64,000 nucleotides of DNA from Anaerolineaceae bacterium (GTDB lineage: Bacteria > Chloroflexota > Anaerolineae > Anaerolineales > Anaerolineaceae), in assembly GCA_029975475.1 (NCBI GenBank), contig JARKPB010000015.1, positions 1 through 64,000 of the forward strand, written 5' to 3'. Both the position numbers and the translations under genes were made by a program. The notes beneath the pieces were generated by a model, which worked only from the letters and a program-made list of their open reading frames with translations, was not told where the DNA came from and searched no databases. This document shows positions 1 to 64,000 of the stretch, one piece after another (within the stretch, counting starts at the first letter, position 1; each line of letters begins with the position of its first letter).

Positions 1-142
1 GGAGATGGTCATGCCGGGCGACGACATCAACATGACGGTGGAGCTGATCATCCCGGTGGCGCTGGAACAGGGTTCGAAGTTTGCGATCCGCGAAGGCGGT
101 CTGACCGTTGGCGCGGGCGTTATTACCAAGATTCTGGATTAA
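1..142 (+). CDS. tuf: Elongation factor Tu, C-terminal end (partial)
   Basis: The window opens inside this gene. The last 46 codons read as the C-terminal beta-barrel of EF-Tu ([20 protein letters not shown], then FAIREGG and a final [12 protein letters not shown]), which is close to invariant in bacterial EF-Tu. EF-Tu delivers aminoacyl-tRNA to the ribosome in the cytoplasm. The stop TAA is at 140-142 and rpmG follows 35 bases later on the same strand. The N-terminal GTPase domain lies outside the window. Confidence 0.95.
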
Positions 143-177
143 AAGGAGAACAGCCGGTACGCTGGCTGTAACGTGGT

Positions 178-348
178 ATGGCTTCAAAAAAGAAAGATAT
201 TCGTCCGGTAATCACGCTGGCGTGTACGGATTGCAAAGAACGAAATTACACCACCCAGAAAAACCGCCGCAATGACCCCGGGCGCCTGGAAATGAGCAAA
301 TACTGTCCCCGCTGCCGCAAACACACGGCTCACCGGGAGACCAAGTAA
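178..348 (+). CDS. rpmG: 50S ribosomal protein L33
   Basis: A 56-residue basic protein, [20 protein letters not shown] onward, ending AHRETK. It has the two zinc-binding pairs of the Cys-containing form of L33: C16-x2-C19 and C43-x2-C46. L33 sits on the large ribosomal subunit near the E site. The position between tuf and tRNA-Trp/secE/nusG is the classical arrangement in many bacteria. The start is ATG 178. An AAAAGGAGAA stretch at 141-150 lies too far upstream to be its ribosome-binding site, so the initiation signal is weak. Confidence 0.95.
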
Positions 349-362
349 AAGGATCAACAAGG

Positions 363-391
363 GTGCGGGAGAATGGCAAGACATCCCGCAC
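363..391 (+). terminator. Hairpin between rpmG and tRNA-Trp
   Basis: GTGCGGGA at 363-370 pairs perfectly with TCCCGCAC at 384-391 around a 13-base loop. No T-run follows, so it could be an RNA-processing or stability element as well as a weak terminator. It lies just 5' of the tRNA gene. Confidence 0.45.
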
Positions 392-401
392 TCATTGACC
401 T

Positions 402-474
402 AGGCCAGTAGCTCAATTGGCAGAGCGCCTGTCTCCAAAACAGGAGGTTGTGGGTTCGATTCCTGCCTGGCCTG
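402..474 (+). tRNA. tRNA-Trp (anticodon CCA)
   Basis: A complete cloverleaf can be folded by eye. The acceptor stem AGGCCAG pairs with CTGGCCT. The anticodon stem CCTGT/ACAGG encloses CTCCAAA, giving anticodon CCA. The T arm GTGGG/CCTGC encloses TTCGATT. The discriminator is G474 and the 3' CCA is not encoded. tRNA-Trp directly upstream of secE-nusG is a conserved arrangement in many bacteria. Confidence 0.97.
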
Positions 475-490
475 CCTCAAGTTCAAGGCG

Positions 491-518
491 ACGCCGTCTG
501 TGGGTGAGGCGGCGTTTT
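491..518 (+). terminator. Intrinsic terminator after tRNA-Trp
   Basis: ACGCCGTC at 491-498 pairs with GGCGGCGT at 508-515 (8 bp including one G-T pair, 9-base loop) and runs into TTTT at 515-518. It would separate tRNA-Trp from secE-nusG or let part of the transcription through. Confidence 0.65.
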
Positions 519-540
519 AGCCGTGAAAAAGGAGCGAGAC

Positions 541-756
541 GTGACCGAAAAAGATAAGACTGAGAAGAAACCAAACCGCCTGGTCCGCTGGTGGCGGGAG
601 ACCAAAGGCGAACTGGCGAAAGTCACCTGGCCCACGCCGAAAGAAGCCTGGCGGATGACTAAAATCGTGATTGCCGTGATGGTGGTCATGGGTATCGTTC
701 TGTTTCTTTTCGATCTCGTTTTTGGCCGTTTGATTGGCTGGCTGGTAACGCTCTAA
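541..756 (+). CDS. secE: Preprotein translocase subunit SecE
   Basis: A 71-residue single-span SecE, the small subunit that clamps SecY in the membrane channel. The motif ELAKVTWPTPKEA before the C-terminal membrane helix (IVIAVMVVMGIVLFLFDLVF) is diagnostic of the family. GTG 541 is chosen because AAGGAG at 529-534 lies six bases upstream. An in-frame GTG at 523 would place that ribosome-binding site inside the coding region. It is the first gene of secE-nusG-rplK-rplA. Its large partner SecA is about 53 kb away in this window. Confidence 0.93.
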   Translation: MTEKDKTEKKPNRLVRWWRETKGELAKVTWPTPKEAWRMTKIVIAVMVVMGIVLFLFDLVFGRLIGWLVTL

Positions 757-782
757 ACAGCGGCTGATTCAAGGAGTGAACG

Positions 783-1457
783 ATGGATAACGAGCAGGAC
801 GAACTGTACGCAGAAGTAGAACCGACCCGCAAGAAGAGCGCAGGCCGGAAGACTGCCAGCCGTCCTGCTGCGCCAAAAGCGCCGGCTGCTCAGCCGGAAG
901 AAGGTGCCGAGCTTTCTCTGGAAGGCGCAACCGATCAGCGCGCTTGGTACGTCGTGCACTGCTATTCGGGATATGAGAATAAAGTTCGCCATAACCTCGA
1001 GCAGCGCATCGAAACCATGGGGATGAAAGACCGCATTTTTGACGTCGTCATTCCCACCCAGGAGGAAATCGAAGTCAAAGACGGCAAACGCCGCACCGTT
1101 GAGCGCCATGTCTTCCCGGGTTACGTGCTGGTCAACATGATTTTGAGCGAAGAATCCTGGTATGTTGTGCGCAACACGCCGGGCGTCACCGGCTTTGTTG
1201 GTATGGGCAATCAGCCGACCCCGCTGCGCCAGGAAGAAGTCTCGCAGATTCTCAAGCGCATGGAAGCCGAAGCGCCCCATGTCAAAGTGACATTCAAGAT
1301 TGGCGAGCGCGTGCGCATCGTGGACGGGCCGTTCAATGATTTTCGCGGCACGGTTTCCGAACTGGATATGGAACGCAACAAGGTGCGCGTCATGGTCAAC
1401 TTCTTTGGCCGTGAGACCCCGGTTGAGTTAGACTTTTTACAGGTAGAAAAATCGTAA
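783..1457 (+). CDS. nusG: Transcription termination/antitermination protein NusG
   Basis: A 224-residue NusG. It has an N-terminal charged, Ala/Pro-rich extension of about 50 residues, then the NGN domain starting around AWYVVHCYSGYENKV (RNA polymerase contact), a linker, and a C-terminal KOW domain (GERVRIVDGPFNDFRG). NusG controls RNA polymerase pausing, Rho action and coupling to ribosomes. The common size is about 180 residues, so the extension accounts for the extra length. ATG 783 is preceded by AAGGAG. It follows secE by 26 bases and precedes rplK. Confidence 0.96.
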   Translation: MDNEQDELYAEVEPTRKKSAGRKTASRPAAPKAPAAQPEEGAELSLEGATDQRAWYVVHCYSGYENKVRHNLEQRIETMGMKDRIFDVVIPTQEEIEVKDGKRRTVERHVFPGYVLVNMILSEESWYVVRNTPGVTGFVGMGNQPTPLRQEEVSQILKRMEAEAPHVKVTFKIGERVRIVDGPFNDFRGTVSELDMERNKVRVMVNFFGRETPVELDFLQVEKS

Positions 1458-1480
1458 AGTACAGGCGTGCGCCTGATGCT

Positions 1481-1520
1481 GTGGGAGGGTGCTCCCCTAT
1501 CACCCGTTATAACCACCAAG
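1481..1520 (+). promoter_or_regulatory. L1-binding-site-like leader before rplK
   Basis: GTGGGA at 1481-1486 is followed by a short GC stem, then TATCACC at 1498-1504, then CCAC at 1513-1516 that can pair back with GTGG at 1481-1484. The rplK ribosome-binding site AAGGAG is immediately downstream. The same ordered elements recur before rplA. Autoregulation by L1 binding an mRNA mimic of its 23S rRNA site is established for L11-L1 operons; assigning that role here is inference. Confidence 0.5.
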
Positions 1521-1530
1521 GAGTAAAAAA

Positions 1531-1956
1531 GTGGCTAAGAAACTAAAAGCAGTCGTTCGTTTGCAGATTCAGGCCGGCAAGGCCAATCCTGCGCCCCCCA
1601 TCGGCCCCGCTCTGGCAGGTCATGGGATCAACATCATGGCATTCTGCAAGGAATACAATGCCCGCACCCAGGATAAAGCCGGGCAGGTGATCCCCGCGGA
1701 AATCACCGTCTACACTGACGGGTCATTTACCTTTGTTTTGAAATCACCGCCCGCTGCCCAGCTGCTGATCAAAGCCGCCGGGATCGAAAAAGGCTCGGCA
1801 GTGCCCAACAAAACCAAAGTCGGCAAGGTGACCCGGGCTCAGATTCGCGAGATCGCGGAGATCAAGCGCAAAGATATGAACGCCATCGACATCGAAGGCG
1901 CGATGAAGCAGATTGAAGGCACCGCCCGCAACATGGGCCTTCAGGTCGTTGATTAA
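1531..1956 (+). CDS. rplK: 50S ribosomal protein L11
   Basis: A 141-residue L11 of normal length. The N-terminal part ([20 protein letters not shown]) is the proline-rich region bound by thiopeptides and contacting the GTPase-associated centre. The C-terminal part binds 23S rRNA ([20 protein letters not shown]). GTG 1531 is used, with AAGGAG at 1518-1523. L11 is the substrate of PrmA, encoded at 6771-7691. It is co-transcribed with rplA. Confidence 0.97.
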
Positions 1957-1961
1957 GATCA

Positions 1962-2006
1962 GTGGGAGGACGGCACAGCCGTCCGCTATCACCACAAGGA
2001 GTTATC
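1962..2006 (+). promoter_or_regulatory. L1-binding-site-like leader before rplA
   Basis: GTGGGAGG at 1962-1969 is followed by a perfect inner stem GGACGGC/GCCGTCC (1968-1974 with 1978-1984), TATCACC at 1987-1993, and CCAC at 1992-1995 able to pair with GTGG. AAGGAG at 1996-2001 then serves rplA. It closely parallels the element at 1481-1520, which suggests a repeated regulatory structure. Confidence 0.5.
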
Positions 2007-2726
2007 ATGGCTAAACACGGAAAGAAATATACGGCAGCCGCCGCAAAAATTGACGCAACCAGGAATTACGAGCCGATGGAAGCCATCCAGCTCGTAAAAG
2101 AGACGGCCTACACCAAGTTTGACGGCACGGTCGAAATCCATCTGTGCATGGGCCTCGACCCGCGCCAGGCAGATCAGCAGCTGCGCGATGTGGTCGTGCT
2201 GCCCAATGGTCTGGGGAAGACGGTGCGCGTGCTGGTCTTCGCTCAGGGCGACGCAGCTGCCAAAGCGCAGGAAGCCGGCGCGGATTACATCGCTGACAGC
2301 GATGAATGGATCAACAAGATCCAGGCTGGATTTACCGATTTTGATGTTGCCATCGCCACCCCGGATATGATGGGCAAGGCCGGTAAACTTGGCCGCGTGC
2401 TCGGTCCGCGGGGTTTGATGCCCAACCCCAAGGCGGGCACCGTCGTCCCCGGTGAGGATCTCCCGCGCGTTATCAACGAAGCCAAAGCCGGCCGCGTTGA
2501 GTACCGTCTGGATAAGACCGCCAACGTGCACTGCCCGGTGGGCAAAGTGTCCTTTGACGCCGAGAAACTGTATCAAAATATGGCCGCGCTGATGGAAGCG
2601 ATTAAAAAATCCAAACCGGCCGCTGCCAAGGGAACGTATATCAAACGCGTCACCCTGACTTCTACCATGGGTCCCGCCGTGCATGTGGACACCAACCTGG
2701 CGCAGGCAATGACCGCCAAAGATTAA
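2007..2726 (+). CDS. rplA: 50S ribosomal protein L1
   Basis: A 239-residue L1, the protein of the mobile stalk near the E site, and in many bacteria the translational repressor of its own operon. Typical motifs are [32 protein letters not shown] and [12 protein letters not shown] 2007 is chosen because AAGGAG lies six bases upstream; an in-frame upstream extension would read through the leader hairpin. It ends just before the L10-type leader of rplJ-rplL. Confidence 0.97.
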
Positions 2727-2735
2727 AGTTTGCGG

Positions 2736-2893
2736 TATAATTGCGCTGTTTGACAACCAAATACCACCGTTGATAGCTGGTGCCAGTTTTGGCTTAATAT
2801 CCCGCCGAGGTGAAGATCCCCGCTGATTGTTTAGCCTGCCCTGTTATGGGCAGAAAAGGTCTTTATCCGGCCGGAGCCAGATAAAGACCTTTT
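2736..2893 (+). promoter_or_regulatory. L10-type leader with attenuator-like hairpins before rplJ
   Basis: About 200 bases without coding separate rplA and rplJ. A TATAAT at 2736-2741 could be a -10, though no good -35 is visible. The segment near 2800-2815 contains GCCGAGGTGAAGA, which resembles known L10 leaders. Two hairpins follow: CTGCCC/GGGCAG (2836-2841 with 2848-2853), then a perfect 14-bp stem at 2854-2867 with 2880-2893 ending in TTTTGTTTT, which looks like a terminator. In such leaders L10 or L10-L7/L12 binding controls rplJL expression. The exact fold has not been modelled. Confidence 0.6.
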
Positions 2894-2928
2894 GTTTTGG
2901 TAAAAACTTTGAGGAAGGAGGAAGAAGC

Positions 2929-3465
2929 GTGGCCTTTACAAAGAAGGAAAAACAAGCAATGCTTGAGCAGTACGCCCGCTGGGTGGAAGGCAGCCAGGCG
3001 ATGTTCCTGATTTCGTACAATAAAATGTCGATGAAGGAAATTGATGCCCTGCGCGCCAAAACCCGCGAATCTGGCAGCGAATTGCATGTGGTCAAGAATA
3101 CCCTGATCAAGCGCGTGTTCGACCAGGCCGGTATCGCCTACGGCGATCTCCTGGAAGGCACCACGATGATCGGGTTTGCTGCCAGTGACCCGGCCGCATC
3201 TGCAAAAGCGATTTCCGAATCGATTGCGAAATCGGAAGTCTTCTCGTTCAAAGGCGGTTTCCTGGGCAAGCAGCCCCTCACTGCCAGCCAGGTGAAATCG
3301 CTGGCCGAGCTGCCGCCGCTGCCGGTGATGCGCGCAACCCTGCTGGGTGTGCTTAATGCCCCCGCCAGCAAGCTGGTTCGCACCATCGCCGAACCTGCCC
3401 GCGGTCTTGCCGCAGTGGTAAAAGCGTATTCTGAAAAAGCGGCCCCCGCCGCCAGACCTTCCTGA
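2929..3465 (+). CDS. rplJ: 50S ribosomal protein L10
   Basis: A 178-residue L10, the base of the L7/L12 stalk. It carries the usual N-terminal domain (KEKQAMLEQYARWVEGSQAM; VVKNTLIKRVF) and a C-terminal helix that binds L7/L12 dimers. GTG 2929 is chosen because GGAGG lies just upstream (2917-2921). Starting further upstream in frame would translate the attenuator hairpin. rplL follows after 54 bases. Confidence 0.95.
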   Translation: MAFTKKEKQAMLEQYARWVEGSQAMFLISYNKMSMKEIDALRAKTRESGSELHVVKNTLIKRVFDQAGIAYGDLLEGTTMIGFAASDPAASAKAISESIAKSEVFSFKGGFLGKQPLTASQVKSLAELPPLPVMRATLLGVLNAPASKLVRTIAEPARGLAAVVKAYSEKAAPAARPS

Positions 3466-3519
3466 ACCTTCAGGAAAAAATTGTCAACTACCTACCTAGA
3501 AAATAAGGAGATTTTTGAA

Positions 3520-3903
<384 letters not shown>

Positions 3904-3920
3904 CCCTGACGCCTGGATAG

Positions 3921-3955
3921 AAAAATCCCCGGAGTATGTTTCCGGGGATTTTTTC
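3921..3955. terminator. Bidirectional terminator, rplL / lexA
   Basis: AAAAATCCCCGGA at 3921-3933 pairs perfectly with TCCGGGGATTTTT at 3941-3953 across a 7-base loop. A run of T follows on the + strand and of A precedes it, so it suits both rplL (+) and the convergent lexA (-). Confidence 0.9.
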
Positions 3956-3969
3956 TTCCGAAAAAGCGG

Positions 3970-4698
3970 TTACGCGGCCACCGAACGCACCTGGCGGATG
4001 ACCATCACCACTTTGCCCATAATGCGCAGCTTGGCCGCGCTGTCCACGTAGATGGGCTGCATAGTTGGGTTGGCCGGCTGCAAGCGGATGCGGTTTGGCT
4101 CTTTGTAGAAATACTTTAATGTAGTCTCATCGTTGTCGTCCAGCCAGACCGCAACCATTTCGCCGTTGCGGGCCTCTTTCGCCGGCTTCATGATCACGAT
4201 ATCGCCGTCATTAATCATCGCGTCTATCATCGATTCACCCTGAACTTCCAGAGCGAACAATTCTTCAGGCTTTTCTCGCTGGGGCAGCATACTGCGCGCC
4301 ATTTCAACGGTGGATTCAGAGTCGAAGTAATTGACCTCAGAGGACGGCATAGGGATGGGTTCGCCGGCGACAATTCGACCGGCGACCGGGATGCGAATAA
4401 GGTCGGAGACTGCTGTGCTGACTGCCTGAACGGCTTTCCCCAGTTTGCTTTCCGCCGGGTGCGACCCATGGACAGGCTTTAAGATCCGCACGCTGCGCGA
4501 AACATGGCTGTCGCGGGCGATATACCCCAGCTCTTGCAGTTGATCCAGATAATAATCAACCAGCGAAGTGGATCTGACATTAATGTCGTCGCCAATCTGA
4601 CGGATGGAAGGAGAATAACCGTTCTTCTCCTGAAAGGTGGTCAGAAATTCCATGATCTTTCTTTCTCGTTCGCTAAGGCCTTCACGTCTGCGTACCAT
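3970..4698 (-). CDS. lexA: LexA repressor (SOS regulator)
   Basis: A 242-residue LexA, a little longer than the usual 200-210. It has an N-terminal winged helix (LSERERKIMEFLTTFQEKNG; YSPSIRQIGDDI), a linker, then the S24 self-cleaving domain. The likely cleavage bond is A111-G112 in RIVAGEPIP. The catalytic Ser156 lies in GESMIDAMI and Lys195 in ETTLKYFYK. RecA filaments trigger self-cleavage and release of SOS genes. Its own promoter carries a perfect GAAC-N4-GTTC SOS box, so it should be autoregulated. Confidence 0.95.
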   Translation of the reverse strand: MVRRREGLSERERKIMEFLTTFQEKNGYSPSIRQIGDDINVRSTSLVDYYLDQLQELGYIARDSHVSRSVRILKPVHGSHPAESKLGKAVQAVSTAVSDLIRIPVAGRIVAGEPIPMPSSEVNYFDSESTVEMARSMLPQREKPEELFALEVQGESMIDAMINDGDIVIMKPAKEARNGEMVAVWLDDNDETTLKYFYKEPNRIRLQPANPTMQPIYVDSAAKLRIMGKVVMVIRQVRSVAA

Positions 4699-4744
4699 TC
4701 GACCTCCTCACTCAAGCCTGTCATATTCGACCATTTGTACTATT

Positions 4745-4773
4745 ATCATACACGAACATTCGTTCTGTGTCAA
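4745..4773 (-). promoter_or_regulatory. lexA promoter with SOS box in the spacer
   Basis: Read on the minus strand, TTGACA (4773-4768) is separated by exactly 17 bases from TATGAT (4750-4745). The spacer contains GAAC-ATTC-GTTC at 4754-4765, a perfect match to the Gram-positive (Cheo-type) LexA box. LexA bound there would block RNA polymerase directly. Confidence 0.85.
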
Positions 4774-4825
4774 GTTCGAATTTTCCGCCAAAGCCTGTGC
4801 ATCTTCGCCGGGTATGGTCGCCTTT

Positions 4826-4834
4826 TGCTATAAT
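4826..4834 (+). promoter_or_regulatory. Extended -10 promoter for the OsmC gene
   Basis: TGC followed by TATAAT at 4829-4834 forms an extended -10 about 32 bases before the OsmC start. There is no recognisable -35, as often with TGn-type promoters. Confidence 0.5.
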
Positions 4835-4865
4835 CAGAAACACAAAACGAGGAAAGGAGCATCCT

Positions 4866-5270
4866 ATGGCATCTGCCTCAGTGAAATGGATTGGCGGAAA
4901 ACAGTTTATCGGCGTGGATTCAACCCGGCACTCGGTGGTAATTTCTACCCCCGATGAGGGCATCGGCATGAAACCTTCCGAACTGCTCCTGGTGGCGCTG
5001 GCTTCCTGCACCGCCGTGGATGTGGTCGAGATTCTTGCCAAAAAGCGCACGCCGCTTGAAGCCCTTGAAATCAGCGCCAGCGCGGAACAGGAAGCGGATC
5101 CACCCTGGACCTTTCGGAAGATTCACCTCACCTACCGCCTTAAAGGCGCCGGTTTAACCGAGAAAAACGTCGCCCAGGCGATCGCGCTATCCGAAGAAAA
5201 ATACTGCTCGGTAGCGGCCACCCTGCGCGGCAAGGCGGAGATTACATATTCTTATGAACTGCTCGCTTAG
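4866..5270 (+). CDS. OsmC/Ohr family protein
   Basis: A 134-residue member of the OsmC family, whose characterised members are thiol-dependent peroxidases acting on organic hydroperoxides in the cytoplasm. The two conserved cysteines are visible: C48 in LLVALASCTAVDV and C114 in SEEKYCSVAATL. The sequence is closer to the general OsmC/YhfA branch than to Ohr, so the substrate is uncertain. ATG 4866 is chosen for the AAAGGAG at 4854-4860. It is divergent from lexA, and the SOS box lies between them but nearer to lexA. Confidence 0.85.
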   Translation: MASASVKWIGGKQFIGVDSTRHSVVISTPDEGIGMKPSELLLVALASCTAVDVVEILAKKRTPLEALEISASAEQEADPPWTFRKIHLTYRLKGAGLTEKNVAQAIALSEEKYCSVAATLRGKAEITYSYELLA

Positions 5271-5276
5271 CAGGGG

Positions 5277-5324
5277 TTGACAGCCTTTAATACCGAAGTA
5301 TAATTAGTGTAAAATATACACTAA
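5277..5324 (+). promoter_or_regulatory. Strong promoter and palindromic operator of the NAPRTase gene
   Basis: TTGACA (5277-5282), a 16-base spacer and TATAAT (5299-5304) form a near-consensus promoter. A perfect inverted repeat overlaps the -10 and the expected start: TTAGTGTA at 5304-5311 and TACACTAA at 5317-5324, separated by AAATA. A 21-bp palindrome here points to a dimeric repressor. NAD-biosynthesis regulators (NrtR, NiaR) act at such positions, but which protein binds is inference. Confidence 0.75.
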
Positions 5325-5345
5325 TAGATCCTTCAAGGAGCCCGA

Positions 5346-6689
5346 ATGAGCATATTCGATGGTCAGCGCCTGACCAATGCCACCTTCAAGCTGGATATTG
5401 AACGCATGCGTAAGGGCTGGTATACCGACAAGTACTTTGTCAACATCGCCGAGATGCTCACCGCCCTCTCTCGCAGCGGCATAGCCTACGAGGGCAGCCA
5501 GCACAACCTCCCGGACGGAATCTCCACCGAGGGGATTTTCCCCGGTGATCTTGAAGTGGAGATGCAGTGGTTCACGCGCCGGCCAGGCACGACCATTGTG
5601 GTCGGGGTTGATAAAGCCCTGACCATGCTCAGGCACTGCACCGGCTACTGGACGCCCGACGGCTTTGTGGAGACCGCCTCGCGTCTGGAAGTCTGGGCGG
5701 TGCAGGACGGCAGCACGGTCACCTACGACGGCAACCCGCTCAACATTCGCCCGGTGATCCGCGTCCGCGGGCGCTACCGCGACTTTGCCCTGCTGGAGAC
5801 GCCGACGCTGGGCATTCTCACCCGCGCCAGCCGGGTGGCCACCAATGTATATCAGGCGCTGGTCGCCGCCAACGGCAAGCCGATGTTGTTCTTCCCGGCT
5901 CGCTTTGACCTCCACGAAGTTCAGGCAGCCGACGGTTACGCCTACGCCATCGCGGTCCAGCGCTACAATATGGATTATGCCAATACCCTCGGCCCGTTTG
6001 TCTCAACCGACGCGCAGGGAGACTGGTGGGGCGGCATGGGCGGCGGGACAGTAGCGCACGCCGCCATTGCCTGTTTTCTCGGTGATACTCCCGCTGCGAT
6101 GCTCACTTTTGCGGAAGTGTTACCGCCCAATATTCCCCGCATCGCCCTGGTTGATTTCAACAACGACTGCGTGCGCGACTCGCTGGCGGTGTGTCGGGCC
6201 ATGTTTGAACGCTACATGACCCTCCTGGAAAACGGCCAGCCTGATGAAGCCCGCCGATATGAAATGTACGGCGTCAGGCTGGATACCAGCGGTTCTCTAC
6301 GCGATGCTTCGGTGACTCCCATTGGCGACCCGGCGCTCGACCTGGGGGTTACTCCGCGGCTGGTCTTTAATGTCCGCCAGGCGCTGGACACCGGCTGGAA
6401 AGACTGGAATATCCCGGAGGGTTGGAAAGGCAGGGCCGCAGAATATTGCCGCAAAGTCAAAATTGTGGTTTCCGGCGGTTTTGGGCCCGAAAAAATCACC
6501 CGATTCGAAAAGCTGAATGTCCCGGTGGATATTTATGCGGTCGGATCGTCGCTCTTCAGCAACCACGGTCCCACGGTCACCGATTTCACCGCCGACGTTG
6601 TGCGCGTCAAGGTGCACGGCCAGTGGGTGGATATGGCCAAAGTCGGCCGTCAGCCCTGCGATAACCCCGACCTTGAACGCGTCTGGTAA
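5346..6689 (+). CDS. pncB: Nicotinate phosphoribosyltransferase
   Basis: A 447-residue protein of the nicotinate/quinolinate phosphoribosyltransferase superfamily. It would convert nicotinate and PRPP to nicotinate mononucleotide in the Preiss-Handler NAD salvage route. Seen are the N-terminal RMRKGWYTDKYFVNI, the phosphate-binding strand KIVVSGGFGPEKITRFEKL, and VDIYAVGSSLF near the C-terminus. ATG 5346 has AAGGAG at 5335-5340. It is monocistronic: its own promoter and operator lie upstream and a strong terminator downstream, implying tight control by NAD status. Confidence 0.88.
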   Translation: MSIFDGQRLTNATFKLDIERMRKGWYTDKYFVNIAEMLTALSRSGIAYEGSQHNLPDGISTEGIFPGDLEVEMQWFTRRPGTTIVVGVDKALTMLRHCTGYWTPDGFVETASRLEVWAVQDGSTVTYDGNPLNIRPVIRVRGRYRDFALLETPTLGILTRASRVATNVYQALVAANGKPMLFFPARFDLHEVQAADGYAYAIAVQRYNMDYANTLGPFVSTDAQGDWWGGMGGGTVAHAAIACFLGDTPAAMLTFAEVLPPNIPRIALVDFNNDCVRDSLAVCRAMFERYMTLLENGQPDEARRYEMYGVRLDTSGSLRDASVTPIGDPALDLGVTPRLVFNVRQALDTGWKDWNIPEGWKGRAAEYCRKVKIVVSGGFGPEKITRFEKLNVPVDIYAVGSSLFSNHGPTVTDFTADVVRVKVHGQWVDMAKVGRQPCDNPDLERVW

Positions 6690-6712
6690 AGGGTTCTACT
6701 GCCAGATGTCAA

Positions 6713-6745
6713 AACTCCCCGGTCAATCCGGCCGGGGAGTTCTTT
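6713..6745. terminator. Terminator between pncB and prmA
   Basis: AACTCCCCGG at 6713-6722 pairs with CCGGGGAGTT at 6732-6741, followed by TCTTT on the + strand and preceded by AA on the left. It sits between convergent genes and likely serves both. Confidence 0.85.
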
Positions 6746-6770
6746 AATAAATCAACAAAAAATCATTGTT

Positions 6771-7691
6771 TCAGGACGCCTGGCGGAACGCCAGAGCGAC
6801 CCAATCGCCAAGCTGTTTTTGATCGATCCAGGTAAATCCGCGCGCTTCAGCCGTCTGACGCACTTTGTCAGCCTGTTCCTCCAGGATGCCGGATAAAATC
6901 AATACGCCCCCGGGCTGCACCAGGCTGCCCAGCCCGCCCTCAAACAGGCGGATGATCACCGGCGCGAGGATGTTTGCCAGCACCATGGGGGCGCTGCGGA
7001 TGGAGAATTGACCGGAAAGCACCTCGGCCACTGAACCCAGTCCCACTTCAATCTGACCGGCAACCTCATTGGCCGCCGCGTTTTCACGGGTGGCTTTGAC
7101 CGAGGCGGGGTCAATATCCACGCCCAGGGCGTGAGCCGCGCCCAGGCGGATGGCAGCGATCGAAAGAATGCCCGAACCGCAGCCTACATCAATAATTTGA
7201 TCGCCAGGCCGGGTCAGTTCTTCCTGCAGCTCCATGACCAGCTGGGTGGTCGGGTGGGTACCGGTGCCAAAAGCCATGCTCGGGTCGATGCGCACGGGCA
7301 GCCGCCCGGAATCTTTGTGCTCCGCCCAGGCGGGCAGGATGATCAGCTTCTTCCCGACCGGAATGGGGTGGTAGTGTTTTTTCCAGGCTGCCATCCAGTC
7401 CTCATCCATCACCGGGCGGTACACTGGCTCGGGCAGGGGTTGGATCTGTCCCAGGTGCCAGAGGGCTTCTTCCAGCCGGCGGCGGTTTTCTTCCAGATGT
7501 TCATCAATGATCAGGTAGCCGTAGACCTTAACTGGCCCAAAGGGCGTGCCTTCATCTTCATCATCATAAAAATTCACCCCGCTTTCAACCACCACGCCGT
7601 TGGAGACATACCCGTCCATCACGCCCGCAACCGCTTCGGCCAGTTCGCCGTCCACGGTCAGCGAGATTTCCAGCCATTTTGCCTCAGCCAC
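6771..7691 (-). CDS. prmA: Ribosomal protein L11 methyltransferase
   Basis: A 306-residue PrmA. The N-terminal substrate-recognition domain ([20 protein letters not shown]) is followed by a linker and an S-adenosylmethionine-binding Rossmann domain with [19 protein letters not shown] and the N-P-P-L-like ANILAPVI. The motif [16 protein letters not shown] is diagnostic. It trimethylates L11, whose gene is at 1531. It is the last gene of the hrcA-grpE-dnaK-dnaJ-prmA operon, and its start overlaps the dnaJ end by 8 bases. Confidence 0.93.
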
Positions 7692-8805
7692 CGATGACCT
7701 CCTTCAAAAAATCCCAGAACCCTTTTTCCTGCGGTTTGACTTCGGTGCCGAGCGAGGCGGCCAGCTTTTCAAACAGCGCGCGCTGTTCGTCCGTCAGCGA
7801 GGTCGGAATCTGGACATTGGTGATGATCAGTTGATCACCGCGCCCGTTGCCGCGCAGATGAGGTACGCCCTTCCCCCGCAGGGTAAAGACCTTGCCGGGC
7901 TGAGTTCCGGCGGGAATCTGCAGTTTGGTTGGCCCATCCACGGTCGGCACTTCCACTTCCGCGCCCAGGGCCGCCTGAGCAATATTGATGCTCAGGTCTA
8001 ATTGAATGTCGTCTTTCCGGCGGCGGAAGAATTTATGCGGCTTCACCTGCATCTCCAGATACAGGTTGCCGTGCGGTCCGCCATTTTGACCGGGTTGTCC
8101 CTCGCCGGCCAGGCGGATCTGCGTGCCGCTGTCTACCCCTGCCGGGATCGGCACGACCTTCTTGACCGTTTTCCGTTCCAGGCCGCGTCCGCGGCAGGTA
8201 TGGCAGGGGGTGGAAATGATCTCTCCGGCTCCGTTGCAGTTCGGGCAGGTGGTTACCTGAACCATTGAACCCAAAAAGGTCTGGCGCACCTGTCGAACCT
8301 CGCCGGCGCCGCCGCAGGTCGCGCAGCGGGTTTTGCTGGTGCCCGGTTCCGAGCCGCTGCCGCGGCAGGTCGAGCAGACCTCATCGCGGGTAAACTCAAC
8401 CTCTTTTTCCACGCCGAAGACCGCTTCTTCAAAGGTCAGCGCGACGGTGTAGCTCAGATCCGCGCCCCGGCGCGGAGCGTTGCGCCGCGATCCGCTGCTG
8501 CCGCCAAATCCAAATCCGCCAAAGATCCCTTCCAGAATATCCGAAAAGTCCATGGTGGTCCAGTCCGGGACCCCGCCCATGCCGTTCAACCCCGCCCGGC
8601 CGAAGCGGTCATAGGCGGCGCGCTTGTCCGGATCGGATAACACGGCATAAGCTTCGTTAATCTCTTTAAACAGTTCTTCCGCGTTTGGCTCTTTATTCAC
8701 ATCCGGGTGATACTTACGCGCCAGGTTGCGGAAGGCGGTTTTCAATTCATCCGGGCTGGCCGATCGGCTCACCCCGAGGATTTCATAGTAATCGCGTTGT
8801 GTCAT
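7684..8805 (-). CDS. dnaJ: Chaperone protein DnaJ
   Basis: A 373-residue type I Hsp40. The J domain carries the HPD motif ([10 protein letters not shown]), followed by a Gly/Phe-rich region, four CxxCxGxG zinc repeats ([32 protein letters not shown]), and C-terminal substrate-binding beta domains. It stimulates DnaK ATPase and presents unfolded clients. It is separated from dnaK by a 90-base gap holding a perfect 11-bp hairpin. Confidence 0.97.
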
Positions 8806-8836
8806 CTTATTTCCAACCAGCCAGGATTAAACCCGA

Positions 8837-8862
8837 CAGGGCGTACCGTGGGGTACGCCCTG
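8837..8862 (-). terminator. Intercistronic hairpin dnaK-dnaJ
   Basis: CAGGGCGTACC at 8837-8847 pairs perfectly with GGTACGCCCTG at 8852-8862 around a 4-base loop. On the minus strand no clear U-run follows, so it may act as a partial terminator or mRNA stabiliser that lowers dnaJ relative to dnaK. Confidence 0.5.
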
Positions 8863-8895
8863 AGGTTTTTGCGCAAACCTTGCCAGGGGCAGGGG

Positions 8896-10809
8896 TTAAA
8901 CATTCTTGAATTCACCATCCACGACATCCTCGCCGCCAGATGAGGACGGGCCGGGTTGTTCCCCGCCAGCTGCCGGGTCAGCCCCGGGCATGGGGCCGGC
9001 TGCGCCGGGCTGCTGGTACATGCTGGCGCCGACTTTTTGCAGCAATTCACCCAGGGCTTCTGTATCCCTGCGAATGCGCTCGGTGTCGCTGCCTGCTGCG
9101 GTTTCTTTCAACCGGGCCGCGGCTTCTTCCAGTTCTTTCTTCTTGTCGTCCGGCAGTTTGTCGCCGTTTTCGCGCACGAACTTTTCGGTGGTGTAAACCA
9201 TGTTATCCGCGTGATTCTTGACCTCCACCATCTCTTTGCGCAGGCGGTCCGCTTCAGCGTTGGCTTCGGCTTCTTTCTTCATGCGCTGAATTTCGGCTTC
9301 GGTCAGGCCGGAAGAGGCTGTGATGGTGATGTGCTGGCTGCGGCCGGTGGCTTTGTCCTGCGCGGTAACATTCAGGATGCCGTTGGCGTCAATATCGAAA
9401 GTAACTTCGATCTGCGGCACGCCGCGCGGGGCAGGGGGAATGCCGTCCAGGATAAACTTGCCCAGCGTCTTGTTGTCGCTCGCCATCGGGCGTTCACCCT
9501 GCACGATGTGAATTTCCACCTGCGTCTGGCTGTCGCCCGCCGTGCTGAAAATCTGGCTCTTACTGGCCGGGATGGTGGTGTTGCGTTCGATGATCGGGGT
9601 CGCCACCCCGCCCAGGGTTTCCACCGAAAGCGTCAGCGGGGTAACATCCAGCAGCAGGATGTCTTTCACTTCGCCGCCCAGAACACCGGCCTGAATGGCT
9701 GCCCCGACGGCCACAACCTCATCCGGATTGACGCCCTTATGCGGTTCTTTGGAAAATTCGCGGCGAACCGCGTCCTGAACCGCCGGCATGCGGGTCATAC
9801 CGCCTACCAGGACCACTTCATTAATATCCGAGGCTTTCAAGCCTGCGTCTGCCAGAGCGCGGCGCACCGGGTCCAGCGATTTCTGAATCAGGTCGCCGGT
9901 TAATTGCTCCAGCTTGGCGCGAGTCAGGCTCATCACCAGATGTTTGGGACCGCTGGCATCCGCGGTGATGTAGGGCAGGTTGATTTCGGTCTGCATCGTG
10001 CTGGAAAGCTCGATTTTGGCTTTTTCAGCGGCCTCGCGCAAACGCTGAAGCGCCTGGCGGTCTTGCCGCAGGTCAATCCCATTTTCTTTCTTGTATTCTT
10101 CAATCAGATAATCCATCAGCCGCAGGTCGAAATCATCGCCGCCCAGGAAGGTATCACCGCTGGTCGAGCGTACCTGGAAGACGCCTTCACCCACATCCAG
10201 GATGGAGATATCAAAAGTGCCGCCGCCCAGATCGTACACCGCGATCACCTCGTTCTTCTTCTTATCCAGCCCGTAGGCCAGCGAAGAGGCGGTCGGTTCA
10301 TTGATAATACGCAGGACCTCCAGACCGGCGATCTTACCCGCGTCTTTGGTCGCGTTGCGCTGGGCATCGTTGAAATATGCCGGGACGGTGATCACCGCCT
10401 GGGTAACCGGTTCGCCCAGGTAAGCTTCCGCATCGGCCTTGAGTTTTGAAAGGATCATGGCCGAAATTTCAGGCGGCGAATACTCCTTCCCGTCCAGCAC
10501 CACGCGCACATCGCCGTTCGGGGCTTTGGTCACTTTATAGGGGACGCGGCTCAAGGTGCGTTGAACTTCCGGGTCGTCAAATTTCCGCCCCATAAAGCGT
10601 TTGATCGAAAAAATTGTGTTTTCCGGGTTGGTAATCGCCTGGTTGCGGGCAGTGCGGCCAACGATGCGCTCGTGGTTCTTATTCACTGCCACCACCGATG
10701 GCACCAGGCGTTCGCCTTCTGCCGAAGGAATCACCACCGGTTCACCGCCCATCATGACTGCAACCACAGAGTTTGTCGTACCAAGATCAATGCCAATGAT
10801 TTTTCCCAT
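8896..10809 (-). CDS. dnaK: Chaperone protein DnaK (Hsp70)
   Basis: A 637-residue Hsp70. The N-terminal actin-like ATPase has the phosphate loop [34 protein letters not shown], and [17 protein letters not shown]. The hydrophobic linker ([15 protein letters not shown]) leads to the beta-sandwich and the helical lid. The tail is Gly/Pro-rich and ends [10 protein letters not shown]. It works with DnaJ and GrpE from the same operon. Length and motifs are normal. Confidence 0.98.
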
Positions 10810-10822
10810 TTTTTATTCCTCC

Positions 10823-11389
10823 TTATCGGGCCACTCGCACCAGCGCCGGGCGGACAACCCGGTCTCCGATGGTGTAGCCTTGTTGAATGACTTCAATAAT
10901 TTGCCCAGAGGTGTGCTCGGGGCTGTCTTCATATGTCAGCGCCTGGTGGTAGGTGGGGTCAAATTCCACGCCTTCGGCCGGGATCACCTGCAGCCCTTCG
11001 GATTGCAGGATGTTTTGCAGTTTGCGCTGCACCAGTTCAATCCCTTCAGCCCAGGCGGCCCCGTCAGGGCTGGTCGGCCGCATTTTCAGCGCGCGTTCCA
11101 GATCATCCAGGATCACCAGGTATTTTTTGATGATTTCCGCGGTCAGGGTCTGCGAAATCAGCACCTGGTCGCGTTCAACGCGCTTTTTATAGTTGGCAAA
11201 GTCAGCGCGTTCCCGCTGCCAGCCTTCCAGCGATTCCTGCGCGCTGGCGCGAAGTTCATCACGTTCGCGCAGCAGGTCCGCGTATTCCTGCACCGGCAGG
11301 GGCACGATATCGGCTTCTGCCGGCTGCTGCTGTTCCAGCGGTTGTGAAGTGGGTTCGCTGCGGTGTTTTTTCTCTTTGCTTTCTTTCAT
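10823..11389 (-). CDS. grpE: Nucleotide exchange factor GrpE
   Basis: A 188-residue GrpE, the ADP-release factor for DnaK. A charged N-terminus precedes a long coiled-coil helix (LLRERDELRASAQESLEGWQ; FANYKKRVERD), then the beta-domain with EGIELVQRKLQNILQSEGLQ and FDPTYHQALT. It overlaps the end of hrcA by 4 bases (ATGA) and precedes dnaK by 13 bases, implying translational coupling. Confidence 0.95.
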   Translation of the reverse strand: MKESKEKKHRSEPTSQPLEQQQPAEADIVPLPVQEYADLLRERDELRASAQESLEGWQRERADFANYKKRVERDQVLISQTLTAEIIKKYLVILDDLERALKMRPTSPDGAAWAEGIELVQRKLQNILQSEGLQVIPAEGVEFDPTYHQALTYEDSPEHTSGQIIEVIQQGYTIGDRVVRPALVRVAR

Positions 11390-12447
11390 TCATTCCCTCG
11401 TAGCTCATCCTGACTTTCTGCCAGTGAGTCTGTAACCATCTCGGACATCAGTCCGGAAAGGAAGCGCACCAGTGAAATTGTGCGTCCGTACGACATACGC
11501 ATCGGGCCCAGGACGCCCAGCGCGCCGGTGGCTAAACCGGGCGACCCGTAGCGCGCCAGGACAATCGAGAACTGGCGCAGATCTTCCCAGGTGCCTTCGC
11601 CGCCGATCAATACCTGAACGCCGCCCACGCCCGTGTTCTGCAGCGAGCGCGAGAGCAGGTCTTCCAGACGGTTGCGCTCTTCCAGCAGCCGAAACGCCCG
11701 GCGGGCTTCTTCCGACGAGTTAAATTCCGGCTCCGAAAGAATATTCATCAGCCCGTCCATGTAGACTTCCCCGGGCACAACGCTGTCAGCATCCTTAAGA
11801 ATATTCGCGGCCCAGCCCGCAGCCTGCTGTTCAAAAGCGCTCATCGGCTGCGCCGAGGTCAGAATGCCTTCGCTGTCCAGGCCCTGGTAGAGAGAAGTCA
11901 AACGGGCCGCAGCGCTGGAAAGCTCCGCCTGGCTGACCGGCTCTTCGACGGTCAAAAGCCGCTGGCTGATCTCGCCGCCCTGCATCACCAGCACCACCAG
12001 TACCTGCCGCCCGCGGGTGGAAATTAATTCCAGGTGCTTCAAGCGGGCTTTTTCAAGCCGCGGGGCCGTGACCAGCGAGGCGGCCTGCGATTGATGCGCC
12101 AGCACCGAGGCGGCCAGCTTCATCCGTTGGCCCTGATCATTATCCATCTGGTAAAACTGATGGCTGATCATTCGCTGGGTCGTTTCTGGCAGTTCAGCCG
12201 TCTGCAGCAGCCGGGTGACGAAATAGCGGTATCCCTCTTCGCTGGGCATCCGCCCGGCCGACGTGTGCGGCTGGCGTAAATAGCCCATCTCCGTCAGAGC
12301 GGCCAGTTCGTTGCGGATCGTGGCTGAGGACAGATCAAGATGATACTGTTCCACCAGCGCGTGCGATCCCACCGGCGCGGCGGTGCGGATATGCTCGTGG
12401 ATCACCAGGGTCAAGACCAGCTTCTGTCTTTCGGTTAGCTCTTGCAT
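11386..12447 (-). CDS. hrcA: Heat-inducible transcription repressor HrcA
   Basis: A 353-residue HrcA. The N-terminal winged helix is MQELTERQKLVLTLVIHEHI and SSATIRNELAALTEMGYLRQ with PHTSAGRMPSEEGYR. A GAF-like inserted domain and a C-terminal dimerisation region with GPMRMSYGRTISLVRFLS follow. It represses heat-shock operons by binding CIRCE, and its activity depends on GroEL in known systems. A perfect CIRCE lies 17 bases upstream, so this operon is self-controlled. Confidence 0.96.
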   Translation of the reverse strand: MQELTERQKLVLTLVIHEHIRTAAPVGSHALVEQYHLDLSSATIRNELAALTEMGYLRQPHTSAGRMPSEEGYRYFVTRLLQTAELPETTQRMISHQFYQMDNDQGQRMKLAASVLAHQSQAASLVTAPRLEKARLKHLELISTRGRQVLVVLVMQGGEISQRLLTVEEPVSQAELSSAAARLTSLYQGLDSEGILTSAQPMSAFEQQAAGWAANILKDADSVVPGEVYMDGLMNILSEPEFNSSEEARRAFRLLEERNRLEDLLSRSLQNTGVGGVQVLIGGEGTWEDLRQFSIVLARYGSPGLATGALGVLGPMRMSYGRTISLVRFLSGLMSEMVTDSLAESQDELRGNE

Positions 12448-12463
12448 GTCTGCCTTTAATGTT

Positions 12464-12490
12464 TTAGCACTCTAATAATGAGAGTGCTAA
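12464..12490 (-). promoter_or_regulatory. CIRCE operator (HrcA binding site)
   Basis: TTAGCACTC at 12464-12472, a 9-base spacer, and GAGTGCTAA at 12482-12490 match CIRCE perfectly. The symmetry even extends further outward on both sides (TTTTAGCACTCT / AGAGTGCTAAAA). Confidence 0.97.
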
Positions 12491-12519
12491 AATTCTACGG
12501 AATGATGATACCATGCATG

Positions 12520-12543
12520 AAAAAGCGCGTCAAGCAGACGCGC
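12520..12543 (-). terminator. Terminator downstream of the meaB-like gene
   Basis: GCGCGTC at 12525-12531 pairs with GACGCGC at 12537-12543 (5-base loop). On the minus strand it is followed by a run of five T (complement of 12520-12524). It separates the cobalamin pair from the hrcA promoter. Confidence 0.75.
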
Positions 12544-12586
12544 AAACGCTTATAGATTTCTTATAAATCTTGTTCCGCCCTTCAGG

Positions 12587-13579
12587 TTACGCGTGATACT
12601 GCAGCAATGCCTCAAGAATGCTGTAAATGGATTGTTTGCGCTCCATCAGCAAATCAATGGCGTGGTTGTAAGCGCCTTCCGGCAGTGATTGCCGCCAGCG
12701 GGCATACAGTTGGTCGCGCAGAATGGCATTCAGTTCGAAAAGCAGCCGGTCCCGGTCGCGGCGCTGCCATTCCCCGCTGCTTTGCAGATACGCCTTGTGA
12801 TTCTCAATCGCTTCAAGCACCTGCTGGATGCCGCTGTTTCGGGTTGCGACCGTGCGCAGAATCGGCGGGATCCAGCCAGTTTTCTTGTTCCCGCTGCCGG
12901 TTTCATTCCCCGCTTCATCCTGCATCTCCGGGTGGGCAATTTCCAGCATGTTGCGCAGGAACCGTTCCGTGCTTTCAACTCCCGGCCGGTCGCCCTTGTT
13001 CACCACCAGGATATCCGCTATTTCCAGGATGCCGGCTTTGCTGGCTTGAATATCGTCACCCAACCCAGGGGCTTCGACCACCAGCGTGGTATGCGCCAGA
13101 CGGGCGATATCCACTTCGGACTGCCCGGCCCCGACCGTTTCGACCAGGATGATCTCGTAACCGGCCGCGTCCAGCACCTGAACCACCGCCGCTGTGGCGC
13201 GGGCCAACCCGCCGACCGTGCCGCGCGAAGCCATCGACCGGATGAAAATCCCCGGGTCGCCGGAGAGGTCGCGCATGCGCACCCGGTCGCCCAGCAGCGC
13301 CCCCCCGCTAAAAGGACTGGAGGGATCCACGGCGACGATCGCCACCCGGCGGGCTGCAGCCCCGGCCGTTGGACGGCGGTATGCCAGCGCGAGCTGGTTG
13401 ACCAGGGATGATTTCCCCGTGCCTGGCGATCCGGTTACCCCGATCAGATGAGCCTGACCGGTGTATGGAAAGAGCGCGTCCATCGCTTTGCGCCCTTCAG
13501 GATCGCCGTTTTCAACCAGCGTCAGCAGCCGGGCGAGTGCCAGACGGTTCCCGCTGCGGACGGCTTCAGCGTAATCCAT
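12587..13579 (-). CDS. meaB: MeaB/ArgK-family G3E GTPase, mutase chaperone
   Basis: A 330-residue MeaB-like GTPase, the chaperone that loads and protects adenosylcobalamin in methylmalonyl-CoA mutase-type enzymes. The P-loop is GVTGSPGTGKSSLVN (residues about 47-61). The family motif VDPSSPFSGGALLGDRVRM, switch region ETVGAGQSEVDIA and NKGD base motif are all present. It follows the B12-binding mutase subunit by 6 bases in the same operon, which supports the role. The exact acyl-CoA mutase it serves is not in the window. Confidence 0.88.
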   Translation of the reverse strand: MDYAEAVRSGNRLALARLLTLVENGDPEGRKAMDALFPYTGQAHLIGVTGSPGTGKSSLVNQLALAYRRPTAGAAARRVAIVAVDPSSPFSGGALLGDRVRMRDLSGDPGIFIRSMASRGTVGGLARATAAVVQVLDAAGYEIILVETVGAGQSEVDIARLAHTTLVVEAPGLGDDIQASKAGILEIADILVVNKGDRPGVESTERFLRNMLEIAHPEMQDEAGNETGSGNKKTGWIPPILRTVATRNSGIQQVLEAIENHKAYLQSSGEWQRRDRDRLLFELNAILRDQLYARWRQSLPEGAYNHAIDLLMERKQSIYSILEALLQYHA

Positions 13580-13585
13580 TTAGCC

Positions 13586-13993
13586 TCATTCAGGCTGTTT
13601 CCCCAAAACCCAGGTCTCCAGTTCTTCGGCCACCTTGCTGGTCGAGGTCCCGGGACCGTACACAGCGCGCACGCCAAGGTTGAGTAAAGCGGGCACGTCC
13701 TCTTCTGGAATGATCCCGCCGACAAAGACGTGCACATTTTCCTGCCCGTTGGCGCGCAGCAGTTCCATAATCCGCGGTACCAGCGCCATGTGAGCGCCGG
13801 AAAGGATAGACAGGCCCACGGCGTCCACATCTTCCTGCAGGGCCGCTTCAGCGACCATTTCGGGCGTTTGGCGCAAACCGGTGTAAATTACCTCCATACC
13901 GGCGTCGCGCAAAGCCCGCGCCACCACTTTGGCGCCGCGGTCGTGACCGTCCAGGCCGGGTTTGGCGATCAAAACGCGAATCTTTCTATCCAT
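13586..13993 (-). CDS. B12-binding (small) subunit of a methylmalonyl-CoA mutase-type enzyme
   Basis: A 135-residue stand-alone cobalamin-binding domain. It has the DxHxxG motif (D15-G-H17-D-R-G20) whose His coordinates cobalt in the base-off mode, followed by SILSG and [12 protein letters not shown], the other two B12 contacts. Full mutases carry this domain at the C-terminus of a large chain; here it is a separate subunit that should pair with a catalytic subunit encoded elsewhere. A TATAAT on the minus strand at 14028-14023 is a plausible -10. It forms an operon with meaB. Confidence 0.88.
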
Positions 13994-14245
13994 AGGGCTT
14001 TCTCCACTTTAAGGTCAGCTTGATTATACCCTTTGCGCCTGCCAGCGGACGGCGAAATATGTCTTAACCTTACGGGTCATTTGGCCATTCCTTTTTATTA
14101 AGGGAGGCTCTTCAAAGCAAATACAAAACCTACACAGCCGGCTAATGGACGTGGTAAACTTGATTAAAATTATCACAAAAAAACCCTTGAAAGCCCGCCT
14201 GTTAATCAGGCCGGTGAAATCCGGGAACTGAAGGAACCTATCAAC

Positions 14246-15349
14246 ATGCCAGTCATCTACCCCTTTACTGCGATTGTCGGACAGGAACGCATGCGCCGCG
14301 CCCTGGTGCTGAATGCCGTGGACCCGCGCATTGGCGGTGTGCTCATCCGCGGGGAACGCGGTACGGCAAAATCGACTGCCGCGCGCGCCCTGGCAGCCCT
14401 GCTGCCCAAAGTTCGGGCGGTCAGCGACTGCCGTTTTTCCTGCGATCCTGACAGCCCGGCGACCCTGTGTACCGAGTGCCGTGAACGGGTGGCCCGCGGC
14501 GAGGTGCTGCCGGTTCATTCGCTGACCACACCGTTTGTGAACCTGCCAGTTTCGGCCACCGAAGACCGCGTGGTGGGTACGCTGGATATCGAAAAAGCGA
14601 TTCAGAAAGGCGAGCGCAGTTTTGAGCCGGGCGTCCTGGCCGCCGCCAATCGCGGTCTGCTTTACATTGACGAGGTCAATCTGCTGGATGATCACGTCGT
14701 GGATGTCCTCCTGGATTCCGCCGCCATGGGGATGAATATCATCGAACGCGAGGGAATCTCCTTCGCCCACCCGGCTCGCTTCATTCTGGTTGGCACCATG
14801 AATCCGGAAGAAGGCGATCTGCGCCCCCAGCTGCTCGATCGATTTGCCCTTTCGGTTGAAATCTACGGTATCCGCGACGCGCGCGAACGGGTTACCATCA
14901 TGGAACGCAACCTCGCCTTTGAAGCCAACCCGGAGCAGTTCCAGCGCGAATGGCAGTCGCATGAAGAAGAACTATCCCGCCAGATTGAAACCGCCCGCAC
15001 CCTGGTTGATCAGGTCGTATTTACCCGGCGCGATTTACTCTCCATCGCTTCGTTGACCGCCTCGCTCAGTGTGGACGGCCACCGCGCGGACCTGGTGATC
15101 CTCAAGGCTGCCCGCGCCCAGGCGGCATTTGAAGGCCGAAAGGCGATCACCGATCGGGACATTGCCCTGGCCGCTGAACTGGCGCTGCCGCACCGTCTGA
15201 AACGAACGCCCTTCCAGCAGGAAGAAATGGGCATGGAAGAGCTTCAGGAACGGATTGAACAGTTAAAAGGCGCTGCCAGTCAGGGCGAAAAGCGCCAGAC
15301 GGATGCCGAAGACGGACAGGAAGAAAACCCAGACTCAAAAAAAGGGTAG
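14246..15349 (+). CDS. ChlI/BchI-type AAA+ chelatase ATPase (zero-frame product)
   Basis: A 367-residue AAA+ ATPase of the magnesium/cobalt chelatase small-subunit type. It shows Walker A GERGTAKSTAARAL near residue 32, Walker B LLYIDEVNLLDDH, and the family's sensor/arginine-finger region (RFILVGTMNPEEGDLRPQLL). The known I subunit forms hexamers that drive insertion of Mg or Co into a tetrapyrrole. It ends at TAG 15347-15349 immediately after a run of seven A. The neighbouring frame, open across that site, encodes the D-type half, so part of the ribosomes probably shift and make a long fusion. Cobalamin genes next door favour cobalt chelation with a CobN partner, which is not in this window. 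Confidence 0.85.
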   Translation: MPVIYPFTAIVGQERMRRALVLNAVDPRIGGVLIRGERGTAKSTAARALAALLPKVRAVSDCRFSCDPDSPATLCTECRERVARGEVLPVHSLTTPFVNLPVSATEDRVVGTLDIEKAIQKGERSFEPGVLAAANRGLLYIDEVNLLDDHVVDVLLDSAAMGMNIIEREGISFAHPARFILVGTMNPEEGDLRPQLLDRFALSVEIYGIRDARERVTIMERNLAFEANPEQFQREWQSHEEELSRQIETARTLVDQVVFTRRDLLSIASLTASLSVDGHRADLVILKAARAQAAFEGRKAITDRDIALAAELALPHRLKRTPFQQEEMGMEELQERIEQLKGAASQGEKRQTDAEDGQEENPDSKKG

Positions 15350-15378
15350 AGGCGGGGGAAACCGGGGCACCCTCGCCT
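15318..15378 (+). promoter_or_regulatory. Putative programmed -1 ribosomal frameshift site
   Basis: Three elements in order. An SD-like AGGAAG lies at 15318-15323. The slippery heptamer A-AAA-AAA is at 15337-15343, in the correct zero-frame phase and 13 bases downstream. After six bases a 9-bp stem follows, AGGCGGGGG at 15350-15358 with CCCTCGCCT at 15370-15378 (one G-U pair, 11-base loop). The zero frame stops at 15347-15349; shifting back by one base enters the frame that encodes the chelatase D half. Confidence 0.8.
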
Positions 15379-16326
15379 GACGCTGGCGACCCCGAACCCT
15401 CGCCGCAAGACCTCTTCAATCAAAATGACGCTCGCTGGTGGGAAGGCGGAAAACGCGTCAATACCGGGGAAGTTTTTAACCCGCGCCGCCTGGCGACACC
15501 GCTGGACAAAATCATGCGCAAACACAGCGGACGCCGTTCGCGCACCCATTCCGGCCGCAAACGCGGGCGGTACATCCAGGCGCGCCCGGCCAATGGGAAA
15601 ACGGACGATCTGGCTTTTGATGCCACCATTCGCGCGGCTGCTCCCTACCAGACCGGCCGCGAAGAAGAGCGAAAAAAGGTCGCTTTTGCCATCCATAAAA
15701 GCGATTTGCAGCGCAAAGTCCGCGTCCGGCGGGCAGCCAACCTGGTGCTCTTTCTGGTAGATGCCTCCTGGTCAATGGCGGTGGCTGAGCGCATGAGCGC
15801 CACCAAAGGCGCGATCCTCTCGCTGCTCACCGACGCTTATCAACGCCGCGATCGGGTTGGCTTGATCGTGTTTCAGAAAGACCGCGCCACCCTGGTGCTG
15901 CCGCCAACCAATTCGGTCCTGCTGGCTGAAAAGGCGCTCCAGAGCATTCCGGTAGGCGGAAAGACCCCCCTTTCAGCGGGTTTGCAGATGGCTTACGATG
16001 TCCTCCGTCAGGAGAAAATCCTTCATCCAGATGTCAATCCGCTCCTGATCATCCTGACAGATGGAGCCGGGAACGTCTCCATCGGGATGCGCTCCCCCCA
16101 GGAAGAGGCTGAACGAATTGCCCGGGGGATCGCGGATGACAATATTCACAGCGTGGTAATTAATATGGAGCACGCTGCCTTTGACCAGGGCCTGGCGCAG
16201 GTGCTGGCGGATCATCTCAAAGCCCCCTGTTACTCGCTGGCTGAATTAAAAGCCGAAAACCTGTACCGCACCGTGCGGCAGGAGATGGAGCAGGCCACCG
16301 CCAGAGTGCGTGAGGAATTGCGGTAA
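15343..16326 (+). CDS. ChlD/BchD-type half with VWA domain (reached by -1 frameshift)
   Basis: This is the -1-frame continuation of the preceding gene. A Pro/acidic linker (about residues 1-30 of this part) leads to TGEVFNPRRLATPLDKIM and GRRSRTHSGRKRGRY, typical of D subunits. A von Willebrand A domain follows with MIDAS DASWS (in LVLFLVDASWSMAVAERM) and TDGAGN. No ATG, GTG or TTG in a suitable place starts it before ATG 15514, and that ATG would cut off conserved sequence. The fused product would be about 693 residues, close to ordinary ChlD. The D subunit bridges the ATPase ring and the large chelatase subunit. A sequencing error is the main alternative. Confidence 0.8.
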   Translation, partial: RVEAGETGAPSPDAGDPEPSPQDLFNQNDARWWEGGKRVNTGEVFNPRRLATPLDKIMRKHSGRRSRTHSGRKRGRYIQARPANGKTDDLAFDATIRAAAPYQTGREEERKKVAFAIHKSDLQRKVRVRRAANLVLFLVDASWSMAVAERMSATKGAILSLLTDAYQRRDRVGLIVFQKDRATLVLPPTNSVLLAEKALQSIPVGGKTPLSAGLQMAYDVLRQEKILHPDVNPLLIILTDGAGNVSIGMRSPQEEAERIARGIADDNIHSVVINMEHAAFDQGLAQVLADHLKAPCYSLAELKAENLYRTVRQEMEQATARVREELR

Positions 16327-16328
16327 AC

Positions 16329-16353
16329 AAAAGGAGCCAAACGGCTCCTTTTT
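16329..16353. terminator. Terminator after the chelatase gene
   Basis: AAAAGGAGCC at 16329-16338 pairs with GGCTCCTTTT at 16343-16352 around AAAC, followed by T. The flanking A and T runs make it usable from both sides. Confidence 0.9.
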
Positions 16354-16389
16354 CATTTAACTTAATAGTTTATCACGTGTCGGGTTGTG

Positions 16390-17022
16390 TTAATCCGCCA
16401 TGCTCAACCCGCCGCTCTGTTCCATCCAGTCCGCGATCTTTTCCACCGCCGCCAGGACGGAATTATCTGAAATATCCACCTTCAGACAGGGCAGTTTGCT
16501 CTCGGCCACCAGCCGGTCGAGTAATTCCTGTTCAGCCACAAAGCGCCCCAGATCGTCGTACTGAGAGGGGTTGCCCGAAACCTTCAGCCTTTCAGCGCGC
16601 GCGGCCGCAAATGATTCGGGAGAGCGGGTCATGTACACCAGGCGAAAATTTAACGGCAGCAGCCGCTGTTCCAGCCAGTCGAACCGGTAATCGCGCCCGT
16701 GCGCCATAAGTTGATACATACGGGTTGAAATGTGAAATCGGTCAATGATCCAGGAATAATAGCGCTGTAATTCAAAAAGGCGGGCCCAGGTGTGGTAGGT
16801 TTCCATCGCCAGGGCTTCTTCCTGGGGCTCGAAATTGATCAATCCGCGTCCCCAGGGAAAATTGGTAAACGCGCACCATTCCCCCGAAATCAGCGGTGAA
16901 TGATAGCGGTATTTTCGAGGCCCGACGATGCGCGGGTGCTGGTTCAATTCAAATGCGATTTCTGTCTTAAAGGTTAGCCGGGTGCCTTCCAGGATAATTT
17001 TTGGGGTCAGTTTTGCTCCCAC
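16390..17022 (-). CDS. Deoxynucleoside/thymidylate kinase-like P-loop protein
   Basis: About 210 residues. Features recall the thymidylate/deoxynucleoside kinase fold: an N-terminal strand-loop KIILEGTRLTFKTEIAFEL in the P-loop position, the family-like IIDRFHISTRMYQ, and a lid-like arginine-rich stretch (RSPESFAAARAERL). The P-loop is unusual: GxxxxFKT instead of GxxxxGKT, so the second glycine is Phe. Phosphate binding may be altered. GTG 17022 is chosen because GGAGG lies six bases upstream; an adjacent GTG at 17025 is also possible. It is divergent from the following secreted protein. The substrate is unknown. Confidence 0.6.
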   Translation of the reverse strand: MGAKLTPKIILEGTRLTFKTEIAFELNQHPRIVGPRKYRYHSPLISGEWCAFTNFPWGRGLINFEPQEEALAMETYHTWARLFELQRYYSWIIDRFHISTRMYQLMAHGRDYRFDWLEQRLLPLNFRLVYMTRSPESFAAARAERLKVSGNPSQYDDLGRFVAEQELLDRLVAESKLPCLKVDISDNSVLAAVEKIADWMEQSGGLSMAD

Positions 17023-17124
17023 CACAAGCCTCCAGGTATTGATTGACCTTATTGTACTTCGCTTTTCCACCCTGCCGCAGAATGGCATCTTTCTTGCTCC
17101 TTTCCCTGATGAAAGAGGTACTGT

Positions 17125-18750
17125 ATGCTGCAAAAATTGCTTCAATCTCGCCTGATCCGCGCTGCTGTGTTGTTTCTCTTGATCATCGGCTCCCTGAATG
17201 CGGCGCTGGGTTCCGCGGCGGCGGCGCAATCCTCCCGCCTGGATGGGGTTGCCCTGGGATACGGCAGCCACCTGAAATCCGGTATGGAGAATTTCAGCGC
17301 ATCGCTTCAGGCGCAGCTGGACAGCGGGGTGAGCTGGGTGCGCGAGGAAATTCCCTGGAGGTTAGTGGAACCCAAACAAGACCAGTTCCGCTGGCAGTTT
17401 GAATCCGGCGGGGTTTTTTATGATTTTGACACGCTGCTCCAAACCTACCATCAAAAAAACCTGAAAGTGCTCCTGGTGCTGAACGGCGGGCCGAATTATC
17501 TGGAAAGTCAATGGCCGGATAAACCGGTTGACCCCGAGGCGCTGCTTGACCGCTGGCGGGTGTTTGTCGCCACGGTGGCTGCCCGGTACGGAAATGTTGT
17601 GGATGCCTGGCAGATTGGCTTTGAGCCCAACCGGCCGGTTCAGTGGGGAAAAACCGTGTTTCCGGCTGAAAAAAAGGCCAGCCCGGCGCCGGATCCTGAA
17701 CTGTACACCCGGATGTTAATGGCTGGCTATACCATTCTTAAAAATATCGATTCCAGCGATCTGGTTGTTTTGGGCGCGTTAAGCACGCCCCTGGACGGGG
17801 AGTGCGCGCTGCCAGCCGCGGATTACCTCAGCCGCCTTTGGGCCGCCGGCGCCTGGCCGTACTTTGATGTGCTTGCCCTCGACCTGTTCCCTGGAAAATT
17901 CGCCCCCGAAGAGCCCTGGGTATATAAGGCTAAGGGGGATTGTCCCGGCGTTCCTCCGGCGGCCACCATTACCGGACAGATCGAAGCCCTGCGCGCGTTT
18001 GTGGAAAAAGCCGGCGGAAAACCGGTCTGGGTAACCGCCCTGGGTTGGCGCCAGGACTGGTTGAAAGATGCTGCCCGCAGCAAGCGCAGCCAGGTGGACT
18101 TAATCCAATCCGACTATCTGGTGCGCGGCACAGTGGCTCTGCTTTCCATGCCGGAAGTTGAACGCGTCTTCTGGTTTTCACAGTCGGATAATCCGCGCGT
18201 CAGCGGTTTCCAGCTCACGCCAGACAGCCGGCAGGCGCTCGCGAACCTGAGCCATTATCTCAAAAACGCGCGGGTGATGGGCCAAACGCAGGGCCAGCAG
18301 TACCGCAAGGAGCCGGCCAGTGAGGTCTTTGAATACCGGTTCCGCAGCCAGGGACAAACCATCATCTACATCTGGCGGGCTGAAGGCGGCCTGGAAAAAC
18401 GCCCGGTGATCCTCAATCACCTGGACGGTATGAAAGTGCAGGTCTTTCCGGCTGATGCGGTGGATTGGAACACCCCCGCTTTTGAACTGGAAGTCAATTC
18501 CAGCGGAAACGCTCTGTTGGATGTCAATGAACGGCCGCTGGTGCTGGTCGCCCGTCCGGCGAACCTGATAACCCTGCTGTCAAACCGGGCCGGCGACTTC
18601 CTGTACAATCTCGGTGATGCGGCTCGCGCTGAAGCCGCCGGGTGGTTAAAACGCCAGAAGCGCCTGGCGCTGGCCCATCTGATGGACTGGCTGCGCGGCG
18701 TTCAGGAAGAAATCCTGGGAGCGATCAGCCAGAGTCTGCTTCGCCAGTAG
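17125..18750 (+). CDS. Secreted glycoside hydrolase-like (beta/alpha)8 protein
   Basis: A 541-residue protein with an N-terminal signal or anchor (AAVLFLLIIGSLNAALGSAA, cut probably after the Ala stretch). The body resembles clan GH-A hydrolases such as families 5 and 39: WVREEIPWRLVEPKQDQFRW, then AWQIGFEPN with an acid/base Glu at E167. At the place where the nucleophile Glu normally occurs (WVTE-GW), the sequence reads WVTALGW (A305). If the alignment is right, hydrolytic activity may be lost and it may be a carbohydrate-binding pseudoenzyme. No clear partner genes adjoin it. AGAGGT precedes ATG 17125. Confidence 0.6.
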   Translation: MLQKLLQSRLIRAAVLFLLIIGSLNAALGSAAAAQSSRLDGVALGYGSHLKSGMENFSASLQAQLDSGVSWVREEIPWRLVEPKQDQFRWQFESGGVFYDFDTLLQTYHQKNLKVLLVLNGGPNYLESQWPDKPVDPEALLDRWRVFVATVAARYGNVVDAWQIGFEPNRPVQWGKTVFPAEKKASPAPDPELYTRMLMAGYTILKNIDSSDLVVLGALSTPLDGECALPAADYLSRLWAAGAWPYFDVLALDLFPGKFAPEEPWVYKAKGDCPGVPPAATITGQIEALRAFVEKAGGKPVWVTALGWRQDWLKDAARSKRSQVDLIQSDYLVRGTVALLSMPEVERVFWFSQSDNPRVSGFQLTPDSRQALANLSHYLKNARVMGQTQGQQYRKEPASEVFEYRFRSQGQTIIYIWRAEGGLEKRPVILNHLDGMKVQVFPADAVDWNTPAFELEVNSSGNALLDVNERPLVLVARPANLITLLSNRAGDFLYNLGDAARAEAAGWLKRQKRLALAHLMDWLRGVQEEILGAISQSLLRQ

Positions 18751-18764
18751 CACCGCCGATTCAA

Positions 18765-18792
18765 AGCATCCCGCCTGAAAGGGCGGGATGCT
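18765..18792. terminator. Hairpin between convergent genes
   Basis: AGCATCCCGCC at 18765-18775 pairs perfectly with GGCGGGATGCT at 18782-18792 (11 bp, 6-base loop). T-runs are weak on both sides. It separates the glycosidase-like gene from the P-type ATPase. Confidence 0.65.
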
Positions 18793-18806
18793 CTGGTTAA
18801 AGGCGC

Positions 18807-21536
18807 TCAGGCGGTTTTTCGGCTGGCTGAAATTCGTTTGTAGATTTCTGCCACCCCCAGGATGGCGGACCCGGCTCCCGCGAAGATCAGCCAGTAGCGT
18901 AAATCGAGGCTTTCCGTCCGCAGCAAAGACTGGAAAAAGGGCAATTCTGTGGCTGCGATGTGCAGGCCAAAAGCGATGAGCATGCCCGCGATCAATATCC
19001 AGTTGTTGCGCAGCGGAATGCGGAAGACCGAAGTGGTCTCGGAACGGCAGTTAAACACGTGGTAGAACTGCATCAAAACCAGCAGGGTAAGCAGCCCGCT
19101 GCGCGCGGTGGTCTCCTCCCAGCCGCTGTGGATCATCCATGCCCAGGCGGCAAAACAAATCACCGCCATCGTCAAACCGCTAATCAAGACTTGCTCGATC
19201 ATTTTGCGGTTGAAGATCCCCTCATTGGGAGAACGCGGCGGCGCCTTCATCACCCCTTTTTCGCCGGCTTCAAACGCCAGCGCCACATCTTGTATCCCGT
19301 TGGTGACCAGGTTTAACCACAGGATCTGCACCGCCAGCAGCGGGATTGGCAGCCCCGCCCCGATAGACAGGCCGATCAATACCAGTTCCGCCAGGCCGGT
19401 GGAGATCAACAACAGCGTCACTTTTCGGACGTTGGCGTAAGCGTGGCGGCCTTCTTCGATGCCTGCCACAATAGATGCGAAGTTGTCGTCGGTGGCGATC
19501 AGCGAAGCCGTGTCTTTGGCAACATCCGTGCCAGAGCCCATCGCCACCCCGATGTTGGCTTTCCGCAGCGCGGGGGCGTCGTTGACCCCGTCGCCTGTGA
19601 CCGCTACGAAATTTCCCAGACTCATCAACGCTTCTACAATGTGCAGCTTCTGTTCCGGAGTAACCCGCGCGAATACACTGGCGTGCTTGACGCGCTCGAA
19701 GAATTCCGGGACATGCGCATCGCCGATTTCCGCCAGCTGCTGTCCGGTAACCACCTGGTCTTTGGATTCCGCGATTTGCAGTTCGCGTGCGATCGCCAGG
19801 GCGGTGGCCGGGTGATCGCCGGTGATCATGGCCACTTTAATCCCCGCCTGACGGGCCGTCTCGACCGATTCGCGCACCTCGGGCCGCAGCGGATCAATAA
19901 AACAGACCAGCGCTTGAAGGGTTAAGCCTTTCAGCTCCGCTTCGGAAAGTTCTCTTGGGGCGGTGCCAGCGATCTCTTTCGAAGCCAGCGCCAGCACGCG
20001 GTAGCCGTTTTCAGCCAGGTGCAGCGCCTGGCGGTTGATGGCTCGAGCATCCAGCGGGAGCGTTCCGCGCGCGGTTTCCATGCTGTCGCAAAACGCCAGT
20101 ACATTTTCCACCGCTCCCTTCACCGATAACAGGGCGCCTTTTTCCCTGGCGTTTAACACAGCCGCGTATCGTTTCTCGGATTCAAAGGGGATTTCAGCGA
20201 TTTTCAAATAGCGATTCCGAATTTCTTCCGGCTGGTATCCCAGTTTATACACCAGCGCCAGCAGAGCCACATCCATGGCATCTCCGCTGTGCTTCCAGCC
20301 CTCGGCGGTTCGATCCAGGACAGCTTCATTGCATAATGCGGCTCCCACAGCCAGTTTCTCCAGCCGGGCGAGCAGCGCGGGATCAACAGACTGCCCGTCC
20401 TTTTGGCTGACCGCTCCTTCGGCGTTATAGCCCTGCCCGCTGACGCTGATCTCGCTTCCGTCGGGGAATGCGATCAGCCGCACGGTTTGCTGGTTAACCG
20501 TCAGCGTGCCGGTCTTGTCGCTGGCAATCACCGTGCAGGAGCCCAGGCTCTCCACAGCGGTTAAGCGCCGGACGATGACATTGCGCCGGGCCATGCGCCC
20601 GGTGGAGAGCGACAGCGCGACCGTCATCGCCACCGGCAGACCTTCCGGGATGGCGGAAACTGCCATCGCGATCACCAGCAGAAATACCTCGTTTAGCGGC
20701 ATGCCGCGGCCAAAGGAGATCGCCCCCAGGATGGCGGCAAACGCCAGGACGATCACGCTTATCTGTTGCGAGAATTTTTCCATCCGCTGGACCAGCGGCG
20801 GTTTTGCCCCTTCTTCCTCAGCCACTGTGCGGGCGATCTTGCCAACTTCGGTGTACTTTCCGGTCGCGATCACCAGGCCAATGCCGCGGCCTGAAGTAAC
20901 TGTTGAACCGGCGTACGCCATATTTCGGCGGTCGCTCACCGGTGTATCACATTCAAGCCGTCCTACCCGCTTCACCGCTGCGATGGATTCGCCGGTCAGA
21001 AAAGCTTCATCGATTGCCAGGTTATTAACGCTGATCAGACGGAGATCGGCCGGCACTTTATCGCCCGACTCGAGTAAGACCACATCCCCCGGCACCAGTT
21101 CTTCGGCGTCTATTTGCATCTGCTGGCCGTCCCGGCGAACCCTGGCCTGAACTTTGAGCATTGCCTGAAGCGCGTGCGCGCTTTGTTCCGCTTTCCATTC
21201 CTGAATTGTTCCGATGGTGGCGTTCAGCAGGATAACCGCCAGGATGAAGACGGCGTCTTTGACATCCCCGGTAGCCAGGGCGATCCCGCCGGCGATCAGC
21301 AAGATATAGATCAACGGACTCTTGAACTGATGCAGGATAATATCTGCCAGCGTAGGCGCTTTCGGCGCTGGCAGCGTGTTGCGTCCAAATTCCTGGATGC
21401 GTTCGGCCACCTGCTGCGGATTAAGTCCGCTGGTGCTGGTCACCAGTTTTTTGAATACTTTTTCTTCAGAAGTCGCATGCCATGGGATCGGCTGCCTGGG
21501 CATTTCCGTCAACTGAACACGGTTTGATGGAGCCAT
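18807..21536 (-). CDS. Cation-transporting P-type ATPase (P2 type)
   Basis: A 909-residue P-type ATPase. It has the N-terminal cation-ATPase domain, paired membrane helices, actuator motif TGES, phosphorylation motif DKTGTLT, hinge VTGDGVNDAPALRKA, and six C-terminal helices with LWLNLVTNGIQDVALAFE. The pattern fits the P2 (Ca2+-like, SERCA/PMR1-related) group rather than heavy-metal P1B pumps, since no CPx motif is present. The ion (Ca2+, Na+ or H+) cannot be fixed from this reading. GGAGG precedes ATG 21536. It appears to be transcribed alone. Confidence 0.85.
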   Translation of the reverse strand: MAPSNRVQLTEMPRQPIPWHATSEEKVFKKLVTSTSGLNPQQVAERIQEFGRNTLPAPKAPTLADIILHQFKSPLIYILLIAGGIALATGDVKDAVFILAVILLNATIGTIQEWKAEQSAHALQAMLKVQARVRRDGQQMQIDAEELVPGDVVLLESGDKVPADLRLISVNNLAIDEAFLTGESIAAVKRVGRLECDTPVSDRRNMAYAGSTVTSGRGIGLVIATGKYTEVGKIARTVAEEEGAKPPLVQRMEKFSQQISVIVLAFAAILGAISFGRGMPLNEVFLLVIAMAVSAIPEGLPVAMTVALSLSTGRMARRNVIVRRLTAVESLGSCTVIASDKTGTLTVNQQTVRLIAFPDGSEISVSGQGYNAEGAVSQKDGQSVDPALLARLEKLAVGAALCNEAVLDRTAEGWKHSGDAMDVALLALVYKLGYQPEEIRNRYLKIAEIPFESEKRYAAVLNAREKGALLSVKGAVENVLAFCDSMETARGTLPLDARAINRQALHLAENGYRVLALASKEIAGTAPRELSEAELKGLTLQALVCFIDPLRPEVRESVETARQAGIKVAMITGDHPATALAIARELQIAESKDQVVTGQQLAEIGDAHVPEFFERVKHASVFARVTPEQKLHIVEALMSLGNFVAVTGDGVNDAPALRKANIGVAMGSGTDVAKDTASLIATDDNFASIVAGIEEGRHAYANVRKVTLLLISTGLAELVLIGLSIGAGLPIPLLAVQILWLNLVTNGIQDVALAFEAGEKGVMKAPPRSPNEGIFNRKMIEQVLISGLTMAVICFAAWAWMIHSGWEETTARSGLLTLLVLMQFYHVFNCRSETTSVFRIPLRNNWILIAGMLIAFGLHIAATELPFFQSLLRTESLDLRYWLIFAGAGSAILGVAEIYKRISASRKTA

Positions 21537-21661
21537 TCTTCCTCCTTGTCATCTGGCGAGATTTACCCTGCCGCAGCCTCAGCCGCGGTGGGATTCCAGA
21601 TTCAGGTAATTATATAAGATTTAGGGAATGGCTGCCAGGCAGCCCGAAAAGCAAGGCGCTG

Positions 21662-23425
21662 CTAGGCTGCGCCGCGCTGCAGCTGGTCTGCCGCTTCTTC
21701 ATTTAAAGGGATAAAGACTCTCACCAGGGTGCCTTTCCCCGGGGCTGACTCGAGTTTCAGCAGCGCGCCGATTAATTCGGCTCGTTCTCTCAGGTTAATC
21801 ATCCCCAGACTGCCGCGCTTCTGATAGGCTGTGTTCACCGCCTGGATGTCAAAGCCGACGCCGTTGTCTTGAATATCCAGCACGGCAATGCTGCGGTCCT
21901 TGGGGTGGTACCGCAGCCGGACGTCAATGCGCGTGGCGCTGGCGTGCTTGCGGGCGTTATTGAGCGCTTCTTCCACCAGGTAAAAGACCACGGTCTGCTT
22001 GCCGCTCTCCAGCTCCTCAACCACGGCGTCATCCACATCAAGCGCGATCTCCTGCTCAAAGGTGTCTTTCATTTTATCTGCCATGGTTTGCAGCGCGGCT
22101 TTTAGACCCTCGGATTCCAGCGCCAGAGGGCGCAGTGTGAACAGCATGTGCCGAATCTCTTTGGTTGTGCGCCGCGCCAGGTCCTCAATTTTCTCCAGCT
22201 CGGCTGCCGATGCCGCGGGGTTCTTCTCCAGCATTCGCCGGGCCACATTCAAGCGCATGGAAATGGCCGCCACAGATTGCGTCGGTCCGTCGTGCAGGTC
22301 GCGCGCCAGTTTTCTTCGCGTTTCTTCCTGCGTTTCCATAATCCGCTCCTTTTCCTGCTCAAGGTCGCGGAACAGGCTGGCGTTCTGGATGGCAATCGTG
22401 GCCTGGTGGCTGATCATTTCAAGGATTTCAACGCGGTCAGGGTTAAAAAAGTCGGGGCTCGAGTGGGCAAAAAGCATCACCCCGTAAGCATCCAGCCCAC
22501 GCCGCAGCGGTAGAAGCAAGGCGGACTGGCAGGCTTGCAGAATCACCAGCCCGCGCAGCTCCGGGTCGCCTGACGGGTCCGCCAGGATGACCGGGTTTGC
22601 GCTGTTGACGGCTTCCGCCAGTCCGCCGGTCAGGGCGGGAAAGGTCTTGCGTATATCCGGCGGCGGGAAGTGACGGGCGGCTGTTACTTTCAATTCTCCT
22701 TCATTGAACAATAGAACTGCGGATGCGATTTTTCCGTCGGGTTCAGGCGTCTCGCCCAGAACTGCCGCGCTCTGCTCCAGCGCAGTCTCCAGCACCACCC
22801 GGTAGTTCAGCGTGGCAGACAGAGTCTCGATCATGCTGTACAGGGCGAGCATGCGGTCGCGTTCCAGCCGCTGCACATTTTTTTCTAAATCGCGCTGTTT
22901 TTGAACCTGACGGCGGTATTCCTGCCTCAACAAGTACATCAATCCCAGCCCGCCCGCAGCTGCCAGCAAGCCGACGAGAAAATTTGCCCCGGCCTGCGCC
23001 AGCAGGCTGCTGCCCGCCGAAGGCAGCGGCGGGGCAACTACCAGGGTCCAGAAGGACTGAAAAGCGGAAAAAGCCAGCGCCGCGATCAGGCTGCCGCGCC
23101 ACTCAAAATAAATCGCCGCGGTTAAAACCGGCAGCACCCCGGTCCAGTTAATACCGGCGCCCGCTTCGCCGGTCAGCGCGAAAAGCGTAGAAAAGGCGAG
23201 AAAATCCGCCAGGCAGACCGCCATTCGGTGGCCCGGGAGACGGCGGTTATACACAGCCAGCATGGTCAGGAAAAGATTCCAGAAAATCAGAACCAGCAGC
23301 GCCGCCAGAACCGCCGAACCGGGCAGGGCGTTCCTGCCAAGCCACAGTCCCAGCACCACCAGCGCCGCCCAGCGCAGTGAAATGGATACCAGATCGGCCA
23401 GAAACGGAGTCTCGGCCTTGCGCAT
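21662..23425 (-). CDS. Sensor histidine kinase, NarL/DesK (HisKA_3) type, with GAF domain
   Basis: A 587-residue membrane sensor kinase. About five hydrophobic segments lie in residues 1-165, followed by a coiled-coil linker, a GAF-like domain around 195-350, and the dimerisation helix with the phosphoacceptor H378 in ARDLHDGPTQSVAAISMRL. The ATPase domain ends with QDNGVGFD and GSLGMINLRERAELIGA. The usual partner is a LuxR-type response regulator, but none is adjacent. ATG 23425 is taken because the nitroreductase stop ends two bases before it, and upstream in-frame sequence lies inside that gene. Confidence 0.85.
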   Translation of the reverse strand: MRKAETPFLADLVSISLRWAALVVLGLWLGRNALPGSAVLAALLVLIFWNLFLTMLAVYNRRLPGHRMAVCLADFLAFSTLFALTGEAGAGINWTGVLPVLTAAIYFEWRGSLIAALAFSAFQSFWTLVVAPPLPSAGSSLLAQAGANFLVGLLAAAGGLGLMYLLRQEYRRQVQKQRDLEKNVQRLERDRMLALYSMIETLSATLNYRVVLETALEQSAAVLGETPEPDGKIASAVLLFNEGELKVTAARHFPPPDIRKTFPALTGGLAEAVNSANPVILADPSGDPELRGLVILQACQSALLLPLRRGLDAYGVMLFAHSSPDFFNPDRVEILEMISHQATIAIQNASLFRDLEQEKERIMETQEETRRKLARDLHDGPTQSVAAISMRLNVARRMLEKNPAASAAELEKIEDLARRTTKEIRHMLFTLRPLALESEGLKAALQTMADKMKDTFEQEIALDVDDAVVEELESGKQTVVFYLVEEALNNARKHASATRIDVRLRYHPKDRSIAVLDIQDNGVGFDIQAVNTAYQKRGSLGMINLRERAELIGALLKLESAPGKGTLVRVFIPLNEEAADQLQRGAA

Positions 23426-23426
23426 G

Positions 23427-23936
23427 CTACTCCCAGCGGTTGCGATGTACCCGCTCAGGGCGGTAGCGGTCTTTGATGCCCGGCGGTTCAACCGCATAAC
23501 CGATGGGTACCAGAGCCAGGGTGCGAATGTGTTCCGGTAAACCCAGCCGGTCGCGCAGCGGACCGGCGCTATCCCGCCAGAGCATGTGCACCCAGACAGC
23601 GCCAAGCCCGAGCGCGTGCGCGGCCAGCAGCAGATTCTGTGTGGCTGCCGAACAATCCAGCAGCCAGCTGCCAGGGGTTCGCGTCAGACTGATGTCTCCG
23701 CAGACCAGAATGGCCAGCGGTGCCTCTTTGCACATCTCCGCGTAAGGATGGTGTGTCGGGATCGAATCCAGAATCTCGCGCTGGTCAATCACCACGAACT
23801 GCCAGGGCTGCGCATTGTGCGCAGAAGGCGCCTGCATCGCGGCGCGCAGCAGTTGTTCCACAAGTTCTTCCGGCACCGGGTCGGGTTTAAAATGCCGCAC
23901 CGAGCGGCGGGTCATAATCGCCTGAATCGCGTCCAT
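23427..23936 (-). CDS. Nitroreductase family protein
   Basis: A 169-residue FMN-dependent nitroreductase-like protein. The N-terminal MTRRSVRHFKPDPVPEELVE and APSAHNAQPWQFVVI are typical of the family's FMN-binding arginine and serine regions; GAVWVHML lies in the middle and VPIGYAVEPP near the end. Members reduce nitro compounds, flavins or quinones using NAD(P)H as homodimers. It precedes the histidine kinase with essentially no gap, so the two are likely co-transcribed and may share a redox signal. Confidence 0.85.
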   Translation of the reverse strand: MDAIQAIMTRRSVRHFKPDPVPEELVEQLLRAAMQAPSAHNAQPWQFVVIDQREILDSIPTHHPYAEMCKEAPLAILVCGDISLTRTPGSWLLDCSAATQNLLLAAHALGLGAVWVHMLWRDSAGPLRDRLGLPEHIRTLALVPIGYAVEPPGIKDRYRPERVHRNRWE

Positions 23937-24019
23937 CTTGTTCTCCTCCGGGGTTGAGATTCCGGTTGAGAAAATTGTATCATAGATGAATTTCAGGGCG
24001 GGATGCGGGTACTTTTCGC

Positions 24020-24724
24020 TTAAGCGGCCACGGCTGCCAGCAGGATGCTCAGAAAATACAGCAAAATCAGCGGCACCATCAATAACGCCATGTTGACCGG
24101 GTCCACGGTCGGGGTGATGACAGCAGCCAGAAAGGCGATGATGATAATGGCCGCGCGCCAGTATTTCAGCAGGCTGCGGGCGGAGACCACCTTTAACTTT
24201 GCCAGGATCAGAATAAAGATCGGGGTTTCAAACGCGACCCCCATCCAGAAGATCAAATTGGTCACAAAACTGATGTAACTGTTATAGCGGGGTATGGTCT
24301 GGCCGCCGATAAACCCAGTTAGAAACGGAAGCGCTGTTGGCAGCATGACAAAATAGGCAAAGGCGACCCCGCTGAGAAAGAGCACTGTTCCCAGGGGTAG
24401 CAGCAGGTAAATCAACTTTTTCTCGTTTGGTTTAAGCCCCGGGACAATAAATGCCAGCGCTTCATACAGCAAAATCGGGAAAGCGAAAATAACCCCGCTG
24501 ATTAAAGACACCCGCATGAACACGCCGATATTTTCGGTGACTTCGATCGATTGCAGCGCTTCGACCCCGCCGACTGGCAGGCAGAGCAGTTTGATAAAAT
24601 ACTCGGCCACGGCGAAACTGGCGAAAGTGGTAATAAACAGCACAATGACGCTGACGATCAATCGCCGGCGCAATTCGATCAGGTGCGGCCGGACTGCATC
24701 GAGCAGGCTGCCTGTCTCACTCAT
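24020..24724 (-). CDS. tatC: Sec-independent protein translocase TatC
   Basis: A 234-residue integral membrane protein with six predicted helices. The family motif HLIELRRRLI at the N-terminus and FEFPILLYEALAFIVPGLKP-like sequence (here FAFPILLYEA) with the conserved Glu are visible. TatC recognises the twin-arginine signal peptide of folded proteins. ATG 24724 overlaps the preceding tatB-like stop by 8 bases, so translation is coupled. The order is tatA, tatB-like, tatC on the minus strand. Confidence 0.94.
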   Translation of the reverse strand: MSETGSLLDAVRPHLIELRRRLIVSVIVLFITTFASFAVAEYFIKLLCLPVGGVEALQSIEVTENIGVFMRVSLISGVIFAFPILLYEALAFIVPGLKPNEKKLIYLLLPLGTVLFLSGVAFAYFVMLPTALPFLTGFIGGQTIPRYNSYISFVTNLIFWMGVAFETPIFILILAKLKVVSARSLLKYWRAAIIIIAFLAAVITPTVDPVNMALLMVPLILLYFLSILLAAVAA

Positions 24725-25079
24725 GCGGGTTACCTTGTTGTGTTTGTTCGGAAGGCGGCTCAACGGCTTGTTCCGCCGGTTTCTGTCCGGCCTCCGAGTC
24801 TGAAGGTTCCGCCAGCCAGCTGCGCGGATCTATGGAGGCGGGATCCAGCGTTTCCTTTTTTAGTTCTTCCAACCCGGCTTCGCGGATTAGCTTGGTAGGT
24901 AATTCGCGAATTTCGCGCGAAGTACCCTGAACATCTCGCCAGATGGGCGACTGGATGATCTTACGTAAAAATACCCCCGCTTTGCGGGAGTTCGCAGCCA
25001 GCTCTTCAGGACCTAATAATATCAGGACAAGAATCGCCAGAAACAGCAGCTCGGGAATGCCAATACCAAAAATATCCAT
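24717..25079 (-). CDS. tatB: Twin-arginine translocase TatA/TatB family protein
   Basis: A 120-residue protein with an N-terminal membrane helix (IPELLFLAILVLILLGPEEL), the Glu-containing short loop, an amphipathic helix, and a long acidic/Pro-rich tail. Length and the GPEEL motif suggest the TatB role (TatBC receptor), as TatA proteins are shorter. It lies between tatA and tatC. Confidence 0.85.
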   Translation of the reverse strand: MDIFGIGIPELLFLAILVLILLGPEELAANSRKAGVFLRKIIQSPIWRDVQGTSREIRELPTKLIREAGLEELKKETLDPASIDPRSWLAEPSDSEAGQKPAEQAVEPPSEQTQQGNPHE

Positions 25080-25122
25080 GCGCGTGAACCGCCTGGAGAA
25101 GGAAGTTTAGGAAAATGCCAGA

Positions 25123-25308
25123 TTATTCTTCTTTTTTGGTTTCGTCTTCAGATTTTTCTTTTTTATCTCCAGACAGACCTTCGCGGAAATTGCGAATGCT
25201 CTGCCCCAATTCAGAGGCGACTTTGGCAATCCGCCCGGGACCGATCACCAGCAGCACGATCACCAGCAATATTAACCATTCCCAACCGCCTAAACCACCG
25301 AAACGCAT
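25123..25308 (-). CDS. tatA: Twin-arginine translocase TatA
   Basis: A 61-residue TatA: an N-terminal helix (WEWLILLVIVLLVIGPGRIA), an amphipathic helix (ASELGQSIRNFREGL) and a highly charged tail. TatA oligomers form the translocation assembly with TatBC. ATG 25308 is chosen since AAGGAG lies six bases upstream; an earlier in-frame start adds only six residues with poorer context. A TATAAT on the minus strand near 25354-25349 could be its -10. Confidence 0.9.
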   Translation of the reverse strand: MRFGGLGGWEWLILLVIVLLVIGPGRIAKVASELGQSIRNFREGLSGDKKEKSEDETKKEE

Positions 25309-25424
25309 AATCAACTCCTTTAGCAAAATTCCATACGCCTTGTTTTTTTAATTATAACCGCGTACACTGGGAAATGGACGGTCAATTCTCTTTATGATCG
25401 GAAACCCTTTCAGGAATAGACCCT

Positions 25425-26543
25425 ATGAAAGCCTTTAAACCGCTCTCCGTTGTCCTAAGCCTTTGGATCATGCTTTGGTTGATGGCGGCCTGCACGTTGC
25501 CGATTGGTCAACCCGCGCCTGCCCCTTCTCTGGCGCCTGAAGCGTCAACCAGCCAGACCCCTGCCAGCCCGCCGCCGGCCGAAACGCCCACCGCGCCTCC
25601 GCCTGCCCGGCAAACCATTACTCCTGAAAACGCCGCCTCGCTGGTTGAATACGGAAAGCTGCCGGTCACCTATCCTCAAGGCCTGGTCTGGGCGCCGGAC
25701 AGTCAGGCTTTTGGCTTTTACGTCAGCGATTCCTCTCTGCCCAGCCCGGCCGTTTACACGGCGCGCCTGGAGAGTCTGCCGTCGCTTTCGATTTTCAACC
25801 TGCCTGCCGGGAATAGACTGTACGCTGTCGCGCCTGATCTGAAGACAGCTGCGCTCAGTTCGGATAATACCCGCGTTCTCCTGGTGGATTTTACCAGCGG
25901 CTCGACTTTACAGACGATTGTGCCGGGTTACACACTCAATGCCGCCAGTTTTTCACCGGATAACCGCTGGCTGCTGACCACTTCAGCGGATACCTGGGCA
26001 GCCACCCTTTGGGATGCTTCCAGCGGAGCGCAGGTCAAAACGCTGACTGGTTTTCAAACCGCCGCGCCCGTTTATGGTGCCTCGGTCGGCGCTGATAACG
26101 CCACCCTGCTCTGGTTCGCCCGGGCCACCCTGCAAACCCAGGATATCACCAGCGGGCAAATGGGGCCGACGTTCAGCCATGAAGATTTTATCAGCGCCTT
26201 CGCGCTCAGCCGGGACGGGAATTTGCTGGTTACCGCCGCTGGGGGTACATTCAACGGCGAATTTGTCCCGCTGGTCTATCTGTGGGATGCGCGCAGCGGC
26301 GCGAAGCGTCTGGAAATTCCGCTTTCCGCGCCAGCCTGGGCGCTTGCTCTGAGCTCGGATAGTCGTTTGCTGGCGCTTGCGGTGGGCAGTCAGATCATTT
26401 TCTACGACACCGGTACCGGCCAGCAGGTTGCGGCTTTGGACGGCCACACAGACACGGTGACCGGTCTGGCGTTTTCTCCGGACGGCAGCGCGCTGCTCAC
26501 CAGCAGCGCGGATAACAGCGTGCGCGTCTGGCTGCTGCCTTAA
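25425..26543 (+). CDS. WD40-repeat lipoprotein
   Basis: A 372-residue secreted lipoprotein. A lipobox LMAAC (C23) follows the signal helix, then a Pro/Ala/Thr-rich linker to about residue 65. Five to six WD40-like blades follow, for example AASFSPDNRWLLTTSADTWA ending in TLWDASSG, and the clearest final one, GHTDTVTGLAFSPDGSALL ending VRVWLLP. WD40 propellers are protein-interaction scaffolds; no enzymatic role is evident. A single gene ending at a strong terminator. Confidence 0.85.
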   Translation: MKAFKPLSVVLSLWIMLWLMAACTLPIGQPAPAPSLAPEASTSQTPASPPPAETPTAPPPARQTITPENAASLVEYGKLPVTYPQGLVWAPDSQAFGFYVSDSSLPSPAVYTARLESLPSLSIFNLPAGNRLYAVAPDLKTAALSSDNTRVLLVDFTSGSTLQTIVPGYTLNAASFSPDNRWLLTTSADTWAATLWDASSGAQVKTLTGFQTAAPVYGASVGADNATLLWFARATLQTQDITSGQMGPTFSHEDFISAFALSRDGNLLVTAAGGTFNGEFVPLVYLWDARSGAKRLEIPLSAPAWALALSSDSRLLALAVGSQIIFYDTGTGQQVAALDGHTDTVTGLAFSPDGSALLTSSADNSVRVWLLP

Positions 26544-26562
26544 GAACTGCCAGGAGATGAAA

Positions 26563-26594
26563 AAAACCGCCTGCGTTTCACAGGCGGTTTTCTT
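26563..26594. terminator. Bidirectional terminator, WD40 gene / tRNA-Leu
   Basis: AAAACCGCCTG at 26563-26573 pairs perfectly with CAGGCGGTTTT at 26581-26591 across a 7-base loop. Six A on the left and T on the right allow action on both the + gene and the convergent tRNA-Leu. Confidence 0.9.
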
Positions 26595-26595
26595 G

Positions 26596-26679
26596 TGGGG
26601 CGAGAGGGGGTCGAACCCTCACGATGTCACCATCGACGGATTTTAAGTCCGTTGCGTCTGCCGATTCCGCCATCGCCCC
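26596..26679 (-). tRNA. tRNA-Leu (anticodon TAA)
   Basis: On the minus strand the acceptor GGGGCGA pairs with TCGCCCC, and the discriminator A is encoded. The anticodon stem ACGGA/TCCGT encloses CTTAAAA, giving TAA. A long variable arm and GTTCGACCC T-loop sequence fit a class II tRNA-Leu. CCA is not encoded. Confidence 0.95.
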
Positions 26680-26712
26680 GCGCAGTTTATTGTATCTCAA
26701 GTTTTCCGGACG

Positions 26713-28077
26713 TCAAGGAGCGGCAAAGGCAGGCTGCCGGCCGTAAAGCTGTTCGCGCACCTGAAGCACCTGGCGGCGCAGAAAGTCGTCCGTTTCAATC
26801 AGGTCGGCCACTTTTTCAATCGCGTACATGACCGTGGTGTGATCGCGGCCGCCGAGGGCTTCACCAATTTGCGGCAGGGAGAGGTTGCCTTCTTCGCGCA
26901 GCAGATACATGGCGACCTGGCGCGGGAGCGCGACATCCCGGCTTCGGTCGCGGCTGAGCAGTTTCTCGGGGTTAATCCCAAAGGCGCTGGCGACCGCTGC
27001 GACCACTGCGCGCGGTTCCAGGTCGCCGCGCTGCGGGAGAAAATCTACCAGCGCGGTGTTAACCAGTTCAACAGTTAACGGCTGGCTGCGCAAATCGGAA
27101 TAAGCCAGCACGCGCGTCAGCGCGCCTTCCAGCTCGCGGATGTTTGATTGAATGCTGCGCGCGATCAGCTCGAGGATATTCGCCGGCACCTGCCTCCCGG
27201 CGCGCTCGGCTTTCGACTTTAGAATCGCCAGGCGGGTCTCGAAATCGGGCGGCTGGATATCGGCGGTCAGACCCCATTCAAAGCGCGAGCGCAGCCGTTC
27301 TTCCAGCGTCACCATGGCTTTCGGCGGCCGGTCAGAGGAGATCACAATCTGCTTGTCGGCGCTGTGCAGGGCATTAAAGGTGTGAAAGAACTCTTCCTGG
27401 GTTGATTCTTTACCGGCGATAAATTGAATGTCGTCAATCAGCAAAACATCTGCCCGCCGGTAGCGTTCGCGAAAGGCGGTCGTGTTGTGGGTGCGAATGG
27501 CATTGATCAGATCGTTGGTGAATGTTTCCGAGGACACATACAGCACGCTCAACCCTCGCGCCGCGCAGGCGTTCCCAATCGCATTTAACAAATGCGTCTT
27601 CCCCATGCCGACCCCTCCGTAAAGAAACAGAGGGTTGTAGGCATGCGCCGGGTTCTCAGCCACTGCCAGACAGGCGGCGTGCGCCAGGCGGTTGCTTGGC
27701 CCGACCATAAAATTTTCAAACGAGTAGCGCTGATTGATGGTTTGCGCGCTGACCGGTTGGGACGCGCTGGTTTCCATTCCCGGGCTTTCCTGGCGCTCAC
27801 TCGCTTCCAGGGCGCTCTCGTTTTCGTAATCCTTATTCCAGACCACAAACTGAACTTTTTGCGGCGCGCTCATCATCCCGGTTAACATTCGCGCCACTGT
27901 GCTGGAAAGGCGGCTTTCAAGCCAGTCGCGGGCATACGCATTTCGCACACCAATTGTGAAGCAATCCTCGTCATGCTTGATCACCTCTGCGCTCCGGACC
28001 CAGGTGTCAAAGGCGGCTTTTGACATTACCCCCTGCAGCTGTCCAAGTGTGGACTGCCATGCCTGTTGTGCATTCAT
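26713..28077 (-). CDS. dnaA: Chromosomal replication initiator protein DnaA
   Basis: A 454-residue DnaA. Domain I begins MNAQQAWQSTLGQLQGVMSK. AAA+ domain III has Walker A GGVGMGKTHLLNAIG and Walker B DVLLIDDIQF. Domain IV has the DnaA-box helix-turn-helix LPRQVAMYLLREEGNLSLPQ then GGRDHTTVMYAIEKV. ATG 28077 is chosen for the GGAGG just upstream. dnaN and recF are not next to it; the neighbours are tRNA-Leu and a flavoprotein. Confidence 0.97.
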   Translation of the reverse strand: MNAQQAWQSTLGQLQGVMSKAAFDTWVRSAEVIKHDEDCFTIGVRNAYARDWLESRLSSTVARMLTGMMSAPQKVQFVVWNKDYENESALEASERQESPGMETSASQPVSAQTINQRYSFENFMVGPSNRLAHAACLAVAENPAHAYNPLFLYGGVGMGKTHLLNAIGNACAARGLSVLYVSSETFTNDLINAIRTHNTTAFRERYRRADVLLIDDIQFIAGKESTQEEFFHTFNALHSADKQIVISSDRPPKAMVTLEERLRSRFEWGLTADIQPPDFETRLAILKSKAERAGRQVPANILELIARSIQSNIRELEGALTRVLAYSDLRSQPLTVELVNTALVDFLPQRGDLEPRAVVAAVASAFGINPEKLLSRDRSRDVALPRQVAMYLLREEGNLSLPQIGEALGGRDHTTVMYAIEKVADLIETDDFLRRQVLQVREQLYGRQPAFAAP

Positions 28078-28600
28078 GCGAAGAGCCCTCCTCTCATAAA
28101 ATCGCCGCCTTGGCGGCTCTGGAAAAGTTAAACAGAACAGAAAGCCCACTAGATGTTTAGTGGGATCAAGCAGTCAACCTGTAAATCGTTCACCGGTTGG
28201 GGTGGCGGGACATAAACCGCACCCTCAGCCCCGCTCAGTTGTGTAGAAGCATTTTACCTGAATCGGATGACCGCTACAATACGTCTGCCCTACGCCTGGC
28301 TAAAAAAAAACGAATCTTTAAGAAAATTAACCTTAAGAAAATTACTGAATCACAATCAGATGTTATCATCCGCTAACCGGTTGCTTTCTCCAGATATAGG
28401 AAAAAAATCGCAAGATTACCCCTATATATGGGGGTAAAAGGCGTTTTTAGAACATTAAACCCAGATATGGTTAAGAATCACAAAAATTTTCACCGGCTTC
28501 GATGTCTTGTAGTGAAACCTGTGAAACGCCAGAATCTGCGGTTCAATTGCAATACTTCTCAACCGTTGAGAGCTGCCTGCCCGCGGCGATCCACCGGGTA
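28078..28600. other. AT-rich region upstream of dnaA (possible origin region)
   Basis: A 523-base gene-free stretch. It holds hairpins in the dnaA leader (GCCGCC/GGCGGC at 28104-28117; CCCACTA/TAGTGGG at 28145-28164) and an AT-rich core around 28300-28500. It also has a CCCC-TATATAT-GGGG near-palindrome at 28419-28433 and scattered weak DnaA-box-like 9-mers: TTCTACACA on the minus strand at 28248-28240 (one mismatch to TTATNCACA) and TGAATCACA at 28346-28354 (two mismatches). A possible minus-strand dnaA promoter is TTGTAG-17-TAAAAT (28279-28251). Origin function is a guess. Confidence 0.3.
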
Positions 28601-29893
28601 TCATTCCTTCATGATTAAGCCAGCTGCCAGCCGGCCAATCTGCACCGCAAAATTTGTTCCCCGGTCCCACGGGTAGACCTGACTCATGCTGGCAAAATAC
28701 AGCCCCGGAATCGGGGTGCGCACAGCCGGGATATTCTTGGAATGGTTCACCAGCGGAACGGGCTGGGCGTAAGCAGTGCGGTAGAGCCAGCTCTCGCGAA
28801 TCCAGTCGAGCGAGAAAGCCGGGTTAATCCGCTGCAGCCCGGGCAAGAAACGCCGGATTAATTCTTCCTTGCTAAGTGAAAAGTACTCGTGATCGGTTTC
28901 CAGATAATCACCGCAGTATACAATATGATCGCCGCCGAAATATTCCGGCGAGAGGTAATTGGTGTGTTCAACCAGGGCGAGAAAGGGAAACCCCGCGCTC
29001 TTGGGCAGGTTGTACCAGTAGTACCCCTGGGTGGAAAGCGGCCGTTTGAGCGCCAGAGTTAAGACCACCGCTCCCAGGCTCTTCAAGTCCAGCAGTCCTT
29101 CCAGATATTCCGGGGGCAGATTCGGAGCCATTCGCGCAAACTGGGCAGGCGAAACGGTGACCAGACAGCGGTCAAAGGATTCTTCACCTCCTTCGCTGCG
29201 CAGCGAAAGCCCGCCTTCAGCCGTTGGTGTGATGCTCTCCAGCGGAGAATTGAGACGAATTTCAACGCCCATCTCCTTTAACCGCCCGGCGAACTGATCG
29301 GCGAAAGCCTGAAACCCGCCCTCGTAGGTCGCCAGGCGGGTGGTTCGCGCGTGCAGCCGCGCCCACATCCAGGCCATGTTGACCTGGCGGGCGTAGCGTT
29401 CGCCAAATTTACCAATCACCATTGGCTCCCACATTTGCTGGTAAACCTTTTCCCCGGCCCACCGGCGCATCCATTTTTCAACGGTCTCTTTTTCCAGCGG
29501 TTTCCAGTTCTTGCTCAACCGCAGGTAAAGGCCCACCAGGCCAAAGCGGATTTTGTGGATGCCCCATCCCAGGCCCGGATAGAGGAGCGCGTTGAGAATT
29601 GAATCAAACGGGTAGAACTTGCCTTTGTGATACATCACCGTCAGCGGGCGGCGGATGACGATCTTTTCCTCCCAGCCCAGTTCGCGGATCAGCGCGAACA
29701 TATGCTCATCAGATGTGAACCAGTGGTGATAAAACTTTTCAACCGACCATTTCCAGTTGGGCTGCTTGAAGCCGGATGCCAGACCGCCGACATAATCCGC
29801 GGCTTCAAAGATGGTGACCTGATGCCCTGCGCGCGCCAGGTCAAAAGCCGCGGACATCCCGCCCAGACCGGCGCCAACGATCGCGATGCGCAT
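28601..29893 (-). CDS. FAD-dependent oxidoreductase (amine oxidase/protoporphyrinogen oxidase-like)
   Basis: A 430-residue flavoprotein. The N-terminal dinucleotide-binding motif is AIVGAGLGGMSAAFDLARAG with VTIFEAADYVGGLASGF, as in amine-oxidase, phytoene-desaturase and UDP-galactopyranose-mutase-like enzymes. The C-terminus has the FAD contact IPGLYFASMSQVYPWDRGTN. The substrate is not apparent. It is immediately downstream of the flippase-like gene on the same strand (16 bases), suggesting a joint role in lipid or surface-glycan metabolism. Confidence 0.78.
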   Translation of the reverse strand: MRIAIVGAGLGGMSAAFDLARAGHQVTIFEAADYVGGLASGFKQPNWKWSVEKFYHHWFTSDEHMFALIRELGWEEKIVIRRPLTVMYHKGKFYPFDSILNALLYPGLGWGIHKIRFGLVGLYLRLSKNWKPLEKETVEKWMRRWAGEKVYQQMWEPMVIGKFGERYARQVNMAWMWARLHARTTRLATYEGGFQAFADQFAGRLKEMGVEIRLNSPLESITPTAEGGLSLRSEGGEESFDRCLVTVSPAQFARMAPNLPPEYLEGLLDLKSLGAVVLTLALKRPLSTQGYYWYNLPKSAGFPFLALVEHTNYLSPEYFGGDHIVYCGDYLETDHEYFSLSKEELIRRFLPGLQRINPAFSLDWIRESWLYRTAYAQPVPLVNHSKNIPAVRTPIPGLYFASMSQVYPWDRGTNFAVQIGRLAAGLIMKE

Positions 29894-29909
29894 TTCTCTC
29901 TCCTGTGTC

Positions 29910-30938
29910 TCAGGTGGTCTGCTGCGTTTCCGTGCGCAGCGCCTGGATTTCCTTACTGCCCCAGCGCAGTGGCTGGCGAATATAGTAATACGCGCCCAGC
30001 AGGGTAATCGGGAACCACAGGGCTGCGTGCAGCACCAGGGTATACGCCGCCGCTACGGAATTGGGTACTCCATAAGCAACCAGCAAAGCGATGCCGGGCG
30101 CGTCAAATGTGCCGACGTAACCTGGTGCGGACGGGATGGTGGTGGCAAGGTTGACGATCCCGTTCATCAGCATCAACGCGAAGAAACTGACCTCAAACGG
30201 AAAAGCGTGCATCACAAACCAGTATTTCCCGGTTTCCAGCAGCCAGATAATTACCGTAGTGAAGAAAATCATTAAAGCGTCCGAGGGCGAGCGCAGCGAT
30301 TCCAGCCCGGTTAGAAAGCGCAGCGCGACCCCGCGCACTTTCTCCCGAAACCGCGCCGGCAGCAGCCGGTCGCAGCCCCAGTTGACCGCCCGCTCGGTAA
30401 TTTGTGGAAACATGGCCGCCAGCAGAAAGATCAGCAGCGCCCCCAGAAAAATTACCGACCCCCAGATGGTAATATCCCGGATGGACAGATCGCCAATCAC
30501 GCCCGCCCCATGGGTCAGTCTGGCAAGTTCCGGCAAATTCAGGAACACAAAAGCCAGCATCACCACCCCGTCAAAGATTCGCTCAACAATGACCGTGGCC
30601 AGCGACGCCGAGATCGGCACGCCTTCGCGCTGTTTTAGGACCGCGGCTCGAAGCACTTCCCCCGCGCGGGCCGGGTAGATATTGTTGCCCATGTAGCCGA
30701 TCGCAACGATCGGAAACATCACCGGAACGCGTATCTTCTTCAACGGCCGCAGCATGTAATGCCAGCGCCAGGCGCGCACCCACACCCCAATAAAATACAC
30801 CGCCACCCCCGGCAGCAGCCAGAGGTAGCGGGCTGTTTTTACCGCTTCCCAGAATTCAGCCAGGCGCAGCCCGCGCAACGCAAAATACAGCAGAACGGCG
30901 CTGATGATCACGCCCAGCCAGAATTGCCATCGTTTCAT
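29910..30938 (-). CDS. Flippase-like / lysylphosphatidylglycerol synthase TM-region protein
   Basis: A 342-residue integral membrane protein with about eight helices. It matches the UPF0104 / LPG-synthase TM-domain family: ALRGLRLAEFWEAVKTARYL, a GYMGNNIYPARAGEVLRAAV motif, TVIVERIFDGVVML, and the C-terminal TIPSAPGYVGTFD. Relatives move or modify polyprenyl-linked or phospholipid substrates across the membrane. ATG 30938 is chosen since earlier in-frame codons lie inside the next gene. It forms a run with the flavoprotein genes on either side. Confidence 0.8.
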   Translation of the reverse strand: MKRWQFWLGVIISAVLLYFALRGLRLAEFWEAVKTARYLWLLPGVAVYFIGVWVRAWRWHYMLRPLKKIRVPVMFPIVAIGYMGNNIYPARAGEVLRAAVLKQREGVPISASLATVIVERIFDGVVMLAFVFLNLPELARLTHGAGVIGDLSIRDITIWGSVIFLGALLIFLLAAMFPQITERAVNWGCDRLLPARFREKVRGVALRFLTGLESLRSPSDALMIFFTTVIIWLLETGKYWFVMHAFPFEVSFFALMLMNGIVNLATTIPSAPGYVGTFDAPGIALLVAYGVPNSVAAAYTLVLHAALWFPITLLGAYYYIRQPLRWGSKEIQALRTETQQTT

Positions 30939-30948
30939 AGAGGAAATT

Positions 30949-32178
30949 CTACCACAGCCCGGCTGCCAGCCCGGCTGCCGCGCCGCTGCTAAAGGCAAAC
31001 TGCAGGTTATAGCCGCCGCACGGGCCGACAATATCCAGGGTTTCGCCCGCCAGATACAACCCTGCCGCCCGCCGCGACTCCATCGTGCGCGGATTGACTT
31101 CTTCGAAAGGCACACCCCCCGCGGTCACCTGACAGTACTCAAAACCGCGAACCCCGCGCAGCGTAAAGCGCACGTCACCCAGCCGCCCCAGCAGCTGCTG
31201 CAGGTGATTTTCTGGAACCCTGCGCAGGGCGGTATCCCCTTTTAGCCGGGCTTCATCCAGAAAGAACTGTGCTGTTTTTGGCGCAAGCGCGGCTTGCAGC
31301 AGCACGCGCAGCGGTAGATCGCTCTTGCGCGCGGTTACCGCCAGTTCGCGCACTGCGCTGGCCGGTCCGGCCAGCAGATCCAGCGAAAGTGTCAGGTCCT
31401 CTGCCGGCTGCGCGCTGACCAGATGGCTGAGGTCCATCACGGCCGGGCCGTTCAGTCCCCACGGGGTGAAAATCAGGTTGCCGTAGGTTTCGCCCAGGGT
31501 TGTCTTTCCGCGCAGCAGGCGCGCTCGAGCATCCAGACGCACCCCTTGCAGGCGTTGAAAAGGACGCATCTCCGCCACCAGCGGGGCAAGCGCCGGCCGC
31601 AGCGGGCGAACGGTGTGTCCCAGCTCCCCCAGAGCCGGGAAAAGCGCTCCGGTTGAACCCAGGCTGGGATAAGCTGCTCCCCCTGCCGCGATCACCAGGC
31701 GCGGCGCGGTAAATTCAGCGCCGCCGTCCAGACGCAGGCGAAAACCCCGGCCGAGCCGTTCCAGCCCGACCACCCGCGTGGAAAGATGAAACGCGGCGCC
31801 CGCTGTGCGCAGGGCCGCGGTCAGCGCGTCCGCCACCGCCGCAGCCGATTCCGAAACCGGGTAATACCAGCCGTCTTCGGTGTGAAAAGTCGGAACACCA
31901 ATTTCCTTCAAGAGGGTCAGCAGCTCCTCGCGTCCGAAGACCGCGAAGAGCTGATTTAATTCTTCCTTTGCGCTGCCGGCATATTTCTCCGGCGCGATCC
32001 CTGCGTTGGTCAGGTTGCAGCGCCCGCTGCCGGTGACCAGCAGCTTGCGCCCCGCCGTTGCGTTGCTCTCAAACAGGTGGACCTGCGCCCCGGAACGGGC
32101 GGCCATCAGCCCCGCCAGCATCCCCGCCGGCCCGGCACCGATAATCGCAACCACCCGTTCCGACGCAGGTTTTGTCAT
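30949..32178 (-). CDS. BaiN/HI0933-family flavoprotein (YhiN-like)
   Basis: A 409-residue two-dinucleotide-binding-domain flavoprotein. It has AIIGAGPAGMLAGLMAARSG at the N-terminus, the characteristic GRKLLVTGSGRCNLTN, and GPCGGYNLQFAFSSG at the C-terminus, as in HI0933/YhiN proteins. The cellular substrate of this family is poorly known. GGAG lies upstream of ATG 32178. It starts right after the DUF4173 gene (overlap region of a few bases) and precedes the flippase-like gene by 10 bases. Confidence 0.83.
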   Translation of the reverse strand: MTKPASERVVAIIGAGPAGMLAGLMAARSGAQVHLFESNATAGRKLLVTGSGRCNLTNAGIAPEKYAGSAKEELNQLFAVFGREELLTLLKEIGVPTFHTEDGWYYPVSESAAAVADALTAALRTAGAAFHLSTRVVGLERLGRGFRLRLDGGAEFTAPRLVIAAGGAAYPSLGSTGALFPALGELGHTVRPLRPALAPLVAEMRPFQRLQGVRLDARARLLRGKTTLGETYGNLIFTPWGLNGPAVMDLSHLVSAQPAEDLTLSLDLLAGPASAVRELAVTARKSDLPLRVLLQAALAPKTAQFFLDEARLKGDTALRRVPENHLQQLLGRLGDVRFTLRGVRGFEYCQVTAGGVPFEEVNPRTMESRRAAGLYLAGETLDIVGPCGGYNLQFAFSSGAAAGLAAGLW

Positions 32179-32179
32179 C

Positions 32180-33769
32180 TCAATCTCCAAAAAAATTTCC
32201 CGTGCACGGTCGTTCCGCGCCGTTGACCATCACGCCCGGCAGGCGGTATTCACCGCTTTCAATCACCGGGTAAGCCGCGCTGATTTCCGCGCCGCGGGCT
32301 GTCAGCAGCGCTGCCGCCCGCTGGCGGCTAAAGTGGTAGGCGCGCCAGTCAGGCGGGGCGCTTTCCTGCTGCGCCAGGTACACGCGGCAAGACAGTTCCG
32401 CGCCGATTTGATTACGGAGCTGCTGCGGCAGACGCGCATCGTCATACAGTTCAAATAAAGCCGGCACCGCGTCGCTGGACAGACTTCCCAGGTAAGTATC
32501 ATCCAGCGGCTTACCCTGCAGCGCGCGGTTGACGTTCTGCCTGGTGATGAAGGCGTCCACATTAACCAGCGCCAGAGTCAGCGTAAAACCAACCAGCGTG
32601 CAAAACAGCGCCAGACCAAATCGTCCCGGTTTGCCGGCAGCGGTCAGCGCGGCTGACGCTGCCAGCAGCAGCGCCAGCCAGATGATGAAGATATGGGTGT
32701 ACAGACGCAGCTGTGAGAAACCGTAGGCGTTTTCGTACAATAACAGGCGCTGGAAGGAGGACGCCAGGATGACCAGCACCAGCAGCATCAGCGCGATGGC
32801 CAGGCTGTTAAAGGCCAGCGCCTGTCCGCCGTTCTTGCGTCTGGTGATGGTATTCAACACCAGATACAGTCCAATGCTTAAAACCGCCACCAGTACCAGT
32901 TCGGTAAAGCCGCGCACGGCGTATTCCGAATAGGTAAAACCGGTTTCCTTTATATTACTCTGTCCGCCAAACAGATACTGAAATTGCAGCGTCACAAAAA
33001 AGGTTAAAAGGAGATCTACCGCGCCCAGCACAATCACTGTTTCGGTCAGGCCCAGGAAGGGGTTCACCCAGGCTTTTTGCGGGTCGGGGCGCGCTTCCTC
33101 TTTTTCCGGGTAGAGCGCGTGCAGCAGCACACCGCTGAACAGGTAGCTTAACACCAGGATGTAGAACAGACGGAAGATGTATTCCGGCACCCGTTCCAAA
33201 TTGAACAATTCCAGCAGGTCGCCCAGGCGGCTGGCAAAAACCAGGTCTGCCGAGGCCAGCAGGGCTGCCAGAACTGCCAGAATGGGCAGCGCGATCAGCA
33301 TACCGCGCAGTACAGCCGCCCATCCGGCTGTGCGCTTCTTCCACCCGGCGCTTTCCCCTTCTGGTCTGGCGGGCCAGCGGTAGGTCAGAGCCCGGGAAAA
33401 GGCGGCGGCTGCCAGTTTGACCCCGGCCAGAAGATAATCCACAATGCGGTAAAACGGCCAGTTTCCGGTGGTCAGGGTGGCGCACATCAGCGCCAGACAA
33501 GCCAGAGCCGCTGCCCCGTTTAGAAAAACGGTCAGCCCTTCGCTGCGCAGGCTGGTAAAAATTGAGAAGATCACCGCCAGCGCGGCGAGCAGGTAAGAGG
33601 GCCGGGCGGGCCTGCGTCCCTGGTAGTGCGCCAGGCCAAGCGCCAGCGCGGTTAGGATGGTGATCCAGATTGGATAGTTGATGCCCCCCTGAGTTTTCCA
33701 GAACAGGAAATCGAACAGCCAGGCTGCCGCCAGCGCGGGCAGCCAGATCAGCCACTTCGAGCGAAGCAT
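32180..33769 (-). CDS. DUF4173 (DUF4153-like) multi-pass membrane protein
   Basis: A 529-residue protein with some 12 hydrophobic segments and a soluble C-terminal tail of about 110 residues. The middle TFFVTLQFQYLFGG and TYSEYAVRGFTELVLVAVLS are typical of the DUF4173 family. Function is unknown. It is first in a likely operon (DUF4173, BaiN-like, flippase-like, FAD oxidoreductase), with the 47-residue membrane protein lying upstream of it. Confidence 0.75.
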   Translation of the reverse strand: MLRSKWLIWLPALAAAWLFDFLFWKTQGGINYPIWITILTALALGLAHYQGRRPARPSYLLAALAVIFSIFTSLRSEGLTVFLNGAAALACLALMCATLTTGNWPFYRIVDYLLAGVKLAAAAFSRALTYRWPARPEGESAGWKKRTAGWAAVLRGMLIALPILAVLAALLASADLVFASRLGDLLELFNLERVPEYIFRLFYILVLSYLFSGVLLHALYPEKEEARPDPQKAWVNPFLGLTETVIVLGAVDLLLTFFVTLQFQYLFGGQSNIKETGFTYSEYAVRGFTELVLVAVLSIGLYLVLNTITRRKNGGQALAFNSLAIALMLLVLVILASSFQRLLLYENAYGFSQLRLYTHIFIIWLALLLAASAALTAAGKPGRFGLALFCTLVGFTLTLALVNVDAFITRQNVNRALQGKPLDDTYLGSLSSDAVPALFELYDDARLPQQLRNQIGAELSCRVYLAQQESAPPDWRAYHFSRQRAAALLTARGAEISAAYPVIESGEYRLPGVMVNGAERPCTGNFFGD

Positions 33770-33794
33770 GAGATTGCTCCTTATCGCTTTGGGA

Positions 33795-33938
33795 TCAAAC
33801 GTTAATCACCAGGGACAGCACCCAGGAAAGGATGATGATGACGGACACCACCACGAAGACAATCCTCTGGTTGCGCAGCCTGCGCTGCTCGGGTGTCAGC
33901 CCCGCTGGTTTCGGTTTGTTGGGAGAGCGGCCGCTCAT
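33795..33938 (-). CDS. Small single-span membrane protein (47 aa)
   Basis: MSGRSPNKPKPAGLTPEQRR then RNQRIVFVVVSVIIILSWVL and LSLVINV: a short basic N-terminus followed by one membrane helix at the C-terminus, like a tail-anchored protein. GGAGG lies upstream of ATG 33938, and the stop is 25 bases from the DUF4173 start. Function is unknown. Similar small proteins are easily missed in annotation. Confidence 0.6.
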   Translation of the reverse strand: MSGRSPNKPKPAGLTPEQRRLRNQRIVFVVVSVIIILSWVLSLVINV

Positions 33939-34088
33939 TCCTGTCAATTCCTCCGGATACCCGCAATTCTAACATCGCCAGATGCTCTCTGGCAACTACC
34001 CCGCGTCAACTGTGAGAGGTTTTGAAACGCGCGGATAGATTTTGATAGATTATGAAAATTTGCTCTCCAGTTCCGTCCGCGCTGCAAA

Positions 34089-34115
34089 ACAAAAACCCGG
34101 GGTTCGCCCGGGTTT
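34089..34115 (-). terminator. Terminator of the FmdB-like gene
   Basis: AAACCCGGG at 34093-34101 pairs with CCCGGGTTT at 34107-34115 around GTTCG. On the minus strand it continues into TTGTTTTG, a U-rich tail. Confidence 0.75.
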
Positions 34116-34150
34116 GAGCTGGTTTCTCTGGCGCAAACTGCAAATCCATG

Positions 34151-34432
34151 TCAGGCGTCTGACCCGCTGGCGGTCGGTTTGCTCTCAGAAGCCGGGGTCG
34201 AGTCGCTGCTTTTGCTCTCGCTGTGGCTGTTTGAACGCCCCTGACCGGAAGGAGAACGATGATCGGTGGCATAGAAGCCCGAACCCTTGAAGACGATCCC
34301 CACCGGGGTGAACACCTTGCGCAGCGATTTCTTCCCGCATTCCGGGCAGCGGGTTAAGACCGGGTCGCTAAATTTCTGGGTGTGGTCAAACTGGATCCCG
34401 CAGTTCTCGCACCGATAGGTATATACAGGCAT
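34151..34432 (-). CDS. FmdB-family zinc ribbon protein
   Basis: A 93-residue protein with the CxxC-CxxC ribbon of the FmdB/CxxC_CxxC_SSSS family: YRCENCGIQFDHTQKFSD and TRCPECGKKSLRKVF, followed by VGIVFKGSGFYATDHRS and a Ser-rich tail of about 30 residues. These proteins are thought to be regulatory or assembly factors; the target here is unknown. It stands alone, ending at a terminator. Confidence 0.85.
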   Translation of the reverse strand: MPVYTYRCENCGIQFDHTQKFSDPVLTRCPECGKKSLRKVFTPVGIVFKGSGFYATDHRSPSGQGRSNSHSESKSSDSTPASESKPTASGSDA

Positions 34433-34556
34433 CTTTCATCACCTCATCTCAGATACGACTGACAACATCTTATTATAGTCCTGCGAATATGGCCTGACAA
34501 GATGCTTTTGTTAATTTTATATATGCGTTTCATTAAAAATGACCCGATTCCAAAAC

Positions 34557-36233
34557 TCAGGAATTGAGGATCGGAAAATACACTTTTGGCAGCCGTCTTT
34601 CAACGACTTGCTCGGCTGCGCTGGCAATCCGCAGCAGCAAGGCTTCTTCCCAGTGGCGGCCGATGGCCTGCATGCCAATGGGCAGGCCGGCTGTGCTGTA
34701 CCCCGCCGGGAAACTGACAGCCGGGTTGCCGGTCAGATTCGCCGGGAAGACAAAGCGCATCATTTCTGTGGTGGTGCTCAGATCAGACCAGCCGTTTGAG
34801 AGCGCGGCGGGCGGAACCAGCGGCGCCGGCAGGCCGGTGGCCGGAGTCAGAATCGCGTCCACCTCCTCAAGAGCGGCGGCGAAATGGCGCATGGCGCGCG
34901 TGCGCATGCGCTGAGCCTGCAGATAATCGCGCGCGCTCATCGCCCGCCCGATCACCAGGCTCAAGCGGGTCGAAGGTGCGAAGTCGCGCTGATGCTGCGG
35001 GTAACTGGCCATACAGGCAGCCATCTCGGTCAAAATGGTCAGCGCGTGAGCCACGCGGGTCAGGTCCAGTTCCGGGATGCTGACTTCGCGGATTTCTGCA
35101 CCCGCGGCTTTAAATTCCTCGACCAGCGCCTGGTTGACCGCGACCACCTCGCGGTCAGCGTGCTCGAACCAGTCCGGGAAGATACCCAGGCGCACACCCT
35201 TTAACCCGGGGGTATCCCAGCCTTCCAGGCTGACCGGGGGTTGATAGCAGGAGTTGGGTTCTTCCGCGTCTGGCCCGGCGACCAGCCCGTAAATCAGGGC
35301 CGCGTCCTCCACCGAAACGGCCAGCGGACCAAGATGCGCCACCGACCAGCACAACGGCGCTGCACCGCGCTCGCTCACCCTTCCATAGGTGGGTTTTAAC
35401 CCCACCAGACCGCAAAGCCCGGCCGGAATGCGGATCGAACCGCCTCCGTCCGCGCCGATGGCAGCCGGACAAAAACCGGCCGCGGCCGCCACTGCCGAGC
35501 CGCTCGAAGAGCCGCCCGTGTCACAGCGCGGATCGTAGGGATTCGCCGCTCTTCCATGATGAACGTTAGAGCCGTCTGGGTTAATCCCGATCTCGTGCAT
35601 GTTGGTCTTGCCAATCAGCAGCGCGCCCGCCGCCCGCAGCCGCGCGGCCACGTGGGAGTCGCGTTGGGCAGGTTGGCGGCCCAGAAAACTGGTCCCGACT
35701 GTGGTGGGATAGGGCAGCATATCCACTTCATCTTTTACAGCCACCGGTACGCCATCCAGCAGACTGAGCGCCTTACCCGCCTTGATGCGCGCGGCTGAAG
35801 CCTCTGCCTGCCGCAGGACGTCCTCGCGGTTGATGGCGATAAACGCGCGCAGCGGGATATCGCCGCGCTCGCTTTCCTCAACGGCCGCCAGAATCCGCTC
35901 GGCTGCCTCCACCGGGGTCAGCCGCCCCTCGCGGTACGCCTCGGCATAGTCGCGCAGCGTGGCGAACGGCACCCGCGGTCTCGGTTTGGTCGCGTAACTT
36001 CGCAATTGCGGCGCGGCCAGGCTTTCTTGAGCGCGTTTTTCCGCAATCACCAGCGGGTAAAAGGTGGGCGCGTCTTCGATTTCCGCCTTTCGGATGCGCG
36101 GAATACCGCCGTTTTCCAGCAGACTGTTCAGCAGCAGCGGTGATAACGCGCCTTCTGCCAGGCTGGCAAACAGACTGAGACTCCCGCCGTACAGGCGCGG
36201 CAGGTTCAGCGATTGTAGATCATACTGGCTCAT
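34557..36233 (-). CDS. Amidase-signature family hydrolase
   Basis: A 558-residue amidase. The Ser-cisSer-Lys triad is visible: Lys167 in GVPVAVKDEVDM, the cis-Ser in the GGSSSGS loop near 240-246, and the nucleophile Ser266 in ADGGGSIRIPAGLCG. A non-standard N-terminal segment of about 80 residues precedes the domain. Substrates of the family range from amides to peptides and cannot be told here. It could alternatively be misread as GatA, but tRNA amidotransferase partner genes are absent. ATG 36233 is preceded by GAGGAGT. Confidence 0.85.
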   Translation of the reverse strand: MSQYDLQSLNLPRLYGGSLSLFASLAEGALSPLLLNSLLENGGIPRIRKAEIEDAPTFYPLVIAEKRAQESLAAPQLRSYATKPRPRVPFATLRDYAEAYREGRLTPVEAAERILAAVEESERGDIPLRAFIAINREDVLRQAEASAARIKAGKALSLLDGVPVAVKDEVDMLPYPTTVGTSFLGRQPAQRDSHVAARLRAAGALLIGKTNMHEIGINPDGSNVHHGRAANPYDPRCDTGGSSSGSAVAAAAGFCPAAIGADGGGSIRIPAGLCGLVGLKPTYGRVSERGAAPLCWSVAHLGPLAVSVEDAALIYGLVAGPDAEEPNSCYQPPVSLEGWDTPGLKGVRLGIFPDWFEHADREVVAVNQALVEEFKAAGAEIREVSIPELDLTRVAHALTILTEMAACMASYPQHQRDFAPSTRLSLVIGRAMSARDYLQAQRMRTRAMRHFAAALEEVDAILTPATGLPAPLVPPAALSNGWSDLSTTTEMMRFVFPANLTGNPAVSFPAGYSTAGLPIGMQAIGRHWEEALLLRIASAAEQVVERRLPKVYFPILNS

Positions 36234-36378
36234 AGGAATACTCCTCGAAGGATGAACTGGTTTCTCTATTATCATAGCACTGCTGGAAAAACGCGCTGGC
36301 TCCCGCTGATCCTACATGAAATCTGAATGACCCCGTAGTATGTTAAGCGCGGCCGCAAATCAATTCGGGAGGTCTGTT

Positions 36379-38400
36379 GTGTCTGCGCAATCATTTCAAA
36401 CCCGTGCTGCCACAAAATTCCGCGAGAAATCGCGCTGGCTCAGTCTGGCTGCCCTGGGGCTGATCTTGCTCCTCGGTGCCGGCCTGCGGCTGTACCAATT
36501 AGGCGCCGCTGGAGACGGCAATCTGTATTACGCCGCGACCGTCAAGTCTATGCTGACCTCATGGCATAATTTTTTCTACGCCGCTTACGAACCGGGGGGC
36601 TCGGTCAGTGTGGATAAACCCCCGCTGGGATTCTGGATCCAGGCTGTCTTTGCTGCTTTCCTGGGGGTGAACGGCTTTGCCCTGGCGCTGCCGCAGGCGC
36701 TGGCCGGTATTGCTTCGATCTATCTCGTATACCGCCTGGTCAGGAACGACTTTGGGACAATGCCAGGTCTGGCCGCCGCCCTGGTTCTGGCGATCGCCCC
36801 GATCACCATTGCCACTGAGCGCAACAATACCATTGACGGCACCTTGATCTTCTTCCTATTACTGGCTGCGCTGGCTTTTCAACGCGCTGCCCGCAGCGGG
36901 CGCCTTGGGACCCTTCTGGTCGGCGGGGTTTTGGTCGGCCTGGCGTTCAATATTAAAATGCTTCAGGCATTTATGCCGCTGCCGGCTTTCTATGCGCTTT
37001 ACCTGCTCCGCGCCCCGCGCTCGCTCCGCACCCGCCTCTGGCACTTAACCCTGACCGGGCTGGTTATCCTGATCGTCTCCTTTTCATGGGCCGTAGCGGT
37101 GGATTTGACCCCGGCTGACCAGCGTCCTTACGTGGGCAGCAGCACCCAGAACAGCGTCTTGGAATTAATATTTGGACATAACGGCCTGCGCCGCCTGGTT
37201 TCCGATAAACCCGGCAGCGGCATGGCCGCGCTGCCGGGCGGCGCGCCTGACTTCCCCCAGGGCTTTACCCCGCCAGAAGGCGCTATGGTACCCGAAGGTT
37301 TTTCTCCTCCAGCCGGCGGTGACCGCCCGCCCGCGGGGAATTATTTCCCCGAAAATGGTGCCCGGCCGGAGGACGGCGGAGCCATGCGCGTCGCTGGAAT
37401 GGTTCCGTTTGCCAATCAGAACGGTCTGCCCGGCGCGCTGCGCCTGTTTACCCAGCCGTTGGGTGAAGAAGCCGGCTGGCTGCTGCCGGCCGCCTTGCTG
37501 GCGCTGCCGGTGGTGCTTGTGGCCCTTGGCCGCCGCTGGCGTCTGGATCAGGCGTTTAGCGGGTTAATCCTGTGGGGCTTCTGGCTGCTGGCTGAAACGA
37601 TTTACTTTAGTTTTACCAGCGGACTGATGCACGCCTATTACACCATCATGCTTGGCCCGCCTCTGGCTGCCCTGTGCGGCGCTGGCCTGTGGGCGGTCCT
37701 TCGTTTGCGGGCGCGTTCTACCTGGTTGGCCTGGGGCGGGCTGGCGCTGCTCTGGTCTGCCTGCGCGCTGGTGCAGTGGACTTTGCTCGCCAGTTACACG
37801 GGTACTTATGCCTGGCTCACTGCCTTGCTGCTGGCGGCCGGTCTGACCGGTCTGCTGCTGGCTTTGCTGCGTCCGGCCGCGCTCTTCCGGGTTGGTCTGG
37901 CGCTGGCTGCGCTCTCCTTGCTGGCTGCGCCTTTTACCTGGTCGCTGGCGGCCGCGCTGGATCCTTCGCCCAATACCAGCCTGCCCTCCGCCAACCGCAG
38001 CCAGGATGGAATGGACCGCGGCCCGGGCGAACAGCGAGCAGAAATCAACCAGGCAATCCTGGGTTTCCTGCTAGAGCATACGACTCCGGGGGCTTATCTT
38101 TTCGCGACCAGCAGTTCCCAAGCTGCGTCCCCGTACATCCTCGCGACTGGCCGGCCGGTTTTGGCTCTGGGCGGGTTTAGCGGCAGTGATCCGGTGTTGG
38201 ATGTTGAAGGATTTGCAAACTGGGTCTCAGCGGGTAAAATTCGTTATGTCCTGAATGAGTTTGACCGCCAGCAAAGCCAGATCAGCCAGTGGGTTCAGAC
38301 CAACTGCCGCGCAATCACCATTCCCGGCTCTGAAAGTCAGAGCGCTCCCGGAGGCCCCGGCGGTTCCAGGTCCTGGTATGACTGCCAGCCGCTTCAATGA
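36379..38400 (+). CDS. GT39/ArnT-like membrane glycosyltransferase
   Basis: A 673-residue multi-pass protein of the dolichyl-phosphate-mannose transferase (PMT/ArnT) type. The first external loop has GDGNLYYAATVKSML, then VDKPPLGFWIQAVFAAFLGV. About ten helices follow. Between helices there is a Gly/Pro-rich low-complexity loop of about 65 residues, including GGAPDFPQGFTPPEGAMVPE. Such enzymes use polyprenyl-phosphate sugars to glycosylate lipids or proteins. GTG 36379 has GGAGG six bases upstream; ATG 36340 lacks one. It precedes gtrA. Confidence 0.82.
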   Translation: MSAQSFQTRAATKFREKSRWLSLAALGLILLLGAGLRLYQLGAAGDGNLYYAATVKSMLTSWHNFFYAAYEPGGSVSVDKPPLGFWIQAVFAAFLGVNGFALALPQALAGIASIYLVYRLVRNDFGTMPGLAAALVLAIAPITIATERNNTIDGTLIFFLLLAALAFQRAARSGRLGTLLVGGVLVGLAFNIKMLQAFMPLPAFYALYLLRAPRSLRTRLWHLTLTGLVILIVSFSWAVAVDLTPADQRPYVGSSTQNSVLELIFGHNGLRRLVSDKPGSGMAALPGGAPDFPQGFTPPEGAMVPEGFSPPAGGDRPPAGNYFPENGARPEDGGAMRVAGMVPFANQNGLPGALRLFTQPLGEEAGWLLPAALLALPVVLVALGRRWRLDQAFSGLILWGFWLLAETIYFSFTSGLMHAYYTIMLGPPLAALCGAGLWAVLRLRARSTWLAWGGLALLWSACALVQWTLLASYTGTYAWLTALLLAAGLTGLLLALLRPAALFRVGLALAALSLLAAPFTWSLAAALDPSPNTSLPSANRSQDGMDRGPGEQRAEINQAILGFLLEHTTPGAYLFATSSSQAASPYILATGRPVLALGGFSGSDPVLDVEGFANWVSAGKIRYVLNEFDRQQSQISQWVQTNCRAITIPGSESQSAPGGPGGSRSWYDCQPLQ

Positions 38401-38406
38401 GGTTTC

Positions 38407-38856
38407 ATGACCTTTTTGTCCAAACCGCTCGCCTTTGTTCGCAGCCGCTTTCCCCTCTGGCTCCGCCAGGCGGTTAAATTTGGTCTGGTCGGCGTCTTAA
38501 ATACCCTGGTTGATCTCGGTGTTTACGCTCTGCTGGTGCATCTCACCGGCCTGCTGGCGGATCATCACACCCTGGCAAAGGCGATCTCTTACGCTGCCGG
38601 TATCCTTAACTCGTATCTGTGGAACCGCCGCTGGACTTTTCGTTCGCAGGCCAGCCCGTCACGCACGCTGCTGCCGTTTTTTGCGGTCAACGGACTGGCG
38701 CTGGCGGTTAACACCGGTTTGATGAGTCTGAGTTTTGAGCGTTTGGGTCTTCCCGAAATTGTCTCGATTGGCATTGCCACGCTCTCGACCATGGCTTTTA
38801 ATTTTCTGGTCAGTAAATTTATCATTTTCCGCCCCCGTCCTGAACAAAATCTATAA
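38407..38856 (+). CDS. GtrA-family membrane protein
   Basis: A 149-residue protein with four predicted helices of the GtrA family: LRQAVKFGLVGVLNTLVDLG at the N-terminus, YAAGILNSYLWNRRWTF in the middle and TMAFNFLVSKFIIF at the end. GtrA proteins are thought to flip bactoprenyl-linked glucose or related sugars. Only 6 bases separate it from the GT39-type gene, so the two probably act together in surface glycosylation. Confidence 0.87.
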   Translation: MTFLSKPLAFVRSRFPLWLRQAVKFGLVGVLNTLVDLGVYALLVHLTGLLADHHTLAKAISYAAGILNSYLWNRRWTFRSQASPSRTLLPFFAVNGLALAVNTGLMSLSFERLGLPEIVSIGIATLSTMAFNFLVSKFIIFRPRPEQNL

Positions 38857-38883
38857 TCCGCGGTTGATGGCATGGGAAACGGC

Positions 38884-38914
38884 GGCCCGCCGGCACTGCC
38901 GGCGGGCCTTTCCC
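38884..38914 (+). terminator. Terminator after gtrA
   Basis: GGCCCGCCGGC at 38884-38894 pairs with GCCGGCGGGCC at 38898-38908, with only a 3-base loop, and runs into TTTCCCTT. A very stable stem that may also act for the convergent aldolase gene. Confidence 0.8.
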
Positions 38915-38976
38915 TTCACCAACCCAATCTGGTGCGGTCTGTCAGACTGTATGAAGCTCTGGCGCTTTGTGCGCTG

Positions 38977-39630
38977 CTAATGCGCCGGTTTGTACTGTTT
39001 CAAAATCACATCATGCATCACCCGCGCTTCTTCTGGGTCAACTTCATGCAGCGGGCTGCCCATCGCCCTGGCCTGGGCCGCGACTTTCGCCATCGTCTCG
39101 GCGTTTAGGGTGGCTTCAAAAGCCAGATGCAGGTCCGGGCCGACGGTCAGCAGTCCGTGCTGGGCGAGCAGCACCGCGCAGCCGCCAGCCATTCCTTCCA
39201 GCGCTGAGCGCGCCAGCGCGTCCGTGGCTGGGCGGGCGTAGGGCGCCACCGGAACGCCCTGCCCTAAGATGATCGCCGCCTCGGTCAGCACCAGCGGAAT
39301 CGGTTCGTGGGTCACTGCGAAGACGGATGCGTACGGCGCATGGGTATGCACCACCGCCCCGACATCCGCCCGTTCGCGGTAGAAAATCAAATGCAGCGGA
39401 GTTTCCGATGTGGTCTTCCAGCGCGCTTCCACCGGGCTGCCGTCTGCCCGGATGATACATATATCCTCGGGCTTCATCCTGCGGTAAGGAAGCGCCGATG
39501 GGGTGATGGCGATATACCCGCTCTCGCGGTCGAGCGCGCTGATATTGCCTTGAGCGGTCTGCGCCAGACCAAACTCCAGCATCATTAGGCAGCTTTCCAG
39601 CACCTGTTCGCGAAGTTCTTTCAGCAGCAT
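38977..39630 (-). CDS. Class II (AraD/FucA-type) aldolase
   Basis: A 217-residue zinc aldolase or epimerase of the aldolase class II/adducin fold. Zinc ligands are likely the two histidines in VVHTHAPYA and one in LLAQHGLLT; the catalytic Glu lies in TSETPLHL. Family members cleave L-fuculose-1-phosphate or related sugar phosphates or isomerise ribulose-5-phosphate. It is last in the PTS operon after ptsI, so its substrate is probably the phosphorylated product of that PTS. Confidence 0.85.
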   Translation of the reverse strand: MLLKELREQVLESCLMMLEFGLAQTAQGNISALDRESGYIAITPSALPYRRMKPEDICIIRADGSPVEARWKTTSETPLHLIFYRERADVGAVVHTHAPYASVFAVTHEPIPLVLTEAAIILGQGVPVAPYARPATDALARSALEGMAGGCAVLLAQHGLLTVGPDLHLAFEATLNAETMAKVAAQARAMGSPLHEVDPEEARVMHDVILKQYKPAH

Positions 39631-39663
39631 CCTCTCTCCTTTAGGCCGCCAGCCCGGGTCGGT

Positions 39664-41379
39664 TTAACGCGGCGGGGTGCTGCGCACCAGCGCGCGCACA
39701 TCCTCGCCGGATTCCAGATCCAGCGCCCTGACTGCCAGTTCCCGCGCGGCCGCGGTAGACCACTGACGGATCACCGCTTTGGCGTGCGGTACGGCGTTGG
39801 GCGACATACTGAATTCATCCAGTCCAAGCCCCATCAAAATTGGAACGGCATCCGCGTCTCCGGCCAGCTCGCCGCACATGCCAATCCAGATGCCCTGTTT
39901 ATGGCCTTCCTCGATCACGCGCTGCACCAGGCGCAGCACCGCTGGATGCAGCGGATCAGATAGATACGCCATCTTCTCGCTGACCCTTTCGGCGGCAAAA
40001 GTGTACTGCGTCAGATCATTGGTTCCGATGCTGAAGAAATCCACTTCGCGCGCGAACTGGTCCGCCAGGACGGCGGTGGAAGGAATCTCAACCATAATCC
40101 CGAGCTGTACTTTGGGGACGGCGATCCCGCGCGCCGCCAGCTCTGCGCGGGCTTTTTCGGTGTACTCCCGGGCGGTCCGTACTTCGCTCAGCGTAGCCAC
40201 CATCGGGAACATGATGCGCAGGTCGTGGCCGACCGCCGCGCGCAGCAGCGCGCGCAGTTGCGCCAGGAACATCTCCGGCTGCTGCAGACACAAACGAATT
40301 GCCCGCACTCCCAGGAAGGGGTTCGCTTCTTTTTCCAGGTGTAAATAAGGAATATCCTTATCCCCGCCGATATCCAGCGTGCGAACCACCACCGGCCGCG
40401 TCCCCATAATCTCCATCACCGACTGGTAGACGCGGTACTGTTCCTCTTCATCCGGCTCGACCGCGCGGTCGAGGTACACAAACTCGGTGCGGAAGAGCCC
40501 GACGCCCTCGGCGCCCATTTCCACCGCTTTTTGAGCGTCCTTTTCACCGCCAATGTTGGCAACGATCTCAAAATGCACTCCGTCCAGCGAGACGGCGGGT
40601 TCATGCGCGTGGCTTAACTCTTCCTTCGAGCGGTCGTGGAAGGCTGACCGCGCGCTTTCAAATGCTGCCCGGGCGGATGGATCAGGGTTGACCAGCACGC
40701 GCCCGTTGACCCCGTCCACGCACAGCAGGGAACCGGGTGCGATATCCAATATCGCCGCGCCCAGTCCGACCACTGCCGGGATGCCCAGCGCTTTTGCCAG
40801 GATGGCGGTGTGCGAGGTAGGTCCGCCTTCGGCGGTGCAAAATGCCAGCACCAGCGATTTATCCATGGCGATGGTGTCTGATGGTGTCAGATCGCGTGCC
40901 AGAATCACGCTTGGGCTGGTCAGCCCAGCCAGGGTATCTATTTTTGTGCCGGTCAACGTCCAGAGAACCCGTTTGCCAACATCGCGCACGTCCGCTGCCC
41001 GCGCGGCAAACAGCTCGTTATCCATCCCTTCCAGTATTTTTGCGTAACGATCAATATTATTCTGCCAGGCGAATTCGATATTTACTCGCTCCCCTTCAAC
41101 CTCGGCGCGCACCTGCTCGCGCAGGTCAGGATCTTCCAGAATCAGGCTGTGGGCTTCAAAGATCTCGGCTTCAGACGCGCCAACGCTGGTGCGCGCCCGC
41201 GCTGCGTCTTGCTCCAGCGCCTGCCGCACCTGGCGCAGCGCGCTTTCCAGCCGGGCCAGCTCTTCCTCCGGCTGACAGCCGGTGCGCTTTACTACCTGAA
41301 CTTCCCCGGCCGCCAGACAATACGCCTTCCCTTCGGCAAAGCCTGGAGAAGCTGGAATGCCGTGGATGGGCTGCGTCAT
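39664..41379 (-). CDS. ptsI: Phosphoenolpyruvate-protein phosphotransferase (PTS Enzyme I)
   Basis: A 571-residue Enzyme I. It takes phosphate from PEP onto His190 (GGPTSHTAILAKALGI), then passes it to HPr. Also seen are the PEP-binding motif GVGLFRTEFVYLDR and the C-terminal active region IGTNDLTQYTFAAE with FSMCGELAGD-like sequence (WIGMCGELAGD). Length is standard. ATG 41379 follows AGGAG; the in-frame upstream extension runs into the HPr gene. It lies in one operon with HPr and EIIABC, an unusual complete set. Confidence 0.96.
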   Translation of the reverse strand: MTQPIHGIPASPGFAEGKAYCLAAGEVQVVKRTGCQPEEELARLESALRQVRQALEQDAARARTSVGASEAEIFEAHSLILEDPDLREQVRAEVEGERVNIEFAWQNNIDRYAKILEGMDNELFAARAADVRDVGKRVLWTLTGTKIDTLAGLTSPSVILARDLTPSDTIAMDKSLVLAFCTAEGGPTSHTAILAKALGIPAVVGLGAAILDIAPGSLLCVDGVNGRVLVNPDPSARAAFESARSAFHDRSKEELSHAHEPAVSLDGVHFEIVANIGGEKDAQKAVEMGAEGVGLFRTEFVYLDRAVEPDEEEQYRVYQSVMEIMGTRPVVVRTLDIGGDKDIPYLHLEKEANPFLGVRAIRLCLQQPEMFLAQLRALLRAAVGHDLRIMFPMVATLSEVRTAREYTEKARAELAARGIAVPKVQLGIMVEIPSTAVLADQFAREVDFFSIGTNDLTQYTFAAERVSEKMAYLSDPLHPAVLRLVQRVIEEGHKQGIWIGMCGELAGDADAVPILMGLGLDEFSMSPNAVPHAKAVIRQWSTAAARELAVRALDLESGEDVRALVRSTPPR

Positions 41380-41407
41380 GGAATATTCTCCTGCCTGCAT
41401 GTCGCGC

Positions 41408-41680
41408 TCATTCGCCAAAATTGCTTTCTACCAGCTCGACCAGCGCTTTCAGCGCTTCTTCCTCGCCCTCGCCGCTGGTTTGAATTTCAATCTGCGCGCC
41501 TTGGTTGGCGCCCAGGGTCAAAACCGCCAGAATGCTTTTCGCGTTGACCATTTTGGAATCACCAGAGAGATTTCGCACGTTGATTGTGCACGGGAAATTG
41601 GCCGCCGTGCGCACAAACACCGAAGCGGGGCGGGCATGCAGCCCGACGGGATGATGAATGGTTACAATTGCGGATGCCAC
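41408..41680 (-). CDS. ptsH: PTS phosphocarrier protein HPr
   Basis: A 90-residue HPr with the active His15 in PVGLHARPAS and the helix with MVNAKSILAVLTLGANQGAQ. Ser49 sits where the regulatory Ser46 lies in Gram-positive HPr; a three-residue insertion shifts it. HPr relays phosphate from Enzyme I to EIIA. HPr kinase, if any, is not in this window. It is 28 bases upstream of ptsI. Confidence 0.95.
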   Translation of the reverse strand: MASAIVTIHHPVGLHARPASVFVRTAANFPCTINVRNLSGDSKMVNAKSILAVLTLGANQGAQIEIQTSGEGEEEALKALVELVESNFGE

Positions 41681-41708
41681 TGTACTTCTCCTCGAACAAA
41701 AATAACCT

Positions 41709-42128
41709 TTATTTCACGGTTTTCACGTTCTTTGTTCTGCTCAACACCCGGACGGCCTCTTTAACCAGGTCTTCGGGGCTGATCATCTTCTTCAGGCGCT
41801 CCAGGTTCAGCCGGCGCGGCAGAAAAGCAGTCTGTTCAGCCACCAGCGGGAACCAGGTGCGTTGCAGCGTCCCATCCCAGGGGATCACCAAGCCGTTCAG
41901 CAGCCGGCCGACCGGTTCGCGTAATTCAGCCTCGCTCTTCTGGCGCAGCTGCTCAACCACGGATAAGATCAGGCTGCGGCGAATGGATTTGTAATTAGAC
42001 CAGCTTAAAAGAATGACGATGCCATAAAGCAGGATAATACCATTGATCCACAGGCTGTTCGCCTCGTAGAAATTCAAGATGGACGTTCCGACATTCCCCA
42101 GTAAACTTTCAATTAAACTGCGAACCAT
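41709..42128 (-). CDS. Unknown membrane-anchored protein of the PTS operon
   Basis: A 139-residue protein not recognised as a known family. An N-terminal hydrophobic segment (LWINGIILLYGIVILLSW, about residues 26-44) is followed by an amphipathic, basic cytoplasmic part with EQLRQKSEAELREPVGRLLN and WDGTLQRTWFPLV. It lies between EIIC and HPr in the operon with short gaps. It could be an accessory or regulatory component of this PTS, but no biochemical clue is visible. Confidence 0.6.
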   Translation of the reverse strand: MVRSLIESLLGNVGTSILNFYEANSLWINGIILLYGIVILLSWSNYKSIRRSLILSVVEQLRQKSEAELREPVGRLLNGLVIPWDGTLQRTWFPLVAEQTAFLPRRLNLERLKKMISPEDLVKEAVRVLSRTKNVKTVK

Positions 42129-42243
42129 GGCGGCTCCTGTACGCGAACGGGATAAAAACGATCCTCACTGCTCAAGATGAACTTCCGGGTGCAGGCACAG
42201 CCGCCTGCACCCGGCGAGAAACATTCAAGACGGATCTTCCCGA

Positions 42244-43650
42244 TTACTCGGTCGGACCGCCAGCCATCACTTCCCATTTCTTGGCGTTCTTGCTGTAGAA
42301 GAACAGCAGAGCCGCCAGGAGCACCAGCAGCAGGCCCATTCCAGCCCAGCCCAGGTTCTGCGCCAGGAAGACGAAGAACAGCGGCAGCCAGATAAAGCCG
42401 TCCGCAATCGAGATAATCAGGGCTGCGCCTTCGGGCATCGCGAAACCGGCGGCAGCGGCAGCCTGGGTCATCAGCGGGGCGAGAGCGTTGCCAACATAGA
42501 AGCCGATGATCAGGGTGAAGGTGCCGATAATCACCATGCGGATGATGTTGCCGCGGGTCAGCGGGCCGAAGATGGCGATCACGAAGGGGATCACCGCCAG
42601 GTCAGCGAAGAGCAGGATGCGGTTGCCGGGCAGGATCACCGAGAGCAGAATGGCGATCGGGACCAGCAGCAGCGCGGCAGAAATCACAGCCGGGTGGCCG
42701 ATCAGGATGGCGGAATCCAGGCCGATGTAGATTTCGCGCTTTGAGGCGCGTTTCTGCATGAATTCGCGCGCCGCTTCGGAAATCGGGATCAAGCCTTCCA
42801 TCAAAATCGAGACCATGCGCGGCAGCAATACCATCACCGCGGCCAGGTTGATCCCCAGTTTGAGGACATTGACGATGAAGCCCTGCCAGTTGCCGTCCAC
42901 GGTGCCCATCTTCAGGAAGCCAATCACACCCAGAACAATACCAATGATCAAACCGAGGATCATCGGATCGCCGGCGGTCGGGCCAAGCTTCTTCTGGATG
43001 GTTTCGGGGTCGGCATCCCATTTCTTCAGGCCGGGGATTTTGTCAATCAGCCAGTTCAACGGGATCGCCAGCGGGACATACCCTGCTGAGGTGCCGTGAG
43101 GAATGGAGATGCCGGGCAGGTTGTAGAACTTCTGCACAGCCGGGGCAGTCCAGTCGGCGAAGAAGAGCATGAAGCCAGCCACCAGAGCAGCGGCCACAAT
43201 CCCCATGAACAGATTGCCGGTTACCGCCACCACCAGCGAACCGGTGAAGGCGAAGTGCCAGAAGTTCCAGATGTCAACGTTGAGGGTCTTGGTCAGGCGC
43301 AGCGCCAGCATGACCACGTTGACCAGCAGCGCGATCGGGATGACCCACAGACCGACATTCGAGCCGAAGGCGATTGCTGCGGCTGAAGGCCAGCCCACAT
43401 CCACGATATCGCGGGTGATGCCGGTGTTCTTCACGATTGCCTGAGCCACGTCCGTCAAAGCGCCCCACATCAGGCCGATGATCAGGTTGATGCCGATGAA
43501 GGCCACGCCGATGATCACGGCCGAACGGAAAGCCCGGCCCGGCTTGGCGCCCAGGATCAGGGCAAAGAAGAAAATCAGAACCGGCAGCAGTACGGTTGCG
43601 CCCAGGGCATCAATGATGCCCTTCAGGCTGGTAAGAAATGCATCCATCAT
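42244..43650 (-). CDS. PTS galactitol-family EIIC permease (GatC-like)
   Basis: A 468-residue polytopic permease with about 11-12 helices, matching EIIC of the galactitol type (GatC): FALILGAKPGRAFRSAVIIG at the N-terminus, FGSNVGLWVIPIALLVN, and the conserved loop TGNLFMG followed by the cytoplasmic PHGTSAGYVPLAIPLN. It carries the sugar or polyol in as it is phosphorylated. Two adjacent ATGs (43650 and 43647) compete; the second has the better distance from AAGGAG. Confidence 0.88.
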   Translation of the reverse strand: MMDAFLTSLKGIIDALGATVLLPVLIFFFALILGAKPGRAFRSAVIIGVAFIGINLIIGLMWGALTDVAQAIVKNTGITRDIVDVGWPSAAAIAFGSNVGLWVIPIALLVNVVMLALRLTKTLNVDIWNFWHFAFTGSLVVAVTGNLFMGIVAAALVAGFMLFFADWTAPAVQKFYNLPGISIPHGTSAGYVPLAIPLNWLIDKIPGLKKWDADPETIQKKLGPTAGDPMILGLIIGIVLGVIGFLKMGTVDGNWQGFIVNVLKLGINLAAVMVLLPRMVSILMEGLIPISEAAREFMQKRASKREIYIGLDSAILIGHPAVISAALLLVPIAILLSVILPGNRILLFADLAVIPFVIAIFGPLTRGNIIRMVIIGTFTLIIGFYVGNALAPLMTQAAAAAGFAMPEGAALIISIADGFIWLPLFFVFLAQNLGWAGMGLLLVLLAALLFFYSKNAKKWEVMAGGPTE

Positions 43651-43680
43651 TCACTCCTTTTGAAATTTGGGTTGGGTTTA

Positions 43681-43704
43681 TTTGACGCCCGAAGAGGCGT
43701 CAAA
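43681..43704 (-). other. Intercistronic hairpin between EIIB and EIIC genes
   Basis: TTTGACGCC at 43681-43689 pairs with GGCGTCAAA at 43696-43704 (perfect 9 bp, 6-base loop). No T-tail follows on the minus strand. It may set relative levels or protect the mRNA 3' end. The remaining 120 bases up to the EIIB gene show no gene. Confidence 0.5.
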
Positions 43705-43825
43705 CAGGTATAGAAATAGGTTGGTTGCACTGTGCTTATATGCGCCTCCTTGAATAATAAAATATGAAATTATGCGGCTTATAAAAGTAAGCTACAGCAA
43801 TGAATAATCTAACGCCGCCGCGGAG

Positions 43826-44116
43826 TTATCCTTCTTTCAAGGTTTCCACAATTTGCTGCAAGGTCTGTTCTTTGCCAATACCGGTCAGAAAAGCAAGACC
43901 CTGTATTACGGGAACACCCAGATTGGCCGGAAGCGGGGTGGTCGTAACAATCAGGTCCGCGCTCGATGCGTAGGACGGGACTTCGGCAGCCTTGCATTGC
44001 TTGATGAACACCGGGATTCCGGCCAGCTTGCACGCTTCTTCTATCGATTTGGCAACAACCGTGGAAGTGGCAATTGCTGTGCCGCAGGCTACAATGACTG
44101 TCTTGGTCTTTTCCAT
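43826..44116 (-). CDS. PTS galactitol-family EIIB
   Basis: A 96-residue EIIB of the GatB/UlaB type. The phosphocysteine loop is VIVACGTAIATSTVV with Cys11 near the N-terminus, which receives phosphate from EIIA and gives it to the sugar. Later motifs GIPVFIKQCKAAEVPS and DLIVTTTPL are typical. It is co-transcribed with the EIIA gene upstream and the EIIC gene downstream. Confidence 0.92.
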   Translation of the reverse strand: MEKTKTVIVACGTAIATSTVVAKSIEEACKLAGIPVFIKQCKAAEVPSYASSADLIVTTTPLPANLGVPVIQGLAFLTGIGKEQTLQQIVETLKEG

Positions 44117-44176
44117 TTATTAAGCTCCTTCAAATGACGATCTCTTTGCGTCTATGCGTTTCAGCGAACCAGGCTG

Positions 44177-44635
44177 TCAGCCTCTTAACGCACTCAGAAT
44201 TTCTTCCGGCGTCTTCGCCTGCATCAAACCAGATACGATTTGCGGGTTCTGCAGCAGCCCGGCGACTTCCTGCAGGGTTTCAACCTGCGACTTGGGCTGG
44301 TCGAGCGCCAGCATGATCACCAGCCGCACGGGCACCGCCTCATCCGGGTTCACCATGTTGCAAAACGCCACTTCATGCGATAAAGTGGCGAGGGCAAGGG
44401 ATGACTTTTTTACGTATTCAATATCCACGTGCGGAATTGCGGCATTAATATCACCCATCAACGGCAAACCGGTCGGCATGCTCGCTTCGCGTTTCAACGC
44501 GGCTTCGATAAAGCCGTCGTGCACGCAGCCGCTGGCATGCAGCACATTGCCCAGACGGGTGATCACTTCGCTTGAATCGGCTGCGTCGAGATTGATCAGG
44601 ATCGCTTCAGGTCGGAGCAGGTCAAGGATGGACAT
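44177..44635 (-). CDS. PTS EIIA domain protein (fructose/mannitol/galactitol type)
   Basis: A 152-residue EIIA of the PTS-2 fold with active-site His69 in DINAAIPHVDIEYV, and the usual AALKREASMPTGLPL before it. It accepts phosphate from HPr and passes it to EIIB. It is the first gene of the operon, just downstream of a SorC-type operator region. It could alternatively be a regulatory (Ntr-type) EIIA, but the adjacent EIIB and EIIC argue for transport. Confidence 0.92.
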   Translation of the reverse strand: MSILDLLRPEAILINLDAADSSEVITRLGNVLHASGCVHDGFIEAALKREASMPTGLPLMGDINAAIPHVDIEYVKKSSLALATLSHEVAFCNMVNPDEAVPVRLVIMLALDQPKSQVETLQEVAGLLQNPQIVSGLMQAKTPEEILSALRG

Positions 44636-44672
44636 AAAAGCTCTTGAAAAATGGTTGATTTAGGAAAACAAA

Positions 44673-44770
44673 CGCACAAATGTTATCCATTTATACAAGA
44701 CATTAAATAAATATGAATGGAAACGCACATTTGTGAACCGAAGGTACAATTTACTACACAAATGTTACAA
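44673..44770. promoter_or_regulatory. Triple operator-like repeats and PTS promoter region
   Basis: Three similar 16-mers share a CACA-(AAT or TTT)-TG(T) core: CGCACAAATGTTATCC (44673-44688), CGCACATTTGTGAACC (44724-44739) and TACACAAATGTTACAA (44755-44770), spaced 51 and 31 bases. The middle one contains the palindrome CACATTTGTG. A minus-strand promoter TTCATA-16-TATAAA (44717-44690) is bracketed by the first two. They are candidate sites for the SorC-type regulator encoded at 44848. Confidence 0.6.
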
Positions 44771-44847
44771 TTTGGCACGATTGGTATCCTATTCCCTTAA
44801 ACTTCAACTGTGCGTACATCCGGCGTGTACCTTAAGGACGGTTTCCC

Positions 44848-45822
44848 ATGGATGACGAAACCCACGACCTGCTGGCGACTGTGGCCAGCCTCTATTATGA
44901 AGAAAATCTGACCCAGGATCTCATTTCTGAGCGGCTGGGTTACTCGCGTTCCTATATCTCCCGCTTGCTGACCGAGGCGCGCAAAGAAGGCATCGTCGAA
45001 ATCCACATCAATCACCGTTTGCAGCGCGATAAACCCCTGGAAGAGCGCCTGAAACAGCAGTTTCAATTAAAAGATGTCCGCATCCTGCGCACTCCCGGCA
45101 CGACCTATGCTCAGATGCTTCACCGCCTTGGGGCGCTGGGCGCTTCATTTTTGGAAGAAAAATTAAGTGATGACACTGTTCTGGGTGTCTCCTGGGGCAC
45201 AGCCCTTTACGAAGTCGCTCTGGCGCTGCATGAACAGCGTTACCCCAACCTGAAAGTGGTGCAGCTGCTCGGCACAATCGGCACCATCGAACCGCACCTT
45301 GACGGTCCTGGCATTGTGCGCAGCTTCGCTCGTTCGCTTGGCGCCCAGTATTTCACCCTGCCCGCCCCCTGGCTGCTCGATAACCGCATGGTTCGCGATG
45401 CGCTCTACTCTGACAGTCACATGCGTCAGGTCCTCGACCTGACCGATATGCTCGACCTTGCCTACGTTGGGATCGGCACGATCGTGCCGCAGTATTCCAG
45501 CCTGGTGCAGGCTGGTTTTATCACCCCCGATGATGCCGTTCGCCTTCAGGAGACCTTCATCGTCGGCGATGTGTGCGGCCAGCTGATTGACATCCAGGGG
45601 AATTTGCGCGAAAACCCGATCCCCGGGTATGTTTTTGGAATTAAAGCTGAAAATCTGCGCAAGGTCCCGCTGGTCGTCGGCGTGGCTGGCGGCCGGCTGA
45701 AGGCTCCGGCGATATTAGGCGCGCTGAATTCGCGGTTGGTCAATGTGCTCATCACCGATGAAGAAGCTGCCAACCATCTCTTGCTGCTCAACGAAGCGGT
45801 CGAGACCGCTCCGCGGGTCTAG
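44848..45822 (+). CDS. SorC/DeoR-type sugar-binding transcriptional regulator
   Basis: A 324-residue regulator. The N-terminal helix-turn-helix (YYEENLTQDLISERLGYSRS followed by YISRLLTEARKEG) precedes a large sugar-phosphate-binding domain (VLGVSWGTALYEVALALHE; TIGTIEPHLDGPGIVRSFAR; DLAYVGIGTI). Members respond to phosphorylated sugars. It is divergent from the PTS operon and ends 61 bases before the E1 alpha gene, so it likely controls both. Between 45823 and 45883 no gene is seen. Confidence 0.88.
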   Translation: MDDETHDLLATVASLYYEENLTQDLISERLGYSRSYISRLLTEARKEGIVEIHINHRLQRDKPLEERLKQQFQLKDVRILRTPGTTYAQMLHRLGALGASFLEEKLSDDTVLGVSWGTALYEVALALHEQRYPNLKVVQLLGTIGTIEPHLDGPGIVRSFARSLGAQYFTLPAPWLLDNRMVRDALYSDSHMRQVLDLTDMLDLAYVGIGTIVPQYSSLVQAGFITPDDAVRLQETFIVGDVCGQLIDIQGNLRENPIPGYVFGIKAENLRKVPLVVGVAGGRLKAPAILGALNSRLVNVLITDEEAANHLLLLNEAVETAPRV

Positions 45823-45883
45823 GAAACATTGTTTCATTAACACTCACCACTCAAGCGGTGATAAATCAATAAAGGCAAACCAT

Positions 45884-46903
45884 ATGATCCATCCATCTCA
45901 AGAATATGCGCTTGACCCGAAACGGGCAAAGCAGGTTCTCAAGGAGCTCGGCCCAGAGACCGGCCGCAAGTTCCTCGAGACCATGTATACCATTCGCGCC
46001 TTTGAAGAAAAGGCGGAAGAACTTTACGGTCTCGGTAAAGTCCACGGCACCATGCACCTGTCCATCGGCCAGGAAGCCAGTGCGGTCGGCACCTCCAATG
46101 CGGTTCGCAAGGGATACGACTACCTGCTGAACCACCACCGCGGTCACGGCCACTGTATCGCCTGGGGTTCTGACATCGACCGCATGATGGCAGAATTTAT
46201 GGGCAAAGAAACCGGTTTTTGCCGCGGGCGCGGCGGTTCAATGCACATCGCCGATATAGAGAACAACAATCTCGGCGCTCAGGGGATTGTTGCCGGAAGC
46301 CTGCCGATTTCCGTCGGGGTTGGCCTCTCCATCAAACTGCGCCAGACTGATCAAATCTGCCTGGTGATCTTCGGGGACGGCGGCAGCAATGAAGGCGCTT
46401 TCCATGAGTCATTAAATATGGCCTCCATCTGGAAGCTGCCGGTGCTCTTCCTCTGCGAAAACAATCAATACGGCATGTCCATGTCAGTCAAGCGCTCCAT
46501 GAATATTGAAAACATCGCCGACCGCGGCGCTTCCTACGGGATCCCTTCACGGATTTATGACGGCAATGATGTCCTTGCCGTGTATGATGCGGTCAAGTGG
46601 GCGGCTGATACCATTCGCTCCGGCAAAGGCCCGGTCCTGCTGGAAGCCAAGACCTACCGCTGGCGCGGTCATTCCAAGAGCGACCGCCAGCTCTACCGCA
46701 CGCGCGAGGAATTAAAAGAATGGCAGGCGCTGGACCCTATTCCGCGTTTCGCTGCCCGCCTGGTCGAAGCCGGCTACCTCAAAGATTCGGATGTTGAAAC
46801 CATCCGCGCCGGCGCCTATCAAACCATTGAAAATGCGGTTGCCTATGCTGAAGCCAGCCCTGAACCCGATGTTGCCACTCTGATGGAAGGTATCTATGCT
46901 TGA
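45884..46903 (+). CDS. 2-oxo acid dehydrogenase E1 component, alpha subunit
   Basis: A 339-residue thiamine-diphosphate enzyme subunit (PdhA/AcoA/BkdA1 group). The TPP motif is visible as [20 protein letters not shown] with the closing NN; earlier [11 protein letters not shown] and RGRGGSMHI are typical. It decarboxylates a 2-oxo acid and transfers the acyl to lipoyl-E2. Whether the substrate is pyruvate, acetoin or a branched-chain oxo acid is not settled. ATG 45884 is chosen; upstream in-frame codons lie in the regulator gene. It overlaps E1 beta by 8 bases. Confidence 0.92.
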
Positions 46904-47921
46904 GAAATTTCCCGTCAACCCCCCGGCCCCCGAAGGCCGCGTGATTACCTGTGTCGAAGCGCTGCGTGAAGGTCTGCGCCAGCTCATGGAGCAGGATCCC
47001 TCTATCTTCCTCATCGGTGAGGATATCGGCGTCTACGGCGGCGCTTTTGGCGTCACCGCTGGTTTGGTGGATCAATTTGGCGAAGAGCGCGTCCGCGACA
47101 CACCCATATCCGAGGCTGCTCTCACCGGGGCTTGCGTTGGTTCGGCGCTGACCGGCATGCACCCCATTGGCGAAATGCAGTTCTCAGACTTTGTCGTCCT
47201 GGCGATGGAGCAGCTGGTGATGCAGGCTGCCAAAATTCGATTTATGTTCGGCGGCAAAGCCAGCGTGCCCATGGTCATGCGCCTGGCGGCCGGTTCCGGC
47301 ACCGGCGCGGCTGCCCAGCACTCCGAGAATCTGGAAAACTGGTTCGTCCACGTCCCCGGTCTCAAAGTGGTCATGCCCTCCAACGCCTACGAAGCCAAGG
47401 GCTTGCTGGTCTCGGCGGTCTATGACGGCAACCCGGTGATGTTCTTTGAAAACAAACTGATGTATAAGACCTCCTGCGCGGTGCCCGAGGAGCTCTACTC
47501 CATCCCGCTTGGCAAAGCCAACGTCGCGCGGGCCGGCAAAGACCTGACCATCGTCGCCACCTCCATCATGGTGCAGCGTTCGCTGGAAGCCGCCAGACAG
47601 CTCGCCGCCGAAGGTATTGAACTGGAAGTGGTGGACCCGCGCACGCTCAACCCGCTGGATGACGAGACCCTGGTCAACTCGGTGATCAAGACCGGCAAAT
47701 TGCTCATTGTCCATGAAGCCGTCCAGACCGGCGGCTTTGGCGGTGAAGTCGCTGCCCGCATCGCTGCCAGCCCGGCCTTCGGTTATCTCGAGGCTCCCAT
47801 CCGCCGCCTGGGCGGCAAAGATATGCCCATTCCTTATAACCGCAATTTGGAAAAGCATGCTGTTCCGCAGGTCGAGGATATTGTTGAGGAGGCGCGCAAA
47901 CTGGTGCGCGGCGCATACTGA
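46896..47921 (+). CDS. 2-oxo acid dehydrogenase E1 component, beta subunit
   Basis: A 341-residue transketolase-like beta subunit. Conserved are [20 protein letters not shown], the [20 protein letters not shown] region, and [16 protein letters not shown] at the C-terminal domain. It pairs with E1 alpha in an alpha2beta2 tetramer. Starts overlap the E1 alpha end and its own stop overlaps the E2 start by one base (TGATG), so translation is coupled across all three genes. Confidence 0.94.
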
Positions 47922-49255
47922 TGCCAAAAGCAGTGATCCTACCCAAGTTTGGTTTTAATCAAGAAACAGCGGAGATCGTTCGCTGGCTGGTCAAAGAGGG
48001 CCAGACGGTTGACCAGGGCGATCCGCTTTGCGAAGTGACCACCGACAAGATCAACATGGAAGTGGAAGCCACCGCTTCGGGTGTGGTCGCCGGGCTGCAG
48101 TTCCCCGAAGGTGCCACCGTGCCGGTCACCACGGTGATCTGCTACATCCTCGCCCCCGGTGAGACCCCCGCGGCCATCCCGGCGGCTGCCCCGGCCCCGG
48201 CGGCCTCTTCCCCCGCTCCCGCCCCGGCTCCGGCTGCTCCGCCGCCTTCCTCCGCCCCTGCCGCGGTTCCGGCCACTCCCCTGGCGCGCCGCGCCGCCGC
48301 GGTGGAAGGCGTGGATCTCAGCTCCCTGGCTGGCTCCGGTCCCGGCGGGCGCATCACCAAACAGGATGTCCTCGCTGCTCAGTCCCCGGCTTTACCCGGT
48401 AAAGTCAACGCCACCCCGGCCGCGCGCCGCCTGGCAGCGGAAAGCGGGATTGATCTGACCACGGTGCGCGGCTCCGGCCCTGGTGGGCGCATCCAGTCCG
48501 CTGATTTGCCCGCTCCCCGCCCGGCGGTCTCCGCCGCGGTTTCTGTGCCTGTCCCGGCGGGTGCGGCCCAGGCTATCCCCCTGGCCGGTGTGCGCAAGAT
48601 CATCGCCGAGCGCATGCAGCAGTCCGTCCAGCAAATTCCGCACTTCCTGATCTATATGGATGTGGATATGACCCGTGCCGAAGCGCTGCGCCAGTCGCTC
48701 AACCCGCGCTACCCCGAGCCGCGCGCAAAGGTTTCGGTTACCGCGCTGATTGTCAAGGCTATCGCCGGCGCTCTGCGCCAGTTCCCGCTGCTCAACAGCC
48801 ATTTTGTCAACGACACCATCTACCAGTTTAACGCGGTCAATGTAGGCGTGGCTGTCGCCCTGGAAGGCGGGCTGATTGTCCCGGTGATTAAAGACGCCGA
48901 CCAGAAGAGCATCTTCCAGATCGGCGACGACCTGGCCGAGGTGAGCGCGCGCGCCCGCCAGAACCGCCTGACCCCCGCGGATATCGAGGGCGGCACCTTT
49001 ACCCTTTCCAACCTGGGCATGTACGGCGTGGATTACTTCACCGCCATCATCAACCCGCCCCAGGTCGGCATTCTCGCCGCCGGGCGCATCACGCGCCGCT
49101 TCGTGCCGGATGAAAACGATCAGCCCGTGGCGCGTTCGATCCTCACCATTTCGCTTTCAGCCGACCACCGGGTGATCGACGGCGCCGCCGGGGCACAGTT
49201 CCTGGCTGCCGTGCGCACCGCGCTGGAAAACCCGAACGTATTACTGGAAGCTTAA
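47921..49255 (+). CDS. 2-oxo acid dehydrogenase E2 (dihydrolipoyl acyltransferase) with two subunit-binding domains
   Basis: A 444-residue E2. The N-terminal lipoyl domain carries the lipoylated Lys43 (TTDKINMEVEA). An Ala/Pro-rich linker follows (about 81-117). Then there are two successive peripheral-subunit-binding-like domains, about 118-153 (ATPLARRAAAVEGVDLSSL; GPGGRITKQDV) and 164-197 (ATPAARRLAAESGIDLTTV; GPGGRIQSADL). The catalytic CAT domain ends with SADHRVIDGAAGAQFL, whose HxxxD pattern is intact. Most E2 proteins have only one such binding domain. A terminator follows. Confidence 0.93.
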   Translation: MPKAVILPKFGFNQETAEIVRWLVKEGQTVDQGDPLCEVTTDKINMEVEATASGVVAGLQFPEGATVPVTTVICYILAPGETPAAIPAAAPAPAASSPAPAPAPAAPPPSSAPAAVPATPLARRAAAVEGVDLSSLAGSGPGGRITKQDVLAAQSPALPGKVNATPAARRLAAESGIDLTTVRGSGPGGRIQSADLPAPRPAVSAAVSVPVPAGAAQAIPLAGVRKIIAERMQQSVQQIPHFLIYMDVDMTRAEALRQSLNPRYPEPRAKVSVTALIVKAIAGALRQFPLLNSHFVNDTIYQFNAVNVGVAVALEGGLIVPVIKDADQKSIFQIGDDLAEVSARARQNRLTPADIEGGTFTLSNLGMYGVDYFTAIINPPQVGILAAGRITRRFVPDENDQPVARSILTISLSADHRVIDGAAGAQFLAAVRTALENPNVLLEA

Positions 49256-49276
49256 CGGTCGTCTCACTTTCCCGAT

Positions 49277-49322
49277 CGCAGGGGCACATCAACGCTGCAG
49301 CGCGGCCGCCCCTGCGCTTTTA
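49277..49322 (+). terminator. Terminator after the E2 gene
   Basis: CGCAGGGGC at 49277-49285 pairs with GCCCCTGCG at 49308-49316 across a long 22-base loop, then CTTTTATT. Probably ends the regulator/E1/E2 transcript. Confidence 0.65.
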
Positions 49323-49337
49323 TTGAACTGTCTAAGT

Positions 49338-50009
49338 ATGACCGACTGGTTGCGAGCTGTAATTTTTGATATGGATAACACCCTGGCGGATACCACCCGG
49401 GTGTACGAGCAGGCGCTGGTTGACCTGGCGCGGCAGCATCTGGCCGCCCCGCCCACCGCCCGCGAACTGCTGCGCCATTTTGGCACCCCCACTCCGCGCA
49501 TCCTGGCCCACTTCGCCCCGCCGGAGCAGGTGGCGGTGATGATGGCCGACTGGCCCAATCACATCCTGCGCTACCGCGAGCAGATCTGCCTCTTTCCCGG
49601 TGTGCGGGGCCTGCTGGAGGAGTTTCGCGCCGCCGGGCTGCGCCTGGGGGTGGTGACCTCGCAGGTCAACGCTGAATTTGACATCGTGCGCGCCGAGGTG
49701 GGTCTGGATGACCTCATCGAGGTGTGGATTAACTCCGAAATGGTCGCCCGCCCCAAGCCCAATCCCGACCCCGTCCTGGCGGCCGTTCGCCGCCTGGGCA
49801 TCCTCCCGCTGCAGGGTGTGATGGTCGGCGATTCGTTCAACGACCTCGAAGCCGGCCAGCGCGCCGGCCTGCGCATCGGCGCGGCGCTGTGGGGCGCGCT
49901 TAACCCCCAGCGGCTGCTGGCTTACCGCCCCCATTTTATCTTCCGCCAGGTGGAAGAAATGCGCGTCCTGCTGGATCAGACCGCGCTGCGCCCCGCCTTT
50001 GTTGGCTAA
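49338..50009 (+). CDS. HAD-superfamily phosphatase (phosphoglycolate phosphatase-like)
   Basis: A 223-residue HAD hydrolase. Motif I is VIFDMDNTLADTT with the nucleophile Asp; motif II VVTSQVN; motif III is the Lys of RPKPNPDP; motif IV GDSFNDLEAGQRAG. A cap insertion between motifs I and II is of the helical type. Substrates may be phosphoglycolate or other small phosphates. No good ribosome-binding site precedes ATG 49338; an in-frame TTG at 49323 is an alternative. It lies behind the E2 terminator. Confidence 0.85.
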   Translation: MTDWLRAVIFDMDNTLADTTRVYEQALVDLARQHLAAPPTARELLRHFGTPTPRILAHFAPPEQVAVMMADWPNHILRYREQICLFPGVRGLLEEFRAAGLRLGVVTSQVNAEFDIVRAEVGLDDLIEVWINSEMVARPKPNPDPVLAAVRRLGILPLQGVMVGDSFNDLEAGQRAGLRIGAALWGALNPQRLLAYRPHFIFRQVEEMRVLLDQTALRPAFVG

Positions 50010-50035
50010 TTTAACTCAATTTTTTGGAGAACCTC

Positions 50036-50329
50036 ATGGCTACCCTTCAAACCAACCTTGATCTGCCCGGCAAATCCGGCGCTGAAGCCTACCAGGCGGC
50101 AGTCCGCGCGCTGCCCAAAGCCGGTTTCCCGATTTGGAAGCTGCGCGAGATCGCTTACCTGGTGATGGCGAAAAAAGTCGTTGAGCAGGGAGAAATTGAC
50201 TGCAACTTGATGATTCGCCCCGGCATGGGCGCCGGGCTGACCCTGGCCTGCGACGGACTGAGCGCGGAAGAACTGGCCCCCTACAGTGAAGCAGTCTTTA
50301 CCGCCCTGCGCGCCGAACTGGGGCTGTAA
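50036..50329 (+). CDS. Small conserved-looking hypothetical protein (97 aa)
   Basis: MATLQTNLDLPGKSGAEAYQ onward, 97 residues with no membrane segment. It looks like a compact alpha/beta protein (IWKLREIAYLVMAKKVVEQG; NLMIRPGMGAGLTL). ATG 50036 has GGAG 8-10 bases upstream. It follows the HAD gene by 26 bases and may be co-transcribed. Function is not recognised. Confidence 0.6.
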   Translation: MATLQTNLDLPGKSGAEAYQAAVRALPKAGFPIWKLREIAYLVMAKKVVEQGEIDCNLMIRPGMGAGLTLACDGLSAEELAPYSEAVFTALRAELGL

Positions 50330-50523
50330 GCGGGGCCGTCCGCGTTCAGGCTCAGCGCCGCGGAGCCGAGGGGGTCATCCAGCAGCCAGTTCAGTCCCTC
50401 CTGCCCGCCGTTGACCGTGCGCGCGGCGATGATCTGCCCGGCCGCGCTGCAGCGTGTGCTCACCTGCTGGCTGCTGCCGTCCACCAGCAGTTGGCAGCGC
50501 GGCGGCAGTATTCTTCTCATCAC
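50330..50523 (-). pseudogene. Remnant of an RHS/YD-repeat core protein
   Basis: On the minus strand the sequence reads QLLVDGSSQQVSTRCSAAGQ then IIAARTVNGGQEGLNWLLDD and PLGSAALSLNADG. This resembles the conserved RHS core, where an A-GQ-VAMR-like segment is followed by LNWLL-DHLGSTSLTLNADG. The normal H-L of DHLGS is changed to P-L (DPLGS), no upstream or downstream RHS repeats are present, and the frame runs into the neighbouring gene. It is best seen as a decayed fragment. Confidence 0.55.
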
Positions 50524-50584
50524 TGTTCCCCATGCTCATCAGGGGCAAAGAGAAAGAAACAGCCGGTCATTGGAACGCGAAATC

Positions 50585-50612
50585 TTGACAATTAGAAAAT
50601 AAATTCTATAAT
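50585..50612 (+). promoter_or_regulatory. Consensus promoter of the GH5 gene
   Basis: TTGACA at 50585-50590, a 16-base spacer, and TATAAT at 50607-50612: both boxes match the consensus exactly. The expected start is about 50619, giving a 100-base leader that contains the palindrome at 50654-50675. Confidence 0.8.
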
Positions 50613-50643
50613 TAACTTTGCCTCGCCGCACTTTACCATCTCC

Positions 50644-50675
50644 ATTCGTTTCGATTCGTTTTTTCAAAAACGAAT
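50644..50675 (+). promoter_or_regulatory. Palindromic operator-like element in the GH5 leader
   Basis: A perfect inverted repeat has ATTCGTTTTT at 50654-50663 and AAAAACGAAT at 50666-50675 separated by TC. A direct copy of its half-site, ATTCGTTT, occurs at 50644-50651. Placed just downstream of the promoter, it suggests a repressor operator. Confidence 0.6.
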
Positions 50676-50720
50676 GGTGTAGAATCATTGTATCCATTTC
50701 TTTGATTCAGCGAGGGCAGC

Positions 50721-52598
50721 ATGATCCACATCCACGGCAGCGATTTTAAAGACGAACTGGGCCGCACCCTCCTGCTGCGCGGGGTCAACCTCTCCGGCAG
50801 CAGCAAAGTCCCCTTCAGCCCCAACGGCGCCAGCCACCTCAAGCAAACCTTCCTTAACCACCGCGAGCTGACCTTCACCGGCCGGCCCTTCCCCCTCCAC
50901 GAAGCCGATGAGCACTTCCGCCGCCTCAAATCCTGGGGCATGCTCTTCCTGCGCTTCCTCATCACCTGGGAGGCCATCGAGCACGCCGGACCGGGCGAAT
51001 ATGACCAGGAGTACCTTGACTACCTGCGCGCCGTCATCCAAAAAGCCGGCCAGCACGGCATCCAGGTCTTCATTGACCCCCACCAGGATGTGTGGAGCCG
51101 CTTCACCGGCGGCGACGGCGCCCCCGGCTGGACCCTCGAAGCCCTCGGCATGGATCTCTCCCGCCTGGCCGAGACCGGCGCCGCCATCGTCCACTGCCTG
51201 CACGGCGACCCCTTCCCGCGCATGATCTGGCCCTCCAACTACGACAAGTACGCCGCCGCCACTATGTTCAGCCTGTTCTTCGGCGGCAGCGACTTTGCCC
51301 CCGCCCGCAAGATCGAGGGCATCCCCGTCCAGGAGTACCTGCAAAGCCATTACATTAACGCGGTCAAGCAGGCCGCCGCGCGCCTGGCCGACCTGCCCAA
51401 CGTGATCGGATACGACACGCTCAACGAGCCCAGCAACGGCTGGATCGGGAAACGCGTTCTTGACCGCGCTGAAGGTCTCTTGTTTCAGGGAGAAGTCGCC
51501 AGCCCGCTCCAGGCCATGGCTCTCGCTGACGGCATCCCCCAGCGCCTGCCCGTCTGGGAACAGGGTCTGCCGCGCCGCCGCATCGTGGACGAGCGTCTGG
51601 TCAACCCGCGCGGCCTGCGCCTGTGGCGCGACGGGGTCGAAGATGTCTGGCGCGAAGCTGGCGTCTGGCAGCCCGGCGCGGACGGTCAGCCCATCTTGCT
51701 GCGTCCCGCCCACTTTTACATCGTCGACGGCCGCGAGGTGGATTTCTGCCGCGACTACATGCGCCCCTTCATCAACCGCTTTGCTGCCGAGATCCGCTCG
51801 GTTCATCCCAACGCCCTGATCTTCATGGAAGTGCCGGTCGAGCTCGAACTCCCGCAGTGGGGCGAGCAGGACGCTGCCAAAATCGTCAACGCCAGCCACT
51901 GGTACGACAACGTTACCCTTTTCATGAAGGATTTTTACGGCTGGTTATCCGCGGATGTGCGCACCGGGAAACTGGTGTTGGGCCCCTGGGCGGTGCGCGC
52001 CCTCTTCCGCCGCCAGATCGCCGCCATCAAAACCGAGTCCGAGACCCGTCTGGGCGGCGTTCCCACCTTGATCGGCGAATTTGGTATTCCCATGGATATG
52101 CACAACCGTTCCGGCTACAGGCGCGGCGATTTCAGCCGACAGGAGCGCGCCCTCGAAGCATCCTACCAGGCACTTGAAGCTAACCTGGTCAGCAGCACCC
52201 TGTGGAACTACACCGCCGACAACACCAACGAGCGCGGTGACATGTGGAACGGCGAAGACCTCAGCGTGTTCAGCCGCGACCAGCAGGCAGACCCGCAGGA
52301 TATCAATTCCGGCGGACGCGCCCTGCGCGCGGCTGTGCGTCCCTATCCCATCGCTACCGCCGGCCGGCCGCTGAAGCTGCGCTTCTCCTACCGCGACAGC
52401 CGCTTCGAATACGAATTTGAACACGACCCCGCTGTGCAGGCCGAGACCGAGATCTACCTGCCCGCGCTGCATTACGGCGGCGGCTGCCAGGTCAGCGTCA
52501 GCGACGGCGAGTATGAGCTGCGTATCTCCGAACAGCGCCTCATCTACCGCCATTCCGACCGCCGCAGCACGCATAAAATCCGCGTGCGCCCGGTCTGA
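50721..52598 (+). CDS. GH5-type glycoside hydrolase (endoglycoceramidase / steryl-glucosidase-like)
   Basis: A 625-residue cytoplasmic glycosidase, since no signal peptide is visible. The GH5 (beta/alpha)8 barrel has GVNLSGSSKVP near the N-terminus, WGMLFLRFLITWEAIEHAG, DPHQDVWSRF, the acid/base Glu236 in YDTLNEPSNG and the nucleophile Glu453 in LIGEFGIPMDM. A C-terminal beta-sandwich domain follows. This layout resembles endoglycoceramidases and fungal glucosylceramide or steryl-glucosidases. Its codons are richer in G/C-ending triplets than neighbouring heat-shock genes, a possible sign of transfer. Confidence 0.8.
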   Translation: MIHIHGSDFKDELGRTLLLRGVNLSGSSKVPFSPNGASHLKQTFLNHRELTFTGRPFPLHEADEHFRRLKSWGMLFLRFLITWEAIEHAGPGEYDQEYLDYLRAVIQKAGQHGIQVFIDPHQDVWSRFTGGDGAPGWTLEALGMDLSRLAETGAAIVHCLHGDPFPRMIWPSNYDKYAAATMFSLFFGGSDFAPARKIEGIPVQEYLQSHYINAVKQAAARLADLPNVIGYDTLNEPSNGWIGKRVLDRAEGLLFQGEVASPLQAMALADGIPQRLPVWEQGLPRRRIVDERLVNPRGLRLWRDGVEDVWREAGVWQPGADGQPILLRPAHFYIVDGREVDFCRDYMRPFINRFAAEIRSVHPNALIFMEVPVELELPQWGEQDAAKIVNASHWYDNVTLFMKDFYGWLSADVRTGKLVLGPWAVRALFRRQIAAIKTESETRLGGVPTLIGEFGIPMDMHNRSGYRRGDFSRQERALEASYQALEANLVSSTLWNYTADNTNERGDMWNGEDLSVFSRDQQADPQDINSGGRALRAAVRPYPIATAGRPLKLRFSYRDSRFEYEFEHDPAVQAETEIYLPALHYGGGCQVSVSDGEYELRISEQRLIYRHSDRRSTHKIRVRPV

Positions 52599-52650
52599 GT
52601 GCAACTTTTTTGCCGCGGCGGCATCCAACCTTTTATACAAAGGTGTCAGT

Positions 52651-52669
52651 TCCGCCGTTATACGGCGGA
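52651..52669 (+). terminator. Hairpin between the GH5 gene and lpd
   Basis: TCCGCCG at 52651-52657 pairs with CGGCGGA at 52663-52669 around TTATA, followed by TTGGTTTAG. A short stem with a poor T-run; probably a weak terminator. Confidence 0.45.
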
Positions 52670-52724
52670 TTGGTTTAGAATTGAGCCAACCTGCATAAAA
52701 CTTCGCGATACGGAGAGAATACGA

Positions 52725-54122
52725 ATGACCGCTTATGATGTTCTTGTAATCGGCGCCGGCCCCGGCGGATATGTGAATGCCATTCGCAGCGCCCAGCTCG
52801 GGCTAAAGACAGCGATTATTGATAAACAATGGCTGGGCGGTGTCTGCCTCAATGTCGGCTGCATCCCGTCCAAATCCCTGCTGAAAAACGCGGAGGTTGC
52901 CCATACCCTGCGCGAGCGTTCCAAAGAACTGGGCTTTTCCTTTGAAAACCTTCAACTTGATTACAGCGTGGCGGTCAAGCGCAGCCGGGATGTCTCCGGC
53001 CGTCTGACGCGCGGAATCGGCTTCTTGATGAAGAAACACAACATTGACGTCTTCATGGGCAGCGCTGCGCTGACCGGTAAGGACAGCGTGGAAGTGACGG
53101 ATAAAGACGGCAAGGCTCAGACCCTCACCGCCAAAAATATCGTCATCGCTACCGGCGCTTCCGCCGCTTCAATCCCCGGTGTGGCTGTGGACGGCAAACG
53201 CGTCCTCTCCTACTGGGAAGCCATCCTTCAAACCGAGCGGCCGCAGTCGGTCGTCATCATTGGCGCCGGCGCGATCGGCGTCGAGTTCGCCACCATCTGG
53301 TCGGCCTACGGGACAGAAGTGACCATCGTTGAAATGCTTCCGCGCATCCTGCCGCTTGAGGATGAAGAGGTTTCCGCCGAACTGACCAAAGCCTACCAGA
53401 AACGCGGCATCAAGCTGCTCACCGGCACCAAGGTCCAGTCGGTCAGCGCGGATGAAAAGGGCGTCACCATCAAGGTCTCTGGGCCTGAAGGCGAGCAAAC
53501 CCTCAATGCCGAGCAGGCGCTGGTGGCGATCGGGTTCAAACCCAATACCAGAGACATCGGTCTGGAAAAGGTCGGGGTCGCGCTGAACGAACGCGGGTTT
53601 ATTAAGGTTGACGAGCGCATGGCGACCAGCGTTCCCGGCATCTGGGCTATCGGGGATGTCACCGGCCAGCTGCTGCTCGCCCATGTCGCCTCTGCCCAGG
53701 GTATTCTGTGCGCCGAGGCTATTGCCGGGCAGGAGACTACCCCGCTGGATTACCGCATGATGCCGCGCGCCACCTATTGCCAGCCGCAGGTGGCTTCCTT
53801 TGGCTACACCGAACAGCAGGCGCGCGATGCCGGTTATGAGATCAAGGTCGGGCGCTTCCCCTTCCAGGCGAACGGCAAGGCCCTGGGCCTGGGTGAATAC
53901 ACCGGTTTTGCCAAAATTATTACCGACGCGAAATACGGCGAAATTCTTGGCGCTCACCTGATTGGCCCGGAAGTCTCTGAACTGCTGCCTGAACTCACCC
54001 TGGCGCAAAAGATGGAGCTGACCACCGCTGAAATCGCGCGCAACGTGCATGCCCATCCCACATTGAGCGAAGTGCTCATGGAAGCCGCTGAAGGGGCTGA
54101 AGGCCACGCCATCCACATCTAA
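52725..54122 (+). CDS. lpdA: Dihydrolipoamide dehydrogenase (E3)
   Basis: A 465-residue FAD/NAD disulfide oxidoreductase. The redox pair is C41 and C46 in GGVCLNVGCIPSK. The FAD-binding GAGPGGY is at the N-terminus, the NAD motif IIGAGAIGVEFATIWSAYG mid-protein, and the catalytic His-Glu dyad is HAHPTLSEVLMEAAEG at the C-terminus. It reoxidises E2 dihydrolipoamide. It is separated from the E1/E2 genes by the HAD, small-protein and GH5 genes, so it may serve several complexes. ATG 52725 is chosen, with GGAGAG upstream. Confidence 0.96.
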   Translation: MTAYDVLVIGAGPGGYVNAIRSAQLGLKTAIIDKQWLGGVCLNVGCIPSKSLLKNAEVAHTLRERSKELGFSFENLQLDYSVAVKRSRDVSGRLTRGIGFLMKKHNIDVFMGSAALTGKDSVEVTDKDGKAQTLTAKNIVIATGASAASIPGVAVDGKRVLSYWEAILQTERPQSVVIIGAGAIGVEFATIWSAYGTEVTIVEMLPRILPLEDEEVSAELTKAYQKRGIKLLTGTKVQSVSADEKGVTIKVSGPEGEQTLNAEQALVAIGFKPNTRDIGLEKVGVALNERGFIKVDERMATSVPGIWAIGDVTGQLLLAHVASAQGILCAEAIAGQETTPLDYRMMPRATYCQPQVASFGYTEQQARDAGYEIKVGRFPFQANGKALGLGEYTGFAKIITDAKYGEILGAHLIGPEVSELLPELTLAQKMELTTAEIARNVHAHPTLSEVLMEAAEGAEGHAIHI

Positions 54123-54145
54123 CGCCTTTTATTTCGGGCATCCGG

Positions 54146-54174
54146 CCAGCCGCGAAATCCTCGCGGCTGGTTTT
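54146..54174 (+). terminator. Terminator after lpd
   Basis: CCAGCCGCGA at 54146-54155 pairs perfectly with TCGCGGCTGG at 54161-54170 across AATCC, then TTTTG. Confidence 0.9.
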
Positions 54175-54199
54175 GTCTGCGCCAGCGGAATAAGCCCTG

Positions 54200-54208
54200 T
54201 GCTATAAT
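54200..54208 (+). promoter_or_regulatory. Extended -10 promoter of secA
   Basis: TGC directly before TATAAT (54203-54208) forms an extended -10. It lies 25 bases before the SecA start codon, after the lpd terminator. Confidence 0.6.
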
Positions 54209-54233
54209 TTCGCTCCAGAAAGGGTTATCAACT

Positions 54234-57200
54234 ATGTTTAAGAAATTAATTTCCGCCCTGGGAGGAAATCCGAACCAGCGGCTGTTGGAACGGATGGGGA
54301 AAACGGTTGAACACATCAACGCGCTGGAGGGTGAATACGAGCGGTTGAGCGACGATGCGCTGAACGCCAAAACCGGTGAATTTCGCGCGCGCATTGAACT
54401 GCGGCTGAAGGAAGGTGTTGAGCTGCAGACCGCGCTGAATGAAATTCTGCCGGAAGCTTTTGCCGCCGTGCGCGAAGCCAGCAAGCGCACCATCGGACTG
54501 CGGCCGTTCGATGTTCAGCTGATTGGCGGAATCAACCTGCACAACGGGGCGATTTCCGAGATGCGCACCGGTGAAGGCAAGACCCTGGTAGCTGTCCTGC
54601 CGGTCTACTTAAATGCGCTGTCCGGCCGCGGCGTTCATGTGGTCACGGTCAACGATTATCTGGCCCGCCGCGATGCGCGCTGGATGGGTCCAATTTACCG
54701 CCTGCTGGGAATAAGCGTGGGCGTGCTGCAAATGGCTGCCCGCACTGAAAACGGCAAGAAAGCCTTTCTGGTGGATCTGGAGAAAGAATCCGCCCAGGAA
54801 GACCAGCACCAGCTGCGTCTGGTGGAACGCGTCGAAGCCTACCGCGCGGATGTGACCTACGGAACCAACAGCGAGTTCGGCTTTGATTACCTGCGCGACA
54901 ACCTGACCAACCGTTTGGAAGACCGCGTGCAGCGCGGTCATTACTTTGCCATCGTGGATGAGGTGGATAATATCCTGATTGATGAAGCCCGCACGCCGCT
55001 GATCATATCCGGCCCGGCGTCAGACGACACGCAGGAATATATCCGCATGGCTCAGGTGGTCCGCGCTTTACGCCCTGAGGATTACGAAGTAAATGAAAAA
55101 GACCGCCAGGTCTCGCTGACCGAGGTCGGCGAAGCGCATGTGGAAGAACTGCTCGGTATGCCGCTGCGCGACCCGGAACGGCCTGAGGATATCACCCCTG
55201 AGCAGGCGCGTCTGATGGGGTACCTGGAGCAGTCGCTTAAAGCCGCTTTTCTGTATAAGCGCAATAAAGATTATCTGGTTCAGGCCGGTAAAGTGGTCAT
55301 CGTGGATGAATTCACCGGCCGCTTGATGCCCGGCCGGCGCTGGTCAGAAGGTCTGCATCAGGCTGTCGAAGCCAAAGAAGGCGTCAAGGTGGAGGCGGAA
55401 AACGTTACCTACGCGACCATCACCATCCAGAACTACTTCCGCATGTACGCCAAACTGGCCGGTATGACCGGCACCGCCCTGACCGAGGCGGAAGAGTTCA
55501 GCAAAATTTACAACCTGGAAGTGCTGCCCATCCCGACCAACCTGGAATATCAGGCCAGTCTGGAAAATTCTCCCCTGGTCGCGGCAGAGGCCCGGGATGA
55601 ACAGAATTACCGTTACACCTACTACACGCGTAAGGATGATCCGGAAAAAAAGCCGGTGTATTTTAAGCGCAAGGATTACCCCGATATTATCTACCGCACT
55701 GAAGAAGCCAAACTGCGCGCCATTGTGGTCGAAATTCTGCGCACGCATATCCTCGGCCGCCCCCAGCTGGTAGGCACCACTTCGGTGGAACACTCCGAGC
55801 GCCTTTCCGAACGGCTTCAGGCGGAGCCCATCCGCCGCCTATTGCAGTGCCTGCTGATTCGATCTACCTGGCTGAAGGTGAATAATCAGATCCCTGAACG
55901 CATTATTCCCGAACTGCAGTTCCTGAATAAACCCCTGGATCAAATCAACACCGGTGAACTGCGCCAGGTGGCGAGAACGATCGGGATTAACACCCTCTCT
56001 CCGGATGATCCCGAGAACCTGGCGAAATTACTGGAAATTCTGAGCCTCAGCGAAGTGGATGCTCCCCGTCTGGTCAGGATTATCCAGGGCGGCATTCCGC
56101 ATTCTGTGTTGAACGCGCGCAAGCATGATGAAGAAGCCCAGATTATTGCCCGGGCAGGCGGTTACGGCCAGGTGACGATCGCGACCAATATGGCTGGCCG
56201 CGGTGTGGATATCCGCTTGGGCGGTGAACTGCCGGATGAAATCTTCCAGGATATGGTACGCGTGCTGCGCAAGGCTGGTTATGAAGACGCTTTCGACATG
56301 AGCAATGAACAGCGTTTGAAAGCCCTGCGCGAGATGCCGCAGGATTCCTTCGGGATCTACGAAGAGTCGATCCAGGGTTTTTACCGTTATATGGAGGAAA
56401 TGCGCCGCGTGCGCGAACTGGGCGGCCTGCATGTGATCGGCTCAGAACGCCATGAAGCCCGCCGCATTGACAATCAGCTGCGCGGCCGCGCCGCCCGCCA
56501 GGGCGACCCCGGCTCCTCGCGTTTTTACCTCTCCCTCGAAGATGAACTTATGCGTCTGTTCGGCGGGCAGCAGATGGAAGCTCTGATGAAGCGCATGAAC
56601 ATTGATGACAGCATGCCCATCGAGGTCGGCTTGATTGGCCGCCTGGTGGAACAGGCTCAGGAGCGCGTGGAAGGCGCCAACTTTGATGTCCGCAAGCACT
56701 TGCTGGAATATGATGATGTCCTCAACAGCCAGCGCAAACGCATCTACGCAGAGCGCGATAAGGCTTTTGAGAAAGAAGACCTGAGCGAGGATATTGTCAC
56801 CATCCTGCGCACCGAGCTGCAAGAGCGCGTGCCGGAAGCCCTGCAGGACGAAGAAGGACCGTGGAAGCTGCTGGCTTATCTGGAGGAGATTCAACCCTCG
56901 CTGTTCTTTGACCGCGATGTCAACCTGCCCTCTTTCAGCATTGCCCTGCTGGCTGAGAGTCTCGCGAATGAATTTGAAGGTCAAACTGACCGCGGCGCCG
57001 CTGCCGCCCGCCTGCTGGAAGTGGCCGGGCAGGCTTTGCAGGCTGAGCACGCGCATCTGCTGAACGCCACGGTGCAGATGCTGGATCGATCGGAAGAAAG
57101 CCTGGAGCAGGCGTTAAACGACCGTCTCGAAGCGCTGGATAATTTCTTTGATAATATCGGGGAAGTGGAAGAGGGTGCGCCGCCGCGCCGCCCCCAGGAA

Positions 57201-58292
57201 TTATTGGAAGAATTATCTGGCCTGGTGCGCGTTCCGCTGCGGCTGAGCGCCGATCAGCTGCGCCGCCTGCCCGAAGGCGATCCTCAGATTAAGGACGTTG
57301 TCCGTCAGCAGCTGGAAGGAACCCTACTGGCGCTGATAGCTGCCCGTATTATCGGTGCTCTCGAACGCCGCTTGGATGAGAGCCTGAACCTTCGTTCCAG
57401 CCAGCGGGATATTTCCAGCTTTGGCGCTTTGCGCTCCGCCGTGCTTGATGCGGTCGAAGAGCAGCTGCGCGCCCGCGAGGCTCGCCTGCTGGAACGCGGC
57501 GGTCAAATTGACCAGAATATCCAGAGCGCTTTGGCCCGCCATTCAGAAGATGATCTGGATGAAGAGACGCTCGCCGACATCCTGATGACCATTCCCGCCG
57601 GCCAGAAAATCACCATTGACCCGCGCAGTCATCAGAAAGGCTGGCGCAAAGTCATTCTGCTTAATTATTTCTTCCTCGCTGCCCGTTTGCTGGAAGACCG
57701 CAAACCGGCGGAAATCACCGAAGCCATTCTGGAACATCTTGAAGACGCGATGGTTACCCTGCAGGGGGTGTGGGGAGCGGCTGAGTATGACCGCCTCTCG
57801 CAGCTGGGCGCTTCGATCAGTCAGCTGGACGCGGTGAACCGCGCCGCGCTGGAAGAAATGCTCGGCGCTGAAGCGTACGCCCGGGCGGCTGAAATCCCGT
57901 TGATGACCCTGGATGAAGAGACGGCTCAGGCCGTTCGCGAATTGCTTGGCGCGCGGGTGCAAAACGAGATGCACCGCCAGATTCTACTGGGCGTGATTAA
58001 TGAACTCTGGGTTGAATACCTGACGAAAGTTGAAGGCCTGCGCGTTTCCATCGGTCTGGAGGCTTATGCCCAGCGCGACCCGCTGGTGCAGTATAAGAGC
58101 CGCGCTTCGGATATGTTCCGCCAGCTGCTGCGCGATATCCGCGCGGGAGTGATCAGCCGCATGTTTCGCATCACGCCGCGCCGCAGTGCCGCCACTCCGC
58201 TGGAACGCGAGCGGCCGGCTCAGGCTGCTCTGGCAAATTCATCCGTATCCCGCCCGCCTGAGGGCGGCAAGAAAAAACGCCGCCGTCATTGA
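54234..58292 (+). CDS. secA: Protein translocase ATPase SecA with large insertions
   Basis: A 1352-residue SecA, far longer than the usual 800-950. Nucleotide-binding domain 1 has MRTGEGKT (110-117) and VDEVDNILIDEA (241-252). The crosslinking domain, domain 2 with TNMAGRGVDI (651-660) and QLRGRAARQGDPGSSRFYLS, and the helical wing end (RVSIGLEAYAQRDPLVQYK-like, 1270-1288) are intact. Extra sequence: about 88 residues at roughly 531-620 inside domain 2, about 55 residues near 663-728, and some 260 beyond normal in the helical scaffold (about 845-1243). The C-terminal zinc motif is absent; it ends in a basic KKKRRRH. Confidence 0.95.
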   Translation: MFKKLISALGGNPNQRLLERMGKTVEHINALEGEYERLSDDALNAKTGEFRARIELRLKEGVELQTALNEILPEAFAAVREASKRTIGLRPFDVQLIGGINLHNGAISEMRTGEGKTLVAVLPVYLNALSGRGVHVVTVNDYLARRDARWMGPIYRLLGISVGVLQMAARTENGKKAFLVDLEKESAQEDQHQLRLVERVEAYRADVTYGTNSEFGFDYLRDNLTNRLEDRVQRGHYFAIVDEVDNILIDEARTPLIISGPASDDTQEYIRMAQVVRALRPEDYEVNEKDRQVSLTEVGEAHVEELLGMPLRDPERPEDITPEQARLMGYLEQSLKAAFLYKRNKDYLVQAGKVVIVDEFTGRLMPGRRWSEGLHQAVEAKEGVKVEAENVTYATITIQNYFRMYAKLAGMTGTALTEAEEFSKIYNLEVLPIPTNLEYQASLENSPLVAAEARDEQNYRYTYYTRKDDPEKKPVYFKRKDYPDIIYRTEEAKLRAIVVEILRTHILGRPQLVGTTSVEHSERLSERLQAEPIRRLLQCLLIRSTWLKVNNQIPERIIPELQFLNKPLDQINTGELRQVARTIGINTLSPDDPENLAKLLEILSLSEVDAPRLVRIIQGGIPHSVLNARKHDEEAQIIARAGGYGQVTIATNMAGRGVDIRLGGELPDEIFQDMVRVLRKAGYEDAFDMSNEQRLKALREMPQDSFGIYEESIQGFYRYMEEMRRVRELGGLHVIGSERHEARRIDNQLRGRAARQGDPGSSRFYLSLEDELMRLFGGQQMEALMKRMNIDDSMPIEVGLIGRLVEQAQERVEGANFDVRKHLLEYDDVLNSQRKRIYAERDKAFEKEDLSEDIVTILRTELQERVPEALQDEEGPWKLLAYLEEIQPSLFFDRDVNLPSFSIALLAESLANEFEGQTDRGAAAARLLEVAGQALQAEHAHLLNATVQMLDRSEESLEQALNDRLEALDNFFDNIGEVEEGAPPRRPQELLEELSGLVRVPLRLSADQLRRLPEGDPQIKDVVRQQLEGTLLALIAARIIGALERRLDESLNLRSSQRDISSFGALRSAVLDAVEEQLRAREARLLERGGQIDQNIQSALARHSEDDLDEETLADILMTIPAGQKITIDPRSHQKGWRKVILLNYFFLAARLLEDRKPAEITEAILEHLEDAMVTLQGVWGAAEYDRLSQLGASISQLDAVNRAALEEMLGAEAYARAAEIPLMTLDEETAQAVRELLGARVQNEMHRQILLGVINELWVEYLTKVEGLRVSIGLEAYAQRDPLVQYKSRASDMFRQLLRDIRAGVISRMFRITPRRSAATPLERERPAQAALANSSVSRPPEGGKKKRRRH

Positions 58293-58309
58293 GCAATAAA
58301 ATAGAATCA

Positions 58310-58342
58310 CACAGCGGCTGCCCGGATAGGGCAGCCGCTGTG
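58310..58342. terminator. Hairpin between secA and the DUF368 gene
   Basis: CACAGCGGCTGCCC at 58310-58323 pairs perfectly with GGGCAGCCGCTGTG at 58329-58342 across GGATA (14 bp). The T-run is weak on the + strand, better on the minus. It serves convergent genes. Confidence 0.75.
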
Positions 58343-58358
58343 ACTATCAGAATCCAGA

Positions 58359-59219
58359 TTAGAAAATTGATTCGTGGGGGTATTTTTCGTCCAGCTTTGC
58401 CAGAGCAAACGAAATTGCTCCGCCAACCAGAAAGAGCAGCGCGCATACCGCGATGGTCCACCCGCTGATATTCCAGGGCGCGATCGCCAGCGTGGAGCCA
58501 ATCACAATTCCGAGTATGATATGGAATACTACCGGGTAAGCCACTTTGAACAGCCAGGAGATCAGGCGCGCGAATGCCAGCACAACCACCGCCACCCCGA
58601 GGAAAAGCGGAATGATCACGCTGAAATCCAGCTGGCGAATGCCGCTGGCCATCGGCTGATACAGCCCCAGGTAAATGATAAAGTTCGACGGGCTCATTCC
58701 CGGGACAACCACACCCAGCCCGAAAAGCACGCCGCACAGAACCCAGGCGCCGATCGAGGGCGCCATGGTTACGTTGGTCATGGTTTCCATGTAATTCATA
58801 AACCAGAAAACGGCAGCCGCTGCCGCTACCAGAATCACCCAGTGAAACGGCTTGCGGCCTTCTTTGCCCGCCGCCTTGAACAGCGAAGGGTAAGTGCCGG
58901 CGATCAGCCCGACAAACAGCCAGGTAAACTGGGCAGCGTAGAATGTGAATGCCCAGTCCACCACTGCTGAAAAACCCACCACCCCGAGAATGCCGCCGAT
59001 GCCGACTGGGATAAAAAAGAGCACATTCTTGATGAAATTATGGCGCAGGTTTCCAAGGAACCGCATAATCGGCTCGTAGAGCTGAAAGACGACTGCCAGC
59101 GCGCCTCCTGAAAGGCCGGGGACAATCGCGCCAATGCCGACCAGAGCGCCCTTCACCAGACGCAGCAGCCAGTCGATAACGCGGCTGGAGGGTTTTACAG
59201 GTTCTGAGGTTACAGTCAT
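58359..59219 (-). CDS. DUF368 membrane protein
   Basis: A 286-residue protein with about 8-9 membrane helices of the DUF368 family: LVKGALVGIGAIVPGLSGGA near the N-terminus and VVVPGMSPSNFIIYLGLYQP mid-protein, the paired PG-S motifs of that family. Related proteins in bacteria have been linked to undecaprenyl-phosphate recycling (PopT-type transporters). ATG 59219 is chosen since GGGAGT lies upstream. Monocistronic as far as seen. Confidence 0.85.
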   Translation of the reverse strand: MTVTSEPVKPSSRVIDWLLRLVKGALVGIGAIVPGLSGGALAVVFQLYEPIMRFLGNLRHNFIKNVLFFIPVGIGGILGVVGFSAVVDWAFTFYAAQFTWLFVGLIAGTYPSLFKAAGKEGRKPFHWVILVAAAAAVFWFMNYMETMTNVTMAPSIGAWVLCGVLFGLGVVVPGMSPSNFIIYLGLYQPMASGIRQLDFSVIIPLFLGVAVVVLAFARLISWLFKVAYPVVFHIILGIVIGSTLAIAPWNISGWTIAVCALLFLVGGAISFALAKLDEKYPHESIF

Positions 59220-59430
59220 GAAAAGACTCCCTTCGGAGAAATAGCCTGGCGCGGGATGGTTAATCCCTGGATGCCAGTAAGGAGTTATTTTAACCCGCAA
59301 TCGCTGGCCTGACGAGGTTTCCTGACCGCGACGTTTTGGGCTGCATTCGCCCATCTCGTTTATTTCGGGTAATTTCCATCCGAATCTTGTCGGAATCTTG
59401 TTATAATTACCCCAGAAAAGCCCAAAAACT

Positions 59431-59478
59431 CAACCCTGGATATCCAGGGTTGTCAAGGTTCTGATTCACCTTTATAAT
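59431..59478 (+). promoter_or_regulatory. S1 promoter with overlapping palindrome
   Basis: TTGTCA at 59450-59455 and TATAAT at 59473-59478 with a 17-base spacer make a good promoter. A perfect 22-bp palindrome (CAACCCTGGAT / ATCCAGGGTTG, 59431-59452) overlaps the -35. It may be an operator, or a hairpin ending upstream readthrough. The 210 bases from 59220 to 59430 hold another TATAAT (59402-59407) but no gene. Confidence 0.65.
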
Positions 59479-59518
59479 GGGCTACATATTTCAAGCCATC
59501 GGAGTTCAAAAAGATCGT

Positions 59519-60742
59519 ATGGACCAAAACGAAGCCAACCTCGAGCAGGGGGCAATGCCCGAGAACAACCAGAATGACAACCACAACATGGCCTCTCTGC
59601 TGGAATCAGAAGGGCTGGGCATTGATTTCCCCCGCCAGGGTGAAATTCGCCAGGGCACCATCGCCAGCATCACTCCAGGCCAGATCCTGGTCAGCGTCGG
59701 CACCAAGTCAGAAGGCGTGATCAGCGGACGGGAATTCGAGCAGATCCCGGCCGATGAAATGGCTAAACTGACCGTGGGCATGGAAATTCCGGTATATGTG
59801 ATTAATCCGGAAGATTCAAACGGCAATCTTGTTCTTTCCTACACCCGCGCGTTGGAAGATGCGGGCTGGCAGCAGGCGGAAGCCCTGAAAGAATCCAAGA
59901 GCGCTTTCAAAAGCACGATTGTTGGTTATAACAAAGGTGGCTTGATCGTTCCTCTGGGAGGCGTGCGCGGTTTCGTTCCCGCTTCGCAAATCAGCCTCTC
60001 GCGTCGGTCTGGTGCACCCGGCGAATCGCCGGAACAGCGCTGGAGCAAGATGATCGGCGAAGAAATCACGGTTCATGTGATTGAGGTGGACCGCGAGCGC
60101 CGGCGTCTGATCCTTTCGGAACGGGCCAGCTCATCCGAAAGCCGGGAAAGCCTTAAAGAAAAAGTGATCGCGGATATCAACGAGGGCGATGAATTTGTCG
60201 GCCGCGTTACCAGCTTGGCTGATTTTGGCGCTTTCGTCAACATCGGCGGCGCAGATGGTCTTGTCCATCTTTCCGAAATCTCCTGGGACCGCATTCAACA
60301 TCCCAGTGAGGTGCTCAAGGTGGGTCAGGAAGTCAAAGTGCGCGTTATAAATATCGACCGCGAGAAAAAACGCATTGGCCTCTCCATTCGTCAGCTTCAA
60401 GGGGATCCCTGGAGCGAAAAAGCGGCTGGATACAAGGTCGGCCAGCTGGTCGAAGGCACCATCACCCGTTTGACGAAATTTGGCGCATTTGCCCGCCTCT
60501 CGGATGACATTGAAGGCCTGATCCATATTTCTGAAATTAGCGAAAAGCGCATCGAGCATCCGAAAGAAGTGCTGAAAGAAGGCGACACGGTTACCCTGCG
60601 GGTCTTGAAGATTGATCCGGCCAACCACCGCATTGGCCTCAGCCTGCGCCGGGTTGATTCGATGGCTTACGCTGACATGGACTGGAAAGACCTGGAGCAA
60701 TACCTGGACGGCGGCAGCGCCGAACCGGACGCGAACGCATAA
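59519..60742 (+). CDS. rpsA: 30S ribosomal protein S1 (four S1 domains)
   Basis: A 407-residue protein with four S1/OB-fold domains after an acidic Asn/Gln-rich tail of about 35 residues. The third and fourth domains are the clearest (EGDEFVGRVTSLADFGAFVN; GQLVEGTITRLTKFGAFARL), each with LVHLSEIS or LIHISEIS. Gram-positive-type S1 proteins have four domains, against six in Proteobacteria. It aids mRNA binding to the ribosome. The upstream ATG near 59477 overlaps the -10 box, so translation must start at 59519 or later. An operon terminator follows. Confidence 0.88.
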   Translation: MDQNEANLEQGAMPENNQNDNHNMASLLESEGLGIDFPRQGEIRQGTIASITPGQILVSVGTKSEGVISGREFEQIPADEMAKLTVGMEIPVYVINPEDSNGNLVLSYTRALEDAGWQQAEALKESKSAFKSTIVGYNKGGLIVPLGGVRGFVPASQISLSRRSGAPGESPEQRWSKMIGEEITVHVIEVDRERRRLILSERASSSESRESLKEKVIADINEGDEFVGRVTSLADFGAFVNIGGADGLVHLSEISWDRIQHPSEVLKVGQEVKVRVINIDREKKRIGLSIRQLQGDPWSEKAAGYKVGQLVEGTITRLTKFGAFARLSDDIEGLIHISEISEKRIEHPKEVLKEGDTVTLRVLKIDPANHRIGLSLRRVDSMAYADMDWKDLEQYLDGGSAEPDANA

Positions 60743-60753
60743 CTTTAAAACAG

Positions 60754-60784
60754 GGGCGCACCCGCCGCGGTGCGCCCTTTTAAT
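60754..60784 (+). terminator. Terminator after rpsA
   Basis: GGGCGCACC at 60754-60762 pairs with GGTGCGCCC at 60769-60777 across a 6-base loop, then TTTTAATTT. Only 8-14 bases separate it from the next start codon. Confidence 0.88.
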
Positions 60785-60791
60785 TTCTCCC

Positions 60792-61880
60792 ATGACCTAT
60801 ATTATTGACGCGCACGAAGATTTGGCTTACAACGCCATGACTTTTGGTCGGGACATTCGCCTCTCTGCCCACCAGATTCGCCTGCGAGAGCAAAATGACT
60901 CCGAAACTATTGGCCGTGCCATGCAGGCGGTCACCGGCTGGCCTGATTACCAGGCCGGGCAGGTTGCCCTGATCTTTGCCTCGCTCTTTGTCCCGCCGCG
61001 CGAACACGCTGCCAGCTATGAATCCGCGTTTGAAACCCCTGTTCAGGCGCGCGAGTTATTTGACGCGCAGTTTACTTTTTATGAGCGCCTGTTTCAGGAT
61101 AACCCGGAAAAGTTTACCCCGGTGCGCAGCCGCCGAGAATTACGGGCGCTGATTTCGCGCTGGGAAGCAGACCCGGAGGACCGGAAAGACCGACCGGTTG
61201 GCATTGTTCTGTCCATGGAAGGCGCGGAGGGCGTGAGCGCTTTCTCTGATTTTGAGGAATACTGGCAGCGCGGCTTGCGTCTGGTAGGCCCGGTCTGGGC
61301 CGGTACGCGTTTTTGTGGAGGCACGCTCGCCAATGAGCGATTTACCGATGAAGGCCGTCAATTGTTGAGCGCACTGGCCAGCCTGGGCTACGGGCTGGAT
61401 ATCGCCCACATGACCGCTGCCTCGGCTGAAGAAGCGCTGCACCGCTATGAAGGCACTCTGATCGCGTCGCATGTCAATGTTCAGCGGCTGCTGAAAAAAC
61501 AAGACGACCGCCGGCATCTCAGCGACGCGCTGATTCGCTTGCTGGTTGAGCGCGACGGTGTCATGGGAGTTTTACCGTATAATCGTTTTATCAACCCGGA
61601 CTGGAAAAACAGCGACCCGCGGGAATGGGTGACGCTCGACCTGCTGGCTGACCATATCGACGCTGTCTGCCAGATCGCCGGCTCCGCCGCCCACGTAGCC
61701 CTGGGAACGGATTTTGACGGCGGATTCGGTTATCCAGCCATCCCTTACGAACTGGATACCATCGCAGATTTGCAGAAACTGAAAGATACTCTGGCGCGGC
61801 GCGGATACACAACTGCGGACATTGATAAAGTATTTCATGGAAACTGGCTGCGCATGCTGGAAAGGATCTTACCAGAATGA
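60792..61880 (+). CDS. Membrane dipeptidase-like peptidase M19
   Basis: A 362-residue zinc-dependent dipeptidase of family M19. Metal ligands: IDAHED (H8, D10) at the N-terminus, MEGAEG (bridging Glu), HVN and a later Asp/His region; ALGTDFDGG near the end is characteristic. M19 enzymes cleave dipeptides or D-amino acid peptides. ATG 60792 sits directly behind the rpsA terminator without a clear ribosome-binding site, so expression probably depends on readthrough. It overlaps the next gene by 4 bases (ATGA). Confidence 0.85.
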   Translation: MTYIIDAHEDLAYNAMTFGRDIRLSAHQIRLREQNDSETIGRAMQAVTGWPDYQAGQVALIFASLFVPPREHAASYESAFETPVQARELFDAQFTFYERLFQDNPEKFTPVRSRRELRALISRWEADPEDRKDRPVGIVLSMEGAEGVSAFSDFEEYWQRGLRLVGPVWAGTRFCGGTLANERFTDEGRQLLSALASLGYGLDIAHMTAASAEEALHRYEGTLIASHVNVQRLLKKQDDRRHLSDALIRLLVERDGVMGVLPYNRFINPDWKNSDPREWVTLDLLADHIDAVCQIAGSAAHVALGTDFDGGFGYPAIPYELDTIADLQKLKDTLARRGYTTADIDKVFHGNWLRMLERILPE

Positions 61881-62389
61881 GCGAACATGAAAACACAGCC
61901 GTCTCGGCAGCGCTTGAAACGGATACGCAACCCGGTCTACCCTATTCCAAAAGAAGGATCCGGGTCGGTCTGATCACCACCCTGCTGGGATTTCTTGTTT
62001 TTTTGATCGGCATCCGCCCGTCCATATTTGGGCTGGACCGCAGCCCGGTGATTGGTTTTGTTCAACTGGCGGTGATGCTGATCGGGCTGGCGATGATGTG
62101 CATCGGCGGGTATTTGAGTATGATGGCGCTTTGGAAAAATCAAACCCCCTCAATCGCCGCGGATATTGGCCTTCGATTGGTGGCTACCGGGTATGTGATC
62201 GCCGTCTTTGCCGGAATGGCAGATATGTTCGGCATTGGCAGTCATGCCCTGCCAAAAATCCCCTATTTTGGCGACTGGCAGGCGCGGGGCGTTGAGATCG
62301 GTCAGTTTATCATCGGTATCGGGTTCGTCCTGCTGATCCCGATGCGCCGTTCTCAGAGCGGCAAGAAAGCGGTCAAGACTCGGCAGTAA
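61877..62389 (+). CDS. Four-helix membrane protein of unknown function
   Basis: A 170-residue protein with an N-terminal soluble stretch of about 28 residues and four predicted membrane helices (for example IGLITTLLGFLVFLIG-like and FIIGIGFVLLIPM). A basic C-terminus ends KKAVKTRQ. Translationally coupled to the dipeptidase. It overlaps the convergent reductase gene by 17 bases. No family recognised. Confidence 0.6.
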   Translation: MSEHENTAVSAALETDTQPGLPYSKRRIRVGLITTLLGFLVFLIGIRPSIFGLDRSPVIGFVQLAVMLIGLAMMCIGGYLSMMALWKNQTPSIAADIGLRLVATGYVIAVFAGMADMFGIGSHALPKIPYFGDWQARGVEIGQFIIGIGFVLLIPMRRSQSGKKAVKTRQ

Positions 62390-63713
62390 TTACCGCGATC
62401 ATTTCCTCGTTGCTGGCAAATTTATATTCTTCCAGCCCCAGACTGCGGGCGCGTTCTTGCTCGGCGGCTTCCAGTTTTTCCAGCATTGGACGGGTAACCG
62501 CCGGTTTGCCGTACGCCTCGATTTTCTGGATCGCTGCGGTCACTTCTGCTTCGGACAAGAGTCGTAATCCTGACAGGTACTCAAGCACTGCTGCGGCGCC
62601 CAGCATGCCGTCTTTCCGCGCCACACCGACCAGCCCGGTGCTGGCTTTCCGCGACCAGCCAGCCACAAACACATCTTTGATCAGGCAAGGGTCATCGGGG
62701 TCGTCAACTTCGTAGGACTGGCCTTCCTGCGGAAAGCGCGGCTGACGGCAAACCGCAAAAACCGAGCCTTCCATCGGCAGCCCGAGGGCTTCATCCACCC
62801 GGTCGCCGATGGCGAACACCACTGTGTCCACATCCAGGGTGCGGCGGGTTCCCAGGGGCCGGGCTTTGATCTCGCCGTCTGCTCCCATGACCAGGGTGTT
62901 GTCTTCCACCTCAAGGCCGGTCACTCTGCCGCGGCTGTCCCCGAGGATGCGCACGGGAGAGACCAGAAAATGCATGGTGAAGTGCGTGCTGGAACGCGTT
63001 GGCAAGGCTTTCTCCATGGTGGAATGGATAAATTCTTTGACCTGCTGCGGGTCTTCTCCCAGCGAACGCATAATGTTGCTGACGCGGTCGACCTCTGCGT
63101 CGTAGGCGTCCAGATCAAGGTTTGCCTCGACCAGTTCAAGTTCTTTGCGGTCAAACTTTACTTCAGCCGGGCCCCGGCGGGCGAGGGCCATCACCTCTTC
63201 CACCTGTTTTTCGCTGATCAGGTAGTGGGCGATATCCATCATCACATTCCCCATACCGATAACCGCTACCCGCTTTCCAATATGAAATTCCCGCTGGCTG
63301 TATCCGGGTAGACGGTTGTAGTGATACACCAGGTCTTTGGCGTGATACACACCGTCCAGATCTTCGCCCGGCAGCCCCAGCCATTTTGTCCCCTGCGCGC
63401 CGGCGGTGATTAAGATCGCCTGAAAGCCAAGCCGGCGTAATTCATCCAGACTGATATCGCGCCCTTCACCGACGGTGATATTCCCGAAATATGCCACACC
63501 GGGCTGCGCCAGGATCTGTCGAAACTGGGCGCGAAGGCCGCTTTTCATGCGATATTTATCAAAATAAATACCGTATTCAGCCAGGCCGCCGGGTTTGATA
63601 TCCCGGTTTAATAATGCGACCTGAACCCCGTTGGCGGCCAGTTCTTTTGCCGCGAATATGCCGGCGGGGCCGGCGCCAACCACAGCAACAAGGTGTCTGC
63701 GCGTTCCATCCAT
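62373..63713 (-). CDS. FAD-dependent ferredoxin/adrenodoxin-reductase-like protein (FprA type)
   Basis: A 446-residue two-domain flavoprotein. It has VAVVGAGPAGIFAAKELAAN at the N-terminus for FAD, VAVIGMGNVMMDIAHYLI for NADPH and a C-terminal SFGWSRKAS-like FAD contact (VAGWSRKASTGLVG). It resembles adrenodoxin reductases and glutamate synthase small subunits. It would pass electrons between NADPH and a ferredoxin-like partner. No ferredoxin gene adjoins it. Monocistronic as seen. Confidence 0.82.
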   Translation of the reverse strand: MDGTRRHLVAVVGAGPAGIFAAKELAANGVQVALLNRDIKPGGLAEYGIYFDKYRMKSGLRAQFRQILAQPGVAYFGNITVGEGRDISLDELRRLGFQAILITAGAQGTKWLGLPGEDLDGVYHAKDLVYHYNRLPGYSQREFHIGKRVAVIGMGNVMMDIAHYLISEKQVEEVMALARRGPAEVKFDRKELELVEANLDLDAYDAEVDRVSNIMRSLGEDPQQVKEFIHSTMEKALPTRSSTHFTMHFLVSPVRILGDSRGRVTGLEVEDNTLVMGADGEIKARPLGTRRTLDVDTVVFAIGDRVDEALGLPMEGSVFAVCRQPRFPQEGQSYEVDDPDDPCLIKDVFVAGWSRKASTGLVGVARKDGMLGAAAVLEYLSGLRLLSEAEVTAAIQKIEAYGKPAVTRPMLEKLEAAEQERARSLGLEEYKFASNEEMIAVITAES

Positions 63714-63876
63714 AAGACGTACTCCGATGTTCTGTAAGATATACCGCTATCATGTACCATTAAGCGTTGCCTACGGAGGAATGTACCCGTCGTTCAGGCC
63801 ACCCAATTCTCACCTTAATTATATACTTTTATTGGCGTGCCTGACAGGCATGTGATATATTCAAACACGAGTACCA

Positions 63877-64000
63877 ATGAAGAAGCCCTTTTCAAGCCCC
63901 GGTGAGCGGATTGCGCGGTTTATGCGGTCCTCCGCAGCTCTCTCCAAAGACATGCTCTTCTATCAGCGAAGGTTCCAGCAGCCGCGCTGGACAATCACCG
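63877..64000 (+). CDS. Unidentified gene, 5' part only
   Basis: The reading frame starts MKKPFSSPGERIARFMRSSA and runs off the window after 41 codons with no stop. The start ATG 63877 lacks a clear ribosome-binding site. A weak promoter TTGGCG-18-TATATT lies at 63832-63861. The N-terminus is basic without an obvious signal peptide. Nothing further can be said. Confidence 0.4.
   Translation, partial: MKKPFSSPGERIARFMRSSAALSKDMLFYQRRFQQPRWTIT

Follow-up and report, generated by a model that had tools for sequence, protein, structure and literature searches.

Probable −1 frameshifting in a split chlD gene of an Anaerolineaceae bacterium that seemingly lacks a chelatase large subunit

Genes of the chlD type with programmed −1 frameshifting were reportedly described by Antonov in 2020. 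The recoding site of dnaX in Escherichia coli has a Shine-Dalgarno (SD) sequence and a stem. Frameshifted chlD (fs-chlD) has already been published together with assays in E. coli (Antonov 2013, PMC3711429) and is treated in a section of a review (PMC5009743). Kuznetsov 2022 places fs-chlD in Anaerolinea thermophila, Ornatilinea apprima, Longilinea arvoryzae and Levilinea saccharolytica, and also in Brevefilum fermentans; four of the Anaerolineaceae fs-chlD species in that paper also have a separate chlI, and where fs-chlD occurs without a large subunit or a B12 or chlorophyll pathway its function is given there as unknown (PMC9227772).

Three other systems are close to fs-chlD. In dnaX, two subunits of a single AAA+ machine likewise come from a single gene, by way of an A run in heptamer phase (E. 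coli) or of a long run slipped by RNA polymerase (Thermus) (PMC5009743). The protein is a different one, however, and the shift gives the short form in E. coli dnaX whereas it gives the long form in split chlD; it is the fused chlD relatives that resemble dnaX in polarity. The ChlI/ChlD subunits of Mg-chelatase and the CobS/CobT subunits of cobalt chelatase share with the gene studied here an AAA+ plus VWA architecture and sequence matches (to 6l8d and 2x31), but their partner ChlH/CobN was found neither in the host nor in 61 genomes of its family. NorQ/NorD is a MoxR AAA+/VWA pair on which the insertion of iron into a client enzyme depends (PMC9976466), and in such pairs, too, an AAA+ ring has a VWA partner. 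The likeness to NorQ/NorD is one of resemblance and not of membership, and it lies in the architecture alone. NorQ/NorD is, we think, the closest model for how the ring discussed below might act.

The gene lies in a window of 64,000 nt, the whole stretch of DNA that was analysed (Anaerolineaceae bacterium, assembly GCA_029975475.1, contig JARKPB010000015.1, positions 1 to 64,000). It is the same gene as fs-chlD, with the same A_AAA_AAA site and the same two predicted products, and it falls within fs-chlD by its halves in −1 register, a conserved run in heptamer phase and a predicted downstream structure (Table 1). What sets the present work apart is that the family is sampled deeply, that short runs come with stems and long runs mostly without, and that fused close relatives keep the run. 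With the window gene, a recoding gene that is already in the literature gains a further, well-formed example, in a bacterium seemingly without the B12-making partner subunit.

Table 1. Features of the recoded chlD-type gene, in window positions
Feature	Positions	Strand	Basis or remark
AAGGAA, probable ribosome-binding site for the ChlI-like ORF	14231..14236	+	9 nt ahead of ATG 14246; sequence only
Zero-frame ORF, ChlI-like AAA+ ATPase, 367 aa, short product	14246..15349	+	matches to TIGR02442, TIGR02030 and 6l8d
AGGAAG, SD-like, possible stimulator	15318..15323	+	13 nt before the slippery run
Slippery heptamer A_AAA_AAA (A7), zero-frame phase	15337..15343	+	read directly; phase conserved
TAG, zero-frame stop, one codon past the heptamer	15347..15349	+	read directly
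5′ arm of downstream stem, AGGCGGGGG	15350..15358	+	predicted fold
3′ arm of 9-bp stem	15370..15378	+	predicted, folds of increasing length
Competing 3′ arm, 8 bp	15397..15404	+	predicted, folds of increasing length
−1 segment after the shift: linker and VWA (integrin I) domain, D half, 327 aa	15343..16326	+	PF13519, TIGR02442, 2x31
Entire recoded gene; long product, ChlD-like, predicted at 693 aa	14246..16326	+	joined TIGR02442 score

The zero frame, read directly from the sequence, closes with the codons TCA AAA AAA GGG TAG, and the −1 frame has no stop over 15259-16326 (position 9260 of locus L034 corresponds to the opening point). An earlier note on this DNA had proposed a programmed −1 frameshift joining a ChlI-type and a ChlD-type half, and had pointed to a zero-frame stop 3 bases after the heptamer, a −1 frame open from 15259 with conserved D sequence ahead of its first possible start, AGGAAG 13 bases before the heptamer and a 9-bp stem 6 bases after it. 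Each of these features was recovered, the stem as a predicted fold, and the proposal itself is well supported by the conserved run, its heptamer phase, the stem spacing and the score of the joined product. In longer folds the 5′ arm of the stem re-pairs with the competing 3′ arm instead; the 77 nt past the run (15344-15420) fold at −36.3 kcal/mol with a z of −2.74. A run of A7 is by itself unremarkable, with 14 in the window against 13.5 expected; it is its conservation at the junction, described below, that goes beyond chance.

The joined 693-aa product reaches 796.3 bits against TIGR02442 and passes its cut-off of 779.45, which neither half does alone (513 and 275 bits), and the model is covered in order, positions 1-355 by the ChlI-like half and 363-640 by the D half. 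The joined score over the cut-off and this ordered coverage support one recoded gene. In the predicted long product the junction reads ...SKK|RVEAGE.... The ChlI-like half also matches TIGR02030 (434.6 bits) and the solved ChlI 6l8d (E 1.5e-103), and the D half PF13519 (7.3e-14) and the BchD 2x31 (E 2.2e-21). The TIGR02442 homology of the D half starts at D residue 18, upstream of the earliest ATG/GTG/TTG of the −1 frame (15514, D residue 58). Walker A and DxSxS patterns were present in 170/170 relative proteins. A four-cysteine pattern lies in residues 62-78 of the ChlI-like half (C62, C66, C75, C78; window 14429-14479) and in 151/170 relatives; it is a possible metal site.

The mechanism that we propose, and to which we give a probability of roughly four in five, is that one gene makes a short ChlI-like and a long ChlD-like subunit by −1 slippage on A_AAA_AAA, for a ring with a client other than a chelatase. 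Most ribosomes would terminate at 15347 and release the 367-aa ChlI-like AAA+ subunit, and a fraction would slip one base back on the heptamer, with help from the stem that begins 6 nt further on and perhaps from the upstream AGGAAG, to complete the 693-aa ChlD-like subunit with its AAA+ and VWA domains. A single mRNA would thus supply the two subunits in a fixed ratio, and they would assemble into a ring of the ChlI/ChlD type. Such a ring would act on a protein other than CobN/ChlH, by remodelling or metal loading in the manner of NorQ/NorD.

The split and the run are widely conserved. Within the family, 58/61 genomes had a match to the D half (two of these, G040 and G057, with weak VWA matches only). 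Both halves were present in 55 of the 57 loci fetched (L043 and L089, which lie at contig ends with no I half nearby, are outside the counts); 54 of these need a −1 shift, one (L087) is in a single frame, and all 54 split loci have an A7-A10 run at the junction. Among the best 80 of 471 related stretches from genomes titled Anaerolineae, Anaerolineaceae or Chloroflexi, 77 need −1, two need +1 and one is fused; this set includes L111 and L144, whose titles give Levilinea saccharolytica KIBI-1 (an A9 species) and Bellilinea caldifistulae GOMI-1 (A8), and both need −1. From the wider class, 60 loci fetched from 199 genomes, picked to spread over families, comprised 40 that need −1, one that needs +1 and 19 fused. 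When duplicates with identical D sequence were dropped, 176 distinct loci were left, 156 of them split (153 need −1, three need +1) and 20 fused, and the A7-A10 run stands at the junction in 156/156 of the split relatives. In the rest of the split loci (2.12 Mb, both strands, junction excluded) A/T runs of at least 9 occur only 4 times, and the junction runs therefore look selected. The gene itself has a match in 126/131 good class genomes at E 0.001 or better, some of these matches being weak. The run is absent in two more distant split loci, L304 (of the class, D half 45% identical, +1) and L315; L318, with no I half nearby, was left out. As a separate observation, three genomes of class family f38 (G097, G129 and G156) had 9-10 D-half matches each, far above the others; the f38 locus examined was L304 (G097), the +1 split without an A run.

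By run length, the split loci divide into 25 with A7, 8 with A8, 98 with A9 and 25 with A10. The short runs keep A_AAA_AAA in frame, with A7 in phase 2 in 25/25 (window gene included) and A8 in phase 1 in 8/8. The A9 loci are spread over the three phases, with 15, 63 and 20 loci. Further A7 loci were in phase 2 in 7/7, six of them from one family (f74) of another class and so non-independent. A first helix of at least 5 bp starting 5-9 nt past the run was predicted in 23/25 A7, 4/8 A8, 22/98 A9 and 4/25 A10 loci (26/123 for A9 and A10 pooled), these and the following contrasts between run classes being raw locus counts that ignore kinship. Over the 60 nt that follow the run, the fold z averaged −2.65 for A7, −2.0 for A8, −0.38 for A9 and −0.98 for A10, with values of −1.5 or lower in 21/25, 6/8, 16/98 and 10/25 loci, respectively. 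The contrast persists when the 64 new named loci are taken alone, with mean z values of −2.7 for 10 short runs, −0.1 for 44 A9 and −1.11 for 10 A10. The earlier note had asked for a check that heptamer and stem persist in relatives: an A run is present in all 156 split relatives, and the stem in most A7 loci but not in most A9 and A10 loci. SD-like matches of at least 4 nt upstream (17/25 A7, 39/98 A9 and 12/25 A10, against 17.6% at random in-gene positions) separate the run classes poorly, since they are common before A9 and A10 too.

Run length thus appears to be traded against the stem, short runs having predicted stems and long runs mostly lacking them. In published chlD cassettes in E. 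coli, shifting was 10% with A7, 40% with A9 and 63% with A11 (PMC3711429), which fits a weak short run in need of a stem. On the tree we count 8 changes between short and long runs, but just 4 independent pairs lie on supported branches, too few for a test; on average 2.4 of these go in the same direction, 0.0 in the opposite direction and 1.6 show no difference. A quick tree (L090 left out) and FastTree were used, 170/176 loci being complete enough for the second. The trade-off is apparently new: the literature searched, which did not extend to the Antonov 2020 text or to supplements, held no report of it, which is weak evidence of novelty.

Long runs bring in the most probable of the alternatives, namely that RNA polymerase slipping on the A run makes the frame change and the ribosome does not. 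RNA polymerase slips efficiently on 9 A (PMC5009743), A9 and A10 relatives are mostly without a downstream stem, A9 tolerates all three phases, and +1 registers occur among the 176 loci only at A10 (L103, L114 and L258). The window run is instead an A7 in heptamer phase with a predicted stem at ribosomal spacing, its A7 relatives keep both phase and stem, and A9 can be slipped by ribosomes too. We consider polymerase slippage an unlikely source of the shift here; since the window gene is of the A7 plus stem type, ribosomal −1 frameshifting is the likeliest mechanism for it.

As to what the ring does, the alternative is that the chlD products are cobalt chelatase subunits. TIGR02442 carries the name putative cobaltochelatase, and the gene is adjoined by MeaB and a B12-binding mutase domain, neighbours that in the view of the earlier note fit the cobalt version. 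These neighbours are real, yet they show B12 use and not B12 synthesis. A profile search with PF02514, the CobN/Mg-chelatase family, gave no match in the host genome (98.9% complete, 20 contigs, 3.78% contamination) and in 0/61 family genomes, with 5/14 control genomes positive, so neither the CobN of a CobNST cobalt chelatase nor the ChlH/BchH of a ChlIDH Mg-chelatase was found; CobN, which the earlier note had named as a gene to search for, is among these absences. The tetrapyrrole/corrin pathway was judged from two markers only, CbiC and ALAD; neither was found in the host genome, and CbiC was present in 3/61 family genomes. We accordingly rejected a cobalt or magnesium chelatase in the host on the lack of a large subunit there and in the 61 family genomes.

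Of 42 picked class genomes, 6 had a PF02514 match, 5 of them above cut-off. In three of these five (G230, G254 and G159) CobN shares its contig with a nearby ChlI-like gene that is not this one but 49-52% identical to it, and this chlD is on another contig; a fourth (G153) has a second ChlI that is only partial, on a separate short contig. The fifth, G243, has CobN with no second ChlI at E 1e-15, and there this gene could serve a chelatase. Taken together, we regard cobalt chelatase membership as improbable for the window gene. Since neither a large subunit nor any sign of a tetrapyrrole pathway turned up in the host, the ring is probably neither a cobalt nor a magnesium chelatase, and most likely it would act on another protein, which it would remodel or load with metal. 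The account usually given, that of a cobalt chelatase, is unlikely to apply in this lineage to a gene that is widespread in the class.

The neighbours of the gene were compared within the family and across the class. Divergently transcribed upstream, MeaB was found in 16/48 and the B12-binding mutase domain in 15/48 family loci; elsewhere in the class each was near the gene in 0/49 loci. Downstream in the family, about 2-7 kb after the gene (for example in L036 and L039), are a tandem trio of M42 aminopeptidases (22/48) and a solute-binding lipoprotein (29/48), with 0/46 and 1/46, respectively, in the rest of the class. For the class, no more than 6 representatives of each neighbour served as queries, at E 1e-10. 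Pfam confirmed a single representative each of the M42 and the solute-binding clusters, and the other clusters were named by eye from sequence. With all four neighbours near-absent in the rest of the class we dropped them as a guide to the client, and no conserved client neighbour beyond the family was seen among the class loci searched. In the host genome the M42 trio lies elsewhere (C10:48336-51302).

The two remaining alternatives concern the junction. If the D half were a separate protein started independently by translational coupling, one would look for starts in the interval that separates the run from the first conserved motif of the D half; 67/156 split relatives have an in-frame ATG there, and just 51 lack any ATG/GTG/TTG in that interval. 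In the window gene, however, the first start falls inside the conserved region, and a separate start leaves the A run, its phase and the stem unexplained. The earlier note had named conserved independent starts in relatives as evidence against a frameshift; candidates occur in part of the relatives, where separate initiation may take place, but not in the window gene, for which we find this alternative very improbable. That the split stems from an error of sequencing or assembly, or from the decay of a gene through a single frameshift mutation, is hardly credible: the homopolymer is a classic error site, eight A would fuse the frames and the close relatives L107 and L103 do differ there by one A, but the same −1 shift is needed in 54/55 family loci and in L111 and L144, and the Walker A and DxSxS patterns are present in 170/170 proteins.

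Single-frame relatives had been expected to be without the signal. The A run is nevertheless kept in the linker of 17/20 fused loci (A10 in 5, A9 in 9, A7 in 2, A6 in 1), and is missing from L237, L245 and L259 (genomes G119, G077 and G068). A −1-frame stop follows within 9 codons of the run in 17/17 of them, where the background is 33% for positions in the linker and 23% for positions in the gene, and a +1-frame stop in 12/17 against 29%. The two fused A7 loci are in phase 2, with z values of −2.03 and −2.29, and in family f64 of another Chloroflexota class all 8 fused loci examined carry A9, followed after one codon by a −1 stop. Two of these 8 belong to a set of 31 more distant fused genes; the other 29 of that set, mostly of other classes and with D halves 37-47% identical, served as a control and are without a run of at least 6 A in the linker, so the run is no general trait of chlD linkers and our reading is limited to this branch. 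Two of the run-less genes, L308 and L310, are additional copies from f64 genomes, in which the main copy does have A9. L107 (fused, A9) and L103 (+1 split, A10) are 93% identical in DNA, and their sole coding-region indel, the last few codons aside, is one A in the run. On the tree, genes must have switched between the fused and the split state 15 times, 8 or more of these on supported branches. That fused close relatives keep the run and a nearby −1 stop is also apparently new, the same literature search, with the same limits, holding no report of slippery runs kept in fused chlD, again weak evidence of novelty.

The simplest reading is that two products are made in either register. We lean, if by a little, towards a broader form of it, in which chlD of the Anaerolineae and of f64 would be a two-product gene where slippage itself is selected and the register is irrelevant, serving an AAA+/VWA machine without any chelatase. 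Short runs would act in ribosomal phase with a stem and long runs possibly through RNA polymerase; in fused genes the shift would yield the short protein, as in dnaX, and one A gained or lost would flip the default product, as L107 and L103 suggest. Against this, the genomes of the run-less fused L237, L245 and L259 are also without a second ChlI match, and in them a ChlI-alone product may be dispensable. If the flip of register is true, two products also come from some of the chlD genes that now carry an ordinary single-frame annotation, and the family would be a natural experiment on ribosomal and transcriptional slippage replacing each other.

A second ChlI was surveyed in 42 picked genomes (20 fused, 22 split) at E 1e-15. 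It was missing in 13/20 fused and 11/22 split genomes, and we set aside the idea that the shift substitutes for a missing ChlI. In the host genome the separate chlI that the earlier note had thought worth seeking does exist (C18:577009-577956, 38% identical). On the minus strand of L091:6928-9101 (contig C18 of genome G000) a gene of the URO-D family comes directly after a second ChlI-like AAA+ gene. A relative of this URO-D gene stands beside the ChlI-like gene in 7 other loci (L287-L293, six of the family and one of the order) and was not found in 8 more (L294-L301, one of the family and seven of the class). Since ALAD was not found in the host, this URO-D member may be a relative of corrinoid methyltransferases.
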